Shown: positions 1 through 64,000, counted from the first letter of the stretch. The stretch is 64,000 nt of DNA from Thiogranum sp. (GCA_030148805.1 JASBSS010000007.1:1-64000); one strand, 5' to 3'. Program-made: numbers and translations. The notes: generated by a model not told the origin, from the sequence alone.

Positions 1-392
1 GAGACGAACAGCAGCACGCCGGTGCGCTCGGCGGTGGCGTGCAGGTTCTGCAGCAGGAACTGCTCCAGGGCGATGCGGTGGGCGCGCTGGTGTTGCACGT
101 AGCGCGGGATCAGGCGGTGTTTGATCGCCGGCAGCCGGAACAGCAAGGCGATGAGCACGAAGCTGACGATCTGCACGCTATAGGTGTGCGCGTGCACCCA
201 CCAAGTGGCAGGCGCGAACGACAGCAGGCCGGGGATCAACAGCGCGATGAGTGCGGCCCAGAGGATGGGGATGTAGAGATAGTCGTCGGCTTCGGGCGCG
301 ATCACGGTGACGAATTCGCCGCGCGTCTTGCGCTCGGCCGCCTCTATCGCGGCGCGGATGCGCTGCCGGTCGTTGTCGGTTAGAAACGCCAT
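1..392 (-). CDS. TPM-domain membrane protein, partial (cut by window edge)
   Basis: The first 130 residues are visible; the C-terminus lies beyond base 1. The N-terminus reads MAFLTDNDRQRIRAAIEAAE and continues with a GEFVTV segment, the start of a TPM (TLP18.3/Psb32/MOLO-1) fold. Two hydrophobic stretches follow near residues 42-58 and 70-88. The ATG overlaps the TGA of the upstream gene by one base (TGATG), so the two are probably translationally coupled. It is the third member of a lemA - TPM - TPM run. Families of this type are tied to envelope processes, but the molecular role is not settled. The start is well supported by the overlap. Confidence 0.8.
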   Translation of the reverse strand, partial: MAFLTDNDRQRIRAAIEAAERKTRGEFVTVIAPEADDYLYIPILWAALIALLIPGLLSFAPATWWVHAHTYSVQIVSFVLIALLFRLPAIKHRLIPRYVQHQRAHRIALEQFLLQNLHATAERTGVLLFV

Positions 393-1264
393 CACCATCC
401 CCCCGAGGCGCCGCCGCCCCCGAATCCGCCGCCACCGCCGCCAAAACCGCCACCACCCAGGCCGCCACCAAAACCGCCGCGCCCATAGCCGCCGCCCCCG
501 TAATAACCGCCCATGCCGCGCCCGCCGCCACCGCCACCCATGAACATCAGGAACAGCCCCACCAGCACGGCCGCCAGCAGCCCAAACAGCAGCGAGCCCA
601 TCAACAGCCCCACCAGTAGCCCGGCGCCGCCGCCGAACAGCCCGGCCGACAGCGCGCGCGAGCGCAGCAGGCCGCCGAACATCTGCCCGGCCACCAGGGC
701 GAGGATGACGAAGGTCATGAAGTTGCCGCCGCGTTCGTTGCCGCCACTGGCGCGGCGTGGTGCGGGTAGCGGCTCATAGGCGCCGTCGATGGCGGCCAGG
801 ATACTCTCGACGCCGGCGCGCACGCCGCCATCGTAATCGCCCTGGCGAAAACGCGGCAGGATGCGTGTCTGGATGATGTTGTTGGCGGTCACATCCGGCA
901 GCACGCCCTCCAGGCCATAGCCCACTTCGATGCGCACCTTGCGCTCCTTGGGCGCCACGATCAGCAGCGCGCCGTTGTCGCGCCCGGCCTGGCCGATGCC
1001 CCAATGGCGCCCGAGCTGATAGCCGTAGTCGCCGATGGCGTAACCTTGCAGGTCTTTCAGGGTGACCACCACCAGCTGGTTGCTGGTGGCTTTTTCGTGC
1101 TCGGCCAGTTGGGCCTCCAGCGTCTGCACCGTGGCCGCCGAGAGCACCCCGGCCTGGTCGACCACGCGACCGCTGAGCGCGGGGAACTCGGGCGCGGCCA
1201 GCACCAGCGCGCTTAGCACCAGCAGCCAGACGCCGAAAATCCGTGCTGCGAGGGGCGCGTGCAT
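392..1264 (-). CDS. YgcG-like TPM-domain protein with glycine-rich tail
   Basis: Exported or membrane-anchored protein. From the ATG at 1264 it begins with a signal-peptide-like segment (MHAPLAARIFGVWLLVLSAL). A TPM domain follows, with the FPALSGRVVDQAGVLS opening, the LVVVTL strand and an IEVGYGLEGVLPD signature. Two hydrophobic helices come next, then a tail that is almost all glycine with Tyr, Phe and Arg. This is the usual architecture of the family found next to lemA. An in-frame GTG at 1303 would add 13 residues; the ATG was preferred because it gives a cleaner signal peptide. lemA lies upstream on the same strand. Confidence 0.85.
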   Translation of the reverse strand: MHAPLAARIFGVWLLVLSALVLAAPEFPALSGRVVDQAGVLSAATVQTLEAQLAEHEKATSNQLVVVTLKDLQGYAIGDYGYQLGRHWGIGQAGRDNGALLIVAPKERKVRIEVGYGLEGVLPDVTANNIIQTRILPRFRQGDYDGGVRAGVESILAAIDGAYEPLPAPRRASGGNERGGNFMTFVILALVAGQMFGGLLRSRALSAGLFGGGAGLLVGLLMGSLLFGLLAAVLVGLFLMFMGGGGGGRGMGGYYGGGGYGRGGFGGGLGGGGFGGGGGGFGGGGASGGW

Positions 1265-1341
1265 CAGGCGTTCAACCACCGGGCCGTGCGCGTTGTAACG
1301 CACGCGCCGCGGATAGTGGCGCTCGCGCTTGACCGCGGCAC

Positions 1342-1941
1342 TCAGTCACCCGTGCCGAAGTCGACCTTGGGCACCTGCTTGGTCTCTTCGGCCACGCTGA
1401 AGTTCTCCTTCGGCTCGGCGTCGGAATAGAGGATGGATTTCCAGATGCGGCCGGGGAAGGTGCGGATCTCGGTGTTGTACTGTTTGACCGCCTGGATGTA
1501 GTCGCGCCGCGCCACGGCGATGCGGTTCTCGGTGCCTTCCAGCTGCGATTGCAGGGCGAGGAAGTTCTGGTTGGACTTGAGCTCGGGGTAGCGCTCGACC
1601 ACCACCATCAGGCGCGCCAGCGCCGAGGTGAGTTGCGCCTGGTTGTCCTGAAAGGTCTTGAACGCCTGCGGGTCGGTGAGCACTTCCTTGGGTAGCTGCG
1701 TCTGCGCCACTTTCGAGCGCGCCTCGACCACGGCTGTGAGCACTTCCTTTTCCTGTTTGGCGAAACCCTTGACGGTGTTGACCAGGTTGGGCACCAGGTC
1801 GGCACGGCGCTGGTACTGGTTCTGCACCTGACTCCAGGCCGCGGTGACCTGCTCGTCGTAGGTGGGAATGTTGTTGATGCCGCAACCGCTCAGTTGCAGT
1901 AGCAGCACCGCCATGAACAGCCAGCGCAGGGTTGGGGTCAT
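1342..1941 (-). CDS. lemA: LemA family lipoprotein
   Basis: About 199 residues. The N-terminus MTPTLRWLFMAVLLLQLSGC is a lipoprotein signal with lipobox LSGC, so the mature protein should be lipid-anchored. The rest is the helical LemA domain, with VTAAWSQVQNQYQRRADLVP followed by NLVNTVKGFA and, near the end, FPGRIW. The start at 1941 was chosen over an in-frame ATG 25 codons upstream because a GAGGAG ribosome-binding site lies at 1946-1953 and the lipobox is then correctly placed. It leads the lemA-TPM-TPM cluster. LemA proteins are widespread and their function is unclear. Confidence 0.9.
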   Translation of the reverse strand: MTPTLRWLFMAVLLLQLSGCGINNIPTYDEQVTAAWSQVQNQYQRRADLVPNLVNTVKGFAKQEKEVLTAVVEARSKVAQTQLPKEVLTDPQAFKTFQDNQAQLTSALARLMVVVERYPELKSNQNFLALQSQLEGTENRIAVARRDYIQAVKQYNTEIRTFPGRIWKSILYSDAEPKENFSVAEETKQVPKVDFGTGD

Positions 1942-2111
1942 CGAACTCTCCTCATTGTTGATCGGCGTTTTCTTGCGTGCGGCCATGATACCTGTTCGGC
2001 ACTTATTTAGAAGCACGGCCTCAACAATATCGCCAGGTTATGCGCCGGACCCTTGAACGACACCACGGTCATCGGGGGTCTCCTGATCGAGGCGACCATT
2101 GGCGCTGGCGC

Positions 2112-2441
2112 TTATTCAGCCAGTTTCGCGCTCGCCAGCCGGTTCAGGCTGATGCCGTTTTCGGCCGCCTTCAGGGCCAGCTTTCTATGCACCTCCGGCG
2201 GCACGCGCACCATGAACTTGCCGCTGAAGGTGCGCATGGCGATGGGCGGCGGCGGCACTTCGCCGTTGCCTTGCATATCCTTCACGATCGCCCCGACCTG
2301 CTTACGGATGCCTTTCAGCGCCGCCTCGTGGGTGGTCGCCAACCAGCTCAGCGAGGGGAATTCGGCGCACAGACCGACGTATTCCTGGTCGGCTTCCGAC
2401 CAGGTGACGCGATAACTGTAACGATCTTTAGTCAGTGCCAT
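2112..2441 (-). CDS. hicB: HicB-family antitoxin (partner toxin gene degraded)
   Basis: 109 residues. The N-terminal half (YRVTWSEADQEYVGLCAEFP, then SLSWLATTHEAALKGI) is the partly degraded RNase H-like fold of HicB antitoxins. The C-terminal part (FMVRVPPEVHRKLALKAAEN followed by GISLNRLASAKL) is a ribbon-helix-helix DNA-binding segment. HicB normally neutralises the HicA mRNA interferase and represses its own promoter. Here the ATG lies inside the 3' end of a hicA remnant, so hicB reads as an orphan antitoxin. The reading frame looks intact and may still act as a regulator. Confidence 0.85.
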   Translation of the reverse strand: MALTKDRYSYRVTWSEADQEYVGLCAEFPSLSWLATTHEAALKGIRKQVGAIVKDMQGNGEVPPPPIAMRTFSGKFMVRVPPEVHRKLALKAAENGISLNRLASAKLAE

Positions 2442-2543
2442 GTCGGTTCAACCTGTCGATGGCGCGCAGCACCTGCATTACCTGAAGCGCACGTTCCCCG
2501 GGGTACGCCGCATCCGGGCGACGAGATCAGCAATCCTTGCCAT
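2428..2543 (-). pseudogene. hicA: hicA toxin remnant with internal deletion
   Basis: An ATG at 2543 opens MARIADLVARMRRTPGNVRF, the typical N-terminus of long HicA proteins, but TAA at 2480-2478 stops it after 21 residues. In another frame, starting at about 2484, the HicA C-terminus is still readable (QVMQVLRAIDRLNRHGTD, then a stop at 2430-2428 overlapping hicB). HicA proteins of this type are roughly 80 residues. About 45 central codons are missing, including the segment that normally holds the catalytic Gly-Ser-His, and the deletion breaks the frame. What is seen is two family-like ends fused; the deletion is inferred. Confidence 0.8.
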
Positions 2544-2549
2544 TTGCTA

Positions 2550-2577
2550 ATAATATCACTATTGATATCAGTATCAA
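2550..2577 (-). promoter_or_regulatory. hicAB promoter with overlapping operator-like inverted repeat
   Basis: On the minus strand, -35 TTGATA (2577-2572) and -10 TATTAT (2555-2550) are separated by 16 bases, just upstream of the hicA remnant ATG at 2543. The -35 box is half of a perfect inverted repeat, TTGATA-N4-TATCAA, at 2562-2577. That placement suits autorepression by HicB's ribbon-helix-helix domain. Confidence 0.6.
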
Positions 2578-2676
2578 GGCTTCGTTGACAGCCTTGCACC
2601 TAGGTCCGCTGCCTGATGGTGCGCAGCCGGCCCGGCGGCAATAAGTGGAACGAAAAGATCGAAATGTTCGCCGAGC

Positions 2677-5600
2677 TTAAGCGGCGGGTTTACGCTCGCG
2701 CAGAAAGCCACGCAAGAACTTCGCCGTGTGCGAGCCTTTGACTCTGGCGCAGTCCTCGGGTGAGCCCTGCGCGACGATATGCCCGCCACCGTCGCCGCCT
2801 TCGGGCCCCAGGTCGATGAGCCAGTCGGCTTCGGCGATCACATCCAGGTTGTGTTCGATGACAATTACGCTGTTGCCGGCCTCGACCAGCCGGTGCAGGA
2901 CGTGGATGAGTTTTTCCACATCGGCCATGTGCAGGCCCACGGTCGGTTCGTCGAGTATGTACAGCGTGCCTTTGATGTCCGCTTCGGTGTCGGTGCGCGC
3001 CTTGGCCAGTTCGGTGACCAGTTTGATGCGCTGCGCCTCGCCGCCGCTGAGCGTCGGGCTGGGCTGGCCGAGGGTCAGGTAGCCGAGGCCGACGTCGTCG
3101 AGCAGGCGCAGGGCGCGGTGGATGCGGGTGTGGGCGCGGAAGTAATCCGCGGCGTCGCGCACGTTCATCGCCAGTAGTTCGCCGATGCTTTTATCCTTGT
3201 ACAGCACGCTCAGGGTTTCCGGGTTGAAACGCGCACCGCGGCACACTTCGCACGGCACTTTGACATCCGGCAGGAAGCTCATTTCGATTTTTTTCACCCC
3301 CTGCCCTTCGCAGGCCTCGCAACGACCGCCTTTCACATTGAAGGAAAAGCGACTCGGGCCATAGCCGCGCATACGCGCCTCGGGAGTGTTGGCGAACAGT
3401 TTACGGATGGCGTCCCAGATGCCGATGTAGGTGGCGGGGCAGGAGCGCGGGGTTTTGCCGATCGGTGTCTGGTCGACTTCGAGCACGCGTTGCAGGTGCT
3501 CGTAACCGTTGAGGGCGCGACAACCGATCAGCGGCAGGTTTTTTCTGCCGCGTTGACTCTTTCTTTGCAATAGCGCATGCAGGTTGTCGTGCAACACATC
3601 GCGCACCAGCGTGCTCTTACCGGAGCCCGAGACGCCGGTGACGCAGGTCAGCCGGCGCAGCGGCAGGCGCACGGAAAGGTTTTTCAGGTTGTGCAGCCGC
3701 GCGCCCTGGATTTCCAGGTAGTCATCCGCCCCGCGACCTTTGAGTCGCACCGGCCGGCGGGGGAACAACGGGTGTTGCAGCGGGTGGGCGAGAAAACGCC
3801 CGGTGATCGACTGCGGATTTTTCATCAGCTGTTTGACGTTGCCGGCGGCGACCACTTCGCCGCCGTTGACGCCGGCGCCGGGGCCGAGATCGATGACGTG
3901 TTCGGCGCGGCGGATGGTCTCTTCGTCGTGCTCGACGACGACAATGGTGTTGCCCTTGCCCTCGAGCCGGCCCAGGGTGTCGAGCAACATCTGGTTGTCG
4001 CGCGGGTGCAGACCGATAGTCGGCTCGTCGAGGATGTAGCACACGCCGCGCAGGTTGGAGCCTAACTGCGATGCCAGGCGGATGCGTTGCGCCTCGCCGC
4101 CGCTCAACGTCGGCGCCGAGCGGTCCAGGGTGAGGTAGGGCAAACCGACATCAACGAGAAACTTCAGCCGCGTGCGCAGCTCCGGCAGGATGTCGCGGGC
4201 AATGCCGGCTTCGCGACCTTTGAGCGTCAGTGCCTTGAACAGCTTGCCAGCCTGCTGCACGGTGAGGCCGGTAAACTCGGCAATCGAGCGCCGCTGGAAG
4301 CGCACCGCCAGCGCTTCGGGGTTCAGGCGCCGTCCCTCGCAGTCCGCGCACACGGGGGCTTCGCCTTCCCACCAGTCGGTCCACCAGATTTCCTCGCCGC
4401 TTTGTTCGGCGTCGAAGTCCTGCAACTGCACGCCGGTGCCGTAACAGCTTTCGCACCAGCCGTGCTTGGAGTTATAGGAAAACAGCCGCGGGTCCAGTTC
4501 GTCGAAACTGCGCGCGCAACTGGGGCAGGCGCGCAGGGTGGAGTACACCTTTTCGCTGCGCGGCGTCTTGACGATGACCACGCCCCGGCCGAATTCCAGC
4601 GCGCGTCGCAGCAGGCTGCGCAGCGCGGGTTCGTTGTTCGGCGTGACCTTGATCTCGCCCAATGGCAGTTCGATGTCGTGTTCGCGGTAGCGGTCCAGGC
4701 GTGGCCAGCGGGCTGTGGGCAGACGTTCGCCGTCCACCCGCAGTTCGGCGAAGCCCTTGTTGGCGGCCCACTGCGCCAGGTCGGTGTAATACCCCTTGCG
4801 CGCCACCACCAGCGGCGCGAACAGCTCGACGGTCTTGTTGCGCTGGGTTTTCAGCAACTGCGCCAGGATCGACTCGTCGGTCTGCGGCTGTACCGCCACG
4901 TTGCAGTCGGGGCAGTACTGGGTGCCGAGCTTGACGAACAGCAGGCGCAGGAAGTAGTACACCTCGGTGAGCGTGGCCACGGTGCTCTTGCGCCCGCCGC
5001 GGCTGGTGCGCTGTTCGATGGCCACCGTCGGCGGGATGCCGAAAATGGCGTCGACGTCGGCGCGCGCCGCCGGCTGCACGAACTGGCGGGCGTAGGCGTT
5101 GAGCGATTCCAGGTAGCGGCGCTGGCCTTCGTTGAACAGGATGTCGAAGGCCACGGTGCTCTTGCCGGAACCGGACACGCCGGTGATGACGCTGAATTTC
5201 TCGCGCGGGATGCTGAGGGTGACGTTTTTCAGGTTGTGTTCGCGTGCGTGCAGGATTTCGATGACACGGGGGCCGGCGCGCGTGGGGGCTTTGGCGGCGG
5301 CCGGCAGCGCCGGCGCTGTCCTGGTGCTCAGCGCTTTCAGCTCGCGCGCATAGTCGCGCAACGCCTGCGCGGTATGGCTGTGTTTGTCGGCGGCGATCTG
5401 CGCCGGCGTGCCCTGGCAGAGGATTTCGCCGCCGGCCTCGCCGCCCTCCGGGCCCAGGTCGATGACCCAGTCGGCGGCGTTGATGACATCGAGGTTGTGT
5501 TCGATGACCACCAGCGAATGGCCCTCGTCGAGCAGGCGGCGGAAAGCGGCGAGCAATTTGCGGATGTCGTCGAAGTGCAAACCGGTGGTGGGTTCGTCGA

Positions 5601-8445
5601 ACAGAAACAGCGTGCCCTGATCGCCGGCCTTGCGTGCGCCCGCCTTGGCCAGATGTCCGGCGAGTTTCAGGCGCTGCGCCTCGCCGCCGCTCAGGGTCGG
5701 CACCGGCTGGCCCAGGCTCAGGTAATCCAGACCCACCGCCGCCAGCGGTTCCAGCGCGCGCTGCACCGCGGGCTGGTCGGCGAAAAAGGCCAACGCTTCG
5801 TTGACCGTCAGGGCGAGTACGTCGGCGACCGATTTCCCATCCAGGGTGATCTCCAGCACTTCGGCGCGGTAACGGCTGCCGTCGCAGTCGGGGCAGCGCA
5901 GGTAGACATCGCTCAGGAACTGCATCTCGACGTGCTCGAAGCCGTTGCCGCCACAGGTCGGGCAGCGGCCGTTGCCGCTGTTGAAGCTGAAGGTGCTGGG
6001 CTTGTAGCCGCGCGCTTTGGCCTCGGGCTGGGCGGCGAACAGTTCGCGGATGGCGTTCCAGGCGCCGACGTAGCTGGCCGGATTGGAGCGCGTGGTCTTG
6101 CCGATGGGCGACTGGTCGACGTGCACCACCGCGCCGATGTGCTGGTGCCCGGTTATGGCCTGGTGCGCGCCCGGGGGGTCGACGGGCTTGCCCTTGAGTT
6201 TGCGCAAGCCGTTGTAGAGCACCTCCTGGATCAGGGTCGACTTGCCCGAACCGCTGACGCCGGTGATGCACACCAGCCGGTGCAGCGGCAGGCGCACCTC
6301 GAGGTTCTTCAGGTTGTGCTCGCGCGCGCCGCGGATGACCAGCGCGGGGCCCGTATCGGCGCCCGTCTGCACGGACGGCTTGGTTCGTTGACCAGCAGCG
6401 GCGTTCACGAGCGCCGCGGTTTCGTCGGTGGCCGGTGCGAGCGCCGTTTCAGTCGCGCCGAGCGTGTCCCGCGCCGGCGGTTCGGTTTCGCGGGCGGCGG
6501 CTTGCGCCGACGTCGGGGTTTGACTGCCGGCAACCTGCACGGACGACTTGCCATCGCGGACGCTATCGACGCCCGGTAGCGCGCCAGCGGTGGCTGTATC
6601 GTCGGTCGGGGCTCCGGCGCCGACACTCAGCTCACCGCGCAGGTAGCGGGCGGTGAGCGAGGCGCGGCTGCGCAACAGCTGTTTCGGCGTGCCGAAGAAC
6701 ACCGCCTCGCCGCCGCGCTCGCCCGGCCCGGGGCCCAGATCGAGGATGCGGTCGGCGGCGAGCATGATCTGCGGGTCGTGCTCGACCACCAGCAGGGTGT
6801 TGCCGGCGTCGCGCAGCCGCCGCAACACGTCGATGACGCGCTGCATGTCGCGCGGGTGCAGGCCGATGCTGGGCTCGTCGAGCACGAACAGGGTGTTGAC
6901 CAGCGAGGTGCCGAGCGAGGTGGTGAGGTTGATGCGCTGCACCTCGCCGCCGCTCAGGGTGCGCGACTGGCGGTCGAGGGTGAGATAGCCGAGGCCGACG
7001 TCACAGAGAAACCCCAGGCGCGCGCGGATCTCGCCGAGTAACAGTTCGGTGGCCTCGTCCAGCGGCTCGGGCAATTGCAGCGCGGCGAAGAAGGCCGCGC
7101 AGCGCGTCAGCGGCAGGCGCATGACATCGTGCAGGTCGAGGCCCGGCAACTGCTGCCAGCGTTTCTCGGGCACGCCGACCGTGGCCGGCTTGTGGCGCGC
7201 CGCCGGTGCCAGCGCGGCATCGGCCACCGCCTTGTCTCCCAGGCGCCACAGCAGCGCCTCGGGTTTGAGGCGCGCGCCGGCGCAACTGGGGCACTGGTCG
7301 TAGGAGCGGTAGCGCGAGAGCAGCACCCGGATGTGCATTTTATAGGCCTTGCTCTCCAGCCAGGCGAAGAAACGCTTGACGCCGTACCACACACCCTGGT
7401 CCCAGTCGCCCTCGCCTTCGATTACCCAGTCGCGCTGCGCGCGCCCGAGTTTTTTCCAGGGCACGTCCACGGGGATGCCGCGGCGCCGGGCGAAGCGCAG
7501 CAGATCGGCCTGGCACTCGTAGTAGGCGTCGGTCTGGAACGGCTTGATCGCGCCGTCGGCCAGGCTTTTGCTTGCATCCGGGATCACCAGGGCGTAGTCG
7601 ATGCCCTGGGTGCGGCCGAAGCCGCGGCAGGTCTCGCAGGCGCCGACGGGCGAGTTGAAGGAGAAATGATTCGGCGTGGTCGGTTGATAGTGGATGTCGC
7701 AGTGCGCGCAATGCAGTTCGCTGGAAAAGCGCCAGGGGTCGCCAGCGTTGCGCTCGGCGTCGAGCGGATACACGCTGACGTGGCCGCGGCCGTGTTTGAG
7801 CGCGATCTCCAGCGCCTCGATCAGGCGTTCGCGCCGGGCGGGCTCCAGCCGCAGGCGGTCCTGGATGACTTCGATGCGGCGCCCGGCACGCGCGTGGATG
7901 CGGGTATAGCCCTGGGCCTTGAGCAGCTCCTCGACTTCCTCGTGGCTGAAGTTGGCCGGCACTTCGATGGCAAAGGTGATCAGCGCGCGCGGTGGCTCGG
8001 CAAAAGCGCCGGCGTGGTCAAACAGCGCGGCGGCGATGGTATCGGGCGTGTCCTTGCTCACCGGTGCGCCGCAGCCGCGACAATACAGTCGGGTGGCGCG
8101 CGCGAACAGCAACTTGAGGTGGTCGTTGAGCTCGGTCATGGTGCCGACGGTGGAGCGCGAGGTGCGCACCGGGTTGGTCTGGTCGATGGCGATCGCCGGC
8201 GGGATGCCGTCGATGCGCTCCACGCTGGGCGCGTCCATGCGCTCGAGGAACTGGCGCGCGTAGGGCGAAAAGGTCTCGACGTAGCGCCGCTGGCCCTCGG
8301 CATAGACGGTGTCGAAGGCCAGCGAGGATTTACCCGAGCCGCTGACGCCGGTGACTACGATCAGCTCGCCCAGCGGCAGATCCAGGTCCAGGTGCTTGAG
8401 GTTGTTCTGGCGGGCGCCGCGAACGCGCAGGAATTGCTTCGGCAT
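2677..8445 (-). CDS. uvrA: Double-length UvrA (two UvrA units in one polypeptide)
   Basis: 1922 residues, about twice the usual UvrA length of 940. UvrA is the damage-recognition ATPase of nucleotide excision repair. Four Walker A motifs of type GVSGSGKS are seen, near residues 33, 730, 1090 and 1607, where an ordinary UvrA has two. Each half also has LSGGEAQR or LSGGEVQR signatures, zinc-finger CxxC pairs (for example [26 protein letters not shown]) and UvrB-binding-type segments. A low-complexity Ala/Thr/Pro linker (residues about 615-700) lies inside the first unit, between its two ATPase halves. The coding frame is continuous with no stop, and a mazG-like gene lies immediately upstream. 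A conventional uvrA may exist elsewhere. Confidence 0.9.
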
Positions 8446-8460
8446 GAACGCGCGTCCGGC

Positions 8461-8823
8461 TCAGTATTCGGTGTATTTCTTGGCGCTGCCGCGCACCATC
8501 TTGGCGGGGTATTTGATTTCGTTGATTTCCATCTTGCGCGCCGCCGCCTGCATCAGGTCGATGTCCAGTTTGTCGGCGGCGCGGATGAGATAGATGAAAA
8601 TGTCCGCCAGTTCCGCCTCGACCTCGGCCAGTTTGGCCGCCGGCAGGCGCTGGCTCTGCGCCTCGGTGAGCCACTGGAAATGCTCCACCAGTTCGGCGGC
8701 CTCGGCGATCAGCGCCATGGACAGGTTCTTGGGCGAATGGAACTGGTCCCAGTCGCGTTCTTCGGCGAATTTGCGCAGGCGGTGCCTGAGCGATTCCAGG
8801 GTTTCGGTTTCCAACGGTTCCAT
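8461..8823 (-). CDS. MazG-like nucleotide pyrophosphohydrolase
   Basis: About 120 residues from the ATG at 8823 (MEPLETETLESLRHRLRKFA). The family signature is clear: ERDWDQFHSPKNLSMALIAE, then the metal-binding EAAELVEHFQW and EVEAELADIFIYLIRAADKL. Enzymes of this compact all-alpha NTP-PPase group (RS21-C6/dCTPase-like) hydrolyse non-canonical or excess (d)NTPs to the monophosphate. It lies 15 bases upstream of uvrA on the same strand, so the pair may form a nucleotide-pool and DNA-repair operon. An in-frame ATG at 8853 is possible but less likely. Confidence 0.88.
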   Translation of the reverse strand: MEPLETETLESLRHRLRKFAEERDWDQFHSPKNLSMALIAEAAELVEHFQWLTEAQSQRLPAAKLAEVEAELADIFIYLIRAADKLDIDLMQAAARKMEINEIKYPAKMVRGSAKKYTEY

Positions 8824-9006
8824 GATACGGGGTCTGCTCTGGCGCGGCGGCAAGGGGGGATGATTGTTTCCGCTTGGCCGCCGGATTTCAAGCGCGGCTA
8901 TAGCTTATGATGCACCCGCGCGCGCCCGCCCGGGGTTAAATGAGGAACTCGCAAGGCACCGCCAAAGTCAGTTGTTTCAGGCTTGTTTGGACTAGACTGG
9001 GACTAT

Positions 9007-9576
9007 ATGCACACCACGCCTACACACTGGATCCTGCTCGGCCTCGGCAGCCTGCTGTTGACCGCCTGCGCCTCGCAGATCCCGCTGAACATCCGCGAGG
9101 CGCCGCCCGGCAATCCGCCGCCGCAGCAGGTACGCGCCAAGCCGGATGACTTCAAGGCGCAGCCGGTGCGCTGGGGTGGGGAGATCCTCCAGGTGGACAA
9201 CCGCGAGAACAGCACCTGGTTGACGGTGCTGGCCCGCCCCCTGGCGGACAACGGCCGTCCCGAGGGCAGCGACGAGCGGCTGGGGCGTTTTCTGGCCAAG
9301 GTGCCGAGCTTTCTCGACCCCAAGGTCTACGCCGAAGGGCGCAAGGTGACCGTGCGCGGCACCCTCGAGGGCAGTGAGACGCACCAGGTGGGCAAATTCC
9401 CCTACCGTTATCCGGTGGTCGCCGCCAGCGACTGGTATCTGTGGCCCAAGGAGACGCCGCGCCCGGCGGACAACTACCCCTGGAACTACGACCCGCTGTT
9501 CTACGATCCGTGGTTCTACGACCCCTGGTACCCATATTACCCGTACTACTATCCGCCCCACCTACACAGGAAATAG
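9007..9576 (+). CDS. Slp-family outer membrane lipoprotein (copy 1)
   Basis: 189 residues from ATG 9007. The signal peptide ends in lipobox LLTAC. The Slp-type domain follows, with VRWGGEILQVDNRENSTWLT, a LARPL segment and the GRFLAKVPSFLDPKVYAEGR signature, then VTVRGTLEG. The C-terminus is very rich in Tyr, Pro and Trp (DPLFYDPWFYDPWYP). Slp is a starvation- and stationary-phase-associated lipoprotein family in enterobacteria. A second copy follows six bases later, so this is a tandem paralog pair, probably one transcript. An in-frame TTG at 8983 was rejected because it would bury the signal peptide. Confidence 0.88.
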   Translation: MHTTPTHWILLGLGSLLLTACASQIPLNIREAPPGNPPPQQVRAKPDDFKAQPVRWGGEILQVDNRENSTWLTVLARPLADNGRPEGSDERLGRFLAKVPSFLDPKVYAEGRKVTVRGTLEGSETHQVGKFPYRYPVVAASDWYLWPKETPRPADNYPWNYDPLFYDPWFYDPWYPYYPYYYPPHLHRK

Positions 9577-9582
9577 ACGCTG

Positions 9583-10086
9583 ATGCTTGCACAAGGACTA
9601 CGCCGCTTCTGGTTCGCCCCCCTGCTGTTGCTGAGCGCCTGCGCCAGCACGCCGGAGTTCGACACCAGCCGCGTCGACCCGACGCTGACCCCGCGCGCCG
9701 CGGTCACCGAGCTGCCGGCCAACCGCGGCAAGACGGTGCTCTGGGGCGGGGTGATCCTGCACACCGCCAATCTGGCGAAACTCACCCGCCTCGAGGTGTT
9801 GGCCTATCCGCTGGACGGCGACCGCCGGCCGCGGCGCGATCGCGACCCGCTGGGGCGGTTCCTGATCGAGCGCCAGGGCTTTCTCGAACCGGCCACCTAT
9901 GCCGAGGGCCGGCTGCTGACGGTGGTCGGCACGCTCAGTGGCAGCGAGGATGGCAAGGTCGGCGGCTCGGCCTACGTGTATCCCGTGATCGAGGCCGGCC
10001 AGTTGCACCTGTGGCCGAAAGACAGCGACTATGACCGCGGCCGCTCCAACGTCCACTTCGGCATCGGGGTGGGCATCGGGCTCTAG
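9583..10086 (+). CDS. Slp-family outer membrane lipoprotein (copy 2)
   Basis: 167 residues; signal peptide with lipobox LLSAC. It shares with the preceding gene the VLWGGVILHTANLAKLTRLE block, the GRFLIERQGFLEPATYAEGR block and the LTVVGTLSGSEDGKVGG region. It lacks the long Tyr/Pro tail and ends in a Gly-rich segment. The two genes are six bases apart and arose by duplication. Its stop almost abuts the convergent ybbP-like permease gene. Confidence 0.88.
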   Translation: MLAQGLRRFWFAPLLLLSACASTPEFDTSRVDPTLTPRAAVTELPANRGKTVLWGGVILHTANLAKLTRLEVLAYPLDGDRRPRRDRDPLGRFLIERQGFLEPATYAEGRLLTVVGTLSGSEDGKVGGSAYVYPVIEAGQLHLWPKDSDYDRGRSNVHFGIGVGIGL

Positions 10087-10087
10087 C

Positions 10088-12592
10088 CTAGAGCGCCTCG
10101 CGCAGACTGCGCGCCGGCGCCTGGTTGAGCGCGCGGCGGGTGCCGAGCCAGCCGGCTGCGCCCACCAGCAGCACGCCGGCGAGCACGCCCCAGGCCACCA
10201 CGGCCGGATCGAAGCGATAGGCGAAGTGGAACACCTGCGCGGCCAGCGCCCAGGCCAGCGCGCTGGCGGCCAGCCCGGCGAGCAGACCGGCCAGTGCGCC
10301 CAGGGTGAGAAACTCGGCCAGCAACCCCCGTAACAACACCCCCCGGCGCGCGCCCAGGGTGCGCAGCAGCGCGCTTTCGTAGCGACGCTCGTCCCGATGG
10401 GTCTGGATGGCGGCGTAGAGCACCGCGACGCCGGCGGCCAGGGTGAACAGGAACAGGAACTCCACGGCCCGCGTCACCTGCCCGATCAACCGGCGCACCC
10501 CGGTGAGCACCGCGTCGATGTCGATCACGGTGACATTGGGAAACTGCTGCACCAGGGCCGCCAGGCGCGGCTTGTCGGCGGCCGCCAGATACAGGCTGGT
10601 GACATAACTGGCCGGTTCGCCCGCGAGCACGCCGGGCGGCACCAGGGTGAAGAAGTTCACATTGAAACTGTCCCAGTCGACCTGGCGCAGGCTGGTGACG
10701 CGAAATTCCCGCACCCGGCCGTTGACCCGGAACCCCACCCGGTCGTGCAGCGCGATGCCCAGCGTCTCGGCCAACCCGGCTTCCAGCGACAACTGCGCCT
10801 GCCCCTGCTCGTCGGGCGACCACCAGCGGCCGGCGACAATGCGGTTGTCGGCCTGAGGGCGCGCGGCCCAGGAGAGATTGAACTCGCGCGTGACCAGGTG
10901 CTTGGCGCGTTCGCCGGCATAGTCGTGGCTACTCACGGGCTTGCCGTTGAGGCTCACCAGGCGGGCGCGCACCATCGGATGCAGCACCGGCCGGGCCACG
11001 CCCTGGTCGGCGAAAAAGGCGCGGATACCGGCCACCTGGTCGGGCTGCACGTTGATGAGGAAATGGTTCGGCGCCTGCGGCGGCAGGCTGCGGCGCCAGT
11101 CGCGCAGCAGATCGTTGCGGACCGTGGACAACAGCAGCAGCACCGTCAGGCCGAGGCCGATGGCCACCAGCTGCACCACACTGGCCCCGGGGCGGCGGGC
11201 GATGTTGGCCAGACCGAAGCGCCAGGCCACGCCGACGCGTCCGCGCAAGCGCCCGAGCAGCAGGATCAACAGGCGCGCGGCCAAGGCCAGCAGCGCGACA
11301 CTGGCGAGCATGCCGGCGAACACGGTGAGCACCAGCCGCGCATCGCCGAGTTGCCAGTACGACAATACGCCCATCGCCACCAGCATGGCGGCGTACAGCG
11401 GCCAGCCGCGCGCGGCGCGCACCGGCACGTCGCGGCGCAACACGCGCAACGGTGGCACCTGGCGCAACGCCAGCAAGGGCGGCAAGGCAAAACCGAGCAA
11501 CAGCAGCAACCCGGTGGCGTACCCCGGCAGCAACGGCTGCCAGGAAGGCGGCGGCAGTGGCACCAGCAGCAGCCGCTCGAGCAACCGGGCGATCAAGGCC
11601 TGCGCGGCCACCCCCAGCAGCACCCCGGCGGTGCTGGCGAGCAGCGCCAGCCAGAGCATCTCCAGGCCGAAGGCGCGCGCGATCCGCCCCTGGGTGGCGC
11701 CCAGACAGCGCAGGATGGCGCTGGTGTCGAAATGGCGCCGGGCGAAGCGCCGCGCCGCGGTGGCCACGGCGACGCCGGCGAGCAGCACGCTGACCAGCGC
11801 GGCCAGGGACAGAAAGCGTTGCGCGCGCTCCAGGGCGCTGCGCAGTTCCGGCCGACCGTCGCGGGCCTGCAGCAGCTTTTCCCCGCCGCGCAGTTGCAGC
11901 GCCAGGTTGGCGCGCGAGGTCTGCACCGCCGCGGCCTCGCCGGCGATCAGCAGGCGATAGTTGACCAGCGCGCCCTGACCCAGCAGGCCCGTGGCCGGCA
12001 GATCGTCGAGATTGATCAGCACCCGCGGGGCGACGCTGAACATGTCGCCGCCCGGGTCCGGTTCCACGCTGAGGATACGGCCGATGCGCAACGGCTGCTC
12101 GCCGAGCTGGAAACTGTCGCCGACCTCGAGACCCAGCGCCTGCAGCAGCCGCGGTTGCACCCAGGCCTCGCCCCGCGGCGGAATGCCCGCGGCCGGTCGG
12201 TCGGGCGCGTAGGCCTGCGGGGCGGTACGCAGCTCGCCGCGCAGCGGATAACCCGGCGACACCGCCTTGACCTCCACCAGCTGCAGCCGCTCGCCAGCCA
12301 GCGCCACGCTGCGCAACTGGCGGATCTGCGCCGTCGCCAACCCTTGCGCGCGCGCCTGCTGCGCGAACGCCGGCGACAGCGGCGCGGCCGAACTCACCAC
12401 CAGATCGGCGGCGATCAGCGCGGCGGCCTGCCGCGCCAGGCCGCGCTCGGCGCGGTCGACGAAAAAACCCACCGCGCTGACGCTGGTCACCGCGATCAGC
12501 AGCGCCACGGCCAGCAGCTGTAATTCGCCGCCGCGCCAGTCGCGCGTCAGCATGCGCCACGACAGCGCCAGACTGGAAGCCGGCCCGCGCAC
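10088..12592 (-). CDS. ybbP: YbbP-like ABC transporter permease (FtsX family)
   Basis: About 834 residues. A large permease with an N-terminal helix (LLAVALLIAVTSVSAVGFFV), an extracytoplasmic MacB-PCD-like region, and two FtsX-type blocks of three or four membrane helices (residues about 255-400 and 700-830). This matches E. coli YbbP (about 804 residues), which works with YbbA in an exporter of unknown substrate and is linked by neighbourhood to the esterase TesA. The GTG at 12592, three bases after the ybbA stop, gives a compact N-terminus; an ATG at 12637 overlapping ybbA is the alternative. It is probably co-transcribed with ybbA. Confidence 0.85.
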   Translation of the reverse strand: MRGPASSLALSWRMLTRDWRGGELQLLAVALLIAVTSVSAVGFFVDRAERGLARQAAALIAADLVVSSAAPLSPAFAQQARAQGLATAQIRQLRSVALAGERLQLVEVKAVSPGYPLRGELRTAPQAYAPDRPAAGIPPRGEAWVQPRLLQALGLEVGDSFQLGEQPLRIGRILSVEPDPGGDMFSVAPRVLINLDDLPATGLLGQGALVNYRLLIAGEAAAVQTSRANLALQLRGGEKLLQARDGRPELRSALERAQRFLSLAALVSVLLAGVAVATAARRFARRHFDTSAILRCLGATQGRIARAFGLEMLWLALLASTAGVLLGVAAQALIARLLERLLLVPLPPPSWQPLLPGYATGLLLLLGFALPPLLALRQVPPLRVLRRDVPVRAARGWPLYAAMLVAMGVLSYWQLGDARLVLTVFAGMLASVALLALAARLLILLLGRLRGRVGVAWRFGLANIARRPGASVVQLVAIGLGLTVLLLLSTVRNDLLRDWRRSLPPQAPNHFLINVQPDQVAGIRAFFADQGVARPVLHPMVRARLVSLNGKPVSSHDYAGERAKHLVTREFNLSWAARPQADNRIVAGRWWSPDEQGQAQLSLEAGLAETLGIALHDRVGFRVNGRVREFRVTSLRQVDWDSFNVNFFTLVPPGVLAGEPASYVTSLYLAAADKPRLAALVQQFPNVTVIDIDAVLTGVRRLIGQVTRAVEFLFLFTLAAGVAVLYAAIQTHRDERRYESALLRTLGARRGVLLRGLLAEFLTLGALAGLLAGLAASALAWALAAQVFHFAYRFDPAVVAWGVLAGVLLVGAAGWLGTRRALNQAPARSLREAL

Positions 12593-12594
12593 GG

Positions 12595-13269
12595 CTAGAC
12601 CAGCTGCCCGGCCTGCAATTGCAGGCGCTGCCCGCAATGCCCGGCCAACGCCTCGTCGTGGGTGGCCATCACCAGGGTCGCGCCCCGGGCCTGGTTGAGC
12701 TCGAACAGCAGCTCGATGACGCGCGCGCCGGTGTGCGGGTCGAGATTGCCGGTGGGTTCGTCGGCGATCAACAACGAGGGGCGCGCGGCGAACGCGCGGG
12801 CGATGGCGCAGCGCTGCTGTTCGCCGCCTGAGAGCTGGTTGGGATAGTGACCGAGGCGCTTTTCCAGCCCCACCCGGGCGAGCAGTTCGCCGGCTTCGCG
12901 CCGCGGCTCGGCGGCGCCGGCCAGCTCCAGCGGCAACATGACGTTCTCCAGCGCGCTCAGGCCCTGCAACAGCTGGAAATTCTGGAACACGAAGCCGATG
13001 CGCTCGGCGCGCAGTTGCGCCCGCCCGTCCTCGTCCAGCGCCTCCAGGTCCTGGCCGTCGATCAACACCCGCCCGCTGCTGGGCCGGTCGAGCCCGGCCA
13101 GGAGGCCGAGCAATGTGGTCTTGCCCGAACCCGAGGCCCCCAGCAAGGCCACCGAGGCGCCCGCGGCGACGACGAAGTTGATATCATCCAGTATCACCAG
13201 CATACCTTCGCCGGTCTCGACCTGCTTGCCCAGGCCGATGGCCTGCACCAGATTGGCGGATGCATCCAT
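12595..13269 (-). CDS. ybbA: YbbA-like ABC transporter ATP-binding protein
   Basis: 224 residues from ATG 13269. Walker A GASGSGKTT, signature LSGGEQQR, Walker B LLIADEPTGNLD and the H-loop MATHDEALA are all present, so it should be an active LolD/MacB-type ATPase. It pairs with the downstream permease. The ATG shares two bases with the ATG of tesA on the opposite strand (CATG at 13267-13270). An AGGAG lies about 11 bases upstream of it, inside tesA. A longer reading from 13344 exists but would run through tesA coding sequence. Confidence 0.9.
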   Translation of the reverse strand: MDASANLVQAIGLGKQVETGEGMLVILDDINFVVAAGASVALLGASGSGKTTLLGLLAGLDRPSSGRVLIDGQDLEALDEDGRAQLRAERIGFVFQNFQLLQGLSALENVMLPLELAGAAEPRREAGELLARVGLEKRLGHYPNQLSGGEQQRCAIARAFAARPSLLIADEPTGNLDPHTGARVIELLFELNQARGATLVMATHDEALAGHCGQRLQLQAGQLV

Positions 13270-13882
13270 GTTACGACGACTCCTGCTCCTAGGACTTTGG
13301 TTCACGCTCGCGGCGGCGACGGCCGCCCCCGCCACGCCGCCCACCCTGCTGGTGCTCGGCGACAGCCTCAGCGCCGCCTACGGCATCGACAGCGACGCCG
13401 GCTGGGTGGCGCTGCTGCGCCAGCGCCTGGCCGCGGACCGGCGCGGCTATCGCGTGGTCAATGCCAGCGTCAGCGGCGACACCACCCGCACCGCGCGCAA
13501 TCGCCTCGGGCCGGCACTGGCACAGTACCAACCTTCGGTGGTGATCGTCGAGCTGGGGGGCAACGACGGCCTGCGCGGCCTGGCCTTCGAGGAGATGGAA
13601 AGCAACCTCGAGGCGATCATCGCCATGAGCCAGCGCCAGGGCGCCAGGGTATTGCTCACCGGGATCCGCCTGCCGCCGAATTACGGGCCGGCGTTCAACA
13701 CCCGCTTCGAGGCGCTGTTCGAGCGCCTGGCGCAAAAATGGCAGGTGGCGCTGGTGCCGCGCCTGCTGGCCTCGATCGACGACCGGCCGGCGCTGATGCA
13801 GGCCGACGGCATCCACCCCAACGCCGCGGCCCAGGCGCGCATCCTGGAAAACGTCTGGCCGCAACTGCAACCCTTGCTGTAG
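13268..13882 (+). CDS. tesA: Arylesterase / acyl-CoA thioesterase I, SGNH hydrolase
   Basis: 204 residues. A cleavable signal peptide (MLRRLLLLGLWFTLAAATAA) indicates a periplasmic enzyme. All SGNH blocks are visible: LVLGDSLSAAYG with the nucleophilic Ser, SVSGDTT with the oxyanion Gly, VVIVELGGNDGLRG with the Asn, and ADGIHPN with the catalytic Asp/His. TesA hydrolyses acyl-CoAs and aryl or lyso esters. It is divergent from ybbA-ybbP, a conserved neighbourhood, and the two start codons overlap, so each gene's promoter must lie within the other's coding region. Confidence 0.93.
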   Translation: MLRRLLLLGLWFTLAAATAAPATPPTLLVLGDSLSAAYGIDSDAGWVALLRQRLAADRRGYRVVNASVSGDTTRTARNRLGPALAQYQPSVVIVELGGNDGLRGLAFEEMESNLEAIIAMSQRQGARVLLTGIRLPPNYGPAFNTRFEALFERLAQKWQVALVPRLLASIDDRPALMQADGIHPNAAAQARILENVWPQLQPLL

Positions 13883-13894
13883 TGCCCGCCGGCC

Positions 13895-15238
13895 TCAGTT
13901 GGTGGCCACTTCGTAGTGGCGGCTGCTGAATTTCTGCCCGAACAGCGCGTAGACCTCGTCGACGGTGCGCGGTTTGCAGGTCTTGGGGTGGAAGATGTCC
14001 TGATTGCTCTGCGCGGCGGCCGGGAAGATATCCACCGCCGGCGCGTCCGGCGTCTTGTCGAGCGCCTCGAGGAAGGAGATGGCACCGTCGGTGCCGAAGA
14101 AGTGGGTGAGGTAGAGATCGGCTTCGGTCGGTTGTCGGTCGAAGGATCGTCGCAGCCGCTGCACGCTGTCCTTGACCGACTCGGCGGCCATCATGGCGGA
14201 AATGCGCGGGTTCTTGCGCAGCGCCATCAGGTGGCGCAAGAGCGCCTTGTCGCGCACCCGTGGCCATTGGTAGCCGTTGCGATCGACGCTGTACTCGATC
14301 TGCCCGGCGTACTCGCCCAGCCCGTATTTGGCGCCGTGGGTCTTGAGCGTGTTCAACCAGGTGCTGCGGGTGAACTGGTACAGGCCGGTGGCCGAGGAGG
14401 CGGCCGCTTCGCTGCGCGGCTCGAAGTTGCTCTCCACCGCCGCGAGTTTCATCAGATAGGAGAACTGCACCCCGGTGCGCACGCTGCTCAGGCGGATGGC
14501 CGCCAGCACGCCCTGGTCGATGCCGAAGGCGGCGGCGTCGGAGCGCGCCAGGTTGGCGTAATTGGTGATGATCGCCGCCAGCGCGCTGCCGGTGGGGCGT
14601 TTTTCCAGACTGGAGAGATACAGAGCGTCGAATTCCTGCAACGCCTGGCGGGTGCGCGGCCCGCTGAAACCGTCGGCCACGCCGATGTCGAAGCCCAGCG
14701 CCAGCAGGCCCTGCTGCTGCTGCTTGACCACCGGGTCGAAGGCCTTGACCGGCGCGCCCTGATCGTCGGCCAGCGGCAACAGCGGCGGGCCCCATTGGCG
14801 TTTGCTGGCGTGGCCGGCACGGGCGAAACGGCTCTTGGGTTTGCGCGTCTCCGGTGGCGGGGTCTGCGTCTCGTCGGTATCGGCGCGGGTGGGCTCGATC
14901 CCGTAGAGATCCTCGCGCTGCGACTCCAGGGCATTGAAGCCGGCGGCGCCGTCGTCGACGGGGCCGTGCAGCGCCGGCACGCTCTGCAGCGTGCTCTGGG
15001 CGTCGTGGTAGAGCAGGATATTGGCCAGCGCGCCGACCGAAAGGATGACGCCGGCGGCGGTGGCGGCACGATAGGAGCGCGCGTCGCCGCGGGCAGTGGC
15101 GCCGCGGCTGGCGCCGGCGGTGGTGGTGAGGCGTTCCAGATGACGCTGCGCGGCGTCGCGCTCGTCGGTGAGGCTGGCCAGTCTCTGCTTGAGTTCACAG
15201 ATCTCAGCCTGATACTGAATTTCGCTTTGTCTGTTCAC
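13895..15238 (-). CDS. Membrane-anchored lytic transglycosylase-like protein with peptidoglycan-binding-like domain
   Basis: 447 residues. A short coiled coil (residues 1-45) precedes one transmembrane segment (TAAGVILSVGALANILLY). A Pro/Lys-rich linker follows, then a peptidoglycan_binding_1-like motif (QQQQGLLALGFDIGVADGFS, then GPRTRQALQEF). The SLT-type catalytic region contains KLAAVESNFEP (probable catalytic Glu), SSATGLYQFTRSTWL and the downstream AAESVKDS helix. It should act on the glycan strands of the cell wall from the inner membrane. The 575-base region upstream is unusual and could carry a structured leader. The family assignment is good; the exact substrate is unknown. Confidence 0.8.
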   Translation of the reverse strand: MNRQSEIQYQAEICELKQRLASLTDERDAAQRHLERLTTTAGASRGATARGDARSYRAATAAGVILSVGALANILLYHDAQSTLQSVPALHGPVDDGAAGFNALESQREDLYGIEPTRADTDETQTPPPETRKPKSRFARAGHASKRQWGPPLLPLADDQGAPVKAFDPVVKQQQQGLLALGFDIGVADGFSGPRTRQALQEFDALYLSSLEKRPTGSALAAIITNYANLARSDAAAFGIDQGVLAAIRLSSVRTGVQFSYLMKLAAVESNFEPRSEAAASSATGLYQFTRSTWLNTLKTHGAKYGLGEYAGQIEYSVDRNGYQWPRVRDKALLRHLMALRKNPRISAMMAAESVKDSVQRLRRSFDRQPTEADLYLTHFFGTDGAISFLEALDKTPDAPAVDIFPAAAQSNQDIFHPKTCKPRTVDEVYALFGQKFSSRHYEVATN

Positions 15239-15626
15239 AACGGCTCGACCCTACGTTGGCAGCTGTGCTGGGGTACAGCACACTCTTGTCTGTGTTACCT
15301 CCCTGCGGCGGAATCCGGTTCCGTCTCCCGTGCCTTGCCCGGTTCCCCTGCGACCAGACAGTCGGCAAGCTGTTCTCGCTTATGGGTGATCCGTTGCAAT
15401 TTCTGTACTGACGCGGGAGATTCTACCGGATATGACCGACTTAGGCTATTTGCGTCGCCGTCTGACGACAATAAAGTGTAAATTTTTCCGGCATTTTTAT
15501 GGATTTTCTTACAGTTTCAAGCAAAACCCCCAAGGTCGGAATGGAAGTGAGGGAAGACGGTTGCAGCAGGTCCCCGGCGATCGGCGACGCCTGCATCCGT
15601 TGGCCGAGTGTTCCGATGGTCACGAA
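15239..15626 (-). promoter_or_regulatory. Long leader region upstream of the transglycosylase, with hairpins
   Basis: This gene-free stretch precedes the transglycosylase start. On the minus strand a purine-rich segment around 15300-15355 contains GGGGAACCGGGCAAGG and GGAGACGGAACCGGATTCCG, which includes the stem CGGAA-CCGGA-TTCCG. Close to the ATG, at about 15262-15282, is a perfect 7-bp hairpin, TGTGCTG-N4/5-CAGCACA. An AT-rich patch at 15465-15500 could hold the promoter. It resembles a structured mRNA leader, but no known riboswitch class could be matched by eye. Confidence 0.35.
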
Positions 15627-15716
15627 CCCGATTGTCGCTGACCCGATTGTCGCTGACCCGATTGTCACGGACCCGATTGTCACGGACCCGGTCGCCGCTG
15701 ATCCGATTACCGCCGG
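15627..15716. repeat. Six imperfect 15-bp tandem repeats
   Basis: The unit is ACCCGATTGTCGCTG, with a variant ending in ACGG. Two copies with GCT are followed by two with ACG and two diverged copies. It is a multiple of three and reads as a pentapeptide repeat (D/N-P-I-V-A/T) on the plus strand. No convincing gene contains it, so it is probably a minisatellite in the spacer between the DUF3014 gene and the transglycosylase leader. The rest of 15717-15814 shows nothing recognisable. Confidence 0.8.
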
Positions 15717-15814
15717 GCGTTCCTCCCGCCGGCGAGCGAAGCAGCGCAGGTGCGGCGATCCCGTTGCCGCCGCGCCGCGGTCAACGTCGCCGGAAGCGCG
15801 CCACCGTCACCGAT

Positions 15815-16840
15815 TCACTCGCCACTGGGCCGGTCGTGGGTCGCCGGCGACGGCGTCGCGGAGGACGAACCGGCGGCTACCGCCTCGCCGTCGGCCTCGC
15901 CGGTCGTCGACGAGCCGGCCGCCGGCGGCTGCGTGGTGCCGGCGGCGGCCGGGTGGGTCAGCAATTGGCGGATTTCGCGCAGTTTGATTTTCAGCCGGGC
16001 GGCGTTTTCCGGCCCGATGCGCAGCAGAACCTTCTGTCCGGCGGTCAGGGCTTCGAGCTCGGGGTCGGCGTACTGGTAGAGCACGTGCGGTCGCACCAGC
16101 CGGATCGGCTCGGTGACCACGGGCGTTTCCAGCAGTTGGTCGATCACATCGACCAGCCGGTCGTTGAAATAGGCCGACGGATAGCCCAGCTCGGCATAGG
16201 CGTTCTGGAACAGCGGGTAGAAATAGCGGTAGACCGCCACCAGCGTGTCGCTGTCCAGACCGGTGAAAATCTTGACATAGGGTGTGTAGCGGGCGTAGTT
16301 GTCGGGGTTCAGATAGAGTTTTTCGGCGTCCCCGTCGTAGATGCGCACCCGCCGCACCACCAGTTGCCCGGGAGCCGGGCGCGCCACGCGGTAGTTGCTG
16401 CGCGGATACTGCTTGCCGGGCAGGTTGTCGATGGTGACCACCAGGCGTCGCACCAGGCGGTCGGTGTAGAACAACCGGCCGAACGAAGGCGCGCTGAACA
16501 ACGCCGGCAAGCGGCCTTTCAGCGCATTGTCGCTGGCGTCGAGCTGCGGCAGGGGTTCGGGGGCGGGCTCAGCCGTGGCGGCCGGTTCGTCCGCGGCCGT
16601 GGGCGCGCTCGGCTCCGGCGCGACTGACGGAACTTCACCGGGCACCGGGGCGTGCGCGGTAGCCGGCGCCGGCGCTTCGATCGGATAGCGGATTTTGGGT
16701 TCGCTGTCGGCCGGTGTGGCGGACTCCGGCGCTTGCGCCTGGGGCAACGTCTCGGCGTCCTCCGGCGGTCGCTGCACATACATGACGGCGGCCACCATCA
16801 CCACCAGCAACAGCGCAACAGCAATTTCGGTTTTGTTCAT
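15815..16840 (-). CDS. DUF3014-family inner-membrane protein
   Basis: 341 residues from ATG 16840. One N-terminal transmembrane segment (TEIAVALLLVVMVAAVMYVQ) is followed by about 80 residues rich in Pro, Ala and Glu. A conserved globular region follows, with LVRRLVVTIDNLPGKQYPR, the YTPYVKIF block, YRYFYPLFQNAYAELGYPS and the DRLVDVIDQLLETP helix. These match the uncharacterised DUF3014 family. It is predicted to face the periplasm. An upstream ATG at 16942 adds 34 residues before the membrane segment and is less likely. Function is unknown. Confidence 0.8.
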   Translation of the reverse strand: MNKTEIAVALLLVVMVAAVMYVQRPPEDAETLPQAQAPESATPADSEPKIRYPIEAPAPATAHAPVPGEVPSVAPEPSAPTAADEPAATAEPAPEPLPQLDASDNALKGRLPALFSAPSFGRLFYTDRLVRRLVVTIDNLPGKQYPRSNYRVARPAPGQLVVRRVRIYDGDAEKLYLNPDNYARYTPYVKIFTGLDSDTLVAVYRYFYPLFQNAYAELGYPSAYFNDRLVDVIDQLLETPVVTEPIRLVRPHVLYQYADPELEALTAGQKVLLRIGPENAARLKIKLREIRQLLTHPAAAGTTQPPAAGSSTTGEADGEAVAAGSSSATPSPATHDRPSGE

Positions 16841-16925
16841 AATGATCTGAGGCCGCGTGATTTTTGCGGGCCGCAGCGCGGCGCCCGGGACAAGCGTAAT
16901 ACAGCCCGCCCCACGGCGGCAACCG

Positions 16926-18416
16926 CTAGCGCCGCCGGGCAAAACCCGCCACCAGCGCCAGCAACGCGCCGCTGAGGATCACCACCGGCCAATTGCCCCA
17001 GCGGACATAGGGGGTAGCGCCGCGACGCGGTTGCACGCTGTGGGTGACGGTGGCTTCCTCGAACTGGGGACTGCGCACCAGGATGCGGCCGGCCTCGTCC
17101 ATGATGGCGGAAATGCCGGTGTTGGTGGCGCGCAGCAGATAGCGCTCGGTTTCGCGCGCGCGCATGCGCGCCATCTCCTCGTGCTGCGGCGGCGCCAGCG
17201 AATCGCCGAACCAGGCGTCGTTGCTGACGTTGATCAGATAGGCCGCCTGCGGCAGCGTGGCGATGAGTTCCTCGCCGAAGGCCACTTCGTAACAGATCGA
17301 GGCGCCCACCGGATAGCCGGCGGCGTGCAGCAGCGGCTGGTGGGCGCCGCCGGCGCTGAAATCGGCCTGCGGCACCGGCAGGAAACTCAGCACCCCCGCC
17401 AGCCAGTCGCGCAGCGGCAGGTATTCGCCGAAGGGCACCAGATGGCGTTTGTAATAGAACTGGCCGGGCGTCTCCAGGCTGATCACCGCGTTGTAGTAAC
17501 GCCAACGCTGGCGGTCCAGCACCGGGATGCCGGTGACCAGGCTGACGCCCTGGGCCTGCAGCTCGCTGCGCAGGGGCGCGAGAAAGTCCACGGCGACCTG
17601 ATCGTAGAAGGCCGGGATGGCGGTCTCCGGCCAGACGATCAGCGCGCTGTCGAGGTGCTCGCGGGTGAGTGCCAGGTAGCGATCGAGGGTGGCGCGCTGC
17701 TGCTCGGGCTGCCACTTCAGCGCCTGCGGGATGTTGCCCTGCACCAGGGTGGCGGTAAACGCCGCGCCCTCGGGTTGCGTCCAGCGATACTGATTCAACG
17801 GCCAGGCGGCGAGCCACAGCGCGGCCAGGGCCGTCAGGGTCAACCAGCGCGCGCGACCGGTAGCCGTGGTCGCCAGGGCCAGCGCGCCGGCGCTGAAAGC
17901 GGTGACCAACCCCACCCCGTAGACACCCGCCAGCGGCGCGAACCCGGCCAGCGGCGTATCGATCTGGCTGTAGCCGAGGTTGAGCCAGGGAAAGCCGGTG
18001 AACAGCCAGGAACGCAGCCACTCCGACAGGGCCCAGGCGGCGGGAAAGGCGATCAGCAGAAACCGGCCAAACCTACGCGGGCGCCAACGCGCCAGTACCC
18101 AGCCCATGAGCGCCGGGAACAGCGCCAGATACATCACCAGCAACAGCATGGTGGCGATCGACAAGGGCAGACTGGCGTTGCCGTACTTGTAGATGCTGAT
18201 GTAGACCCAGGAGACGCCGACCCCGAACTCGCCCAGCCCGAACAGCCAGCCGCGGACGAACGCCTGGCGCGTGGTGGCATGCCACAACAGCAGCGCCAAC
18301 ACCGCCAGGGCGGGAAACGGCAGCAGATACCAGCCGAAGGGTGCCATCCCCAGCGGCACCAGCGCGCCGGCCAGCAGCGCCGCCAGCCAGGGCCAGGAGC
18401 CTAGCGCGGACTTCAT
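16926..18416 (-). CDS. lnt: Apolipoprotein N-acyltransferase
   Basis: 496 residues. The N-terminal half has several membrane helices and the C-terminal half is a nitrilase-like domain. The catalytic triad is visible: Glu in IVWPETAIPAFYD, Lys in YKRHLVPFGEYLPLRDW and Cys in GASICYEVAFGE. Lnt adds the third acyl chain to the N-terminal Cys of lipoproteins at the periplasmic face of the inner membrane. It is the last gene of the miaB-ybeZ-ybeY-corC-lnt run, only four bases after corC. Confidence 0.95.
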   Translation of the reverse strand: MKSALGSWPWLAALLAGALVPLGMAPFGWYLLPFPALAVLALLLWHATTRQAFVRGWLFGLGEFGVGVSWVYISIYKYGNASLPLSIATMLLLVMYLALFPALMGWVLARWRPRRFGRFLLIAFPAAWALSEWLRSWLFTGFPWLNLGYSQIDTPLAGFAPLAGVYGVGLVTAFSAGALALATTATGRARWLTLTALAALWLAAWPLNQYRWTQPEGAAFTATLVQGNIPQALKWQPEQQRATLDRYLALTREHLDSALIVWPETAIPAFYDQVAVDFLAPLRSELQAQGVSLVTGIPVLDRQRWRYYNAVISLETPGQFYYKRHLVPFGEYLPLRDWLAGVLSFLPVPQADFSAGGAHQPLLHAAGYPVGASICYEVAFGEELIATLPQAAYLINVSNDAWFGDSLAPPQHEEMARMRARETERYLLRATNTGISAIMDEAGRILVRSPQFEEATVTHSVQPRRGATPYVRWGNWPVVILSGALLALVAGFARRR

Positions 18417-18420
18417 GCCC

Positions 18421-19296
18421 TCAGGCGTCGATCTGCCGGGCGACAGCGTTGGGGTTGTTCAGCAGGGTCACTTTCATCAGGTGCAGGCGGCGGTTGTCGG
18501 CGCGCACGATCTGAAAACTCATATTGTCGAGCAACACCGTCTCGCCGCGCTTGGGCAGGCGTCCGAGCTGGGCGGTGACCAGGCCACCGATGGTGTCGAA
18601 TTCCTCGTCGCTGAACTGGGTGTTGAAATAGTCGTTGAAGTCCTCGATCGGCGTGAGCGCCTTGACCGCGAAGTTAACATCACTGAACTTGCGGATGAAG
18701 GTGTCTTCGTCGATGTCGTGCTCGTCCTCGATTTCGCCGACGATCTGCTCCAGCACGTCCTCGATGGTGACCATGCCGGCGACACCGCCGTATTCATCGA
18801 CCACGATCGCCATATGGTTGCGGCTGGCGCGAAAATCCTTGAGCAACACGTTGAGGCGCTTGCTCTCGGGCACGAACACCGCCGGGCGCAGGATCTCGCG
18901 AATGGAAAAATGCTCGCTGTCGGGTTTGGAGGAATAGCGCAACAGATCTTTCGCCAGCAGCACGCCGACGACTTCGTCGCGGCTTTCGCCGACCACCGGA
19001 AAGCGCGAGTGGCCCGACTCGATCGCCACCTGCACCAGTTGCTCCGGGCTGGCGTCGCGGCTGACCACCACCATCTGCGAACGGGGGATCATGATGTCGC
19101 GCGCCTGCATGTCGGCGACCTGCAGGACGCCTTCGATCATCGCCTGGGCGTCGGCGTCGAACAGTCCGCGCGACTGGGCCTCGCGCAGCACGTGCACCAG
19201 CTGCTCGCGATCGCGCGGCTCGCCAAGCAGCGCGTGGCTGAGCTTGTCGATCCAGGAACGTTGGGGGGGTTCGTTGTCGGTACGGTCTTCTTTCAT
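18421..19296 (-). CDS. corC: CorC/YbeX-like CBS-domain protein
   Basis: 291 residues with no membrane segment. Two CBS domains occupy residues about 70-190 (IMIPRSQMVVVSRDASPEQL, AKDLLRYSS, and HMAIVVDEYGGVAGMVTIED). A transporter-associated CorC_HlyC domain lies at the C-terminus (DEEFDTIGGLVTAQLGRLPK). The family is implicated in magnesium/cobalt efflux and, through its conserved neighbourhood with ybeY, in ribosome function. It starts ten bases after ybeY. Confidence 0.93.
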   Translation of the reverse strand: MKEDRTDNEPPQRSWIDKLSHALLGEPRDREQLVHVLREAQSRGLFDADAQAMIEGVLQVADMQARDIMIPRSQMVVVSRDASPEQLVQVAIESGHSRFPVVGESRDEVVGVLLAKDLLRYSSKPDSEHFSIREILRPAVFVPESKRLNVLLKDFRASRNHMAIVVDEYGGVAGMVTIEDVLEQIVGEIEDEHDIDEDTFIRKFSDVNFAVKALTPIEDFNDYFNTQFSDEEFDTIGGLVTAQLGRLPKRGETVLLDNMSFQIVRADNRRLHLMKVTLLNNPNAVARQIDA

Positions 19297-19306
19297 GGTT
19301 TTCCTG

Positions 19307-19772
19307 TCAGACGGCCATGTCGGGAACGGTGTAGGGGTCGGCGATGCCGAAACCGGCGAGAATGCGCGCTTCCAACGCCTCCATCTCGGCGGCCCGGGCG
19401 TCGCTGGCGTGATCGTAGCCGCGCAGGTGCAACACGCCGTGCACCACCATGTGGGCCCAGTGATGATCGGCCACCTTGCCTTGCGCCGCCGCCTCCTGCT
19501 GCACCACCGGCGCGCAGATCACCAGATCGCCGAGATGCCCGCAGTCGATCCCGGCCGGCGCCTCGAAGGTGAACGACAGCACGTTGGTGGGACGGTCCTT
19601 GCCGCGGTAGCGCCGGTTGAGCTCACGGCTTTCGGTTTCGTCGACGATACGGATCACCAGCTCCGCCGGCGAGGCGGCGCCCAGCGCCGCCTGCGCCCAT
19701 TGGCACAGCGCCGCTTTCTCCGGCACGTCGCTGCTGGCGCAGGCGTATTGCACGTCCACTGGCAAGCGGGGC

Positions 19773-19780
<8 letters not shown>
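19307..19780 (-). CDS. ybeY: YbeY endoribonuclease (16S rRNA maturation)
   Basis: 157 residues. The zinc-binding signature [15 protein letters not shown] (HxxxHxxxxxH) is intact, and [13 protein letters not shown] is the characteristic upstream block. YbeY takes part in 16S rRNA 3'-end maturation and ribosome quality control. Its start overlaps the ybeZ stop by eight bases, which argues for translational coupling within the conserved operon. Confidence 0.95.
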
Positions 19781-20753
<973 letters not shown>

Positions 20754-20780
20754 GGCAATACAGTGGTGGTGAAGGAGGCC

Positions 20781-22148
20781 TCAGCCCCAATTAACGGCGT
20801 TGACCGCCGGCTGATGATCGTCAACCGCGATGAACTCGCCGCGCAGCGAATTGGGCATGGCGCGGGTGATGCGCACGCGCACGAAGCGCCCGACCAGATC
20901 GGCGCCGCCGCGGAAATTCACCACCCGGTTGTTCTCCGTGCGCCCGGCCATTTCGCTGGGATCCTTGCGTGACGGCCCCTCGACCAAAATGCGCTGTTCG
21001 CCGCCGACCATGGCGGCGCTGATGGCGGCGGCCATTTCGTTGATGCGCGCCTGGAGCCGCGCCAGACGCTGCTTTTTCACGCTCAGAGGCACGTCGTCGG
21101 GGAACTGCGCCGCCGGCGTCCCCGGGCGCTGGCTGTAGATGAAGCTGAAGCTCTGGTCGAAGCCGACGTCCTCGATCAGCTGCAGGGTGTCTTCGAAATC
21201 GCGCTCGCTCTCGCCGGGGAAACCGACAATGAAATCCGACGACAGACTGATATCGGGACGCACTTCACGCAGACGGCGGATGCGCGCCTTGTACTCCAGC
21301 GCGGTGTGGTTGCGCTTCATCGCCGCCAGGATGCGGTCGGAACCGCTTTGCACCGGCAGGTGCAGGTGGCTGACCAGCTCCGGGACCTCGCCATAGACGG
21401 CGATCAGGCTGTCGCTCATCTCCTGGGGATGGGAGGTGGTGTAGCGGATGCGGTCGATGCCGTCGATGGCGGCGAGGTAGGTGATCAGCAGGGCCAGGTC
21501 GGCGGTCTCACCATCGGCCATCAGGCCGCGATAGGCGTTGACGTTCTGCCCCAGCAGGTTGAGTTCGCGCACCCCCTGGGCGGCCAGAGCGGCGGCTTCG
21601 GCGAGGATGTCGTCGAACGGTCGGCTAACTTCCTCGCCGCGGGTATAGGGCACGACGCAGAAGGTGCAGTACTTGCTGCAACCTTCCATGATGGACAGGA
21701 AAGCCGTCGGGCCTTCGGCGCGCGGCTCGGGCAGGTTGTCGAACTTCTCGATTTCCGGGAAGGACACGTCGATGACCGAGCCGCGCCCGGCGCGCGCCTG
21801 CTCGATCATGGCCGGCAGCCGGTGCAGCGTCTGCGGGCCGAACACCAGATCGACGAAGGGCGCGCGTTCGCGCAGCGCCTCGCCTTCCTGACTGGCGACA
21901 CAGCCGCCGACCCCAATGATCAGGGCGGGGTTGCGCGATTTCAGTTCGCGCCACTGGCCAAGTTGGGAGAAGACCTTCTCCTGGGCTTTTTCGCGGATCG
22001 AGCAGGTGTTGAGCAACAGCACATCGGCCTGCTCCGCGCTGTCGGCAAGCTGCATCCCGTGCGCAGCCGCCAGCACATCCACCATCCTGGCGGAATCGTA
22101 CTCGTTCATCTGGCACCCGTGGGTCTTGACGAAAATCTTGCCGGCCAT
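20781..22148 (-). CDS. miaB: tRNA-2-methylthio-N6-dimethylallyladenosine synthase
   Basis: 455 residues. The N-terminal MTTase domain has the three cluster-binding Cys ([33 protein letters not shown]). The radical-SAM domain has [19 protein letters not shown], and a TRAM domain ends the protein. MiaB methylthiolates i6A37 of tRNAs that read U-starting codons. It leads the operon; rnpB lies about 75 bases upstream on the same strand. Confidence 0.96.
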
Positions 22149-22224
22149 TAACTAAAGCAAACGCGTTCAAACAGATGAGATAGTGTACAGCGATTCCGGC
22201 CAGGTTTCAGCCGTTGTAACAATT

Positions 22225-22567
22225 AGGTGAAGCCGGCCTGTAAGCCGGGTTCTGTCGAGGACAACCATTCATCTGGGACGCCCGTCACCGGACGCCTCAA
22301 GCGACCTACCCGGGAACAGCGCGGGCCACGCCCAAGTTCCCCTATTTGGTCTTGCTCCAGGTGGGGTTTACCCTGCCACCGCTGTTGCCAGCGGCGCGGT
22401 GCGCTCTTACCGCACCATTTCACCCTTACCGGCTCGCGCCGGCGGTATCTTTTCTGTGGCACTTTCCGTAGGCTCGCGCCCCCCAGGCGTTACCTGGCAC
22501 CCTGCCCTGTGGAGCCCGGACTTTCCTCCCCGGCCCGAAGGCCACAGCGGTTGTCCGGCCGGCTTCG
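22225..22567 (-). ncRNA. rnpB: RNase P RNA, bacterial A type
   Basis: About 343 nt, the catalytic RNA that trims tRNA 5' leaders. Diagnostic segments on the minus strand are GGAGGAAAGTCCGGGCTCC near the 5' end, the GGGTAAACCCCACCTGGAGC region, and the 3' end ACAGAACCCGGCTTACAGG. The P1 helix forms between the 5' GAAGCCGGCC and the 3' GGCCGGCTTC. The 5' end was placed at the start of P1, seven bases after a -10 box; the 3' end at CACC(T). No strong terminator follows. Confidence 0.95.
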
Positions 22568-22603
22568 GCGCGCAAACTACGCCGGATAAGGGCGCAGTGC
22601 AAG
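22568..22603 (-). promoter_or_regulatory. rnpB sigma-70 promoter
   Basis: On the minus strand, -35 TTGCAC (22603-22598), a 17-base spacer and -10 TAGTTT (22580-22575) end seven bases before the predicted RNA 5' end at 22567. The geometry is what a strong housekeeping promoter should show. Confidence 0.75.
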
Positions 22604-22676
22604 CGAAAACCGCGTCGGGATTCTTTACGCTCGTGAAGATTTCGTACAGGCTCCGCGCACACTCTTTAAGCCATTG

Positions 22677-22693
22677 TTAATAAACGTTATTAA
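22677..22693. repeat. AT-rich perfect inverted repeat upstream of rnpB
   Basis: TTAATAA-ACG-TTATTAA is a 7-bp perfect inverted repeat in a GC-rich chromosome, about 75 bases upstream of the rnpB -35 box. It could be a regulator site; no factor is assigned. Confidence 0.5.
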
Positions 22694-22862
22694 TCGAACC
22701 CGCGAGGTCAAACTGCAACCGTGGTTTGTCGAAAAATCCTACAGTCACGCTAGAGCTTGAGAGTAATGCATCGTTAATTCCTTGTAGTTGCTGTTTTTTT
22801 TCTATTGCGCCAAGCTGGAGAGCTTCTTGCATCTGACTTTCGTCAAACAATAAAAACGCCAT
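22677..22862 (-). CDS. Possible small protein of about 61 residues, doubtful
   Basis: A short open frame from ATG 22862 (MAFLLFDESQMQEALQLGAI) to a stop that falls in the inverted repeat at 22677. It is rich in Gln, Leu and Ser, has no recognised domain and no clear ribosome-binding site. The segment is much more AT-rich than its surroundings. It may be non-coding spacer between rnpB and the divergent exported-protein gene. Confidence 0.2.
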   Translation of the reverse strand: MAFLLFDESQMQEALQLGAIEKKQQLQGINDALLSSSSVTVGFFDKPRLQFDLAGSINNVY

Positions 22863-22899
22863 CAAATATCTACAAAAATTGCATTTGGGGGATCAATAA

Positions 22900-23655
22900 A
22901 TGCGCACACCTGTTGGAGCTCTGCTCAGAGCTGTTTTGTTATGCACTACCAGCTTCCTAGCCGTACCGGCGTACGCGGCCTTTTGCGCCGACACGTACGG
23001 TGGCGGCGGATTGATCGCCGAAGAAGGCGCCACCGTTTGTTTCGTCTACGATCCCAACAACATCGATTCCAAGTACGGTTCTCTCACCGTCGTCGGCGAT
23101 AATATTTTCGCCACGCCGCTCAATTTCAAGGCGCTCTCGCAGAATCTGGAGGGATCGGTGACCAGTACTGGCGCGGGTACTGTCCAGGTCGTGGCAAAAC
23201 CGGGCTGGGTACTGGACGGCATCAACGTCGGCGAAATCGGCGACTACCGCATGACCGCCCTGGCGACCAGCGTGGATGTCGATGCCTGGCTGCGGGTTTT
23301 CGACTGGTTTGACCCGGTCCCGGGTTTCGGCACGGAAGAAACGACCAATCTCACGATCTCGGGCGATCTCACCATCAAAGACGGCGCGCTGCACACCTGG
23401 ACCGCGAGTGGAGGCTTCGATCTCACCACCGCTCTGTGGGACGGACGGGACCACGTCGGCCTGACCCTGCAAAACACGCTGAATGCGGTCAGTAATCTGC
23501 TCGGCCAGAGCGCCATGATCCAGAAAAAATCCGTCGGCAGCGACATTTCTGTTTCGGTGTTGACCAGTCCGGTACCGCTGCCCGCGGCAGCCTGGTTGTT
23601 TATCTCGGGACTCGCCGGGCTGGGTTTGCTGGGGCGTAAGCGGAGTCGCGCCTGA
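22900..23655 (+). CDS. Exported protein with VPLPA-CTERM sorting signal
   Basis: 251 residues. It has an N-terminal signal peptide (ALLRAVLLCTTSFLAVPAYA). Its C-terminal tail has the PEP-CTERM-like layout: the motif VPLPAAAWLF, a hydrophobic helix (ISGLAGLGLLG) and a basic end (RKRSRA). Such proteins are processed by an exosortase and tied to exopolysaccharide or biofilm formation in family precedents. The body has no recognised domain and looks beta-rich. No exosortase gene is in the window. A GGGGGAT ribosome-binding site precedes the ATG and a strong terminator follows. Confidence 0.8.
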   Translation: MRTPVGALLRAVLLCTTSFLAVPAYAAFCADTYGGGGLIAEEGATVCFVYDPNNIDSKYGSLTVVGDNIFATPLNFKALSQNLEGSVTSTGAGTVQVVAKPGWVLDGINVGEIGDYRMTALATSVDVDAWLRVFDWFDPVPGFGTEETTNLTISGDLTIKDGALHTWTASGGFDLTTALWDGRDHVGLTLQNTLNAVSNLLGQSAMIQKKSVGSDISVSVLTSPVPLPAAAWLFISGLAGLGLLGRKRSRA

Positions 23656-23698
23656 GGCTCTGAGGCCGGTATCCACAGGACAACAGTCCACACAGAAA

Positions 23699-23727
23699 GG
23701 GGTCGCGCTCAACGCGGCCCCTTTTTT
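23699..23727 (+). terminator. Rho-independent terminator after the VPLPA-CTERM gene
   Basis: A 9-bp stem GGGGTCGCG / CGCGGCCCC with a five-base CTCAA loop (one G-T pair) is followed directly by six T. It ends transcription from the upstream exported-protein gene, just before the convergent TPR gene. Confidence 0.85.
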
Positions 23728-23748
23728 CTGCTCAGCCGTTTCTTGGCG

Positions 23749-24249
23749 CTACTGGATGGCGTGCAGCCGCTGCCAGGTGTAACGGCCCAGCAGCCGGTTC
23801 AACAAATGCTCGCGTTTCAAAAACGGCAACACCGGCGTGCGGCGCACGCCCATGCGCTCGCGCAGCCGCAGCAGATTGGGATCCAGCGGGTCGATGGAAA
23901 GACCGATTTTCACCGCGCTGCAGGCGCGTTTGCGGTGTCCCAGTTTCATCTCCGCCAGCGCCAGGTTGACCAGCACGCGCGAGTGGAGGGTTTCCAGTGC
24001 CGCGGCGCGGCGGCACAGATTGAGGCCGCTGATATCGCCGCTGCAAACCTGACACAACCCCTGGTAGGACAAATAAAGATGGTACCGGTTATGGTCCCGG
24101 CCGCTTGCGCGCACGGCGTCGCTAAAATGGCGCGCCGCCGTTTTCCATTGGTGCTTACGGTAGAAAGCCAGACCCAGATCGAACTGCTGGCGCGCCTGCC
24201 GCGCGCGGGCTGCGGCCGAAGGCGCGGCCGTTTCGCTGCTTGCATACAT
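23749..24249 (-). CDS. Small TPR-like protein
   Basis: 166 residues of unknown function. After a Ser/Ala-rich start, helix pairs of TPR type are visible: QFDLGLAFYRKHQWKTAARH, LYLSYQGLCQVCSGD, and VLVNLALAEMKLGHRKRACS. The last leads into IGLSIDPLDPNLLRLRERMG. There is no signal peptide, so it is probably a cytoplasmic scaffold or adaptor. It lies between the VPLPA-CTERM gene (convergent) and pgi (same strand, 85 bases upstream). Confidence 0.7.
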   Translation of the reverse strand: MYASSETAAPSAAARARQARQQFDLGLAFYRKHQWKTAARHFSDAVRASGRDHNRYHLYLSYQGLCQVCSGDISGLNLCRRAAALETLHSRVLVNLALAEMKLGHRKRACSAVKIGLSIDPLDPNLLRLRERMGVRRTPVLPFLKREHLLNRLLGRYTWQRLHAIQ

Positions 24250-24333
24250 AACAATCCCCTTGACGGGTTGTTCCCTGGCGGTCCAATCGCCCTATTATGT
24301 TTCCCTGGCGCCCCAGATTCCGCGGGCGCTGGG

Positions 24334-25977
24334 TCAATCCTGCGCCTGTTGGCGATAAAAATCCAGCAGTCCCCGTGTGGAAGCGTCGTGCCCCTTTTGG
24401 ATGTTCCCGGTATCTATTTCTTTTTGAATAACTTGCGCCAGCTGTTTGCCGAGCTCCACACCCCACTGGTCATAGGAATTGATATTCCAGATGATCCCTT
24501 GGACGAAGATTTTGTGCTCATACAGCGCCACCAGCATACCCAGAACGTGGGGCGTCAAACGCGGGTACAGGATGGCATTGCTCGGCCGGTTTCCGGGAAA
24601 CACCTTGTGCGGCAGCAAGGCCTCGAGGGCCTGGCCTGAGAGGCCCTCGGCGCGCAACTCGGCGCATGCCTCCTCGGTGCTCTTGCCGCGCATCAGCGCC
24701 TCGGTTTGCGCCACGAAATTGCTGAACAGCACCCGCTGCTGCTGGCGCAGGCTGTGATGGGCGTTGACCGCGGCGATGAAATCGCAGGGAATCAGGTGCG
24801 TGCCCTGGTGGATCAGCTGGTAGAAGGCGTGCTGGCCGTTGGTGCCGGGCTCGCCCCAGACCACCGGACCGCTGGTGTAGCTCAACGGCGTGCCGTCCCG
24901 GCTGACCCGCTTGCCGTTGCTCTCCATGTCGGCTTGTTGCAGATACGCCGGCAACCGGTGCAGGTGTTGGTCGTAGGGCAGCACGGCGTGGGTGCGGGCG
25001 CCGAAGAAGTTGTGGTACCAGACGCCCAGCAGCGCCAGCACGAGCGGCAGGTTGCGTGCCGGCTCGGCATTGAGGAAGTGCTGGTCCATGGCGTGCGCAC
25101 CGGCCAACAGCTGCTCGAAGTTATCCATGCCGATGAACAACGCGATCGACAGGCCGATGGCCGACCACAGCGAATAGCGCCCGCCCACCCAATCCCAGAA
25201 CACGAACATATTGGCCGGATCGATGCCGAAGGCGCTCACCGCGTCGCGATTGGTCGACAGGGCGACGAAGTGGCGCGCCACCGCGGCCTCGTCGCCGGCG
25301 GCCGCCAGCAGCCAACGGCGCGCCTGGTGCGCGTTGATCAGGGTTTCCTGGGTGGTGAAGGTCTTTGAGGCGACCAGAAACAGCGTGGTCTCGGGATCCA
25401 GGCCGCCGAGCGTATCGTCGATCTGACTGCCGTCGACGTTGGAGACAAAATGCACTTTCAGGCGCCCGCCATAGGGGCGCAGGGCTTCTGTCACCATCAC
25501 CGGGCCGAGATCGGAACCGCCGATGCCAATGTTGACCACATCGGTGATGGCCTGGCCGGAAAAGCCCGTCCACTCGCCGCCACGCACCTGCTGACAGAAG
25601 GCCCGCATCTGCGCCAGCACCGCGTTGACCGCCGGCATGACGTCCTCGCCGTCGACGTACACCGGGGTGTTGGCGCAATTGCGCAGCGCCGTGTGCAACA
25701 CCGCGCGCCCCTCGGTGAGGTTGATCTTCTCGCCGCTGAACATGCGCCGGGTCCAGCCGCGGACATCGCACTGCTCGGCCAGGGCGAACAACAACGACAG
25801 GGTTTCGGCGGTGATGCGGTTTTTCGAGTAATCCAGCAACAGTTCGTCGCAGCGCAGGGAAAAATGCGCGAAGCGCTCGTTGTCGGCGGCGAACAGATCG
25901 CGCATGTGCAGATCTTTGACCTGCTGATAGTGCGCGGCGAGTTGTTTCCAGGCGGGGGTTTGGGTCGGGTCGGTCAT
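24334..25977 (-). CDS. pgi: Glucose-6-phosphate isomerase
   Basis: 547 residues, the usual length. It interconverts glucose-6-P and fructose-6-P. Signatures are [29 protein letters not shown] (sugar-phosphate binding) and [20 protein letters not shown]. The catalytic Glu in the WGEPGTNGQ block and the conserved His/Lys of the C-terminal region are present. It follows zwf on the same strand after about 48 bases, so oxidative pentose-phosphate and glycolytic entry are likely co-expressed. Confidence 0.97.
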
Positions 25978-26025
25978 CGCTTCGTTGTCTGGCTGGGCAG
26001 CGCGGCTGCCGTGAACTGCGGTGGT

Positions 26026-27498
26026 CTAGTCTCCACCTTCCTCTTCGAGCGTGTTGCGCCAGCGCTGGTCCTGGCGCTCCATCAGCCGCTCGGCCTCCTT
26101 CGGGCCCCAGCTGCCGGAGGGATAGGTGTGGATGAAATCCCGCTCGGTGGACCACACCTTCAATACCGGATCGACCACCCTCCAGGCCCAACTCACCTCG
26201 TCGTAGCGTAAAAACAGCGAATGATCGCCGTCGATCACATCCAGCAACAACGCCTCGTAGGCATCCAGCTGCGCCTGCGCGATACCGCAATAGCTGGCGT
26301 CTAGGCGGGTGGTCTCGGCGCGCATCTCCAGGCCCTGCTGCTTGACCTGCATCTCCAGCCGGATGCAGTCGTGCGGTTGCAGGTTCATCAGTATCCAGTT
26401 CGGCTTCAGGCGTTCGATGTGCGTTTCACGGAAAAGTTGTTGTGGCGGATGCTTGAAACGGATCGAGACCATCGAGTTGTTCTTTTCCATGCGCTTGCCG
26501 GTGCGCAGATAAAAGGGCACGTTACGCCAGCGCCAGTTGTCGATATACAGCTTGAGCGCGGCGTAGGTCTCGGTGACGCTGGTCGGAGGCACGTCCGGCT
26601 CTTCCAGATAGCCCGGCACTTTCGCCCCCGCGACCCGCCCGGCGGCGTACTGGGCGCGAAAGGCGTGCGCGTTGACCGCGCTTTGATGGATCGGACGGAT
26701 CGAGCGCAACACCTTGACCTTTTCGTCGCGCAGCGATTCGGCGTCGAGATTGGCCGGCGGCTCCATCGCCACCAGCGTCAACAGCTGCAGCAGGTGGCTC
26801 TGGATCATGTCGCGCAGTGCCCCCGAGGTGTCGTAGTAGCCGGCGCGCCCCTCGGTGCCGAGCGACTCCGAATGGGTGATCTGCACGTGATCGATGTAGT
26901 TGCGGTTCCACAAGGGTTCCAGCATCAGGTTGGCGAAACGGAACACCAGCACGTTCTGGATGGTGCCCTTGCCGAGGTAATGATCGATGCGAAAGATCTG
27001 CGACTCGTCGAAATCGCGATTCAGGCGCGCGTTGAGGCTCTCGGCGCTTTCCAGGTCATAACCGAAAGGCTTTTCGATCACCAGGCGGCGCCAACCGCCG
27101 TCTTCCTGGTTCAAGCCGACGGCACCCAGCTGGCGGCTGACCCGCCCGAAGTCGGCCGGACTGATGGCCATGTAGAAAATCAGATTGGGGGAGAAATGGG
27201 CGCCGGCGAGAAACTCGCGCAGGCCGCCGAAGGCGGTCTCGTCGCCCAGATCGCCCTGAAAGAAATGCAGCCGCTGGACGAAGCGCGCGAACACCGTCTC
27301 GTCGAGCGGCTTGGTGTCCAGCCACTCGCGCACCTGCTGGCGCCAGCGCTCGTCGTCCCAGTCGCGCCGCCCGAAGCCGACCACCTTGAGGCCGGCGGGT
27401 AGACGCCCCGCGGCATCCAGGCGGTAGAGCGCGGGCAGCAACTTGATTTTGGCGAGATTACCCGTCGCCCCGAAGATAACGAAGGTACAGTCTTCCAT
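26026..27498 (-). CDS. zwf: Glucose-6-phosphate 1-dehydrogenase
   Basis: 490 residues. Cofactor-binding FGATGNLAKIKLLPALYRLD lies at the N-terminus; RIDHYLGKGTIQNVLVFRF, near residue 165, contains the substrate-binding Lys and catalytic His. It catalyses the first oxidative step of the pentose-phosphate pathway. It lies upstream of pgi on the same strand and is divergent from glgA, with about 90 bases between the start codons. Confidence 0.97.
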   Translation of the reverse strand: MEDCTFVIFGATGNLAKIKLLPALYRLDAAGRLPAGLKVVGFGRRDWDDERWRQQVREWLDTKPLDETVFARFVQRLHFFQGDLGDETAFGGLREFLAGAHFSPNLIFYMAISPADFGRVSRQLGAVGLNQEDGGWRRLVIEKPFGYDLESAESLNARLNRDFDESQIFRIDHYLGKGTIQNVLVFRFANLMLEPLWNRNYIDHVQITHSESLGTEGRAGYYDTSGALRDMIQSHLLQLLTLVAMEPPANLDAESLRDEKVKVLRSIRPIHQSAVNAHAFRAQYAAGRVAGAKVPGYLEEPDVPPTSVTETYAALKLYIDNWRWRNVPFYLRTGKRMEKNNSMVSIRFKHPPQQLFRETHIERLKPNWILMNLQPHDCIRLEMQVKQQGLEMRAETTRLDASYCGIAQAQLDAYEALLLDVIDGDHSLFLRYDEVSWAWRVVDPVLKVWSTERDFIHTYPSGSWGPKEAERLMERQDQRWRNTLEEEGGD

Positions 27499-27588
27499 GG
27501 AATGTCCGAATTATCATCTGATAGCGGGCGCCTTGACGCTCGCCCCCCGTTACCGCAACCTACCGTATTCCGAGTCATCGTACCAGCT

Positions 27589-29100
27589 ATGAATATTCTT
27601 TTTGCCAGCAGCGAAGCCCACCCGCTGATCAAGACCGGGGGGCTGGCCGACGTTTCGGGCAGTCTGCCGCGGGCGTTGAAAAACGCCAAGCAGGAAATCC
27701 GCCTGGTGCTGCCCGCCTACCCCGCGGCGATCAGCGCGGCGGAGAAACTCAAACTCGAAAGCGACATCGTGCTGGCCGGTTCGCACACCCCGGTGCGGCT
27801 GTTGCAGGGCTGGCTGCCGGGCACGCGCGTGCGCCTTTATCTGGTCGACTCGCCGGAGCACTTCGCCCGTCCCGGTGGCCCGTACCAGGACGCCGACGGG
27901 CGGGAATGGCCGGACAACGCGGCGCGCTTTGCGCTGTTCGCGCGCGCGGTCAGCGCGATCGCCATGAACCGCGCCGGCCTCGACTGGCGCCCCGATCTGG
28001 TGCACTGCAACGATTGGCAGACCGGCCTGGTACCGGCGCTGCTGGCCTGCCGCGCGCAGCGCCCGGCGACGCTGTTCACCATTCACAATCTCGCCTATCA
28101 GGGTTTGTTCGACTGGGACACCTTCGCGGCGCTGAAGTTGCCGCAGGACTGGTGGTCGCCCGAACGGCTGGAGTTTCACCACCAGCTGTCGTTCATCAAG
28201 GGCGGCCTGGTCTACGCCGACTGGATCAACACCGTCAGCCCCACCTATGCGCGCGAAATCCGCACCGAGGCCTTTGGCTGCGGCCTGGAAGGCCTGTTGC
28301 AACACCGTCAGGACCGGCTGAGCGGCATTCTCAACGGCGCCGACTACCGCGTCTGGAACCCCGCCAAGGACAAATTGCTGGCGCAGACCTACAGCGCGCG
28401 CACGCTCGAGCACAAGCGCGCCAACAAGCAGGCGCTGCAGCAGGCTTTCGGCCTGCCCGAACGCGCCGGTTTCCCGCTGCTCGGCCACGTGGGTCGTCTG
28501 GTGGAACAAAAAGGCCTCGATCTGGTGATCGAGCTGATCCCACAACTGATGCAGCGGCGGCTGCAACTGGTGGTGCTCGGCAGCGGGCAGCCGGAGCTGG
28601 AGGCAGGCCTGCGCGCAGCGGCGCGCCAATACCCGGAACAGATCGGCGTGCGCATCGAATACGACGAGCAACTGGCGCACCTGCTGGAGGCCGGTTCGGA
28701 CCTGTTTCTGATGCCTTCGCGCTTCGAGCCCTGCGGCCTCAACCAGATCTACAGCCTGCGCTACGGCACCCCCCCGATCGTGCGCCGCACCGGCGGGCTG
28801 GCCGATACCGTGATCGATGCCAGCGAGGAGCGGCTGGCCGATGGCACGGCCAACGGCTTCGTCTTCGACGCCATGAGCGGCGAAGCCCTGCTGGCGGCCA
28901 TCGACCGCGCCCTGGGCTGCTACGGCCAGTCGCAACAATGGATCCAGCTGCAACGGGCCGGCATGGCGAGCGATTTCTCCTGGTCGCGCAGCGCCGAGGA
29001 CTACCTCGCGCTCTACCAGCGGCTGGTCGAGGACCGGCAGGAACACCCCGACTGCCAGCGACGCGGCGTGCGCAACGCCCAGGCCGAAGCCGCGCTCTGA
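27589..29100 (+). CDS. glgA: Glycogen synthase, ADP-glucose dependent
   Basis: 503 residues from ATG 27589 (MNILFASSEAHPLIKTGGLA). The KTGGLADV motif holds the ADP-glucose-binding Lys. The C-terminal GT-B half has GHVGRLVEQKGLDLVIELIP and the PSRFEPCGLNQIYSLRYGT acceptor/donor block. GlgA elongates alpha-1,4-glucan for glycogen storage. A longer reading from 27502 was rejected because the known N-terminus starts at MNILF. No other glg gene is in the window. A GC-rich hairpin without a T-run lies after the stop (about 29117-29137). Confidence 0.95.
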   Translation: MNILFASSEAHPLIKTGGLADVSGSLPRALKNAKQEIRLVLPAYPAAISAAEKLKLESDIVLAGSHTPVRLLQGWLPGTRVRLYLVDSPEHFARPGGPYQDADGREWPDNAARFALFARAVSAIAMNRAGLDWRPDLVHCNDWQTGLVPALLACRAQRPATLFTIHNLAYQGLFDWDTFAALKLPQDWWSPERLEFHHQLSFIKGGLVYADWINTVSPTYAREIRTEAFGCGLEGLLQHRQDRLSGILNGADYRVWNPAKDKLLAQTYSARTLEHKRANKQALQQAFGLPERAGFPLLGHVGRLVEQKGLDLVIELIPQLMQRRLQLVVLGSGQPELEAGLRAAARQYPEQIGVRIEYDEQLAHLLEAGSDLFLMPSRFEPCGLNQIYSLRYGTPPIVRRTGGLADTVIDASEERLADGTANGFVFDAMSGEALLAAIDRALGCYGQSQQWIQLQRAGMASDFSWSRSAEDYLALYQRLVEDRQEHPDCQRRGVRNAQAEAAL

Positions 29101-29163
29101 GCCAGATCGCCCACGCCCGGCGCGGATTCCCGCGCCGATTCACGCGCCCCGCGCCTCTCGGGG

Positions 29164-29202
29164 TATAATGGCGCGCCGTTTGCCTGCCAGCGAGCCTGGC
29201 AG
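29164..29202 (+). promoter_or_regulatory. ppc promoter -10 box and 5'-UTR hairpin
   Basis: A perfect TATAAT at 29164-29169 lies 70 bases upstream of the ppc start; no good -35 box is visible. Downstream, a perfect 7-bp inverted repeat CTGCCAG-N5-CTGGCAG (29184-29202) would form a hairpin in the mRNA leader. Confidence 0.5.
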
Positions 29203-29238
29203 CCCGCCGGGGATCAGACCAAAATTCATGAGAAACAG

Positions 29239-32061
29239 ATGGATATGCCGGTAAAGAGCTGTGTGCCCCCGCCCCCACGCGACAAAGAGCTGCGCTCGCG
29301 CGTGCGCCTGTTCGGCAATCTGCTGGGCGAGGTCATCGCCGCCCAGGCCGGCGAGGACGTGCTGGCGGCGGTCGAGGCGTTGCGCAAGGGCTATATCCGG
29401 CTGCGCAAAGAGGAAAATACCCTGCTGCGGGCGCGCCTGGCGCGCACCATCGCCGCGCTCGACCCGGAGACGGTCAACCACGTGGTGCGCGCCTTCAACA
29501 TCTATTTCAGCCTGGTCAACCTGGCCGAGGAGTCGTTCCAGCACAAGGAGCGGCGCCGCACCGTGCGCGAGGGCGGGCCTCTGTGGCGCGGCTCGTTCGA
29601 TCACACCCTGCGCGAGCTGCACTACCACGGCCTCAGCGCCGAGCAGCTCAACACCCTGCTGGCGAAAACCCTCTATCTGCCGGTGTTCACCGCACACCCG
29701 ACCGAATCCAAACGCCGCGCGGTGATGCACACCCTGCGCGGTATTTTCGTCACCGCCGAACAACTCGACAACACGCGCCTGGGCAAGCTCGAGCGCGAGG
29801 AGATCGTCCGCGACCTGCGCAACCAGATCCAGATCCTGTGGCAGACCGACGAAGTGAGGATGCACAAGCCCAGCGTCGAGGACGAAATCCGCAACGGTCT
29901 GTTCTACTTCCGCGAATGCCTGTTCCAGGCCGTGCCGCGCGTCTACCGCTATCTGGAGAAAGCCGTGCGCCGGGTCTACGGCCAGGAGCCGGTGAACGTT
30001 TCCGGATTGTTGCAGTTCGGCTCCTGGATCGGCGGGGACCGCGACGGCAATCCGTTCGTCAAACCGGCCACCACGGAGTTCGCCCTGCGCATGCACATGC
30101 GCGAGATCCTGTGCGAGTACCTGCGCCGGGTCGAATCGCTGCGCGCCAAGTTGACCTATTCCAGCCGTCTGGTACGCCCCAGCGCGGCGTTCGAGGAGAA
30201 TCTGCGCAGCGAACTGGCGCAGTGCCCGCTGATCGCCGGCGACCGTCCCGACCGGTTCAGCCACGAGCCCTATCGGCGCAAACTGTATTTCATGCGCAAC
30301 CGCCTGCGCCACAACCTGCGCCTGACCAGCGCGCGCCTGGAAGACGCCACGGCGGTCAAGCTGGAGGACTATCCCTGCCGCTACCGCAACGAACAGGAGT
30401 TCATCGACGATCTGCGACTGATACAGGATTCGCTGGCCTCTCACGGGGATGCCAATATCGGCCAGGGCGAGTTGCTGGATCTGATCCGGCTGGTGGAGAC
30501 CTTCGGCTTTTATCTGCAGCACCTCGACATTCGCCAGGAGTCCTCTCGCCACAGCGAGGCGGTAGCCGAACTGTGCGCACAGGCGGGCATCCACACCGAC
30601 TACGGCGCCCTGGACGAAGAGGCGCGCCTGGGGCTGTTGAGCTCCCTGCTCAAGGATAAGAAACCGGCCATCGAACGGGCCTCGCTGAGCGAGGCGACGC
30701 AGGAATCCCTGCAGGTCCTGGACGTGATGGCCAACATGCGCGAGGAGATCAGCGACAACGCCTTCGGCACCTATGTGATCTCCATGACCCACAGCGCCAG
30801 CCATGTGCTGGAGCTGATGTGGCTGGCCTCGCTGTGCGGCCTGGCCGGGCGCGAGGCCGGGCGCTGGTATTGCCATGTCCGCATCAGCCCGCTGTTCGAG
30901 ACCATCGAGGATCTTGGCCAGGTCGAAGCCGTGATGACCCGGCTGCTCGACGAACCGGTCTACCGCGAGCTGCTGCTGGCCTCGGGCAACCTGCAGGAGA
31001 TCATGCTCGGCTATTCCGATTCGTGCAAGGACGGCGGCATTCTCGCCTCCGGCTGGAATCTCTACGAAGCGCAAATCAAGATCATGCGCATCGCCGGACG
31101 ATATGGCATCGACTGCCGTCTGTTCCACGGCCGCGGCGGCACCCTGGGCCGTGGCGGCGGCCCCACCCACGAGTCGATCCTGGCGCAACCGGTGGGCACG
31201 GTGCACGGACAGATCAAGTTCACGGAACAAGGCGAGGTTCTTTCGTACAAGTACAGCAACGAAGAGACCGCCGTGTACGAACTGTCGATGGGCATCACCG
31301 GCCTGCTCAAGGCCAGTCGCGGGCTGGTGCAACCGCAAGAGAGCGAAAGCGGGGTCTACAGCCGCATCATGGGCGAGCTGGCGCACAGCGGCGAGCAGGC
31401 CTATCGCGATCTGATCGATCGCACCGAGGGTCTGCTGGACTATTTCTACGAAGCCACGCCGGTGACCGAGATCGGACTGCTCAACATCGGTTCGCGCCCC
31501 AGTCACCGCAAGAAGCAGGACCGCTCGAAAAGTTCGATCCGCGCCATCCCCTGGGTGTTCGGCTGGGCCCAGTCGCGCCATACCCTGCCGGCCTGGTACG
31601 GCATCGGCGCCGCCCTGGCGCAGTATGCCGAGGCGGGCGAGAACAACTTGCAGACGTTGCAGCAGATGTATCGCGACTGGCCGTTCTTTCGCGCCCTGTT
31701 GAGCAACACGCAGATGTCCCTGGCCAAGTCGGAGATGGACATCGCCCGCGAATACACCCGCCTGGCCGAGGACCAGACCCTGGCCGAGGCCATCTATACA
31801 CGCATCCGCGAAGAACACGACCGCACCCTGGCGCTGGTGCAGAAGGTCGCCGGCATCCGTTGCCTGCTGGAGGAAACCCCCACGCTGGCATTGTCACTGG
31901 CGCGGCGCGATCCCTATCTCGATCCACTCAATCACATCCAGGTGAGACTGCTCGGGCGCACCCGCGATGAGAAAAGCGACGAGCACGAGCGCCAGCGCTG
32001 GGTCGAACCGCTGTTGCGCTCGATCAACGCCATTGCCAGCGGCATGCGTAACACCGGTTAG
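29239..32061 (+). CDS. ppc: Phosphoenolpyruvate carboxylase
   Basis: 940 residues, somewhat longer than the 880-residue enterobacterial enzyme. It carboxylates PEP to oxaloacetate, an anaplerotic step. Catalytic segments are VFTAHPTESKRRAV (catalytic His), GSWIGGDRDGNPFV, YSDSCKDGGILAS, and the mobile loop FHGRGGTLGRGGGPTH. The C-terminus ends in MRNTG as expected. It has its own -10 box and leader hairpin and stands alone between glgA and the convergent hybrid kinase. Confidence 0.96.
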   Translation: MDMPVKSCVPPPPRDKELRSRVRLFGNLLGEVIAAQAGEDVLAAVEALRKGYIRLRKEENTLLRARLARTIAALDPETVNHVVRAFNIYFSLVNLAEESFQHKERRRTVREGGPLWRGSFDHTLRELHYHGLSAEQLNTLLAKTLYLPVFTAHPTESKRRAVMHTLRGIFVTAEQLDNTRLGKLEREEIVRDLRNQIQILWQTDEVRMHKPSVEDEIRNGLFYFRECLFQAVPRVYRYLEKAVRRVYGQEPVNVSGLLQFGSWIGGDRDGNPFVKPATTEFALRMHMREILCEYLRRVESLRAKLTYSSRLVRPSAAFEENLRSELAQCPLIAGDRPDRFSHEPYRRKLYFMRNRLRHNLRLTSARLEDATAVKLEDYPCRYRNEQEFIDDLRLIQDSLASHGDANIGQGELLDLIRLVETFGFYLQHLDIRQESSRHSEAVAELCAQAGIHTDYGALDEEARLGLLSSLLKDKKPAIERASLSEATQESLQVLDVMANMREEISDNAFGTYVISMTHSASHVLELMWLASLCGLAGREAGRWYCHVRISPLFETIEDLGQVEAVMTRLLDEPVYRELLLASGNLQEIMLGYSDSCKDGGILASGWNLYEAQIKIMRIAGRYGIDCRLFHGRGGTLGRGGGPTHESILAQPVGTVHGQIKFTEQGEVLSYKYSNEETAVYELSMGITGLLKASRGLVQPQESESGVYSRIMGELAHSGEQAYRDLIDRTEGLLDYFYEATPVTEIGLLNIGSRPSHRKKQDRSKSSIRAIPWVFGWAQSRHTLPAWYGIGAALAQYAEAGENNLQTLQQMYRDWPFFRALLSNTQMSLAKSEMDIAREYTRLAEDQTLAEAIYTRIREEHDRTLALVQKVAGIRCLLEETPTLALSLARRDPYLDPLNHIQVRLLGRTRDEKSDEHERQRWVEPLLRSINAIASGMRNTG

Positions 32062-32084
32062 ATCAGACCACTCGCGGCCGGCCG

Positions 32085-35000
32085 CTACGACAGACGCGCG
32101 GCAGAAGAAGCCTCCCGCGTTCCCTTGACAGCGCCGGCGGTTTTGCCCGCAACCCGTTGACGAATCAATTCATCCAGAGCCTGGATATCCACCGGCTTGA
32201 CCAGGTGGACGTCGAAGCCGGCGGCCAGTGAGCGCTCGCGATCGCGTTGCTGGCCGTAGCCGGTCAGCGCCACCATGAAAGTGCGCGCCAGCGCCGGCTG
32301 CTGCCGCAGCCGGCGGGCCAGCTCATGGCCGTCGATCCCCGGCAGCCCCAGATCGAGCAGGGCGACATCGGGCTCCAGCCCCTGCACCGTGCTCAGCGCC
32401 TCAGTGCCGTCGTAGACCACCCGCGTCTCGTAACCCAAGGACTCCAGGGCCAGCGCGAGCATATCGGCGGCATCGCGATTGTCGTCGACGATCAAGGTCA
32501 GCGGACGCCCGGTCCCCACGCCACGCGTGCGCACCCCTTCCCCGGCGGAGAGCGCAAGCGCCGCGGGGCTCAGCGTTTCAATCGTCGCGATCGGCAGGCT
32601 GAGCACGAAACGGCTGCCTTTGCCCGGACCTTCGCTGTAGGCGGTCAACTGGCCGCCATGGCGGGCGGCGAGGCTGTTGGCGATGGCCAACCCGAGTCCC
32701 AGGCCGCCAGTGCCCTGCGCTGGCTGTTGCTGCACGCGCACGAACATGTCGAAAATCGTCGTCAGCTGAGTCGGCTCGATACCCACACCGTTGTCACTGA
32801 CCTCGATCTGTACCTGCTCCCCACGCCGGCGCGCCGCGACCTGTATGTCGCCGCCGGGCGGCGTGTAGCGGGCCGCGTTGGTCAGCAGGTTGGAGAGAAT
32901 CTGGGCCAGGCGCACGCTGTCGCCATCCACCAGGAACCGTTGCGGTGGCAGGTCGACGCTCAGGGTATGCCCGTATTGGTCCACTAGGGGACGCACGGTT
33001 TCCAGGGCCATTTCGACGACCGCAGCAACCTCCAGGCGCTCGACGTTCAAGCTGATATCACCGCGCGAAATCCGCGACACGTCCAACAGGTCGTCGATCA
33101 GGCGTACCAGGTAGCGCGCCTGACGCTCGACGATCGCGCGCTCGCGCGCGAAGCTGTCGTTGCCGCTCATGTCCATCAGATGCAAGGCGGTGAGAATCGG
33201 CGCCAGTGGGTTGCGCAGCTCGTGCCCGAGCATGGCGAAGAACTCGTCCTTGGCACGACTGGCCTGTTCGGCTTTCTGCTGCGCCTGGGCCAGGGCGGTG
33301 ACCTCGAAAGCGATGACGGCGATGCCGCTGATGGAACCGTCGGCGGCCCGGGTCGGTTGGTAGCTGAAATCGAAGAAGTGCTCCTCCAGCTCGCGTGCCT
33401 CGTTGTACAAGCTCACGCTCACCGAGCGACCCACGTAAGGTTCACCGCTGCGGTAGCAGGTGTCCAAAAGGTCGTAAAAACCCTGGCCCCCGATCTCCGG
33501 AAACGCCTCGCGGACCGACAGACCGACCAGCTCTCGCCCGCCGACAATCGCCTGGTACTCGGGATTGACGAAATCGAAGACATGGTGGGGGCCGCGCAGC
33601 AACGCCAGACCCACCGGCGCGTGATAGAACACATCGGCCAGCCGGCGGTTGAGCCGACTGTCGACTTCCAACAGGTGTCCCCGAGTCAACTGGGCCTGGA
33701 TCCGGGCGATGAGTTCCCGCGCCGAAAACGGTTTGCTGAGATAATCGTCGGCGCCGCCGCGCAGCCCCTCGACGTGGGCTTGTTCACCGCTGCGCGCCGA
33801 GAGCATGATCACCGGCACCGCGCGCAGATCGGCATCGGCACGCAACTCCCGCAACAAACCGAAACCATCGAGATTGGGCATCATCACATCGGTCAGGACC
33901 AGGTCCGGCCGCTGGCGATGGACGGCGGCCAGCGCCTGGACACCATCGGCGGCCGCCTCGACCTCCCAATGATCGGATAGCAGGCGCGTGAGATAGCGAC
34001 GCATGTCGCGATTGTCGTCGGCGAGCACGATGCGCGCGGCGTGGGTGCCACCGTTGGCCGTGGTAGCGGGCGGCGGTCGCGGCGCCAACTCGGCCGTATC
34101 CTCCAACCAGCCCAGCGCCTCCTCGACGAACACCGCCCCATCCAGCGCGGTGGAGGCCTGGGTACGCTCGGCGCCCACGCGATCGGCGGGCAGATGGGCC
34201 GACCCGAGCGGCAGCTGCACGCTGAAACAGGTGCCGTGACCGACCCGACTGCGCACCCCGATCTTCCCGCCATGCAGAGAGACCAGTTCCTTGACCAGCG
34301 CCAACCCGATGCCCGAGCCCTCGTGGGTGCGCGCGCGGATGTCCTGCACGCGATGAAAACGCTCGAACACCTTGGGCAGCTCCGCCTCGGGTATGCCCGC
34401 GCCGGTGTCCTCCACGCGCAGCTCGACCGAACGCCCGCGGCGCGCGAGCGACACCCGGATTTCCCCCTCCAACGTGAACTTGAAGGCGTTGGAGAGCAGG
34501 TTGAAAACCACCTTCTCCCACATTTCGCGATCGACATACACCGGTTCGGCGAGCGGCTCGCAGGCGACGCGAAAACCCAGGCCGGCGCGCTCGATGAGCG
34601 AACGGAACACATCGGCCAGTTCGGTGGTGAAGACGCTGAGATCGAGCGGCTCGTAGAGGGCCTCGATACGGCCGGCCTCGATGCGGGCGAAATCCAACAG
34701 GCTGTTGACCAGCCGCTGCAAGCGCATGGCGTTGCGCTGTACCATTTCCACCGCCGCGTGCGCCGCCGCCGGCAATTGCGGGTGGTGCTCGACCAGCTCC
34801 TGCAACGGCCCCAGCATCAGCGTCAACGGGGTGCGGAACTCGTGGCTGACGTTGGAGAAGAAAACCGTCTTGGCGCGATCGAGCTCGGCGAGAAACTCGG
34901 CGCGGCGGCGTTCGCTCTCGAACGCCTCGGCCTCGGCGATCACCGTCGCCAGGGTGGTGCCGATACGCTGCACGAAACGTTCGTAGCCGCCGTCAAAGGC

Positions 35001-35867
35001 CAGCCTGGGGCTGAGGCCGAGCAACAGATACACCAGCGCTCGCGCATGGCCGATGGGGGTGATGGGCAGCACCGCGAGACGCTCCAGCGGCTCGGGCCAG
35101 GGCGCCAGCACCAGCGGCGTGGGCAGCGCATGGACACCGACCTGGGCTTTGGCCGACGCCTCGACCCACCGGTGGCGGGATTCGACGGCGCGCAGGACTT
35201 CCTCCGGGGTCGCCTCGCAGCTGTGCATCCAGCGCGCCTCGTCCTCGGCCGAGAAAAACAGCGCAAAGGGGGCGTCCTGCGGGGCGTCGCCCATCAGCGT
35301 GTACGCCTGGGCGCAGATATCGGCGGGCGTGCCACGCGCGGGTATCGCCGCGAGTTTCTTCAACAGCCCCTCGCGCCGCTCGCGCACAATGCGCTCGGTG
35401 GTCTCGACCACGGTGACGAACAAGCCGCCAATCTCGCCGGCTTCGCGGATGGCGCTATAGGAAAACGTGAAATAGCATTCCTCGACGAAGCCATGGCGTT
35501 CCAGCGGCAGCAGCTGATCGGTATAGGTGCTGGCGACGCCGGAATCCAAGACGGCCTGAAACATCGGTCCGATGATGTCCCAGATTTCGGCGAAGGAGAT
35601 ATAGGTGCTGTTGCCGAGCGCGGCGGGATGCTTGGAACCGAGGATGCTGCTGTAGGCGTCGTTGTAAAGTTGGATGAAATCCCGCCCCCAGGCGATGTAC
35701 ATGGGGTAGCCGGAATCGAGCAGAAGACTGAGCGCGGTTTGCAGGCTGGCCGGCCACTGGGGCGGTGGCCCGAGGGCGGTCTGCGTCCAGTCGAACGCCC
35801 GCATCCTCTCGCCCATGTCGCCGCCACCGTGGATGACACTGCCCGATGATCCGGCGTCAGTGCTCAA
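32085..35867 (-). CDS. Double hybrid sensor histidine kinase with two receivers
   Basis: 1260 residues, no membrane segment, so probably cytoplasmic. Order: PAS-like sensor (about 20-160), GAF-like region (about 190-320), first HisKA with phospho-acceptor His in SNVSHEFRTPLTLMLGP (about 341), HATPase (NLLSNAFKFT), then a receiver with Asp in LVLTDVMMPNLDG (about 661). After these come a second PAS (about 740-850), a second HisKA (FFAMLGHELRNPLAPILTAL, about 884), a second HATPase, and a C-terminal receiver (VALLDLGLPGIDG, about 1172). Two complete kinase-receiver modules in one chain suggest an internal phosphorelay. No dedicated response regulator is adjacent; the signal is unknown. Confidence 0.9.
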   Translation of the reverse strand: MSTDAGSSGSVIHGGGDMGERMRAFDWTQTALGPPPQWPASLQTALSLLLDSGYPMYIAWGRDFIQLYNDAYSSILGSKHPAALGNSTYISFAEIWDIIGPMFQAVLDSGVASTYTDQLLPLERHGFVEECYFTFSYSAIREAGEIGGLFVTVVETTERIVRERREGLLKKLAAIPARGTPADICAQAYTLMGDAPQDAPFALFFSAEDEARWMHSCEATPEEVLRAVESRHRWVEASAKAQVGVHALPTPLVLAPWPEPLERLAVLPITPIGHARALVYLLLGLSPRLAFDGGYERFVQRIGTTLATVIAEAEAFESERRRAEFLAELDRAKTVFFSNVSHEFRTPLTLMLGPLQELVEHHPQLPAAAHAAVEMVQRNAMRLQRLVNSLLDFARIEAGRIEALYEPLDLSVFTTELADVFRSLIERAGLGFRVACEPLAEPVYVDREMWEKVVFNLLSNAFKFTLEGEIRVSLARRGRSVELRVEDTGAGIPEAELPKVFERFHRVQDIRARTHEGSGIGLALVKELVSLHGGKIGVRSRVGHGTCFSVQLPLGSAHLPADRVGAERTQASTALDGAVFVEEALGWLEDTAELAPRPPPATTANGGTHAARIVLADDNRDMRRYLTRLLSDHWEVEAAADGVQALAAVHRQRPDLVLTDVMMPNLDGFGLLRELRADADLRAVPVIMLSARSGEQAHVEGLRGGADDYLSKPFSARELIARIQAQLTRGHLLEVDSRLNRRLADVFYHAPVGLALLRGPHHVFDFVNPEYQAIVGGRELVGLSVREAFPEIGGQGFYDLLDTCYRSGEPYVGRSVSVSLYNEARELEEHFFDFSYQPTRAADGSISGIAVIAFEVTALAQAQQKAEQASRAKDEFFAMLGHELRNPLAPILTALHLMDMSGNDSFARERAIVERQARYLVRLIDDLLDVSRISRGDISLNVERLEVAAVVEMALETVRPLVDQYGHTLSVDLPPQRFLVDGDSVRLAQILSNLLTNAARYTPPGGDIQVAARRRGEQVQIEVSDNGVGIEPTQLTTIFDMFVRVQQQPAQGTGGLGLGLAIANSLAARHGGQLTAYSEGPGKGSRFVLSLPIATIETLSPAALALSAGEGVRTRGVGTGRPLTLIVDDNRDAADMLALALESLGYETRVVYDGTEALSTVQGLEPDVALLDLGLPGIDGHELARRLRQQPALARTFMVALTGYGQQRDRERSLAAGFDVHLVKPVDIQALDELIRQRVAGKTAGAVKGTREASSAARLS

Positions 35868-36048
35868 GACCCCCTCCTCCCCCTTGTTTCGCGCTTAGGC
35901 GTTCAAGCATAAGTCGCTCTTCCCCGGGGGTCAACGCGGTGGCCGGCGCGCCCGCCCGGCCCAAGCCTGGAGGCCAGCAGCCAGTAAAATTCAACTGCCG
36001 CGGGCGCCGGCCGTTAGTGTCTGACAAGCTTGGCTGAATCCAACCCTC

Positions 36049-36516
36049 ATGCGCATTCTGACCGCACTTCTCATCGGCCTGCCGGTAGCCCTGTTGTTGG
36101 CGCTCTCCGGCCTTTATCTGGCGAGCAGCCTGAGCGGAGATGAGATCCCCGCGTGGATCGGCTGGAGCAGCTTTGCGGCGCTCTACGGCGCCACCGTCTC
36201 GATCTGCCTGATCGGCACGGCAAGCGCCGCCCAGGCACTGCGCCGCGGCTGCCGCCTTGGCCTCGCCGCAGCCGGCGCCCTGCCGCTGGTGGCTTTCGCC
36301 GTGGTCGAGATCGAACAGCACTACGCCAACGAGCGCCAGTACGGCATGGGCGGGCTGATGTTCTACGGCATGCTGGTCGTTGCCGGCGTGGCGGCCATGG
36401 TGCTGGCGGTGCTGTTTTCGCTGGGCGTGCGCCTGGCCGGAAAACGCGAACGAAGATCCCTACAGGCGGACAAAATAAGGCAGGAGCACAGCGGCAGTTC
36501 CGCCGGCGACCAGTAG
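36049..36516 (+). CDS. Hypothetical four-helix membrane protein
   Basis: 155 residues with four hydrophobic segments: near residues 5-28, 37-62, 72-88 and 104-128. The C-terminus is short, basic and hydrophilic. No family is recognised. Its 3' end overlaps the 3' end of the convergent small membrane-protein gene by 57 bases, which is unusual for two membrane proteins and could mean that one C-terminus is mis-assigned. Confidence 0.6.
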   Translation: MRILTALLIGLPVALLLALSGLYLASSLSGDEIPAWIGWSSFAALYGATVSICLIGTASAAQALRRGCRLGLAAAGALPLVAFAVVEIEQHYANERQYGMGGLMFYGMLVVAGVAAMVLAVLFSLGVRLAGKRERRSLQADKIRQEHSGSSAGDQ

Positions 36517-36666
36517 ATAGGTGTTGGACACCAGGTAGGGCAGCACGGACAGAACGACACCCGCCAACAGGGGCACCGGCGCGCGCTGTTTCTTCCCGTA
36601 GACAAAAAAGCCCAGACCCATCGATCCGAACACCACACCCCATAACAACGACGCTGTGTCACCCAT
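36460..36666 (-). CDS. Small two- or three-helix membrane protein
   Basis: 68 residues from ATG 36666 (MGDTASLLWGVVFGSMGLGF). Hydrophobic helices lie near residues 5-22, 30-47 and 50-65, with a basic YGKKQR loop. A good ribosome-binding site (GGTGGAGT) precedes the ATG. Similar short proteins occur as uncharacterised conserved membrane proteins. Convergent with the gene above. Confidence 0.65.
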   Translation of the reverse strand: MGDTASLLWGVVFGSMGLGFFVYGKKQRAPVPLLAGVVLSVLPYLVSNTYLLVAGGTAAVLLPYFVRL

Positions 36667-36762
36667 GGAACTCCACCCTCGATCGTCGGATTTCTCCACC
36701 GGCCTGCCGACGGGCTGCTAACGTGGAGCGCTACCGGTGATTTCGACCGCTGCGCCCGATTC

Positions 36763-37782
36763 CTAAAACACGGACTGCCAGGCAATGGAAACGCGATAAT
36801 CGACGCCCAGCTGCGGGCCGTCGAGGTCCTGATGGACCGCGCGCCCGACTTCCACGCCCAAGCGGTTGCCGCGCCGACCGTGCGCCGCGGGAATCCAATC
36901 GAAACCGAGCAGCAGATCGACCCGCTCCCCGCCGCGCAGATCGCTCCGACTGGTGGGCACCATCATCGGATTGAGTTCCGGGTCGGCACCGTTGATCCTG
37001 CCCCAGGTTCGGCCGTCCAGCCTTAACGAAACGTTCATGTCAGGGCGCCACCGATAGCTCCCCCAGGCGCTCACGCCATATTCGTTGCCCAGACGATACT
37101 CGTTGTCGTTCTCGCCGGCACGCAGCGTCGCCTTGAACTGCGCGCCCCAGGACCAAAGTCCTTGGCGCGCGGTGTAGGTCAAGCCTGGACTGAAATCGTA
37201 GGTACCGGAGCCCAATTGCATCGGATAGGGCAGTTTTTGATCGCTGCCCGCGGGGGTGTCGTCGCGGGCGCTGATATCGCCGGTGGGCACACTGAGCCCG
37301 AGGTTCACCAGCCACTGCTCCGTAGCGCGCTGGGACAATCCATACGTGGCCGAAAGATTCAGATCACCGAAACCTTCCGCGTGCGTGCTGAAGCGCATTC
37401 CGGCGCGCGTGCGGTGATCCATCGCATACCGCTTGTAGGGCAGCATCGCCATGAGCATGAGCTTTTCGCTGGCACCGTACATCACCCCGAACATGTGCAT
37501 CTGCATGTCCATCCGGGTAGGCGCCACCATGAAGTCGGCCAGTATTTGCGCGGGGTCGACCTTGTCGTTGCCATCGAGGTTCTTTTCCATGCGCATGGCC
37601 ATATAGGCGTAAGTGAACATCCACTCCCCCGCGGGATGCAGATGTTCGCCCATGACACCGATCGGGGCGGTGACGTGCTCAGCGTGATTGTGGTGGTCGT
37701 GATGGCGGGGGTCGCTTTGGGCCGAAACCTGGGCGAACAGGCCCAGCGCAAGTCCCGGGAACCAACCGGCTGAAATTTTCAT
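36763..37782 (-). CDS. Outer-membrane beta-barrel protein of the MetA_deg/transporter-like type
   Basis: 339 residues. Signal peptide (MKISAGWFPGLALGLFAQVS A), then a His-rich stretch (DPRHHDHHNHAEH) that could bind metal. The remainder has alternating amphipathic strands and ends in Phe (IAWQSVF), typical of an outer-membrane barrel. Met-rich segments (FMVAPTRMDMQMHMFGVMYG, LMLMAMLPY) are notable. Comparable proteins are annotated as phenol-degradation MetA-like transporters, often in metal-related contexts. The His/Met content makes copper or another soft metal a reasonable guess only. Confidence 0.65.
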   Translation of the reverse strand: MKISAGWFPGLALGLFAQVSAQSDPRHHDHHNHAEHVTAPIGVMGEHLHPAGEWMFTYAYMAMRMEKNLDGNDKVDPAQILADFMVAPTRMDMQMHMFGVMYGASEKLMLMAMLPYKRYAMDHRTRAGMRFSTHAEGFGDLNLSATYGLSQRATEQWLVNLGLSVPTGDISARDDTPAGSDQKLPYPMQLGSGTYDFSPGLTYTARQGLWSWGAQFKATLRAGENDNEYRLGNEYGVSAWGSYRWRPDMNVSLRLDGRTWGRINGADPELNPMMVPTSRSDLRGGERVDLLLGFDWIPAAHGRRGNRLGVEVGRAVHQDLDGPQLGVDYRVSIAWQSVF

Positions 37783-37834
37783 TGGGATTCACCTGTTCTT
37801 GGTTATGAAGGCATAGAGGATCGCGCCGTCGGCC

Positions 37835-39178
37835 TCAGCCGCCGCTGGCGGCGCCCCGGCTGGCACGCGGTTTCAGCCGATACATGCGGTCGTCGGCGCG
37901 GCGGAACAGTTGCTCCTGAGTGTCCCCATCCTGCGGGTAGACGGCCGCACCGATGCTCACCGATACGTTCAGCCGCTGTCCGTCGATCTCGAACGGCGCG
38001 GCGATCGCACAGCGCAGTTTTTCCACCACGGTGGCGACACAATCGGGCGCGTTGACATGCGGCAGCAACACGGCGAACTCATCGCCGCCCATGCGCGCCA
38101 CCGTGTCCATGGCCCGCACGCATTGCGCCAGGCGCTGGGCGCTCTGGCACAGCAACTGGTCGCCTAGCGCGTGGCCGAAGGCATCGTTGACCTGTTTGAA
38201 GCCGTTGAGGTCCAGGCACAACAAAGCCAGTGGTTCGCGGTCGCGGCGAGCGCGTTGCAAGGCCGTCTCCAGGCGGTCGTGGAACAGCCGCCGGTTGGGC
38301 AGGTCGGTCAACGGATCGTGCCCGGCCAGGTGCTGCAGGCGCGCCTGCGCCTGCTGGCGCTCGATCACGCTGGCCACCTGGGCACACACGAACTGCAACA
38401 GCTCACGATCCTCGGCAGCGTAGCGGACGTTGGGGAAATAGGACTTGACCACCACGGCGCCGATCACTCCGCAACCGGCCGCCAGCAACGGGGCCCCCAG
38501 CCAGTCGGCGCCGTCGCCCGCGGAGGTCTCCCGCCTGGCGGCGCCGTCTTCCGGGCCGGCGTTTCGCAGCACCGCCTGGCCGCCGCGTATCACCTCGGCG
38601 ATCGGCGTGGCAGGCTCCAGCGGATGGGGGGTGGGCGTCGGCTGGCGCAGATCGACAAAGTAGGGATAGGACACCGAATCGGTGGCCGCCTCATAGAGCG
38701 CGACGGCGAAATTGTCCGCCGGCAGCAACTCGGTGATCACGCGATGGACCTGCGCGCACAAGGCCGGCAGCCCGGCGGCCGCGTGCGCGGCCTCGGAGAT
38801 CTCGTAGAAGGCCTCCTTGAGGCGCGCGGTACGCTTGAGATCGGTGATGTCGCGCGCCACCGCCATGCGGATGCGATCGGACTCCGACCAGCAGGCCGAC
38901 CACATGATATCCACCACCCGGCCGTCCTTGCGCACATAGCGATTCTCGAAATGCGTCTTCGGTTCACCGGCCATGATCTCGGCGGCCGCCCGCAGCGTGC
39001 GCTCGCGGTCGGCCGGCCACACCAGCTCGATCATGTTGCGCCCCAGCAGCTCCTGCTGGGTGTAACCAAAGACACGCTCGCACGCCTTGCTCACAAACAC
39101 GAAATGGCCGTCGGCGTCGACAACGCAGATGACATCGAGCAGCAGATCGGTGACTTTGGTGAGAAACGTGGGCTCCAT
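37835..39178 (-). CDS. Diguanylate cyclase with PAS and GAF domains
   Basis: 447 residues, no membrane segment. PAS at about 5-120 (VFGYTQQELLGRNMIELVWP), GAF at about 140-275, GGDEF domain at about 285-440. The active site is ARMGGDEFAVLLP, and an RxxD inhibitory site (RAMD) lies five residues before it, so feedback by c-di-GMP is expected. It should make c-di-GMP in response to a PAS/GAF-sensed signal. It follows the beta-barrel gene's promoter side with about 50 bases between genes. Confidence 0.92.
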   Translation of the reverse strand: MEPTFLTKVTDLLLDVICVVDADGHFVFVSKACERVFGYTQQELLGRNMIELVWPADRERTLRAAAEIMAGEPKTHFENRYVRKDGRVVDIMWSACWSESDRIRMAVARDITDLKRTARLKEAFYEISEAAHAAAGLPALCAQVHRVITELLPADNFAVALYEAATDSVSYPYFVDLRQPTPTPHPLEPATPIAEVIRGGQAVLRNAGPEDGAARRETSAGDGADWLGAPLLAAGCGVIGAVVVKSYFPNVRYAAEDRELLQFVCAQVASVIERQQAQARLQHLAGHDPLTDLPNRRLFHDRLETALQRARRDREPLALLCLDLNGFKQVNDAFGHALGDQLLCQSAQRLAQCVRAMDTVARMGGDEFAVLLPHVNAPDCVATVVEKLRCAIAAPFEIDGQRLNVSVSIGAAVYPQDGDTQEQLFRRADDRMYRLKPRASRGAASGG

Positions 39179-39360
39179 CGGCCGCCATTATACCCCAAGC
39201 TCTGCCCGGTCACCGCCAGGGCGCGACGGCGGATCGAGCGGGGGATGGGTGGCCCTGGCACCAGGCCCGCAGTCTGCCTCCCCGCCATCGACTCTTGAGC
39301 GTGGAATCGGCCGATATGCGGGTGCGATGTCCGCGCCTCGCCCTCGCCTCGCGGCCGCCG

Positions 39361-39822
39361 CTAGAGCCAGCGGCGCACGCGGGCGCAATAGGCCTCGTAG
39401 TCGACGCCAAAACGTGCCGTCAGCGCCCGCTCCTCGGCGGCGATCTGGAAACGGTCGATGTAAAGATAGAACGTCAACACGCCGAGCCAGACCCAGAGGG
39501 CCGACAGATAGACGGCCCAGGCCACCAGCAACAACAGCACCCCGACGTACATGGGATTGCGGCTCAGACGATAGACGCCGGAGCGCACCAGGGTGCTGGC
39601 CGTGTGCGGTTTCAGCGGATTGACCGTGGTGCGGGCACGGCGAAAACCGGCCACCCCGGCGATGTTGAACAGCAGCCCGATCACGGCCACCGGCAGCGCC
39701 AGCGCCAGACGCGCCACCGGCGACAAGGCGAACACCGGCGGCAGCAGCGACAAACCCCACATCGCGCCGGCGCACAATAGCGCCACCAGCGGCGGCGGGA
39801 TTCTCAGTTCGAGCGACGACAT
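39361..39822 (-). CDS. Isoprenylcysteine carboxyl methyltransferase-like membrane protein
   Basis: 153 residues with four or five helices. The signature RSGVYRLSRNPMYVGVLLLL followed by a C-terminal EERALTARFGVDYEAYCARV block is that of the ICMT/PEMT superfamily of integral SAM-dependent methyltransferases. Bacterial members methylate lipids or small molecules of unknown identity; protein prenylation is not implied. Confidence 0.8.
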   Translation of the reverse strand: MSSLELRIPPPLVALLCAGAMWGLSLLPPVFALSPVARLALALPVAVIGLLFNIAGVAGFRRARTTVNPLKPHTASTLVRSGVYRLSRNPMYVGVLLLLVAWAVYLSALWVWLGVLTFYLYIDRFQIAAEERALTARFGVDYEAYCARVRRWL

Positions 39823-39975
39823 ATCATCTTCGTCGGGTTTCCAACCGCAATCGCCCCAGTCGGGTAAGGGGGTGAATAACCGCCAAGTGCACCATGCCCT
39901 GCATTATCCACGCGCCGCGCTCGATGGGAAGCCGATCGACCAGCGGCGTCCCATCGCGTACCGACCCAAGAGCGT

Positions 39976-40368
39976 CTACTTTCCGGTCAACAGGCGATAG
40001 GTGTCACGGAACCACTTCTCATAGGCTTTCACGGCCTCGGCATACGCCTCCTGCGTGATCTCGGCGTCAGCCTGTTTGGGCTTGGCGATCTGCGCGAAGG
40101 CCTTCTCCACCCGACTCCAGCTCGCGCGCGCGCCGCCGCCTTCGTTGGCATCGCTGCGCAACCGGGCGCCCTTCTCGGTGTAGCGATAGGCCTGTCCTTC
40201 CTTGGCCACAAATCCGTTGGCCAGCAACCAACCCAGGCTGTCTTGCAGCGCTTCGTGGGAGGGCAGTTCGTGATTGAGGGCGTCGGCCACGCCGATCATA
40301 TCGGTCAGCGCGATGGGCTCTTCCGTCACGGTCAGAAAAATCCAGGCGTGCGCGCGCATCGGGTCCAT
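39976..40368 (-). CDS. Hypothetical protein with winged-helix-like N-terminus
   Basis: 130 residues, soluble. The N-terminal half (LTDMIGVADALNHELPSHEA, DSLGWLLANGFVAKEGQAYR, YTEKGARL) reads like a winged-helix fold with a basic wing. The C-terminal half is a helix rich in Lys and Glu. It could be a small regulator, but no family is recognised. It lies five bases after the DUF1059-like gene, likely in the same operon. Confidence 0.6.
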   Translation of the reverse strand: MDPMRAHAWIFLTVTEEPIALTDMIGVADALNHELPSHEALQDSLGWLLANGFVAKEGQAYRYTEKGARLRSDANEGGGARASWSRVEKAFAQIAKPKQADAEITQEAYAEAVKAYEKWFRDTYRLLTGK

Positions 40369-40373
40369 AGGTT

Positions 40374-40610
40374 TCAGCTCTCCGGCAGGTCTTCGAACTC
40401 CTGACGCCTGGCCTCGAACCAGCGGTTCATCGCCTCGGGATCCTGCATCAGTTCCTGCATCTTCTGCATCGCCTGCAGGTGCGCCGCATCTTGCTGCTGG
40501 TACATCTCCATGCCATGCTGCTTGCTCAACTGTGCCATTTCCTCAAAGGTGTCGGCACGGAACTGCTTGTCGCATGCCCCGCCGAGTTGCCTGCAATTCA
40601 TCGTTTTCAT
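40374..40610 (-). CDS. DUF1059-like small protein
   Basis: 78 residues from ATG 40610 (MKTMNCRQLGGACDKQFRAD). The N-terminal Cys pair (NCRQLGGACD) and the helix FEEMAQLSKQHGMEMY match small conserved DUF1059-type proteins. The rest is a charged, Met/Gln-rich helix. No function is known. A longer in-frame extension upstream overlaps the neighbouring membrane gene and was not used. Confidence 0.65.
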   Translation of the reverse strand: MKTMNCRQLGGACDKQFRADTFEEMAQLSKQHGMEMYQQQDAAHLQAMQKMQELMQDPEAMNRWFEARRQEFEDLPES

Positions 40611-40657
40611 ATCGGTCTCCCCAGGTTGCCGTTGCCGATCGTCCGCCTTTTGACACC

Positions 40658-41065
40658 CTATCTTATCCAGCCCCTGCGACTCACCACTTTGGTGTACCCG
40701 ATCAGAAACGCCGCGATCACCAGCGACATCAGACTGCCCACCCAGATATCCAGGGCGCTGCTGACCTGAACGGTGTAGACATTCGTCACCAGCACGCCAA
40801 GCAGCGAAGCGATAAACCAATACCAGGCCGCCGCTCTCCTGAGTATCAATAACAAGTCGCCCACAAGCCCCCCGAAGACAGCCAGAGCGAAAGCCGCGGT
40901 TGCCCATTCCGGGCGACCCGCCACCAGCGACTTGGCCGCCTCGGGATAGTTCGCAAGCATCTCCGGGTTCATCTGCATGACAAAGTTGATACTGCCCATG
41001 GCGTTCCAGATCAGGGCGAAGACGCAGACTACCCAGAAGCTCCAATGCGGTTTAGTTGCGGTCAT
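40658..41065 (-). CDS. Hypothetical four-helix membrane protein (MTATKPHW start)
   Basis: 135 residues from ATG 41065. Four hydrophobic segments are visible: FWVVCVFALIWNAMGSINFV, WATAAFALAVFGGLVGDLLL, AAWYWFIASLLGVLVTNVY and LMSLVIAAFLIGY. It matches a common uncharacterised small membrane-protein type. The first eight codons recur at about 43705 (MTATKPQW), where the rest of the gene is missing. Confidence 0.7.
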   Translation of the reverse strand: MTATKPHWSFWVVCVFALIWNAMGSINFVMQMNPEMLANYPEAAKSLVAGRPEWATAAFALAVFGGLVGDLLLILRRAAAWYWFIASLLGVLVTNVYTVQVSSALDIWVGSLMSLVIAAFLIGYTKVVSRRGWIR

Positions 41066-41180
41066 GCGAAATACCCAGTGTTTACAGGCCGGCCGAGAGA
41101 CATTATCCCCTGCTTTTTCCGCCACGGGCAAACCCCGTGTCCCGCCTCATTCTGTTTGAAAATCCTGGGCACGGACATTT

Positions 41181-41675
41181 TCAATTAAAACGGAAATCCG
41201 GCGCCACTTTCCTGACAAGGAAATGATTCCCAGTGGAGTAATGCTGATATTCAAAAACCGTGTCACTCAGTTGGAGAATGCGATATGCATCGTAGTTATA
41301 GGGATCAGAGCGATCGGAACGTTCTATGCGTTCGCCGTGCACCCACCCCCTGAAGGAGGAAAAATAGACCGGCCCTGATATGCCCCATTCGCCCACCTCT
41401 GCGAGCACGTCAACGGTTCCGTCTTCCTTTGAAATTCGAAAATCGATCCGGTATGTACCGTTAATGAATCTCTCAACAAGCCATTTCCTGATGCCACCTT
41501 CCTTGGTTGGCTGTTCTCCATACCATTTCCCCACCATCATATGCCATTGCTCTTCCTGTGACAGCGCTACCGCGGGTTTCACCGACGAGACCGGTCTGGA
41601 TGAGGTTTGGGTTGTCGATGCACAGCCAGACAACATAATCAGCCCCGCCATCAGCAGCGGCAAAACTTTGTCCAT
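41181..41675 (-). CDS. Hypothetical lipoprotein
   Basis: 164 residues from ATG 41675 (MDKVLPLLMAGLIMLSGCAS), with lipobox LSGC. AGGAGAAAAG provides a ribosome-binding site. The mature part (WHMMVGKWYGEQPTKEGGIR, ERFINGTYRIDF, WGISGPVYFSSFRGWVHGER) looks like a small lipocalin-like beta-barrel of the 'how much remains/weight' type, but no family is certain. It is more AT-rich than its neighbours and lies between the MoaD-like and membrane genes, which are adjacent in the fossil copy at 43.7 kb, so it may be an insertion. Confidence 0.65.
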   Translation of the reverse strand: MDKVLPLLMAGLIMLSGCASTTQTSSRPVSSVKPAVALSQEEQWHMMVGKWYGEQPTKEGGIRKWLVERFINGTYRIDFRISKEDGTVDVLAEVGEWGISGPVYFSSFRGWVHGERIERSDRSDPYNYDAYRILQLSDTVFEYQHYSTGNHFLVRKVAPDFRFN

Positions 41676-41696
41676 TCTTTTCTCCTGTAAACGCAC

Positions 41697-41975
41697 CTAA
41701 CCCCCGCTCAGTGCCTGAAAAATGTAGACGGTCCCGTCCTCCGGCACACGGTCGGACAGGTGCATCCGGTCGATCACCAGGGTGTCGTTGACCGAGACGG
41801 TCACGTGGCGGCGCAGCGCGCCCTGTTCGTCGAGCACATAATCGCTGAAGCCCGGGGCGATGGTCTCGAGGGCGCGCAGGACCTCGGCCACCGAACCGGC
41901 CGGTACGCTGATCGTCCGGCCCTGCAACTGCGGAAAGAACCGGTAGAGGTGCGAGGTCATTTCGACGACAGGCAT
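41697..41975 (-). CDS. MoaD/ThiS-like ubiquitin-fold protein
   Basis: 92 residues. Beta-grasp pattern (MTSHLYRFFPQLQGRTISVP, VLRALETIAPGF, HVTVSVNDTLVIDR, DGTVYIFQALSGG) with the C-terminal Gly-Gly needed for adenylation or thiocarboxylation. Such proteins carry sulfur for molybdopterin, thiamine or other pathways. It lies five bases after the Asp-box propeller gene, and the pair is seen together in other bacteria. No E1-like activating enzyme or molybdopterin gene is nearby, so the partner is unknown. Confidence 0.8.
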   Translation of the reverse strand: MPVVEMTSHLYRFFPQLQGRTISVPAGSVAEVLRALETIAPGFSDYVLDEQGALRRHVTVSVNDTLVIDRMHLSDRVPEDGTVYIFQALSGG

Positions 41976-41980
41976 GAGGC

Positions 41981-43165
41981 TCAGCCGAAACGCACCGAAT
42001 AGATGGGTGGAAAGTTGTTGCCCAGGCAGCGCCAGCTTTCGCCGCGGTCCTCCGACAGATAGAGGTTGCCGGTGGTACTGCCGAAACACAGCCGCTCGCC
42101 GGCGATGTCCAGGGCATGGCGCAGGACGATGTCGTAGGCGTTGTCCTGTGGCAGGCCGTCGCGGAACGTCTGCCAGGACTGGCCGCCGTCGCTGGTGCGG
42201 GCGACGAACAGGCCGCCGTCGATCGCCATGCGTTCGGAATCGGCCCGCGCCGGCACCACCCAGGCGGTGCGCCCGTCGTGCGCGTCGGCCACCACCGGAA
42301 AACCGAAATGCACGCCCGCCTCCGGCACGCTGACCTTGCGCCAGTTCCGCGCCCCGTCGTCGCTGTAAAAGACGCCGCAGTGGTTCTGTTGCCACAGATG
42401 ATCCGGCTGCCCCGGACAGGCGGTGACACAATGCGGGTCGTGCCCCCACTCGGCCGCGGGGTTCGGCAGATAGTCCATCAACATGCCGCGGTTGCGCCCC
42501 GTCCAGGATTGGCCGCCGTCGCTGCTCTCGAGCACGCCGGCGGTGGAGACCGCCACATGCAGGTGATCGCCGGCGCTCGGATCGACCACGATGGAATGGA
42601 TACCGGGCTCGAACACCCCGTAGTCGGCGCTCGCCGGCGTGCCGGCCCAGCGGTTCTCGCTGGTCGCCTCGCCGATGAACAGATCGCCGCCGCGGCTTTC
42701 GTGGTTCCACAGCGGCCGATTGAGCGCCCAACTGTCACCGCCGTCGTCGCTGACGAACAGACCGCCGGGAATCGTACCGGCGTACAACCGCCCGGACTGG
42801 TCGGCGTTGCCGAATGCCAGCGTCCAGATCTTGAACACCGTGGCGTCGGCGTACTCGGGCTCCCCCGCCGGCGCGTTGGGATCGAAGTCCGGCGTGGGCA
42901 GGTACTTGACGATGTAGCGCGCGCCCTTGGGAAAGCGTGGCGGGGTCACCTCCTCCCAACTCGCGCCCGCGTCGCGCGAGCGCGACAGCTTGGTGCCCCA
43001 GTGGCCATGGTCCAGCGAGGCCCACAAGGTGCCGTCGCGCGGATCGCGCGCGGCATAACAGATGGGAACGCCCGCATGCGCGATGGCGCGGGGGCGCCAG
43101 CCGGCGGTGTTGCGATCGAGAATCACCGTACCTTTACGGGTACCGAGTAGAAGCGTATCGGACAT
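41981..43165 (-). CDS. Asp-box (BNR) beta-propeller protein, sialidase-like fold
   Basis: 394 residues from ATG 43165 (MSDTLLLGTRKGTVILDRNT). Repeated Asp-box motifs S/T-x-D-x-G-x-x-W occur, for example SDDGGDSWAL, SSDGGQSWTG, SDDGARNWRK, TSDGGQSWQT and SEDRGESWRC. This is a sialidase/Vps10-type propeller without a signal peptide, so cytoplasmic. The name exo-alpha-sialidase often given to this type is not supported here, because the catalytic Arg triad cannot be confirmed. Its consistent partner is the MoaD/ThiS-like gene directly downstream. Confidence 0.75.
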   Translation of the reverse strand: MSDTLLLGTRKGTVILDRNTAGWRPRAIAHAGVPICYAARDPRDGTLWASLDHGHWGTKLSRSRDAGASWEEVTPPRFPKGARYIVKYLPTPDFDPNAPAGEPEYADATVFKIWTLAFGNADQSGRLYAGTIPGGLFVSDDGGDSWALNRPLWNHESRGGDLFIGEATSENRWAGTPASADYGVFEPGIHSIVVDPSAGDHLHVAVSTAGVLESSDGGQSWTGRNRGMLMDYLPNPAAEWGHDPHCVTACPGQPDHLWQQNHCGVFYSDDGARNWRKVSVPEAGVHFGFPVVADAHDGRTAWVVPARADSERMAIDGGLFVARTSDGGQSWQTFRDGLPQDNAYDIVLRHALDIAGERLCFGSTTGNLYLSEDRGESWRCLGNNFPPIYSVRFG

Positions 43166-43320
43166 GGGCTTGCCCTCGCGGGGTCGGGTTGTCGACGCGC
43201 CAGGTGCGACGGGTAACCACAAAGGCCGTGCCGGCGCCGCAGGCCTCCCAGGGCATTTCTAATGCATTTCGAGCGGCGAGGCAAACGGAATCGCAAACTA
43301 ACGCCTCCTGAAACCGGTTG

Positions 43321-43620
43321 TCATGCTGCCGACAACTTTCCAACCTTCAGGGATTTGCGCTGTTTCTCACCGTCTCCTTGAGCTCCTTGATCGCCGAGCC
43401 ACCCGGGACCGCCTCGAGGATACTGTCCAGCAACGCACCAACAATCGGCAGCAGCCTGTCGAACAAGGCGGCGGTGCATTGTTCGATAAAGCGCCTGAGG
43501 GAAAAGTTGACGTTGGTCAGCTTCCAGCAGCCAATCGACGAATGCCAGCAGATACTCCCTGGCGTCCTCCGGCGTGGTGTTGCCCTCGGGCTCGGCGACC
43601 AATTGGATTTCCATCGGCAT
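43321..43620 (-). pseudogene. Probable frameshifted small gene
   Basis: A strong ribosome-binding site (GGAGGAGGGAG) precedes ATG 43620. The frame begins MPMEIQLVAEPEGNTTPEDA and continues REYLLAFVDWLLEAD. After that point the +1 frame gives a more protein-like amphipathic sequence (FIEQCTAALFDRLLPIVGAL, then LDSILEAVPGGSAIKELKET) ending at a stop near 43347. The original frame continues as low-quality Gly/Gln-rich sequence to 43321. A frameshift is inferred; the unbroken 99-residue frame is the alternative. A related decayed copy lies at 44777-45075. Confidence 0.5.
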
Positions 43621-43689
43621 GACAGTCTCCCTCCTCCTTGAAAATACTGCTGTGCCTCAACGGCCATGGCTCGCGCGCGCCACTGCGGT

Positions 43690-43780
43690 TTGGTTGCAGT
43701 CATTTCTGCTTGCTCCGTTTGTTCGCGCCTAACCCGCGCCAAGAGCCTGAAAAATATAAACAGGGCCGTTATCCAAACCG
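43690..43780 (-). pseudogene. Fossil of a moaD-like gene end joined to a membrane-gene start
   Basis: Directly after the AcuI stop, the minus strand reads DNGPVYIFQALGAG-stop, matching the C-terminus of the MoaD-like protein at 41697 (DGTVYIFQALSGG). About 25 bases later, preceded by GGAGCAAG, comes ATG with MTATKPQW, matching the start of the membrane gene at 41065 (MTATKPHW). Both are only fragments. This is a relic of a second copy of that gene neighbourhood, in which the two genes were adjacent. Confidence 0.65.
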
Positions 43781-44767
43781 CTAGCGGTTCAGGTCGACAA
43801 CCACACGACCCCTCACCTGCCCGTTCAACAACCTCGGTGCCAGCTCGAGCAGATCCGTCAAGCCCACCTCGGTGCTGATCGCGGCCAACTGCGAGAGGTC
43901 GAGATCGCTGGCCAGGCGTCGCCACGCCTCGAGCCGCCGTGCCCGCGGACACATCACACTGTCTATGCCCACCAGGGTCACTCCACGCAAAATGAACGGC
44001 GCGACCGTGGCCGGGAAATCCATTCCGCCCGCCAAGCCGCAGGCGGTGACGACACCCCCGTATTGCATGGATGCACAGACATTCGCCAGTGTGTGGCTGC
44101 CGACCACGTCCACCGCGCCCGCCCAACGCGCCTTGCCCAACGGCTTGCCCGGCGTCGCCAGGGTCGCGCGCTCCAGGACTTGCGCCGCGCCCAGGCTTTG
44201 CAGATATTCGGTCGCCTCGGGTCGACCGCTCACCGCGACGACAGAAAAACCCAGCCGGCTCAAAATCGTCGTCGCCAGGCTGCCTACACCCCCCGCCGCG
44301 CCGGTCACTACGATCTCGCCGTCCGCCGGCTCGACCCCGGCGCGCTCCAGCGCCAGCACGCAAAGCATGGCGGTAAAACCCGCAGTACCGATCGCCATTG
44401 CCTGCTGCGGGCTGAACTGAGGAGGCAGCGGCAACAGCCACTCGGCCTGCACCCGCGCCTTCTGCGCCAGTCCGCCCCAATGCCTCTCGCCCACCCCCCA
44501 GCCGTTGAGAAGCACCGCATCGCCCACGGCATAATCGGCATGCATCGAATGCTCCACCGTGCCGGCAAGATCGATCCCGGGCACCATAGGGAACGTACGC
44601 AACACCGGCCCCTTGCCGGTGATGGCGAGCGCATCCTTGTAATTGAGCGTGGAATGACTCACTCGAACGGTCACTTCGCCGTCTGGCAACCGCGCCTCGT
44701 CGAGACAACGCAACCCGGCGCGGTAACCACCCGCCGGGTCGTTTTCAACTAACACTGCCTTGAACAT
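43781..44767 (-). CDS. acuI: Acrylyl-CoA reductase / YhdH-type quinone oxidoreductase
   Basis: 328 residues, full length. N-terminal GroES-like domain (VRVSHSTLNYKDALAITGKG, VPGIDLAGTVE) and Rossmann domain with VTGAAGGVGSLATTIL. The YhdH/AcuI subfamily is NADPH-dependent and reduces acryloyl-CoA, an intermediate or toxic by-product of DMSP and propionate metabolism. No other acu or dmd genes are in the window. It is flanked on both sides by decayed genes. Confidence 0.88.
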   Translation of the reverse strand: MFKAVLVENDPAGGYRAGLRCLDEARLPDGEVTVRVSHSTLNYKDALAITGKGPVLRTFPMVPGIDLAGTVEHSMHADYAVGDAVLLNGWGVGERHWGGLAQKARVQAEWLLPLPPQFSPQQAMAIGTAGFTAMLCVLALERAGVEPADGEIVVTGAAGGVGSLATTILSRLGFSVVAVSGRPEATEYLQSLGAAQVLERATLATPGKPLGKARWAGAVDVVGSHTLANVCASMQYGGVVTACGLAGGMDFPATVAPFILRGVTLVGIDSVMCPRARRLEAWRRLASDLDLSQLAAISTEVGLTDLLELAPRLLNGQVRGRVVVDLNR

Positions 44768-44776
44768 AGATTCGGG

Positions 44777-45075
44777 TTACTCCGTACTAGCGGCGTGTTC
44801 CAGCTCGGCGGCAGGCAAGCCCGTCGCCGCGATCCAAGCACGCCAACGGGAAAACGGCCCATTCTCTTCCAGCTCTTCGAACGCCTGCGGGAGAAACCGG
44901 ATCAATTCCCGTTCGAATAGCGGCGCGCCTGTACTCGTCGGTCTCATCGGCGAGATCCACGAGCTGATGAAAAAAGCCTTGTAGCCAAATAACGAATGCC
45001 AGCAGATATCCCTCGCCTCCTCTGGTGTGGCCCTCGGCTACCACTCTCAAACACACCCGCTGAATCTCCCGTCAT
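44777..45075 (-). pseudogene. Decayed paralog of the small gene at 43321-43620
   Basis: The ATG at 45075 overlaps the cupin stop (ATGA), but coding potential jumps between frames. One frame gives VVAEGHTRGGEGYLLAFVIW, recalling EYLLAFVDWLL of the gene at 43620. A later frame gives PLFERELIRFLPQAFEELEE and then WRAWIAATGLPAAELEHAAS up to a stop at 44777. At least two frameshifts are needed to restore one protein. It appears to be the ancestral downstream partner of the cupin gene. Confidence 0.6.
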
Positions 45076-45509
45076 TTCTCCTCGATGGGCATCGCGTCTA
45101 ACGGCGCCACGAATCCGATATAGAGGATACAATCCTCGCCTTTTCTGCAATAGGCCTTATGCGGCAGCTTTGCCGGGCCGTAGGCGAAATCGCCTTTCCT
45201 GATGACTGCGGTTTCATGGTTGTCGTAGGTGACCTCCAGCTCACCCGAGACCAGCACCATGCGCTCCTGGGAGGTATGGGAGTGATAGGGAATGTGGAAG
45301 TCGCCCGGGACCTTGAAGAAGATATCGACGTTGTTTTTGGCCGGATCGCCCTGCAACACCGCGATCTGGCACCCCGGGGGGATGAAGGCCGGGCAAGCGC
45401 TCCATTGCAGCGATTTGGCGTCGGCCGAGACCACCCGTGCCTGCTCGGATGCCACTACCTGAATCGAGGCGACCGCCAGCATCGCCATGAATAATCGTAG
45501 TGTTTTCAT
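45072..45509 (-). CDS. Exported cupin-domain protein
   Basis: 145 residues. Signal peptide MKTLRLFMAMLAVASIQVVA, so periplasmic. The single cupin_2 barrel has the metal-binding block FHIPYHSHTSQERMVLVSGE (His, His, Glu) and the second block GPAKLPHKAYCRKGEDCILY with its His. Small periplasmic cupins of this kind have no settled role. A Cys pair (CPAFIPPGC) could form a disulfide. Confidence 0.8.
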   Translation of the reverse strand: MKTLRLFMAMLAVASIQVVASEQARVVSADAKSLQWSACPAFIPPGCQIAVLQGDPAKNNVDIFFKVPGDFHIPYHSHTSQERMVLVSGELEVTYDNHETAVIRKGDFAYGPAKLPHKAYCRKGEDCILYIGFVAPLDAMPIEEK

Positions 45510-45747
45510 ATCCCTCCTCCGAATTATGCGCCTTGTTGATTATAGCCCCCCTGGGCATCTCGCGGGCGCACGGCGGCGCCCCCGTAGAGGCAGGTTTGAC
45601 GGTGCGCGCCGCCGCTCACTGGCACTTTAGTATTAACGATTCTCCTCGCCCAGCGGATAGGATGCACCTGCCGTGGCGGTCCTGCGCCGCGCCAGAGCCA
45701 TGGACATCCCGCCCTCCTTCCCTATATGAAAACAGCCGGAAATCCAC

Positions 45748-47646
45748 ATGCATACTGATAACATTGACCGATCCTCGGAAACACCGCCGGGCGTCAGACG
45801 GGTCCGCCTCAGATTGTTCCGGCTGTTGGCCTGCCTGGCCACGGTACTCACCTGGGCGCCGGTACAGGCCGGCCATTTCTGCAATTCTCCCTTCCCCATG
45901 GTTCTTCTCACCTATGATACCAATTCGGGCGAGTGCACCATTTTCGCAGGTCTGGATATCACCGCAACCGGTAGCCTCGACAACCTGGGAACACTCAACA
46001 ACCCTATCCGGCTGACCAACTATGGTTCGCTGCGCAACCTGGCCGGCGGCGTGGTAAGCAACGGTGGCGTGATCCAGAACCATGGCAGTTTCGACAACCA
46101 AGGCAGTCTGCAAAGTACCGGCTTGTTCACCAACCTCGGGACGTTTTCCGGTCGCTTGGACAATCAAGGGGTGTTCAACAACGTCGGTCGGATCCAGAGT
46201 ACCGCGGTGCAGAATTTCGCCTCTGTGTCGAATCAGGGCGCCTTCAACAACGCGGGCGACTTTATCAATCAGGGCCAGTTCGTCAGCAACGGGAGCTTCG
46301 ACAACGTCGGTGGCTTCACCAACATGAGCAGCCTCGTGAACGGAGGCCGCGCCACCGTGTTGGGCACGTTCCTCAACCAGATCGGCAGCGTGAGCAATTT
46401 GGGCAGGCTGAACGTTTTCAACAAGTTCACCAATCTGGCGGCCCTCCACAATCTCCCGGGCGCGACGTTCACCAGCCAGGCCAGCTTTGTCAACCTCCCA
46501 GGCACGGCGACAGTGATCAACGAAGGAAGCTTCAACCTGCAACTTCCCGACTCCCAACTGGAAAACTACGCCACGTTCGAGAACCGCCCCACCGGCGAGT
46601 TCGACCTGTCACTTCAGAGCAGCTTTCACAACCTCTACAGCGGCACGCTGAGCAACCAGGGCCAGCTGTCGATCCAGACCGCCGCCGGCTTTGTCAACCA
46701 GGGGCGTGTCGACAACCTGACCGGCGGGCGGGTGACCAACCAGGGCAACTGGTCGAACGACACGCCCACGGCCAGGCTGACGCTGAAGGCGGGATCACGC
46801 TTCACCAATACCGGTGCCCCGGCGCGCTTCACCAACGGGCAGTACGCCACCACCCAAGTCGACACCGACGCACAATGGCTCAATCAAAACAACGCCGTGC
46901 TGGTGAACGAAAATCACGCCGATTTCGTCAATGCAGGCCGCGTCGAGAACAGCGCGACGATCCGCAACAGTGGCCGCCTGACCAATCGTGGCACCCTGAT
47001 CAACAACGGCACGCTGACCAACAACGGCACGCTCAGCATCGACGCGACCGCGACGCTGAGCGGCACCGGCACCTTGCAACAATACGGCGGCACCACTGAG
47101 GTCGACGGCGAACTGTCGCAGGCCATCGCCATCTTCTCCGCCGGCCTGCTGACCGGCAACGGCACGGTCAGGGTGGGCAGCGACCTGACCCTGTATGCCG
47201 CCAGCGCGATCAACCCTGGCCGTGGCCGCTCAGCCGGCGCCGGGGATTTCACCGGGGCGCTCACGATCGACAGCAACCTTCAGTTCGACGGCGGACTGAC
47301 ATTCGAATTCGCCGCGCTGACGGACTTCGACCAGCTGTTCGTCAGCGGGAACGCCAACTTCGGCAGCAACAGCTCGGTGCTGTTCGATTTCCAGTCGTTC
47401 ACGCCGGCGGCGGGCGACAGCTTCGATTTCCTGTTCGCGGGCAGTCTGAGCAGCCTGACGAATCTGAGCTACAACCTGCTGGGCGATATCGGCGGACTGG
47501 ACTGGAATGTGTCGGCGACACCGGGCAACGACCTGAGACTCACGTTCGGCGGCACCACGCCCGTGCCGCTACCGGCCTCGGCCTGGTTGTTCGCCGGCGG
47601 GTTGCCGATGTTGTGGCGTGCGGGCCGGCCCCGGCGCCAGGCGTGA
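45748..47646 (+). CDS. Repeat-rich exported protein with VPLPA-CTERM sorting signal
   Basis: 632 residues. After an extended N-terminus, a signal peptide (LFRLLACLATVLTWAPVQA) leads into about 400 residues of short Asn/Gly repeats: SLDNLGTLNNP, GSFDNQGSLQSTG, VFNNVGRIQ, GAFNNAGDFINQGQFVSNGS, and so on, with a period of 8-12 residues. Such a ladder suggests a right-handed beta-helix or solenoid. A globular beta region follows, then VPLPASAWLFAGGLPMLW and a basic tail (RRQA). It should be exported and exosortase-processed, probably into a surface or matrix layer. It is the second VPLPA-CTERM protein in the window. Confidence 0.8.
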   Translation: MHTDNIDRSSETPPGVRRVRLRLFRLLACLATVLTWAPVQAGHFCNSPFPMVLLTYDTNSGECTIFAGLDITATGSLDNLGTLNNPIRLTNYGSLRNLAGGVVSNGGVIQNHGSFDNQGSLQSTGLFTNLGTFSGRLDNQGVFNNVGRIQSTAVQNFASVSNQGAFNNAGDFINQGQFVSNGSFDNVGGFTNMSSLVNGGRATVLGTFLNQIGSVSNLGRLNVFNKFTNLAALHNLPGATFTSQASFVNLPGTATVINEGSFNLQLPDSQLENYATFENRPTGEFDLSLQSSFHNLYSGTLSNQGQLSIQTAAGFVNQGRVDNLTGGRVTNQGNWSNDTPTARLTLKAGSRFTNTGAPARFTNGQYATTQVDTDAQWLNQNNAVLVNENHADFVNAGRVENSATIRNSGRLTNRGTLINNGTLTNNGTLSIDATATLSGTGTLQQYGGTTEVDGELSQAIAIFSAGLLTGNGTVRVGSDLTLYAASAINPGRGRSAGAGDFTGALTIDSNLQFDGGLTFEFAALTDFDQLFVSGNANFGSNSSVLFDFQSFTPAAGDSFDFLFAGSLSSLTNLSYNLLGDIGGLDWNVSATPGNDLRLTFGGTTPVPLPASAWLFAGGLPMLWRAGRPRRQA

Positions 47647-47662
47647 ACCAGGCCGCGCCGTA

Positions 47663-48457
47663 CTAGCTGGCCTGCGCCAGCAGAATCCGCAGCACGATCT
47701 GGTCGCCGACCTCGGTGACAATCGTCCTCTCGACGGCCTCGCGCACCGCGTCCGGGTCGCCGCCGCGCGCCAGCACTTCGGCGTGTAGCGGATTGCCGCA
47801 CACCAACCCCTGGGCGAAGTTCTCGGCCGAGCCGATTTTCACGGGCAGCTCCAGCCGCTGTATCGTGACTTCCGCAAAACCGCCAGCCAAGGCGGCGGCG
47901 CGGATTTCATCGGCATCGTGGTAGCCGTAAGGCACCTGGTAGAAGCCCGGCGGGTCGTCGGGAAAGAAACGCGCGACGGTATCGTGGATGGTCCTGGCAA
48001 ACGGATTGGCCTCCCACGAATCCCAGAGGGTGAACAGATACTCGCCCCGCGGCCGCAGGACGCGGCGGACCTCGGCGTGCGAGGCCACCTTGTCGGGAAA
48101 GAACATCACCCCGAACTGGCACAGCACCAGGTCGAAAGCCCCGCTGTCATAGTGCAGGTCCATGGCGTCGGCCTGTTCGAAGACGACCTGCTCCTCGGGA
48201 CGGAATTTCCTCTTCGCCACCTCTAGCATCGGGGCGTTCAGGTCGGTGGCCACCAGTTCGCACCCGGCCGGTAGCTGATCGCGCAGGTGGCGGGTGACGA
48301 TCCCCGTGCCGGCGGCCAGTTCGAGCACCCTCCCGGGGTCGCGCGCGGCGGCGCGTCGGGCCAGCTCGTGCCCCCACGCCTCGAACAGCACGGGCCCCAG
48401 GCCTATGTCGTAGTGCTCGGGGATCGCTCCGACGAACTGGGTGGCCGGTTGGTTCAT
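47663..48457 (-). CDS. SAM-dependent class I methyltransferase
   Basis: 264 residues. Methyltransf_11/25-type core with motif I VLELAAGTGIVTRHL, acidic loop ATDLNAPML, AMDLHYDSGAFDLVLCQFGV and the RRVLRPRGEYLF strand. The substrate is not evident; ubiquinone/menaquinone-type and small-molecule methyltransferases share this layout. Convergent with the repeat-rich protein gene. Confidence 0.85.
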   Translation of the reverse strand: MNQPATQFVGAIPEHYDIGLGPVLFEAWGHELARRAAARDPGRVLELAAGTGIVTRHLRDQLPAGCELVATDLNAPMLEVAKRKFRPEEQVVFEQADAMDLHYDSGAFDLVLCQFGVMFFPDKVASHAEVRRVLRPRGEYLFTLWDSWEANPFARTIHDTVARFFPDDPPGFYQVPYGYHDADEIRAAALAGGFAEVTIQRLELPVKIGSAENFAQGLVCGNPLHAEVLARGGDPDAVREAVERTIVTEVGDQIVLRILLAQAS

Positions 48458-48543
48458 GGTTGTGCCTCCCGATCAACGCTGGTGCGGTCACCCCCACGGG
48501 ACCGCGACCGATGCATGATAGCACCGGCGCCGCGGCGATCAAT

Positions 48544-50298
48544 TTATCTGCTTGCGCGCCCCTCCTCGCCGAACAACCCCGTCCACAGGCCCTGGAAGAA
48601 ATGGCGCGAGTTGGTGCCCAAGGTCTGGGTGCGGTAGCCGCCCTCCTGGACCACCACGGTATGGTGGGCCGCCCGGCCGATCAGCTGACCGATTCTGAAG
48701 AAATCCTCGAAAGTATGTCCCCAGGTGCCGGTCGGATCGGACTTGGCGGTGTCCAGTCCCAACGACACCACCAGGTAGGCGGGATTGAACGCCTTGATGC
48801 GTTTGAGGGCAGCGGCGAGGGTACGGCGGTATTTGTCGGCATCGATGTGCTCGCCCAGGGGATAGTTGATATTGAAACCCTCGCCCTCGCCGCTGCCCAT
48901 TTCGTCCTTGAAGCCGGCAAAATGCGGATAGGCGAAATGCGGGTCGCCGTGGAGCGAGACCGTGAGGACGTCGCTGCGCTGGTAGAAGATGTCCTGGGTG
49001 CCGTTGCCGTGATGGAAGTCGATATCGAGCACGGCCACCTTGCCATAGTCGCTGAGGTGGTGCGCCGCGATCGCCGCCGAGTTGAAATAACAAAAGCCGC
49101 CAAAGGCGCGGCGCTCGGCATGATGACCGGGGGGGCGCACCAAGGCGTAGGCGAGGTGCGCGCCGTCGAGCACGGCGTTGGCCGCCGTCACGGCGCAGTC
49201 GACCGCGCCGCGCGCGGCCAGATACGCGTTGCTATTGAGCGGCGTGAACGTATCCAGGCAGTAATAGCCGACCTGCAGCTCGAAATCCTTGGGCGGCCGC
49301 AGCTGGTTGCGCAGGGGAAAAATGATCGGATAGATCGACTTGCCCGGCGGCAGCTGCGCGCAGGTGCGGCGCAGATAATCCACGTAGGCCGGGGCGTGGA
49401 CCTTCTTGATCAACTTCTCGCTGACGCGTTTGGGCGGGATACGTTTGAACAACTGGGTCTTGCCCAGAGCCGCAAGAATGGTCGACAGCCGCACCGGCGC
49501 CTCGACGTAGCCCCGATCCTTGACGTGGTGGATGCTATGCCCTTCGTTGACCACGAGCACAATAGATTCGCGCTCCAAATGCGTGCGTTTGAAGGCGACG
49601 GGCCGCTTGACGTAACGCGGCTCACGCCGGCGCAGGCTGGTGTCCTTGAACGACCGCACCACCTCGTCGATCTGGGCCGGCGGGATGAGATCCCCATACT
49701 TGCGCTCCAGAATCGCGCGCACGATCTTTTGCGCCGCGCCGCGGGTTATGGTCTTATTCAGGCCCAGGTCATCCCACATCAGAAAATACAGATCCTGATC
49801 CCCCGGCTTCACCGGTGTCGCATAGGTCTCGTTGAGGATGGGGTAGACACCGTAGCGTTCGTAGAACTTCAGCCGGGCCACATTCTGCTTCAACACCTCC
49901 GGGTCCTTGATCTGCGCCGGATCGTCGATGGAACACTCGAAGAACAGCCCCTTGACCTTGAGCAGCAGACATTCCTCGCGCACATATTCATACAGCGCCC
50001 CGCCGATGCCGCCGCCGGTGCGCCCGGGTGCGGCCGAAATCAGCTCCAGGTAGGCGATGCCGACGTCTGGCATATACAAGACCATGGCGAAGCCCTTGAC
50101 CTTGCCCACCCCGTTCTCGGCCACGAACAGGATCGAGCGGTACTCGTATTTGAGCGGATCGTTCAACTGCTCGGGGAGCTTCCTGAACTCCTCCTTGCGG
50201 GCGGCGGGAAACTGCTGGGCGAGAATCGACAGAACCTGCTTGATGGCCTCACGGTTGGCGCTGGAGGTGTTGTCGAGGACTTTGCGGATTCTGAACAT
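48544..50298 (-). CDS. GNAT acetyltransferase - histone-deacetylase-like fusion
   Basis: 584 residues from ATG 50298 (MFRIRKVLDNTSSANREAIK). The N-terminal half is a GNAT fold (SILFVAENGVGKVKGFAMVL, ISAAPGRTGGGIGGALYEYV acetyl-CoA loop). The C-terminal half is a class II HDAC/acetylpolyamine-amidohydrolase domain with ALVRPPGHHAERRAFGGFCY, the zinc ligands in VAVLDIDFHHGNGTQDIFY, and SLGLDTAKSDPTG. One polypeptide therefore carries both acetyl addition and removal. Substrates could be proteins or polyamines. An upstream ATG at 50463 is in frame but overlaps the neighbouring gene. Confidence 0.88.
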   Translation of the reverse strand: MFRIRKVLDNTSSANREAIKQVLSILAQQFPAARKEEFRKLPEQLNDPLKYEYRSILFVAENGVGKVKGFAMVLYMPDVGIAYLELISAAPGRTGGGIGGALYEYVREECLLLKVKGLFFECSIDDPAQIKDPEVLKQNVARLKFYERYGVYPILNETYATPVKPGDQDLYFLMWDDLGLNKTITRGAAQKIVRAILERKYGDLIPPAQIDEVVRSFKDTSLRRREPRYVKRPVAFKRTHLERESIVLVVNEGHSIHHVKDRGYVEAPVRLSTILAALGKTQLFKRIPPKRVSEKLIKKVHAPAYVDYLRRTCAQLPPGKSIYPIIFPLRNQLRPPKDFELQVGYYCLDTFTPLNSNAYLAARGAVDCAVTAANAVLDGAHLAYALVRPPGHHAERRAFGGFCYFNSAAIAAHHLSDYGKVAVLDIDFHHGNGTQDIFYQRSDVLTVSLHGDPHFAYPHFAGFKDEMGSGEGEGFNINYPLGEHIDADKYRRTLAAALKRIKAFNPAYLVVSLGLDTAKSDPTGTWGHTFEDFFRIGQLIGRAAHHTVVVQEGGYRTQTLGTNSRHFFQGLWTGLFGEEGRASR

Positions 50299-50411
50299 TG
50301 CCCATTGTACCTGCACTACCAGTAATGGGAATAGGCGGTCGTCGTTCTCTACCTGCGCTGCGCCAGGTAGACGGCACGGATGCGCGTGCGGGCCACAGCG
50401 GGAACGAGGCT

Positions 50412-50762
50412 TTAGAGCTTCACGCCGAAATGGCCCAGAACGGTGAGCATCAGGAAATAACACATCACGGTTATGCCGATGGAAAGCCCCATGCTGAGAT
50501 AGAAATTCAACCCTTGTTTCAGGAGCAGGGGCAGGGAAACAAACAAGGCCAGCGACGGCAACACCAGCCAGAAAACACTGGTCGCCAGCGTCCCCACCTT
50601 GTCCACATCCTTGGTGTCGACATAGAGCCAGAGCATCGCCAGCACCGAAATCAGGGGGATGGAGGCGAGTATCGCGCCTGCCAGGGTACTGCGCTTGGCG
50701 ATTTCAGAGATTGCCACGATCAAAGCCGTCGTGATCGCGATTTTCAGCAGATAATAAGTCAA
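50412..50762 (-). CDS. DUF3147-like membrane protein
   Basis: 116 residues with four helices (LLKIAITTALIVAISEIAKR, TLAGAILASIPLISVLAMLW, FWLVLPSLALFVSLPLLL, LSMGLSIGITVMCYFLMLTV). The pattern fits the DUF3147 family of small integral membrane proteins of unknown function. Its start overlaps the stop of the M23 peptidase gene by four bases, so the two are probably coupled. Confidence 0.75.
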   Translation of the reverse strand: MTYYLLKIAITTALIVAISEIAKRSTLAGAILASIPLISVLAMLWLYVDTKDVDKVGTLATSVFWLVLPSLALFVSLPLLLKQGLNFYLSMGLSIGITVMCYFLMLTVLGHFGVKL

Positions 50763-51727
50763 GGGGTCGTTTCTCTCCGTGTCACTGACTTTGGGATTTG
50801 AACGCCCGGGCCGAGATTATCGCCACGCACGCCAGCCGTTGCCTTTATCAAACTGTTGAGCGACAACGACCGCCCGTCAAAACGCAGCGCCGTTTCGAGG
50901 CCGCCCCGGGTCGCGCCGATATGGAGATGCGGCTCCAACGTATTGCCCGAATTGCCGATCTCCGCCAGCAGTCGGCCGACTCCCACCGTCTCGCCTGCCC
51001 TTACCGCCACACTACCTCTTTTCAGATGGGCCATGAGGATTTCCGTCTGCGCGCATCTCAGCACCACATGGTTGCCCTCCGGATGCGCGGTGTCCGGGTG
51101 TCCCGGCGCGGTGTCGACCAGACCGTCGCACACCTTCACCACCACGCCCCCACAGGGGCTATGGAGCTTCTCGCCAAAGATGGCGTAGCCCTGCAAGCTG
51201 CGCGGAGCGATGCCCGTGGCCCGATTACCCCATGCCGTCAACTTGACGATGTCCAGCGCCAGTCGACTGCCGCCGAGCGAGTGGAAGGGGTTGGTGATGA
51301 CGCTGTCCCCGCCCTGCAGCACATAGTAGGTGCCCGCCGCGAACGGGAAGACCACGTCGGTCGTTTCCGCCGACGGGTAATGGGAGGCGATGACCAGGGC
51401 ATCCAGCACCGAAAACAGAAACAGCACCAAAGCGGACAGCCCCGTGCGCCTGGCACCGCCCACGGTACGATGGCGGCGACGTCTTGCCCGGAAGTACGAG
51501 ATCAGCACAACCACGGCGAACAACCCAGGCAACAGGTAACGCAAGTAATAACTGCTGAAGGCCCAGGGACCGGCCAGGAACGCGAAAACGACGACGCTGG
51601 CGCAGGCCGCCACGCGGACCAGCCAATGCGGCCACAGCCCAAGGCGAAAACCCAGTACCCAGGCAAGGGCCGCTCCCGAGAGCACGATGGGGTAGACGGC
51701 GAACGCCCAGGGAAGGCTTTCGCGCAT
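50759..51727 (-). CDS. Membrane-bound M23-type metallopeptidase-like protein
   Basis: 322 residues. Four N-terminal membrane helices (residues about 8-115) precede a C-terminal LytM/M23-like domain. In this domain DSVITNPFHSLGGSRLALDI, the GYAIFGEKLHSPCGGVVVKV block, the GNHVVLR strand and the EIGNSGNTLEPHLHIGAT block are seen. The last block carries the HxH zinc ligands. The first-position His-x(3)-Asp is degenerate (RLALD instead of HxG-D), so activity is uncertain. It may be a cell-wall hydrolase or a regulator of one. Confidence 0.75.
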   Translation of the reverse strand: MRESLPWAFAVYPIVLSGAALAWVLGFRLGLWPHWLVRVAACASVVVFAFLAGPWAFSSYYLRYLLPGLFAVVVLISYFRARRRRHRTVGGARRTGLSALVLFLFSVLDALVIASHYPSAETTDVVFPFAAGTYYVLQGGDSVITNPFHSLGGSRLALDIVKLTAWGNRATGIAPRSLQGYAIFGEKLHSPCGGVVVKVCDGLVDTAPGHPDTAHPEGNHVVLRCAQTEILMAHLKRGSVAVRAGETVGVGRLLAEIGNSGNTLEPHLHIGATRGGLETALRFDGRSLSLNSLIKATAGVRGDNLGPGVQIPKSVTRRETTP

Positions 51728-51736
51728 GTGCCCGGC

Positions 51737-52156
51737 CTAGGGCACCGGCCACTGCGGGTTCCAGGCCACCTCCCACAGATGCCCATCGGGGTCCTGGAAA
51801 TAACCCGCGTAGCCGCCCCAGAAGGTGTCCTCGGCGGGCCTCACCATGACCGCGCCGGAACGTTTTGCCTGTTCCATCACCTGATCGACTTCCGCTTTGG
51901 AAGCCACATTGTGACCGATACTGAAGCTCGGCTCGCCCGGCGCCCCCAGGGGCAACCCCGAGTCCCTGGAAAGGCATCGGCGCGGATAGAGCGCCAGCTT
52001 GAGGTGTGCCTGCAGATCGAAGAACACGACCGCCCCGTCCTCGAATTCCGTGCCGATGATGCCTTGCGTTTCCAGACCCAGGCCGTCGCGATAGAAGCCC
52101 AGCGATTTTTCCAGGTCGTCGACGCCAAGTGTTATGAGACTGATCCGTGGCTGCAT
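51737..52156 (-). CDS. VOC-family (glyoxalase/bleomycin-resistance-fold) protein
   Basis: 139 residues. Starts MQPRISLITLGVDDLEKSLG with the FYRDGLGLET motif and ends GYAGYFQDPDGHLWEVAWNP, the two beta-alpha-beta-beta-beta modules of a VOC protein. The Glu in DGHLWEVAWNP is a usual metal ligand. Substrate is unknown. It is one of a run of small accessory enzymes up to 53.4 kb. Confidence 0.88.
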   Translation of the reverse strand: MQPRISLITLGVDDLEKSLGFYRDGLGLETQGIIGTEFEDGAVVFFDLQAHLKLALYPRRCLSRDSGLPLGAPGEPSFSIGHNVASKAEVDQVMEQAKRSGAVMVRPAEDTFWGGYAGYFQDPDGHLWEVAWNPQWPVP

Positions 52157-52312
52157 GGGTGTCCTCCGGTTCTAGCTCTGGGACCGGAGCGGTTTCCATG
52201 AAGGCCTGAACCAAACCCGGTCGATGATTGCCACAGATTTTCGTTTCCTCGTAGCGCCGTCGATCGCCCGGCAGGAACAGAAGCTTCCACTCCGGCCACC
52301 CCCGGCCGTGGA

Positions 52313-52660
52313 CTAGCGCCGTGACTGCGGCGTCTTTGGCGGCAGCGACTCGACAAAAGCCGTACAGACACCCAGCCACCGATCCAGATCCGTATCCGAC
52401 GCCAAGCCCTCGGGTGAGACGTAGATCATCCCCCTCATGGCTTTCCCGGTAAAGTCCATCTCGCTGGCGTGCCGCTTTGCCAGGCACTGTTCGTAGTTGT
52501 CCGGGCCGACGCGCGCCATCAGCGTGTCTTTCACGATCCCGCAGCACATGTGATTCGACAGCATGAAACACAGACCGCCAAACATCTTCTTTTCCTCCAC
52601 GTCACTTCGGCCGCGAAAATGCCTGCGGATCCTTCCCGCCAATTGTTCGTCGAAGGCCAT
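52313..52660 (-). CDS. TfoX/Sxy N-terminal-domain protein
   Basis: 115 residues. The signature RSDVEEKKMFGGLCFMLSNH followed by MCCGIVKDTLMARVGPDNYE and MRGMIYVSPEGL matches the TfoX N-terminal domain. The competence regulator Sxy also has a C-terminal domain, which is absent here, so a role in DNA uptake should not be assumed. The 156 bases between this gene and the VOC gene show no convincing gene. Confidence 0.85.
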   Translation of the reverse strand: MAFDEQLAGRIRRHFRGRSDVEEKKMFGGLCFMLSNHMCCGIVKDTLMARVGPDNYEQCLAKRHASEMDFTGKAMRGMIYVSPEGLASDTDLDRWLGVCTAFVESLPPKTPQSRR

Positions 52661-52781
52661 ATCCTTACCTCCCAGCGTCAGGGTCGAAATCCGTCGGAGG
52701 TGATCGGTGTGACCGGGCCCTTCCCATCCCGGCGATCAACGGTTCAGCCGCCCTACGGCATGGCCGGACGCCCGCCGTAAT

Positions 52782-52815
52782 CAACGGGCTTGAACGAAGC
52801 GTATCAGACCCGTTG
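52782..52815 (-). other. Inverted repeat downstream of the reductase gene
   Basis: CAACGGG (52782-52788) and CCCGTTG (52809-52815) form a perfect 7-bp inverted repeat with a 20-base loop, 27 bases beyond the reductase stop. It might be a terminator stem without T-run or a decayed attC-like site bordering the cassette array. The flanking bases do not fit the attC consensus well. Confidence 0.3.
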
Positions 52816-52841
52816 GCCAGCAGCGAGCGTGGATGACATGG

Positions 52842-53387
52842 CTATACCCCATTGTCCACCTCGTATTTGCTTTGGACAAAGCCGGAGGGAAATGCCGTTG
52901 TCGACACATGACGCAACTTGACGTCTCGTCCGATAGCGCCAAACAGCGCGATGCCTTCGCCAAGCAGCACGGGCACGCGCGTGAGCGTCATCTCGTCGAT
53001 CAGGCGGTCGCGAAGAAAGCTTTGAATCGTTCTTCCACCATCGACATAGACGTTTCGCGATCCCCTGCTCTCCAAGACGGCCAGCAACTCCCGTGGCGAC
53101 AGCGACGTCCCTTCCACAGTATGGGAAACCGATTGAAAGGCTCTAGGATAACGACTGCTTAGAACCACCACCGGCTTCTCTGCGTAGGGCCATTGCGGAT
53201 GCGACGCCGCAAGCTCATAGGTCTTGCGGCCAAGAACCAATACATCAATCGACTCGAAGAACGATTTATACCCATAGTCCTGCGCCTCGGACGCGCCGTC
53301 ACTGCCGGGCAACCAATCGAGATCGCCATTCTTACGGGCGATGAATCCGTCGAGACTTGTCGCTATGAAAACCGAACATTTAGGCAA
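52842..53387 (-). CDS. Dihydrofolate reductase-like / RibD C-terminal-domain protein
   Basis: 181 residues. The N-terminus CSVFIATSLDGFIARKNGDL and the WLPG, GRKTYE and NVYVDGGRTIQSFL motifs match the RibD_C/DHFR-like reductase family (YyaP/YwjB type). It binds NADPH in family precedents; substrate is unknown. Its lower GC and its position next to the cassette array raise the possibility that it is also a cassette gene, but no clear attC flanks it. Confidence 0.85.
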   Translation of the reverse strand: MPKCSVFIATSLDGFIARKNGDLDWLPGSDGASEAQDYGYKSFFESIDVLVLGRKTYELAASHPQWPYAEKPVVVLSSRYPRAFQSVSHTVEGTSLSPRELLAVLESRGSRNVYVDGGRTIQSFLRDRLIDEMTLTRVPVLLGEGIALFGAIGRDVKLRHVSTTAFPSGFVQSKYEVDNGV

Positions 53388-53437
53388 AGCATGGACTCCG
53401 TGCGGCCGCGGGACGCCTAGCAGCTTATATGGGTTCT

Positions 53438-53690
53438 TTATTTGAAAGCATAAACATAGTACAGAGTATCATCATTCCAAACACCTTTATCCGTCTTCAG
53501 TTCCCGCAACCGTGCCAAATACTCGTCTTTGCAACGGGCCAGGGTTGCCGCAGGCACATTGCAGACCGGATGCGGGTACTGCCCGGGAACAAAGTCGTCG
53601 CTGGAGATCCACAAATCCTGCGCGCGCTCCCATGGTATGTAATAACCATGCCGTTCTTCCCTTATCTGTACTGAGTTGAACCCCGCGCTT
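53438..53690 (-). pseudogene. C-terminal fragment of an unrecognised gene
   Basis: Open frame without a usable start codon. It reads QIREERHGYYIPWERAQDLW, then ISSDDFVPGQYPHPVCNVPA and ATLARCKDEYLARLREL, and ends WNDDTLYYVYAFK with a stop at 53440-53438. The sequence is clearly protein-like and soluble, with no family recognised. Its 5' part runs into the end of the truncated kinase in another frame, so two genes were joined by a deletion or insertion. No attC is visible between them. Confidence 0.55.
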
Positions 53691-53883
53691 TGAACTTCGA
53701 GGCCTCAACCTTTTCACCGTTCTTGTCATACTCAATTAAATCCAATGCATGCAAGGGCAAATCGAGTGTTTTCGCGATATCCTCAGCGAGCGTTGATTTT
53801 CCCCCACCTGGTTGTCCGAAAACGGCAATTTTCTTCAACTGGACTTCCCGCTGCTGCTCTGTTTCTCCTGCCGAGACATCCAA
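53662..53883 (-). pseudogene. Truncated P-loop (adenylate-kinase-like) cassette gene
   Basis: The N-terminal 50 residues of an adenylate-kinase-like P-loop protein are present: LKKIAVFGQPGGGKSTLAED with a complete Walker A, then IAKTLDLPLHALDLIEYDKN. After GEKVE the family resemblance ends and a stop follows 17 codons later; such proteins are usually about 170 residues. ATG 53883 falls within the attC site; a TTG at 53838 preceded by GCGGGAAG is a more natural start. It is the last recognisable cassette of the array and is broken. Confidence 0.6.
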
Positions 53884-53922
53884 CGTTCGGCAATCCCGTC
53901 CGAGTTGATGGCTCGGTTAGGC
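53878..53922 (-). other. attC-like site after the methyltransferase (short, atypical)
   Basis: On the minus strand R'' GCCTAAC (53922-53916) contains the methyltransferase stop TAA, and R' GTTGGAT lies at 53884-53878. The 45-base length is below that of typical attC sites and the arms pair only partly, so it may be damaged. Confidence 0.5.
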
Positions 53923-54516
53923 CCGCTGAGCGATAACATATACATGGTTCTCTGGATACTGGTCGTACTCTAGGTGCCGACACGCACAGTTGGCCTGTTC
54001 CAGCGTGCTTAGCAGCGCGGATACCCCTGGAGCGGCGTGATACAAGGGCTGGCCAAAACACGGATTTGTTACTTCATCGGGCTTGTTAACTCCTCCTGTC
54101 GTAAAAATGAGTACACCACCGCTCGCTAGCCGATGGCAGATTCTGCGTAATACCGGTAGTTGCTGATTGAGTGGCACATGCCAAATGCTGTCCCAAGCCG
54201 ATATGAAGCTATAACTCTTCGGAAACTCCCATGTGCAGATGTCCGCTTGATAGAACCGAACATTCGGGTGACGCTGCTTAGCGCGCTTTAGCATCCCGCT
54301 CGATATATCCAAGCCCTCGACTTCGAATCCATGCTTCAGGAGAAGGTCGATTATCCGGCCGCTACTCCCGCAACCGACGTCAAGTGCTTTGCCGCATCCC
54401 GACAGAAACTGCAACGCTCGCTCGTGTTGCTGTATGCCGTTGCCACGGTCGAACTCCGGGCAATCCCAGTGCTGCGCGATCTGATTGTAGCTTGAGGCGA
54501 TCTGCTCAGGGGTCAT
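53917..54516 (-). CDS. Cassette-borne SAM-dependent methyltransferase
   Basis: 199 residues. Motif I ALDVGCGSSGRIIDLLLKHG, acidic loop EGLDISSGMLKRAK, FYQADICTW and the FISAWDSIWHVPL block show a Methyltransf_25/11 core. Substrate is unknown. The stop codon lies in the R'' arm of its attC, and the start is only about a dozen bases after the upstream attC, the compact layout of integron cassettes. GC is clearly lower than chromosomal genes nearby. Confidence 0.85.
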   Translation of the reverse strand: MTPEQIASSYNQIAQHWDCPEFDRGNGIQQHERALQFLSGCGKALDVGCGSSGRIIDLLLKHGFEVEGLDISSGMLKRAKQRHPNVRFYQADICTWEFPKSYSFISAWDSIWHVPLNQQLPVLRRICHRLASGGVLIFTTGGVNKPDEVTNPCFGQPLYHAAPGVSALLSTLEQANCACRHLEYDQYPENHVYVIAQRA

Positions 54517-54526
54517 AAATTCAACC

Positions 54527-54584
54527 GCCTAACGACCAAGCCCAACAGCGCGCGAAGCGCGTCGGGTGGAGCGACGAGTTAGGC
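54527..54584 (-). other. attC recombination site (58 bp)
   Basis: On the minus strand R'' GGCCTAAC and R' GTTAGGCG bound an imperfect palindrome with a GC-rich GCGCTTCGCGCGC centre. It separates the antiporter cassette from the methyltransferase cassette. Confidence 0.85.
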
Positions 54585-54593
54585 CATTTCATG

Positions 54594-55559
54594 TTAGCCC
54601 CCAAATACCGAAAAACTCAACCAGACATAAATGCCGTAGCCAATTAAAAGCACCCCACCCTCCGCACGGCTCAAGCGGCGACCCGTGTACAAGAACAACA
54701 GCAAGAGCAACGATGTTCCAAGCATGACCCATTGATCAAATTGGAGGATCCTCGGATGAACAGGAAGTGGTTGAAGAAGAGCGGACACCCCAAGAATCCC
54801 TAGCAAATTGAAGATATTACTGCCAAGTACGTTGCCAACAGCCACATCAGCGTGCCGTCGAATAGCTGCAATCACCGATATGGACAGTTCGGGAAGAGAC
54901 GTGCCTACGGCAACCAGCGTCAAGCCGACGACAGCCTCTGGCACACCAAAGTACGCTGCAATGCCAATAGCGCCAATCAGAAGAACCTGCGATCCGGCGA
55001 TCAAAAGCAGCAGGCCAAGAACCACGGCAATAACCGTCCACCACACTGATTTCGGAACGGTGGCAAGTTCTTCTGCTTCAGCTTGGTGTAGCTCCCCCGA
55101 GGGTGCTGCGTGGAATCTCTCGCTCCAGTAAGCCCACCCCAGGTAAGCAGCCAGCGCACCTAAGAATATGGCGGCATCCACGCGCGCTAGCGCACTCCCT
55201 CCAACAAGAATCAGGAACAATAGGCTGGCGGCAACTACCGTGACAGCGTCCCGTCGCAAAGCCAGCGGCTTAACCGCCAACGGCGAAATCAGTGAGCAGA
55301 CGCCGAGTATCAGCAAGATATTGCCAATGTTGCTACCCACGACGTTGCCAATTGCGATGTCTGGTCGCCCCTCAATCGCAGCATTCACTGAGACCACTAA
55401 TTCCGGGGCTGAGGTTCCAAAGCCTACGATGACGAGACCACTTAGCAACGGCGATACACCGAGGCGCTTTGCCGCTGCAAGCGAGCCGCGAATCAATGCC
55501 TCACCACCAACGGCAAGCAGGGCTATACCTATAATGAGCAGTAAAAAATCCGACATCAT
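54594..55559 (-). CDS. CaCA-family calcium/sodium antiporter (YrbG-like), cassette-borne
   Basis: 321 residues with about ten membrane helices. Both alpha-repeats of the family are present: VGFGTSAPELVVSVNAAIEG with GNVVGSNIGNI in the first half, and VAVGTSLPELSISVIAAIRR with GNVLGSNIFNL in the second. The conserved Glu residues that bind the cation are intact. It should exchange Na+ or H+ for Ca2+ across the inner membrane. Membrane transporters are uncommon but known in integron cassettes. Confidence 0.9.
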   Translation of the reverse strand: MMSDFLLLIIGIALLAVGGEALIRGSLAAAKRLGVSPLLSGLVIVGFGTSAPELVVSVNAAIEGRPDIAIGNVVGSNIGNILLILGVCSLISPLAVKPLALRRDAVTVVAASLLFLILVGGSALARVDAAIFLGALAAYLGWAYWSERFHAAPSGELHQAEAEELATVPKSVWWTVIAVVLGLLLLIAGSQVLLIGAIGIAAYFGVPEAVVGLTLVAVGTSLPELSISVIAAIRRHADVAVGNVLGSNIFNLLGILGVSALLQPLPVHPRILQFDQWVMLGTSLLLLLFLYTGRRLSRAEGGVLLIGYGIYVWLSFSVFGG

Positions 55560-55583
55560 TTACAAACCCGCGGAAACCTTGAG

Positions 55584-55656
55584 GCCTAACGACCAAGCTC
55601 ACCGGCGGCAATATAGCCCAGCGGAATTGCCGTCCGGTTCAGCGCCGTGTTAGGGC
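55584..55656 (-). other. attC recombination site (73 bp)
   Basis: On the minus strand R'' GCCCTAAC (55656-55649) includes the endonuclease stop codon and R' GTTAGGC ends at 55584. Between them, CCGGACGGCAATT and AATATTGCCGCCGG-type arms form a long hairpin. It ends the restriction-modification cassette. Confidence 0.85.
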
Positions 55657-56603
55657 GCATTGTAAGGGCCAAGAAATCGCTCGCCATTAAAATGAATAAG
55701 GTGCGATGGGGCATCGGCTACCCAGACTTCGGTTTCCCATGCGATATCACCTAGGTATCGCCCCATGACGGCCCGATTAGGGAAGGCCGTGACATAGACC
55801 AGCCCGGCGGCCGACCCGCCAAACAGCGCTGCTAACTCGGCGTGGCGCTTGCCATCGACCGGGCCGTGACTGGTGACGGACTCGACCAACAGCAGCCAGT
55901 TTTTCGCAGTGAAGTGCAGCACCACGTCAGGCATCTTGCCGTGTGAATCCACATCTACGCCCAGACCAGCGAGCAAGGGCGCATCGAAGTAACCCCACTT
56001 GCCGCCCGTGTCTCCGGCATATACCAGTACGCTGCCGGGCGCGAAGCGCGGGGCAAAGTCCTCGATGATGGCCCGGATCAGCTCGCTATGCTCGCCGGGG
56101 CTGAGTGTGATTTCCTTGCCTGGCGCAATTTCGACCGGGATACGGTTCTGCTCGCGCTCCTTGGCGTAGCGGGCAACCAGCGTTTCCCGCTCGGCCAGAT
56201 AGGCGGTCAGGCTGTCATGCCATGCCGGTGTGCCGAAGGTGCGCAGCAGGGTCAGCGCGGCCGGCTCAATCTGATAGACGGCCTTCGGGCTGTTCACTGG
56301 CCGGTCGGGCTTGTCCGGGTTGTAAAGGGCGATGCCAGCATCGCAGAACTGGTGCATGGTCTGACGGCGGAACGTCTCGCGGGTGTTCGGTGCGTACTCC
56401 TTGCCGTAGTGCTCACGCGCCCAATCCATGATGGGCGTGATGCCCACAAGCGGATTTTCCGCGTCGGGCCACGCCGTGCCCGGCGTGAGGTTCAGCAGGG
56501 CCAGCAGCGAAAGCGCGGAACGCTCGTTTTGCTGCGCCCTCGGCAGGCCCAGGGCAATGATGATCCGGCGCGCGGCCTCGATGTAGTCGTTCTTGTCGTT
56601 CAT
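55650..56603 (-). CDS. BsuBI/PstI-type type II restriction endonuclease
   Basis: 317 residues from ATG 56603 (MNDKNDYIEAARRIIIALGL). The N-terminal winged-helix region (ALSLLALLNLTPGTAW, GITPIMDWAREHYGKEYAPN, TRETFRRQTMHQFCDAGI) and the C-terminal catalytic region (SVLVYAGDTGGKWGYFDAPL, MPDVVLHFTAKNWLLLVESV) are characteristic of the family. The latter carries the PD...E-K-type active site. PstI and BsuBI cut CTGCAG, but the specificity here cannot be read from sequence. The start overlaps the methylase stop as ATGA, so the nuclease is made only after the protective enzyme. Confidence 0.88.
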   Translation of the reverse strand: MNDKNDYIEAARRIIIALGLPRAQQNERSALSLLALLNLTPGTAWPDAENPLVGITPIMDWAREHYGKEYAPNTRETFRRQTMHQFCDAGIALYNPDKPDRPVNSPKAVYQIEPAALTLLRTFGTPAWHDSLTAYLAERETLVARYAKEREQNRIPVEIAPGKEITLSPGEHSELIRAIIEDFAPRFAPGSVLVYAGDTGGKWGYFDAPLLAGLGVDVDSHGKMPDVVLHFTAKNWLLLVESVTSHGPVDGKRHAELAALFGGSAAGLVYVTAFPNRAVMGRYLGDIAWETEVWVADAPSHLIHFNGERFLGPYNAP

Positions 56604-58057
56604 TCGGTCAGGGTTCCTAGCTTGGCGTCGATCTGTTCTTGCGTGAACGTTCCTTGCTGTATGGCCCACTCGCCAAGCTCGATCAGCGTTTCACGGCTCG
56701 GGTACTTCATCAGCTTGAGGTCGGTCGCATTGACCTGGGTATGGCCGTTGAATCGCCTGAAATTCTCATCAACCGCGGTCGTGTTCAGGAACACGGCCAG
56801 CCCGCGGGCCAGCGCCTCGGGCAATCCGCGCTTGTTCTCATGGAATAGGTTCAAGTGGTTCTCAAAGCCCAACACGGGCGCGTCACCGAAGGCGCTCGGA
56901 TCGACCACGCTCGCCACGATCCGGCGCTTTTCTTCCTTGGACGAGAAGCGGCGAACGACACAGTAGAAGCCGTTCGGGTACAGCCATTTTTCGGTGTCGG
57001 CGTTGTGCTTGATGGCGTTCGGCTTCTTCATGCCCTCAATGGGCCATGTGGTGCTGGTGCTGCTGAAATGGCCCGGATACAGCAAGGGAACGGTGCCCTC
57101 CTCTGGCATGTCGCGCAGGTGCTCTTTCAACCTGAAATCGACTACCGGGCCGGTGGATATCTTGATGCCTAGGTCGGCCAGCGTGCAGCGGATTGCCTCG
57201 GATAGCTCGATAGCGTTCTTCTCCGGGGACGTGGGGACGTGAATGAACCGCTCCGAGTCATCGGGGAACACGATCCGATCGAACGGATGTTTGTGCGTCA
57301 CAAGGTCGGCGAAGGTGTCGTCGGTCGATGTCGTCACTGTCACCGGCCCCTGCTGGCCGTCCCGCTCCAAGCGAATGATGATGTTCTCTTGCAGAACCTT
57401 ATCGTCCTTGAATGCCTTGCTGCGCGACTCGAACAGGTGCATGTGGTGGACGGCAGCTCGCTCAAGGATGAATTCGCGGAACGGCCGGTAATACGGCCCG
57501 TTGCAAAAGCTGCGCGGGATGATGGCGACGATCTGCCCACCCGGCGCGGCCTGGGCGACGGCCAGCGCGATGAAGGCGCTATACAGGTTCACCGTCTCGA
57601 TGCCGACGCGGCGCAGGGCCAGCCGGTGCGTGGAATTGCTGTTGATCTTTTTGTAGGGTGGATTAAGAATTGCGTGCGAATAACGCTCAATAGGCGGAGA
57701 GAAGAGATTGCCTTCTAATGTTTCGACCGCTGCAAGAATAAAATCTTCTTGCCGAATATTGGCTACGAAATCACCCTTATGATTGTACCGCTCTAAAGTG
57801 GACACCAAATGGTCCATCAAGGCGGCGTCAAGCTCGAAGGCATCCACAGTAACTCGGCTGAAACAGAATCCACCACTTCTCCACCGATCCAGAAAAGCCG
57901 CCGACAGCGAACCTATCCCTGCCCCTGCGTCCAGCAGGCGGCAATCACCTGCACCGTCAGGGAATAGACTTGCCATGAATGCAGCCGTCCTTTCAGGCGT
58001 GAGAAACTGACCGAACTGCGACTTTTTTGTGGCCTCAGTACTCTTTGACAAGGACAT
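56600..58057 (-). CDS. N6-adenine DNA methyltransferase of the PstI/Eco57I type
   Basis: 485 residues from ATG 58057 (MSLSKSTEATKKSQFGQFLT). Gamma-class order: QFGQFLTPERTAAFMASLF, SAM motif I LLDAGAGIGSLSAAFL, catalytic NPPY in HAILNPPYKKI, then a target-recognition region (PLLYPGHFSSTSTTWPIEGM). It should methylate adenine in the site cut by the partner endonuclease. A TTG nine codons upstream (58084) is in frame. It is the first gene of the cassette that starts at the attC near 58105. Confidence 0.9.
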   Translation of the reverse strand: MSLSKSTEATKKSQFGQFLTPERTAAFMASLFPDGAGDCRLLDAGAGIGSLSAAFLDRWRSGGFCFSRVTVDAFELDAALMDHLVSTLERYNHKGDFVANIRQEDFILAAVETLEGNLFSPPIERYSHAILNPPYKKINSNSTHRLALRRVGIETVNLYSAFIALAVAQAAPGGQIVAIIPRSFCNGPYYRPFREFILERAAVHHMHLFESRSKAFKDDKVLQENIIIRLERDGQQGPVTVTTSTDDTFADLVTHKHPFDRIVFPDDSERFIHVPTSPEKNAIELSEAIRCTLADLGIKISTGPVVDFRLKEHLRDMPEEGTVPLLYPGHFSSTSTTWPIEGMKKPNAIKHNADTEKWLYPNGFYCVVRRFSSKEEKRRIVASVVDPSAFGDAPVLGFENHLNLFHENKRGLPEALARGLAVFLNTTAVDENFRRFNGHTQVNATDLKLMKYPSRETLIELGEWAIQQGTFTQEQIDAKLGTLTE

Positions 58058-58104
58058 TCTTTTCTGTTCAACCGCTGATAACAATTCGGCGTCTCCTTCT
58101 TCGC

Positions 58105-58165
58105 GCCCTAACGTTACACATCAGTCGCGCCGCTTTTTGGCGTCGACTGGATGCGCTTGTTGGAT
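58105..58165 (-). other. attC recombination site (61 bp) with extra-helical base
   Basis: On the minus strand R'' ATCCAAC and R' GTTAGGGC flank the arms CAGTCGACGCC and GGCGCGACTG. The arms pair perfectly except for one unpaired A, the extra-helical base that directs strand choice in attC folding. The loop is AAAAAGC. Confidence 0.9.
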
Positions 58166-58169
58166 TTTC

Positions 58170-58550
58170 CTATTGCCCGCCACAAGGGAAAGCCTTGACT
58201 AACGCCAAGAAGATTTCGGTGCGTGCTGTCTGGTGTAAAGATTCTGGATTGCTGCTAAGCCATTTGACAACGATGCGAATAGCTTGATCGTTAGAGATGC
58301 CTGACGGAGGAACGCATAGGAGTTTCTTTCCATCCTTCTCTGGCGGGAATAGCCCAATCATGTCGGTGACACCAGAAACATAACCCAAGCAGAACAAGGC
58401 AGCAATGGTTTCATCTGGGGAGATGTCTTTGCCTTGCTGTTGCCGTATCACGGCTGAGCAACCTTGAAGGATTTGCTCACCATCGGGTGACGCATTGGCC
58501 ACTGAAACCACAACGACAAACAATATGATGCTGGCCATGAAACTTCTCAT
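58170..58550 (-). CDS. Rap1a/Tai-like exported protein, cassette-borne
   Basis: 126 residues from ATG 58550 (MRSFMASIILFVVVVSVANA), with a signal peptide and a GGAGAA ribosome-binding site. The mature part (GEQILQGCSAVIRQQQGKDI, ETIAALFCLGYVSGVTDMIG, LLCVPPSGISNDQAIRIVVK) has the spaced Cys and helices of Rap1a-family immunity proteins, known from type VI secretion effector-immunity pairs. Related exported proteins also occur without an effector. No effector is adjacent, so immunity is possible but unproven. Confidence 0.75.
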   Translation of the reverse strand: MRSFMASIILFVVVVSVANASPDGEQILQGCSAVIRQQQGKDISPDETIAALFCLGYVSGVTDMIGLFPPEKDGKKLLCVPPSGISNDQAIRIVVKWLSSNPESLHQTARTEIFLALVKAFPCGGQ

Positions 58551-58567
58551 TGTTCTTCTCCTATGGA

Positions 58568-58574
58568 ATCCAAC
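58568..58574 (-). other. 5' boundary (R' core) of the first cassette
   Basis: GTTGGAT on the minus strand fits GTTRRRY and is the exact complement of this cassette's distal R'' ATCCAAC. It marks the insertion point of the cassette into an upstream attC or attI-like site that is not recognisable. Confidence 0.65.
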
Positions 58575-58645
58575 TACTACTAGCGACCATACGCTCGATA
58601 TTAAAAAACAATCCCATGCCAGATAACCCTCCCCCACAGTCTTGA

Positions 58646-58793
58646 TAGCGGGCGCATGCTCGCTATTAGCGCCGCTTGGTACCGCGTATTTTTCCCAACC
58701 GTCTGACAGTGTTGCCTAAACGCAAGTGACGTTCAATAGCCGGTATTAGCGGGCGTGGGCGGGGTTTGCGTGATCCAGGGTGGATAGCGGGCG
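58646..58793. repeat. Three copies of TAGCGGGCG between the array and the TPR-barrel gene
   Basis: The 9-mer occurs at 58646-58654, 58747-58755 and 58785-58793, twice preceded by GA. The 12-mer TGATAGCGGGCG at 58643-58654 also occurs at 27519-27530 in the zwf-glgA spacer. ATAGCG/CGCTAT at 58645-58666 is also an inverted repeat. Meaning unknown. Confidence 0.4.
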
Positions 58794-58806
58794 GGCGCTT
58801 GATATG

Positions 58807-58828
58807 ACCGGCCCGCGATCGGGCCGGT
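58807..58828 (-). terminator. Hairpin after the TPR-barrel gene, possible terminator
   Basis: ACCGGCCCG-N4-CGGGCCGGT is a perfect 9-bp stem 36 bases beyond the stop of the TPR/beta-barrel gene. It lacks a T-run on the minus strand, so it may act with Rho or only protect the 3' end. Confidence 0.5.
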
Positions 58829-58863
58829 GTGTTATCTACCGGGAACGGTGAAATTTCCGCAAG

Positions 58864-60174
58864 TTAGAAGCTGACTTCCACCCCCAGCTGTGCCTCGTTA
58901 CGGGTGTAGTCGTATTCGGCGAAGCTGGACTGGTTGTCGGTGTAGCTATACTGGCCGAAGGCTTCCCAGTTGCGGCGGATCTTGTAGCTGGCGCGCACGG
59001 TGGCGCCGTAGCGGTCTTCGTCGCGGGTCTGGATTTGCAAGGTGGCGCCGTTTTGACGCACGTTGGGGTCGGCGTAGCGGCTGTGGCGGTATTCGCCGCG
59101 CAGGCTCAGGCGCCAGCGCTCGGCCAGGGAGGTGGCGGCTTCGGCGTACAGGGCGTGGCGCATGGGCGAGAGGCTGGAGAACTCGACGCCGTTTTGCAGG
59201 TCGTCGCGGTCGTTCCATTCGTATTCATAGCCGAGCTTGAAGCGGCCTTTCTCACGCCAGGGAAAACTCAACTGGGCGCGCGCGCGTTGGCGCCAGCCGC
59301 TGAGCTGTTCATAGCCCTGACCGCCGTCGATGCGGCTGGCGCGGTAGCGCAACCACAGTTCGCTGCCGTCGCCGAACACGCGCGTGGCCTGGGCGGTGGC
59401 GGTGCCCAGGGTCTCGAAGCGTTCGCCGTCGAGGTAGATCAGATCACCGTGGCCGCCGAGAGCGGTCTTCCAACGTTTCGTGCGCCAGGTGCGCGCCAGC
59501 CCCAGGCGCGCGGCCTGCTGGTTGAAGCGGCTGATGTCGGCGTACTGGCGCAGGTAGGCGCCGCCTTCCAGGCGCAGGCCATTGCGCGCATCCCCGGCGA
59601 GCAGGTAGCGCCCGCCGGCGAGCAGGTCGGCGAAGGTGTCTTGGTTGTCGCTCACGCCCACCAGGTCGGCGTCCGAGGTGAAGGTGACGTTGTCGTCATA
59701 GCCGCCGCTGATGGCCAGCAGGGCGATGCCGCGGGATTGTTTTTCCGGGCGCAGGCGCTGGCGCGCGGCTTCGATCAAGCCTTTCAGCGAATCGGAGGGC
59801 GAGTTCGCCAGCGCCTGGCGGAAGTGTTCGCGGGCGCTGCCGTGGCGGTCGCGCTGCAAATCGATAAGGCCCAGGTTGTAATAGGCCGCGGCGGCCGAGT
59901 TTTTGTCGCGCGTCAGGGCGCTGAACTCGTCGCTGGCGTCGGCGTAGCGGCGCAGGTGGTAGTAGGTCACGCCCAGGTTGTAGGTCAGCGCGGGTGATTT
60001 CAGGCCGGCGCGGCGCGCCAGCAGGTACTGCTCCAGCGCGCCTTCATAGTCGCCGTGGGCGAAGGCGGCGTTGCCGTTGGTGAAGGCCAACTGCTGTTGA
60101 TAGTCTCCTGCCGCCGCGTTTGCCGCAGCCAGCGTTAACCAAGCGGTTGCCAGCAACCACAAGCATCGTTTCAT
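58864..60174 (-). CDS. TPR plus beta-barrel outer-membrane protein
   Basis: 436 residues. Signal peptide (MKRCLWLLATAWLTLAAANA), then three TPR units at about 28-140: GNAAFAHGDYEGALEQYLLA, LTYNLGVTYYHLRRYADASD and AYYNLGLIDLQRDRHGSARE. The remaining 290 residues alternate amphipathic strands (LALLAISGGYDDNVTFTSDA, YLRQYADISRFN, FKLGYEYEWNDRDD) and end in Phe (LGVEVSF), so a C-terminal barrel is very likely. The layout recalls Slam and other TPR-barrel exporters. It is the last gene of the sigma-factor cluster and could export the repeat protein encoded just upstream. That link is inference. Confidence 0.8.
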   Translation of the reverse strand: MKRCLWLLATAWLTLAAANAAAGDYQQQLAFTNGNAAFAHGDYEGALEQYLLARRAGLKSPALTYNLGVTYYHLRRYADASDEFSALTRDKNSAAAAYYNLGLIDLQRDRHGSAREHFRQALANSPSDSLKGLIEAARQRLRPEKQSRGIALLAISGGYDDNVTFTSDADLVGVSDNQDTFADLLAGGRYLLAGDARNGLRLEGGAYLRQYADISRFNQQAARLGLARTWRTKRWKTALGGHGDLIYLDGERFETLGTATAQATRVFGDGSELWLRYRASRIDGGQGYEQLSGWRQRARAQLSFPWREKGRFKLGYEYEWNDRDDLQNGVEFSSLSPMRHALYAEAATSLAERWRLSLRGEYRHSRYADPNVRQNGATLQIQTRDEDRYGATVRASYKIRRNWEAFGQYSYTDNQSSFAEYDYTRNEAQLGVEVSF

Positions 60175-60318
60175 TCGGTGACTCCCCCTGTTCAGGCCCT
60201 ATCATAACGCACAACGACAAACATCGACGGACAGAGGCTGCCCGCCGATGTGGTGTCGTGCCGGAATGTCAGTCGGGAAACAACTTCATGCGACTGTGCA
60301 GATCACCCGGCGCGGTGG

Positions 60319-61095
60319 CTACTGGCCCAGGCCGCCCGACAGCTCGCCGCCGAGGCCGCCGCTGAGGTCGCCCTTCAGGTCCTGCGTCTCGCCGCTGAGG
60401 TCGCCGCGCAGATCGCCCCCGCCGCTCATGTCGCCGCGCAGTTCGTTGATCTCGGATGAGATCTCGCCGCCGCCGCTCATATCGCCGCGCAGATCGTTGA
60501 TCTCCGAAGACACCTCGCCGCCACCGCTCATGTCACCGCGCAGTTCGTTGATCTCGGATGAGATCTCGCCGCCGGCGCCGCCCTCGCCGCCGAGTTCGCC
60601 GCGCAGCTCCTGCGCCTGGCCGGAGACCTCGCCGCCCAGGTCGGCCCCGACGTCGCTGCCCATGTCACTGCCCAGCGATTTGGCTTCGGCGGAGACTTCG
60701 GCGCCCAACTCGCTGCCGGCCTGCACCTGCACGTCGCCGGCCTCCACGCCCACCTCCGAGCTCATACCGGCCTCGGCGCTGACGCTGGCACCGCTGTCGC
60801 CGACAGGCTCCAGGGTGTGTTCCACCCGCTCCTGGGCGCGACTGCGCAGGCGGTTGGCGTTCTCCATTTCGGCCTCGGCGCGGCTGCGCGCCTTGTCCGC
60901 GGCACGCCCCGGCAGTTCGATCACCCGATCGACGGCCTTGGAGACCGGCCCGTCGCCGCTCAGCACGGTCATGGTGACATCGAGGTCGGTGGCGCCGCTG
61001 CCGGTGACATCGGCGCCGGCGGCCAGGGCGTTGCCGCCCCAACCCAGGGCGGCGCTCAGCGCCAGGATGGATACGGTCGTGGTTTTGTTCGTCAT
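60319..61095 (-). CDS. Exported acidic protein with 17-residue tandem repeats
   Basis: 258 residues. Signal peptide (TVSILALSAALGWGGNALAA) is followed by a charged helical part (ELPGRAADKARSRAEAEMEN) and a Gly/Ser/Glu-rich region. The C-terminal third has at least three copies of GGEISSEINELRGDMSG, then shortened copies (GGDLRGDLSG, DLKGDLSGG). There is no recognised domain. It lies 30 bases after the anti-sigma gene with its own AGGAG site (AGGAGT), so it is in the same operon and probably a main output of the sigma factor. Confidence 0.75.
   Translation of the reverse strand: MTNKTTTVSILALSAALGWGGNALAAGADVTGSGATDLDVTMTVLSGDGPVSKAVDRVIELPGRAADKARSRAEAEMENANRLRSRAQERVEHTLEPVGDSGASVSAEAGMSSEVGVEAGDVQVQAGSELGAEVSAEAKSLGSDMGSDVGADLGGEVSGQAQELRGELGGEGGAGGEISSEINELRGDMSGGGEVSSEINDLRGDMSGGGEISSEINELRGDMSGGGDLRGDLSGETQDLKGDLSGGLGGELSGGLGQ
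60415..60573 (-). repeat. 51-bp tandem repeats in the exported acidic protein gene
   Basis: Three near-identical 51-base units encode GGEISSEINELRGDMSG with a few synonymous and two conservative changes (EV for EI, ND for NE). The near-identity implies recent duplication, so copy number may vary between strains. Confidence 0.8.
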
Positions 61096-61125
61096 AAGGT
61101 TTACTCCTAAAAAATACTGTAATTG

Positions 61126-61773
61126 TCAGATCGGATTTTTTGAGGGCAACGCGCCGGTCTGGTCGACATCGATACGCACGGCGAACTGCTTGCGCTGGGC
61201 CCCATGCTCGAGTTGCGCGACCAGCAAGCCCCCTTCCCCGTCGCGGGCCACCAATGGCAGACTCAACTCGTTGCGTCCGCGCTGCAGATCGGTGCGCCAG
61301 GTCAGCTCGTGCTGCCCCGGATAACCGACCACTTCGACCGACGTCGGCAAATGCAAGGTCAATTTCACATCGCGCAGGTCGTGGCCCGACTCGAAAGCCA
61401 GGCGCACGCTGCCGGGCTGCTGCGCCAGCAGTGCCACCGCCTGCACGCTGACCGGCGGCTTGCCGCCCGGTGCCAGCATCCAGCCCAGCACCACGCCCAG
61501 CACCAGGGTCGCGGCCAGCGCCAGCCCGGTCAGCCAAGGCCGCGAGCGGCGCTGCCCGGCGCTGGCCTGGCGCAACACGCGGGCGTGGAAGCCCGGCGAC
61601 GGCGGCACCAGCGGCAGCCCCTGCAACAGCTCGCGCAGGGTGCGATCCTGGCGCAGGGTTTGCGCGCAGTGATCGCAGTGCTCGATGTGCAGCAGCACGG
61701 CGCTGCGCAGCGGTTCGCCCAAGGCGTCGGCCAGCAGCTCGTCGATGTGTGTGTTTACTTGACTACATTCCAT
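61126..61773 (-). CDS. Zinc-finger (HC2) anti-sigma factor
   Basis: 215 residues. The N-terminal ASD/zf-HC2 domain has HIEHCDHCAQ (HxxxCxxC) near residue 30. One transmembrane helix (WLTGLALAATLVLGVVLGWM, about 80-100) separates it from a periplasmic domain (VRLAFESGHDLRDVKLTLHL, ELTWRTDLQRGRNELSLPLV). It should hold the ECF sigma factor inactive until an envelope signal acts on the outer domain. Its start overlaps the sigma-factor gene by 19 bases. Confidence 0.9.
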   Translation of the reverse strand: MECSQVNTHIDELLADALGEPLRSAVLLHIEHCDHCAQTLRQDRTLRELLQGLPLVPPSPGFHARVLRQASAGQRRSRPWLTGLALAATLVLGVVLGWMLAPGGKPPVSVQAVALLAQQPGSVRLAFESGHDLRDVKLTLHLPTSVEVVGYPGQHELTWRTDLQRGRNELSLPLVARDGEGGLLVAQLEHGAQRKQFAVRIDVDQTGALPSKNPI

Positions 61774-62360
61774 TTGCGTTGCCCTCGTGTGTTGACACGC
61801 TGGTGGTCCTGATTCGGTTCCCTTTGCAACAGCGCCTTGAGCTGGGCGCGGGCGCGGTGCAGGCGCGATTTGAGTGTGCCCACCGGGGTTTGCAGCAGGT
61901 CTTCCAGTTCGTTGAGCGCATAGCCCTCGACCATGTGCAGGGCGATGACGCTGCGGTGTTCGACGCTCAATTGCTGCATCGCTTCGAGCAGGCGGGCCTG
62001 GGTCCAGTGCCGCTCCAACGCCGCCGACGGTTCCGGCTCGTGGCTCGGCAAGCGCTCCAGGGGGTCGACGTCGCTGTCCTCGGCGCCGACGGCGTCCTGG
62101 CGCAACGCCAGCGGGTTGCGCGACTGGCTGCGCGCGCGGTCGACGCCCAGGCGATAGAGCACGCGCGTCAGCCAGGGGCGCAGCTGCTCGACGGCCTCGA
62201 GCTCGCGTTGGCGCGGATAAAGTTTCACCAGCAGATCCTGCACCAGGTCCTCGGCGTCCTCACGCGTGCCCGTCATCCGGTACGCGAAACGGTACAGATG
62301 GTCGAGATGCGGGTACATTAGGGCCTCGAAAGCCGAGGCCGAAGTGCGTTTACGGAACAT
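61755..62360 (-). CDS. ECF-family RNA polymerase sigma factor
   Basis: 201 residues. Region 2 (YPHLDHLYRFAYRMTGTRED, AEDLVQDLLVKLY) and region 4 (MQQLSVEHRSVIALHMVEGY, LNELEDLLQTPVGTLKSRLH) are complete. It directs RNA polymerase to a small regulon under control of the membrane anti-sigma factor encoded next. An ECF-type promoter lies 30 bases upstream of its start, consistent with autoregulation. Confidence 0.93.
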   Translation of the reverse strand: MFRKRTSASAFEALMYPHLDHLYRFAYRMTGTREDAEDLVQDLLVKLYPRQRELEAVEQLRPWLTRVLYRLGVDRARSQSRNPLALRQDAVGAEDSDVDPLERLPSHEPEPSAALERHWTQARLLEAMQQLSVEHRSVIALHMVEGYALNELEDLLQTPVGTLKSRLHRARAQLKALLQREPNQDHQRVNTRGQRKWNVVK

Positions 62361-62389
62361 TTGGTATTCTTGGTGGCATTCCTGATAAA

Positions 62390-62417
62390 AACACGACGGT
62401 CAGGGGGAAACGGTTCC
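62390..62417 (-). promoter_or_regulatory. ECF-type promoter of the sigma-factor operon
   Basis: On the minus strand -35 GGAACC (62417-62412), a 16-base spacer and -10 CGTGTT (62395-62390) fit ECF promoter geometry. The -35 box sits in the inverted repeat GGGAA-CCGT-TTCCC. Upstream (62420-62465) is a strikingly AT-rich stretch that could serve as an UP element. Confidence 0.6.
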
Positions 62418-62584
62418 CAAAAATTTATTTTTCAAAATAAAACAATATATTATATATTTTCACAAACGCTGGGGTGACGCTGCGTGCCAACATTTGGGCC
62501 GGGCCAGCGACTGGGTTGGCGCTGGTACCGGTCAACCGGGCGAACCCCATCTGGCCAGGCGGGGCTCACTGGATCAGGCCAGGC

Positions 62585-63031
62585 TCAACGGCTGACGTCG
62601 ACGCCGCCGCGCTGCTCCCAGGCGCTGTAGATCTTATCGTCCCACTGGCTCTGGAAATACGCAATCACGGCGTCGATCTGCGCCGGACTCAGCTGGTCGC
62701 CGAACGGCGGCATCTTGCCCCCCAGCGGAATACCACCCCTGGCCACCGAGCGACGCAGGACGCTGAGGGTGTGATGCCAGGCATGTGCGCTGCCGTTGAG
62801 CGGGGGCGGCGGATAGGAACCGTCGGGCAGGGTCTGACGCCAGTCGGCGGCCTTGCCCTCGGCCCTGGCGCCATGACAGGCCGCGCAGTGCTCGGCGAAC
62901 AACCGGGCGCCGTCGCTGACCTGACCGGCGGTGTACCAGCGGCCGGCCACCTTGGCTTCCTCGCGCTGCTGGTCGCAACCGGCCAGCGCGCCGCCGAAAA
63001 TCAACAACAGGGGGAACCATCTTGGGGTCAT
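62585..63031 (-). CDS. Lipid-anchored c-type cytochrome
   Basis: 148 residues. Lipobox LAGC after MTPRWFPLLLIFGGA. One haem-c site CAACH in LFAEHCAACHGARAEG, and a distal Met in GKMPPFGDQLS. This is a class I cytochrome c tethered in the periplasm; the electron partners are unknown. It stands between the sigma-factor cluster and tadA, on the same strand. Confidence 0.88.
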   Translation of the reverse strand: MTPRWFPLLLIFGGALAGCDQQREEAKVAGRWYTAGQVSDGARLFAEHCAACHGARAEGKAADWRQTLPDGSYPPPPLNGSAHAWHHTLSVLRRSVARGGIPLGGKMPPFGDQLSPAQIDAVIAYFQSQWDDKIYSAWEQRGGVDVSR

Positions 63032-63269
63032 GGCGCATTGTCCTCAGCGTGGTAGCAACGTGCCCTGGCGAACGACCGTAGGGGCTCGCCCACTGGCGTG
63101 GCAAGCTTTGCAGGTGCGCCGCGCACGGCAGCCTCGCGTGGCATCTTGCACCACGCCCCCGACGATAACAAGCGGGTTCTGAGCGCCAAGCGGGCCGCTG
63201 TCGCCGCGCCTGAGCGCTCGACCACCAGGCGCAAACATGGCTCGCCGAGCGCGGTGTCCGCCCGCGCCC
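63032..63269. other. Spacer between the cytochrome gene and tadA
   Basis: About 240 GC-rich bases with no convincing gene, RNA or hairpin. Short frames exist on both strands but lack start signals or family resemblance. Confidence 0.5.
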
Positions 63270-63767
63270 CTAACCCCGCCGGGCACGGAAAAAGGCGCGC
63301 AGGCTGTGGGCGCAGTCGGCGTCGAGCACACCGGCGGTGACCTCGATGCGGTGATTGATTCCCGGGGTGCTCAAGGCCTGGCCGGCGCTATGGACCGCGC
63401 CGCGTTTCACATCGGCAGCCCCATAGACCAGGCGGCCGATGCGGGCGTGCAACATGGCGCCGGTGCACATCAGGCAGGGCTCGAGGGTGACATACAGGGT
63501 GGCACCGGTCAGGCGATAGTTGCCCAGTCGCCGCGCGGCGTCGCGCAGGGCGACGATTTCGGCGTGCGCGGTGGGGTCGACGCTGGAGATGGGTCGGTTC
63601 CAGCCTTCGCCGATCACCTCGCCCTCGTTGACGATCACACAGCCGACCGGCACTTCATCGCTGGCCTCGCCTTGCGCGGCCAGCGACAAAGCGTGGCGCA
63701 TCCAGTGAATGTCGCGCTCCTCGGACGGGAGGCCCTCCCTCGTCGGCGGGTGGGGCGAGCGGCTCAT
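63270..63767 (-). CDS. tadA: tRNA-specific adenosine deaminase
   Basis: 165 residues from ATG 63767, preceded by GGAGGGGG. Zinc and catalytic signatures are TAHAEIVALRDAARRLGNYR (HAE) and LEPCLMCTGAMLHARIGRLV (PCxxC). TadA converts A34 to inosine in tRNA-Arg(ACG), an essential wobble modification. The C-terminal Arg-rich FFRARRG end is typical. An upstream ATG at 63848 is in frame but less likely. The last 230 bases of the window contain nothing recognisable. Confidence 0.95.
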   Translation of the reverse strand: MSRSPHPPTREGLPSEERDIHWMRHALSLAAQGEASDEVPVGCVIVNEGEVIGEGWNRPISSVDPTAHAEIVALRDAARRLGNYRLTGATLYVTLEPCLMCTGAMLHARIGRLVYGAADVKRGAVHSAGQALSTPGINHRIEVTAGVLDADCAHSLRAFFRARRG

Positions 63768-64000
63768 TCCCCCTCCGGTTTCGACGCCACGCGAAGATAG
63801 ACGCGAGTGGCAGATTGGACGCGACGCTTCATGAACCCTACGCGGCAAAGCCGTTTATACAAAGGCTAGTCGGTTCATGATACGTGAATTGTGTCGGTAC
63901 GAAAACGCGTAGCGGCGGCGGTACCAGGGTCCGCGCCCGCGCTCGCGCGCTCATGGGTCGCAACAACCCGCTCCGTCCCCTTGACTCCGTACCCGGGTAC

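Follow-up and report, generated by a model that had tools for sequence, protein, structure and literature searches.

The window, that is the whole stretch of 64,000 nucleotides that was analyzed, carries between positions 58864 and 62417 a promoter followed by four genes, all on the minus strand (Table 1). An initial annotation had proposed that an ECF promoter, a sigma factor, an anti-sigma factor, an exported repeat protein and a TPR/beta-barrel outer-membrane protein are contiguous in this region, and each of these five elements was found at its place. A second copy of the promoter (P2), which the annotation had overlooked, lies in the 3' end of the sigma gene.

Table 1. Position and main characteristics of the features of the cassette in the window.
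Feature	Position (strand)	Length	Characteristics
P1, ECF promoter	62390..62417 (-)		GGAACC-N16-CGTGTT; 5' of the sigma gene; exact sequence match
ECF sigma factor	61755..62360 (-)	201 aa	Sigma70_r2, Sigma70_r4_2 and TIGR02937
P2, second promoter copy	61794..61821 (-)		within the 3' end of the sigma gene; exact match, GGAACCGAATCAGGACCACCAGCGTGTC
Anti-sigma factor	61126..61773 (-)	215 aa	ZAS zinc-binding domain, one TM, periplasmic beta-sandwich domain
Exported low-complexity protein	60319..61095 (-)	258 aa	signal peptide, conserved segment, repeat tail
Tandem repeat in the tail of the exported protein	60413..60578 (-)	51 bp (17 residues x 3.3)	TRF score 262
Outer-membrane protein	58864..60174 (-)	436 aa	TPR domain and beta-barrel, terminal Phe

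The sigma factor carries regions 2 and 4 only. Its ORF matches Sigma70_r2 (PF04542, E 6.9e-12) and Sigma70_r4_2 (PF08281, E 4.1e-9), both over the cut-off, together with the NCBIfam model TIGR02937 (E 4e-25). The anti-sigma ORF overlaps the sigma ORF by 19 bp and its product has a single TM segment near residue 83. Its match to zf-HC2 is weak in the window; 28 of 30 relatives match this family, and the ZAS motif (C3...H29-x3-C33-x2-C36) is invariant in the 30 of them. The HxxxCxxC zinc motif is present in 38/38 anti-sigma proteins and a hydrophobic TM-like segment in 37/38. According to profile comparison, the closest solved relative is RsiW (5wuq, E 3.7e-9). The periplasmic domain (about residues 121-205) is also conserved, with W159, G166 and L172 invariant, and was modelled with moderate confidence as a seven-strand beta-sandwich (pLDDT mostly 66-86). 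As this sandwich matches many unrelated Ig-like PDB domains, with Z < 8, its function is not readable from the fold.

We then considered the distribution of the cassette. The barrel protein has matches (E <= 1e-8) in 41 of the 369 genomes sampled across Gammaproteobacteria. Loci were assembled by reading the DNA around these matches, and nearly all of them consist of a sigma gene, an anti-sigma gene, a gap and the barrel gene on one strand; searching the whole phylum with the anti-sigma profile added three further loci. Our results showed that the order sigma, anti-sigma, exported protein and TPR/barrel protein, on one strand, is found in 41 loci from 39 genomes, belonging to about 25 families of Gammaproteobacteria. 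In the phylum-wide search, full-length matches to the anti-sigma profile were confined to Gammaproteobacteria, the others spanning approximately its N-terminal half. The distribution is patchy, with the cassette in only 2 of the 17 genomes that belong to the genus of the window. One of the genomes that carry it is complete. Comparison of the window with a same-genus relative, both genomes being Thiogranum-like, indicates purifying selection on all four genes (dN/dS 0.19-0.34). Searches of plasmids gave no barrel homologue, and searches of Rfam and PHROGs gave no matches.

Conservation of the neighbourhood had been set beforehand as the check that could refute the proposed system, and we observed that the genes do stay beside the sigma pair in the 41 loci. 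ECF sigma factors are numerous, and for many of them no target gene lies nearby. With nine matches to the cassette sigma in the window's genome, an ordinary ECF/anti-sigma pair could have come to lie next to unrelated outer-membrane genes. We consider such a chance neighbourhood highly improbable given that 41 loci with unrelated flanks share the four-gene order: among 294 flanking ORFs of the loci compared, no family is common to more than three loci. Correlated sequence divergence also speaks against it, since the distances of sigma, anti-sigma and barrel proteins correlate with r 0.51 to 0.73 and none of 2000 permutations was as high. Part of this correlation comes from the genomes' common ancestry. 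A third argument against chance is that P2 is conserved right before the last three genes. The suggestion that this is a self-contained ECF system located at the envelope is supported by the joint occurrence of the four genes, their unrelated flanks, their co-varying sequences and the conserved promoter.

The promoter pattern used for scanning, GGAACC-N16-CGTGT, was derived from P1 of the window. Allowing at most one mismatch, it gave 50 matches on the forward strand of the loci compared to 5 in the same 146 kb reversed or antisense. P1 was detected 5' of the sigma gene in 16/41 loci at this threshold, the strict pattern giving none in the other 25/41; a separate scan found P1 in 17/40 loci, compared to a mean of 0.33 in shuffles. 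P2 stands directly before the anti-sigma gene in 33/41 loci, a count made of 31 loci and two more in which the anti-sigma start is probably annotated too early. It precedes most anti-sigma start codons by 40-54 bp, and the ATG by 48 bp in the window. Relative to the sigma gene, P2 lies inside it in 20 loci, across its stop codon in 8 and after the stop codon in 5. Because P2 is found in all three reading frames as well as after the sigma stop, it is conserved as DNA, and protein coding offers no explanation for it.

Judging from other ECF systems, both P1 and P2 are probably recognized by the sigma factor of the cassette. As P2 stands just before the anti-sigma gene, the conserved arrangement probably allows the sigma factor to switch on, from within its own coding sequence, the gene of its inhibitor together with those of the exported protein and the barrel protein. 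Genome-wide, sites with the exact pattern cluster at the cassette locus; outside of it, sites with the promoter pattern are about as few as those with the reversed pattern and are mostly due to chance. The regulon of this sigma factor looks almost purely local. The sigma group itself may already be catalogued in the ECF classification.

The exported protein of the window has a Sec-type signal sequence, a conserved segment (VTMTV...RVIELP, residues 40-62) and a Gly/Glu/Ser-rich tail with 17-residue repeats, and it has no match in Pfam, NCBIfam or PHROGs. A search with the sequence of the repeat protein alone returned one same-genus relative and a weak N-terminal match. That the protein could be a lineage-specific orphan was ruled out once the gaps between anti-sigma and barrel genes were translated, which revealed a family. 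Every gap inspected contains an ORF with a signal peptide, of roughly 97-313 residues. In these ORFs the mature N-terminus is conserved, typically as DLDVT[MI]xV[MI] followed after 10-20 residues by [IV]x[LI]P. In a fixed form, this motif is present in 34/43 family members versus 9/1326 of the remaining ORFs in these loci, and in a mean of 0.09 members after shuffling of the mature N-termini; the pattern was written after the family had been seen, so these counts are descriptive and do not make an independent test.

The tails differ by lineage and are often tandem repeats, for instance of DREDSMD, NDSRDDA or EKDDAQD. In the 43 members they contain a median of 43% D/E/K/R, less than 10% large hydrophobic residues and no Cys. 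In the window, the tail has a dN/dS of 0.31 compared to the same-genus relative. The initial annotation had presented the 17-residue repeat as a feature of the system; it is, however, restricted to the window and a single close relative, and conservation across the family lies in the short mature N-terminus. Such a combination of a short, stable N-terminus with a tail that each lineage builds anew suggests that constraint on this putative surface product is diversifying or relaxed.

The TPR domain and the beta-barrel described for the outer-membrane protein were both confirmed in the window (TPR_2, E 1.3e-11, about residues 31-130; BBP2_2, E 6.2e-8, barrel about residues 148-436), and an aromatic residue ends 33/38 barrel proteins, F in the window. 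Nevertheless, this is not an unknown barrel but a remote relative of Slam/DUF560. A profile of 32 barrel relatives, compared by hhalign with eight PF04575 (SlipAM/DUF560) proteins, gave E 1.5e-33 over 405 columns with a probability of 99.9, and the barrel part alone gave E 1.3e-26. Reversed-profile controls for the barrel comparisons gave nothing significant. At the level of single sequences, the barrel protein of the window has no PF04575 match at E up to 1, and PF04575 matches weakly in 5/32 relatives (best E 6.8e-4). T11SS barrels have 14 strands; an AlphaFold2 prediction for the cassette protein gave no usable barrel model (mean pLDDT 38, mostly 20-30 in the barrel region).

Since TPR-barrels also serve in exopolysaccharide export, the barrel might export a polysaccharide or small molecule with the exported protein as an accessory. 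The profile does match EpsL, an XrtB/PEP-CTERM polysaccharide-associated outer-membrane protein (E 3.8e-15 to 8e-15), as well as BBP2_2. The EpsL match covers the barrel part only, PgaA matches via its TPR part only (barrel versus barrel, hhalign probability 25%), and SlipAM, with a match over the whole protein, scores far better. Moreover, the flanks of the cassette show no recurrent synthase or polymerase family, so that we hold this reading to be quite unlikely. The strong full-length SlipAM match, set against the weaker EpsL and PgaA matches and the controls, places the barrel protein on a distant branch of the superfamily to which the type 11 secretion proteins belong.

Like the cassette barrel, T11SS outer-membrane proteins (Slam/SlipAM, DUF560, PF04575) combine an N-terminal periplasmic TPR domain with a C-terminal barrel, and a Sec-exported protein encoded next to them is the typical cargo arrangement, as in the cassette. 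T11SS cargo, however, has a C-terminal eight-stranded barrel, whereas the neighbour in the cassette has a conserved N-terminal segment; among 20 members of the exported family, no C-terminal TbpB-like or lipoprotein-C eight-stranded barrel Pfam domain was found. Because of this, and of the missing PF04575 match, we do not assign the barrel protein to the T11SS, although it may work like one. The ECF sigma/anti-sigma pair also distinguishes the cassette from the T11SS, and the word "sigma" is absent from the main text of both T11SS surveys (PMC8406197, PMC12282271). Only seven T11SS outer-membrane proteins have a verified cargo, all in one animal-associated cluster (PMC12282271). Within this large superfamily, the cassette supplies a divergent branch with a conserved family of candidate cargo and with its own switch, and a DNA fragment of four genes is enough to test both.

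The regulatory pair shares with SigW-RsiW the ECF sigma regions 2 and 4, the HxxxCxxC motif of the anti-sigma factor, its one TM and its periplasmic domain. It differs from SigW-RsiW by a regulon that looks almost purely local and by P2 within the sigma gene, predicted to drive the anti-sigma and output genes without sigma. Fec-type cell-surface signalling also co-encodes an outer-membrane barrel, an inner-membrane anti-sigma factor and an ECF sigma factor. The Fec-type barrel is a TonB-dependent receptor, whereas that of the cassette is a TPR/BBP2-SlipAM protein with no TonB-dependent receptor family among its domain matches (TPR, BBP2_2), and the cassette has an additional partner, the low-complexity exported protein. 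In type 9 secretion (PorA/PorXY-SigP), a secreted protein and a secretion machine are connected to an ECF sigma factor, which provides a model for the sensing idea put forward below. This is a Bacteroidota machinery with a two-component system (PMC7712824), and we identified no homologous parts in the cassette.

The locus had not been recognized as a described system. This stands for the cassette, of which we found no description in the open-access literature searched; it does not stand for the barrel, which belongs near the known Slam/DUF560 family. Each element taken singly is of a known kind; what is new, to our knowledge, is the way they are combined, together with the candidate cargo family and the P2 inside the sigma gene. 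The cassette probably builds and monitors a small, hitherto undescribed protein-export device.

The interpretation toward which we lean, with modest confidence, is that of an autonomous, self-regulated ECF cassette which makes a T11SS-like pore that displays or secretes its neighbour. The anti-sigma factor would keep the sigma factor at the inner membrane via its ZAS domain until the periplasmic beta-sandwich registers some envelope or secretion signal, envelope stress being a candidate. Freed sigma would then fire P1 in part of the loci, yielding more sigma, and P2 in most loci, yielding anti-sigma, exported protein and Slam/DUF560-like barrel but no extra sigma. P2 would deliver a burst of output that carries its own negative feedback. 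After leaving the cytoplasm via Sec, the exported protein would dock on the TPR domain or the barrel, its conserved N-terminal segment probably serving as the tag, and the barrel would pass the variable disordered tail to the outside, for display on the cell surface or for release.

The exported protein could instead be a periplasmic messenger and not a cargo. Its N-terminal segment would bind the anti-sigma sandwich or the TPR domain and report the state of the barrel or of the outer membrane, somewhat like misfolded porin tails in the RseA pathway. This would agree with the conserved part being the mature N-terminus and not the tail, and with anti-sigma and barrel showing the highest co-variation among the three pairs compared (r 0.73). 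It requires no long tandem-repeat tails, however, and we see it as possible but rather unlikely. A reading that unites both roles, and that we regard as speculative and unlikely, is that the Slam/DUF560-like pore recognizes a disordered and rapidly changing surface protein by an N-terminal segment, not a C-terminal one, and exports it; when export stalls, this segment would bind the anti-sigma sandwich and switch the cassette on.

Three partial loci bear on the role of the exported protein. Two genomes (G020 and G349) kept the exported protein and the barrel with no sigma/anti-sigma pair nearby, which fits a structural pair better than a messenger and argues that these two proteins form the functional core. 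A third one (G029) kept sigma, anti-sigma and exported protein and lacks the barrel; this is in favour of the messenger and argues that the exported protein can matter without the barrel of the cassette.

Copies of the cassette's ECF promoter pattern also occur away from the cassette. In L086/L136, one copy lies 205 bp upstream of a paralogous TPR-barrel gene, which has no recognisable exported-protein gene with it. Since this paralogue has a promoter copy of its own, control in trans is suggested. At locus L192, another copy was found outside the cassette, upstream of a gene for an exported low-complexity repeat protein of 119 residues (IEKPEVEKPE...). This gene is followed by one for a second protein, which is predicted to be exported, appears barrel-like and has no Pfam match. 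The two proteins possibly form a second target pair like that of the cassette.

In the window, the exported-protein gene is separated from the barrel gene by a hairpin of 14 bp whose tail contains T; it could lower expression of the barrel relative to its neighbour. Terminator-like matches here were not more frequent than in shuffled sequences. The L073 cassette carries two additional genes in the same gap: one encodes a PAP2 phosphatase (E 2.2e-13), and the product of the other is a further exported protein that has no Pfam match.

The window also carries genes for a type II restriction-modification pair and, directly downstream of the cassette, for a Rap1a-domain protein.

Window features, promoter copies outside the cassette, and the L073 cassette
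Feature	Position	Strand	E value
BsuBI/PstI-type restriction endonuclease and adjoining Eco57I-type methylase	window 55650-58084		6.4e-60 (endonuclease)
Small exported protein, Rap1a immunity-protein domain	window 58170-58637		3e-17
Hairpin	window 60221-60251		
Promoter copy, L086/L136	G067:C101:454-480		
Promoter copy, L192	G280:C6, 717141-717167	minus	
L073 cassette	G059:C6		

Outside the animal-associated cluster, a second large ORF adjoins several SlipAM/DUF560 proteins (L160, L161, L163); in L163 its N-terminus, GKAIFVIGDVTLISADGKSV, resembles FecR-type domains as judged by eye only.
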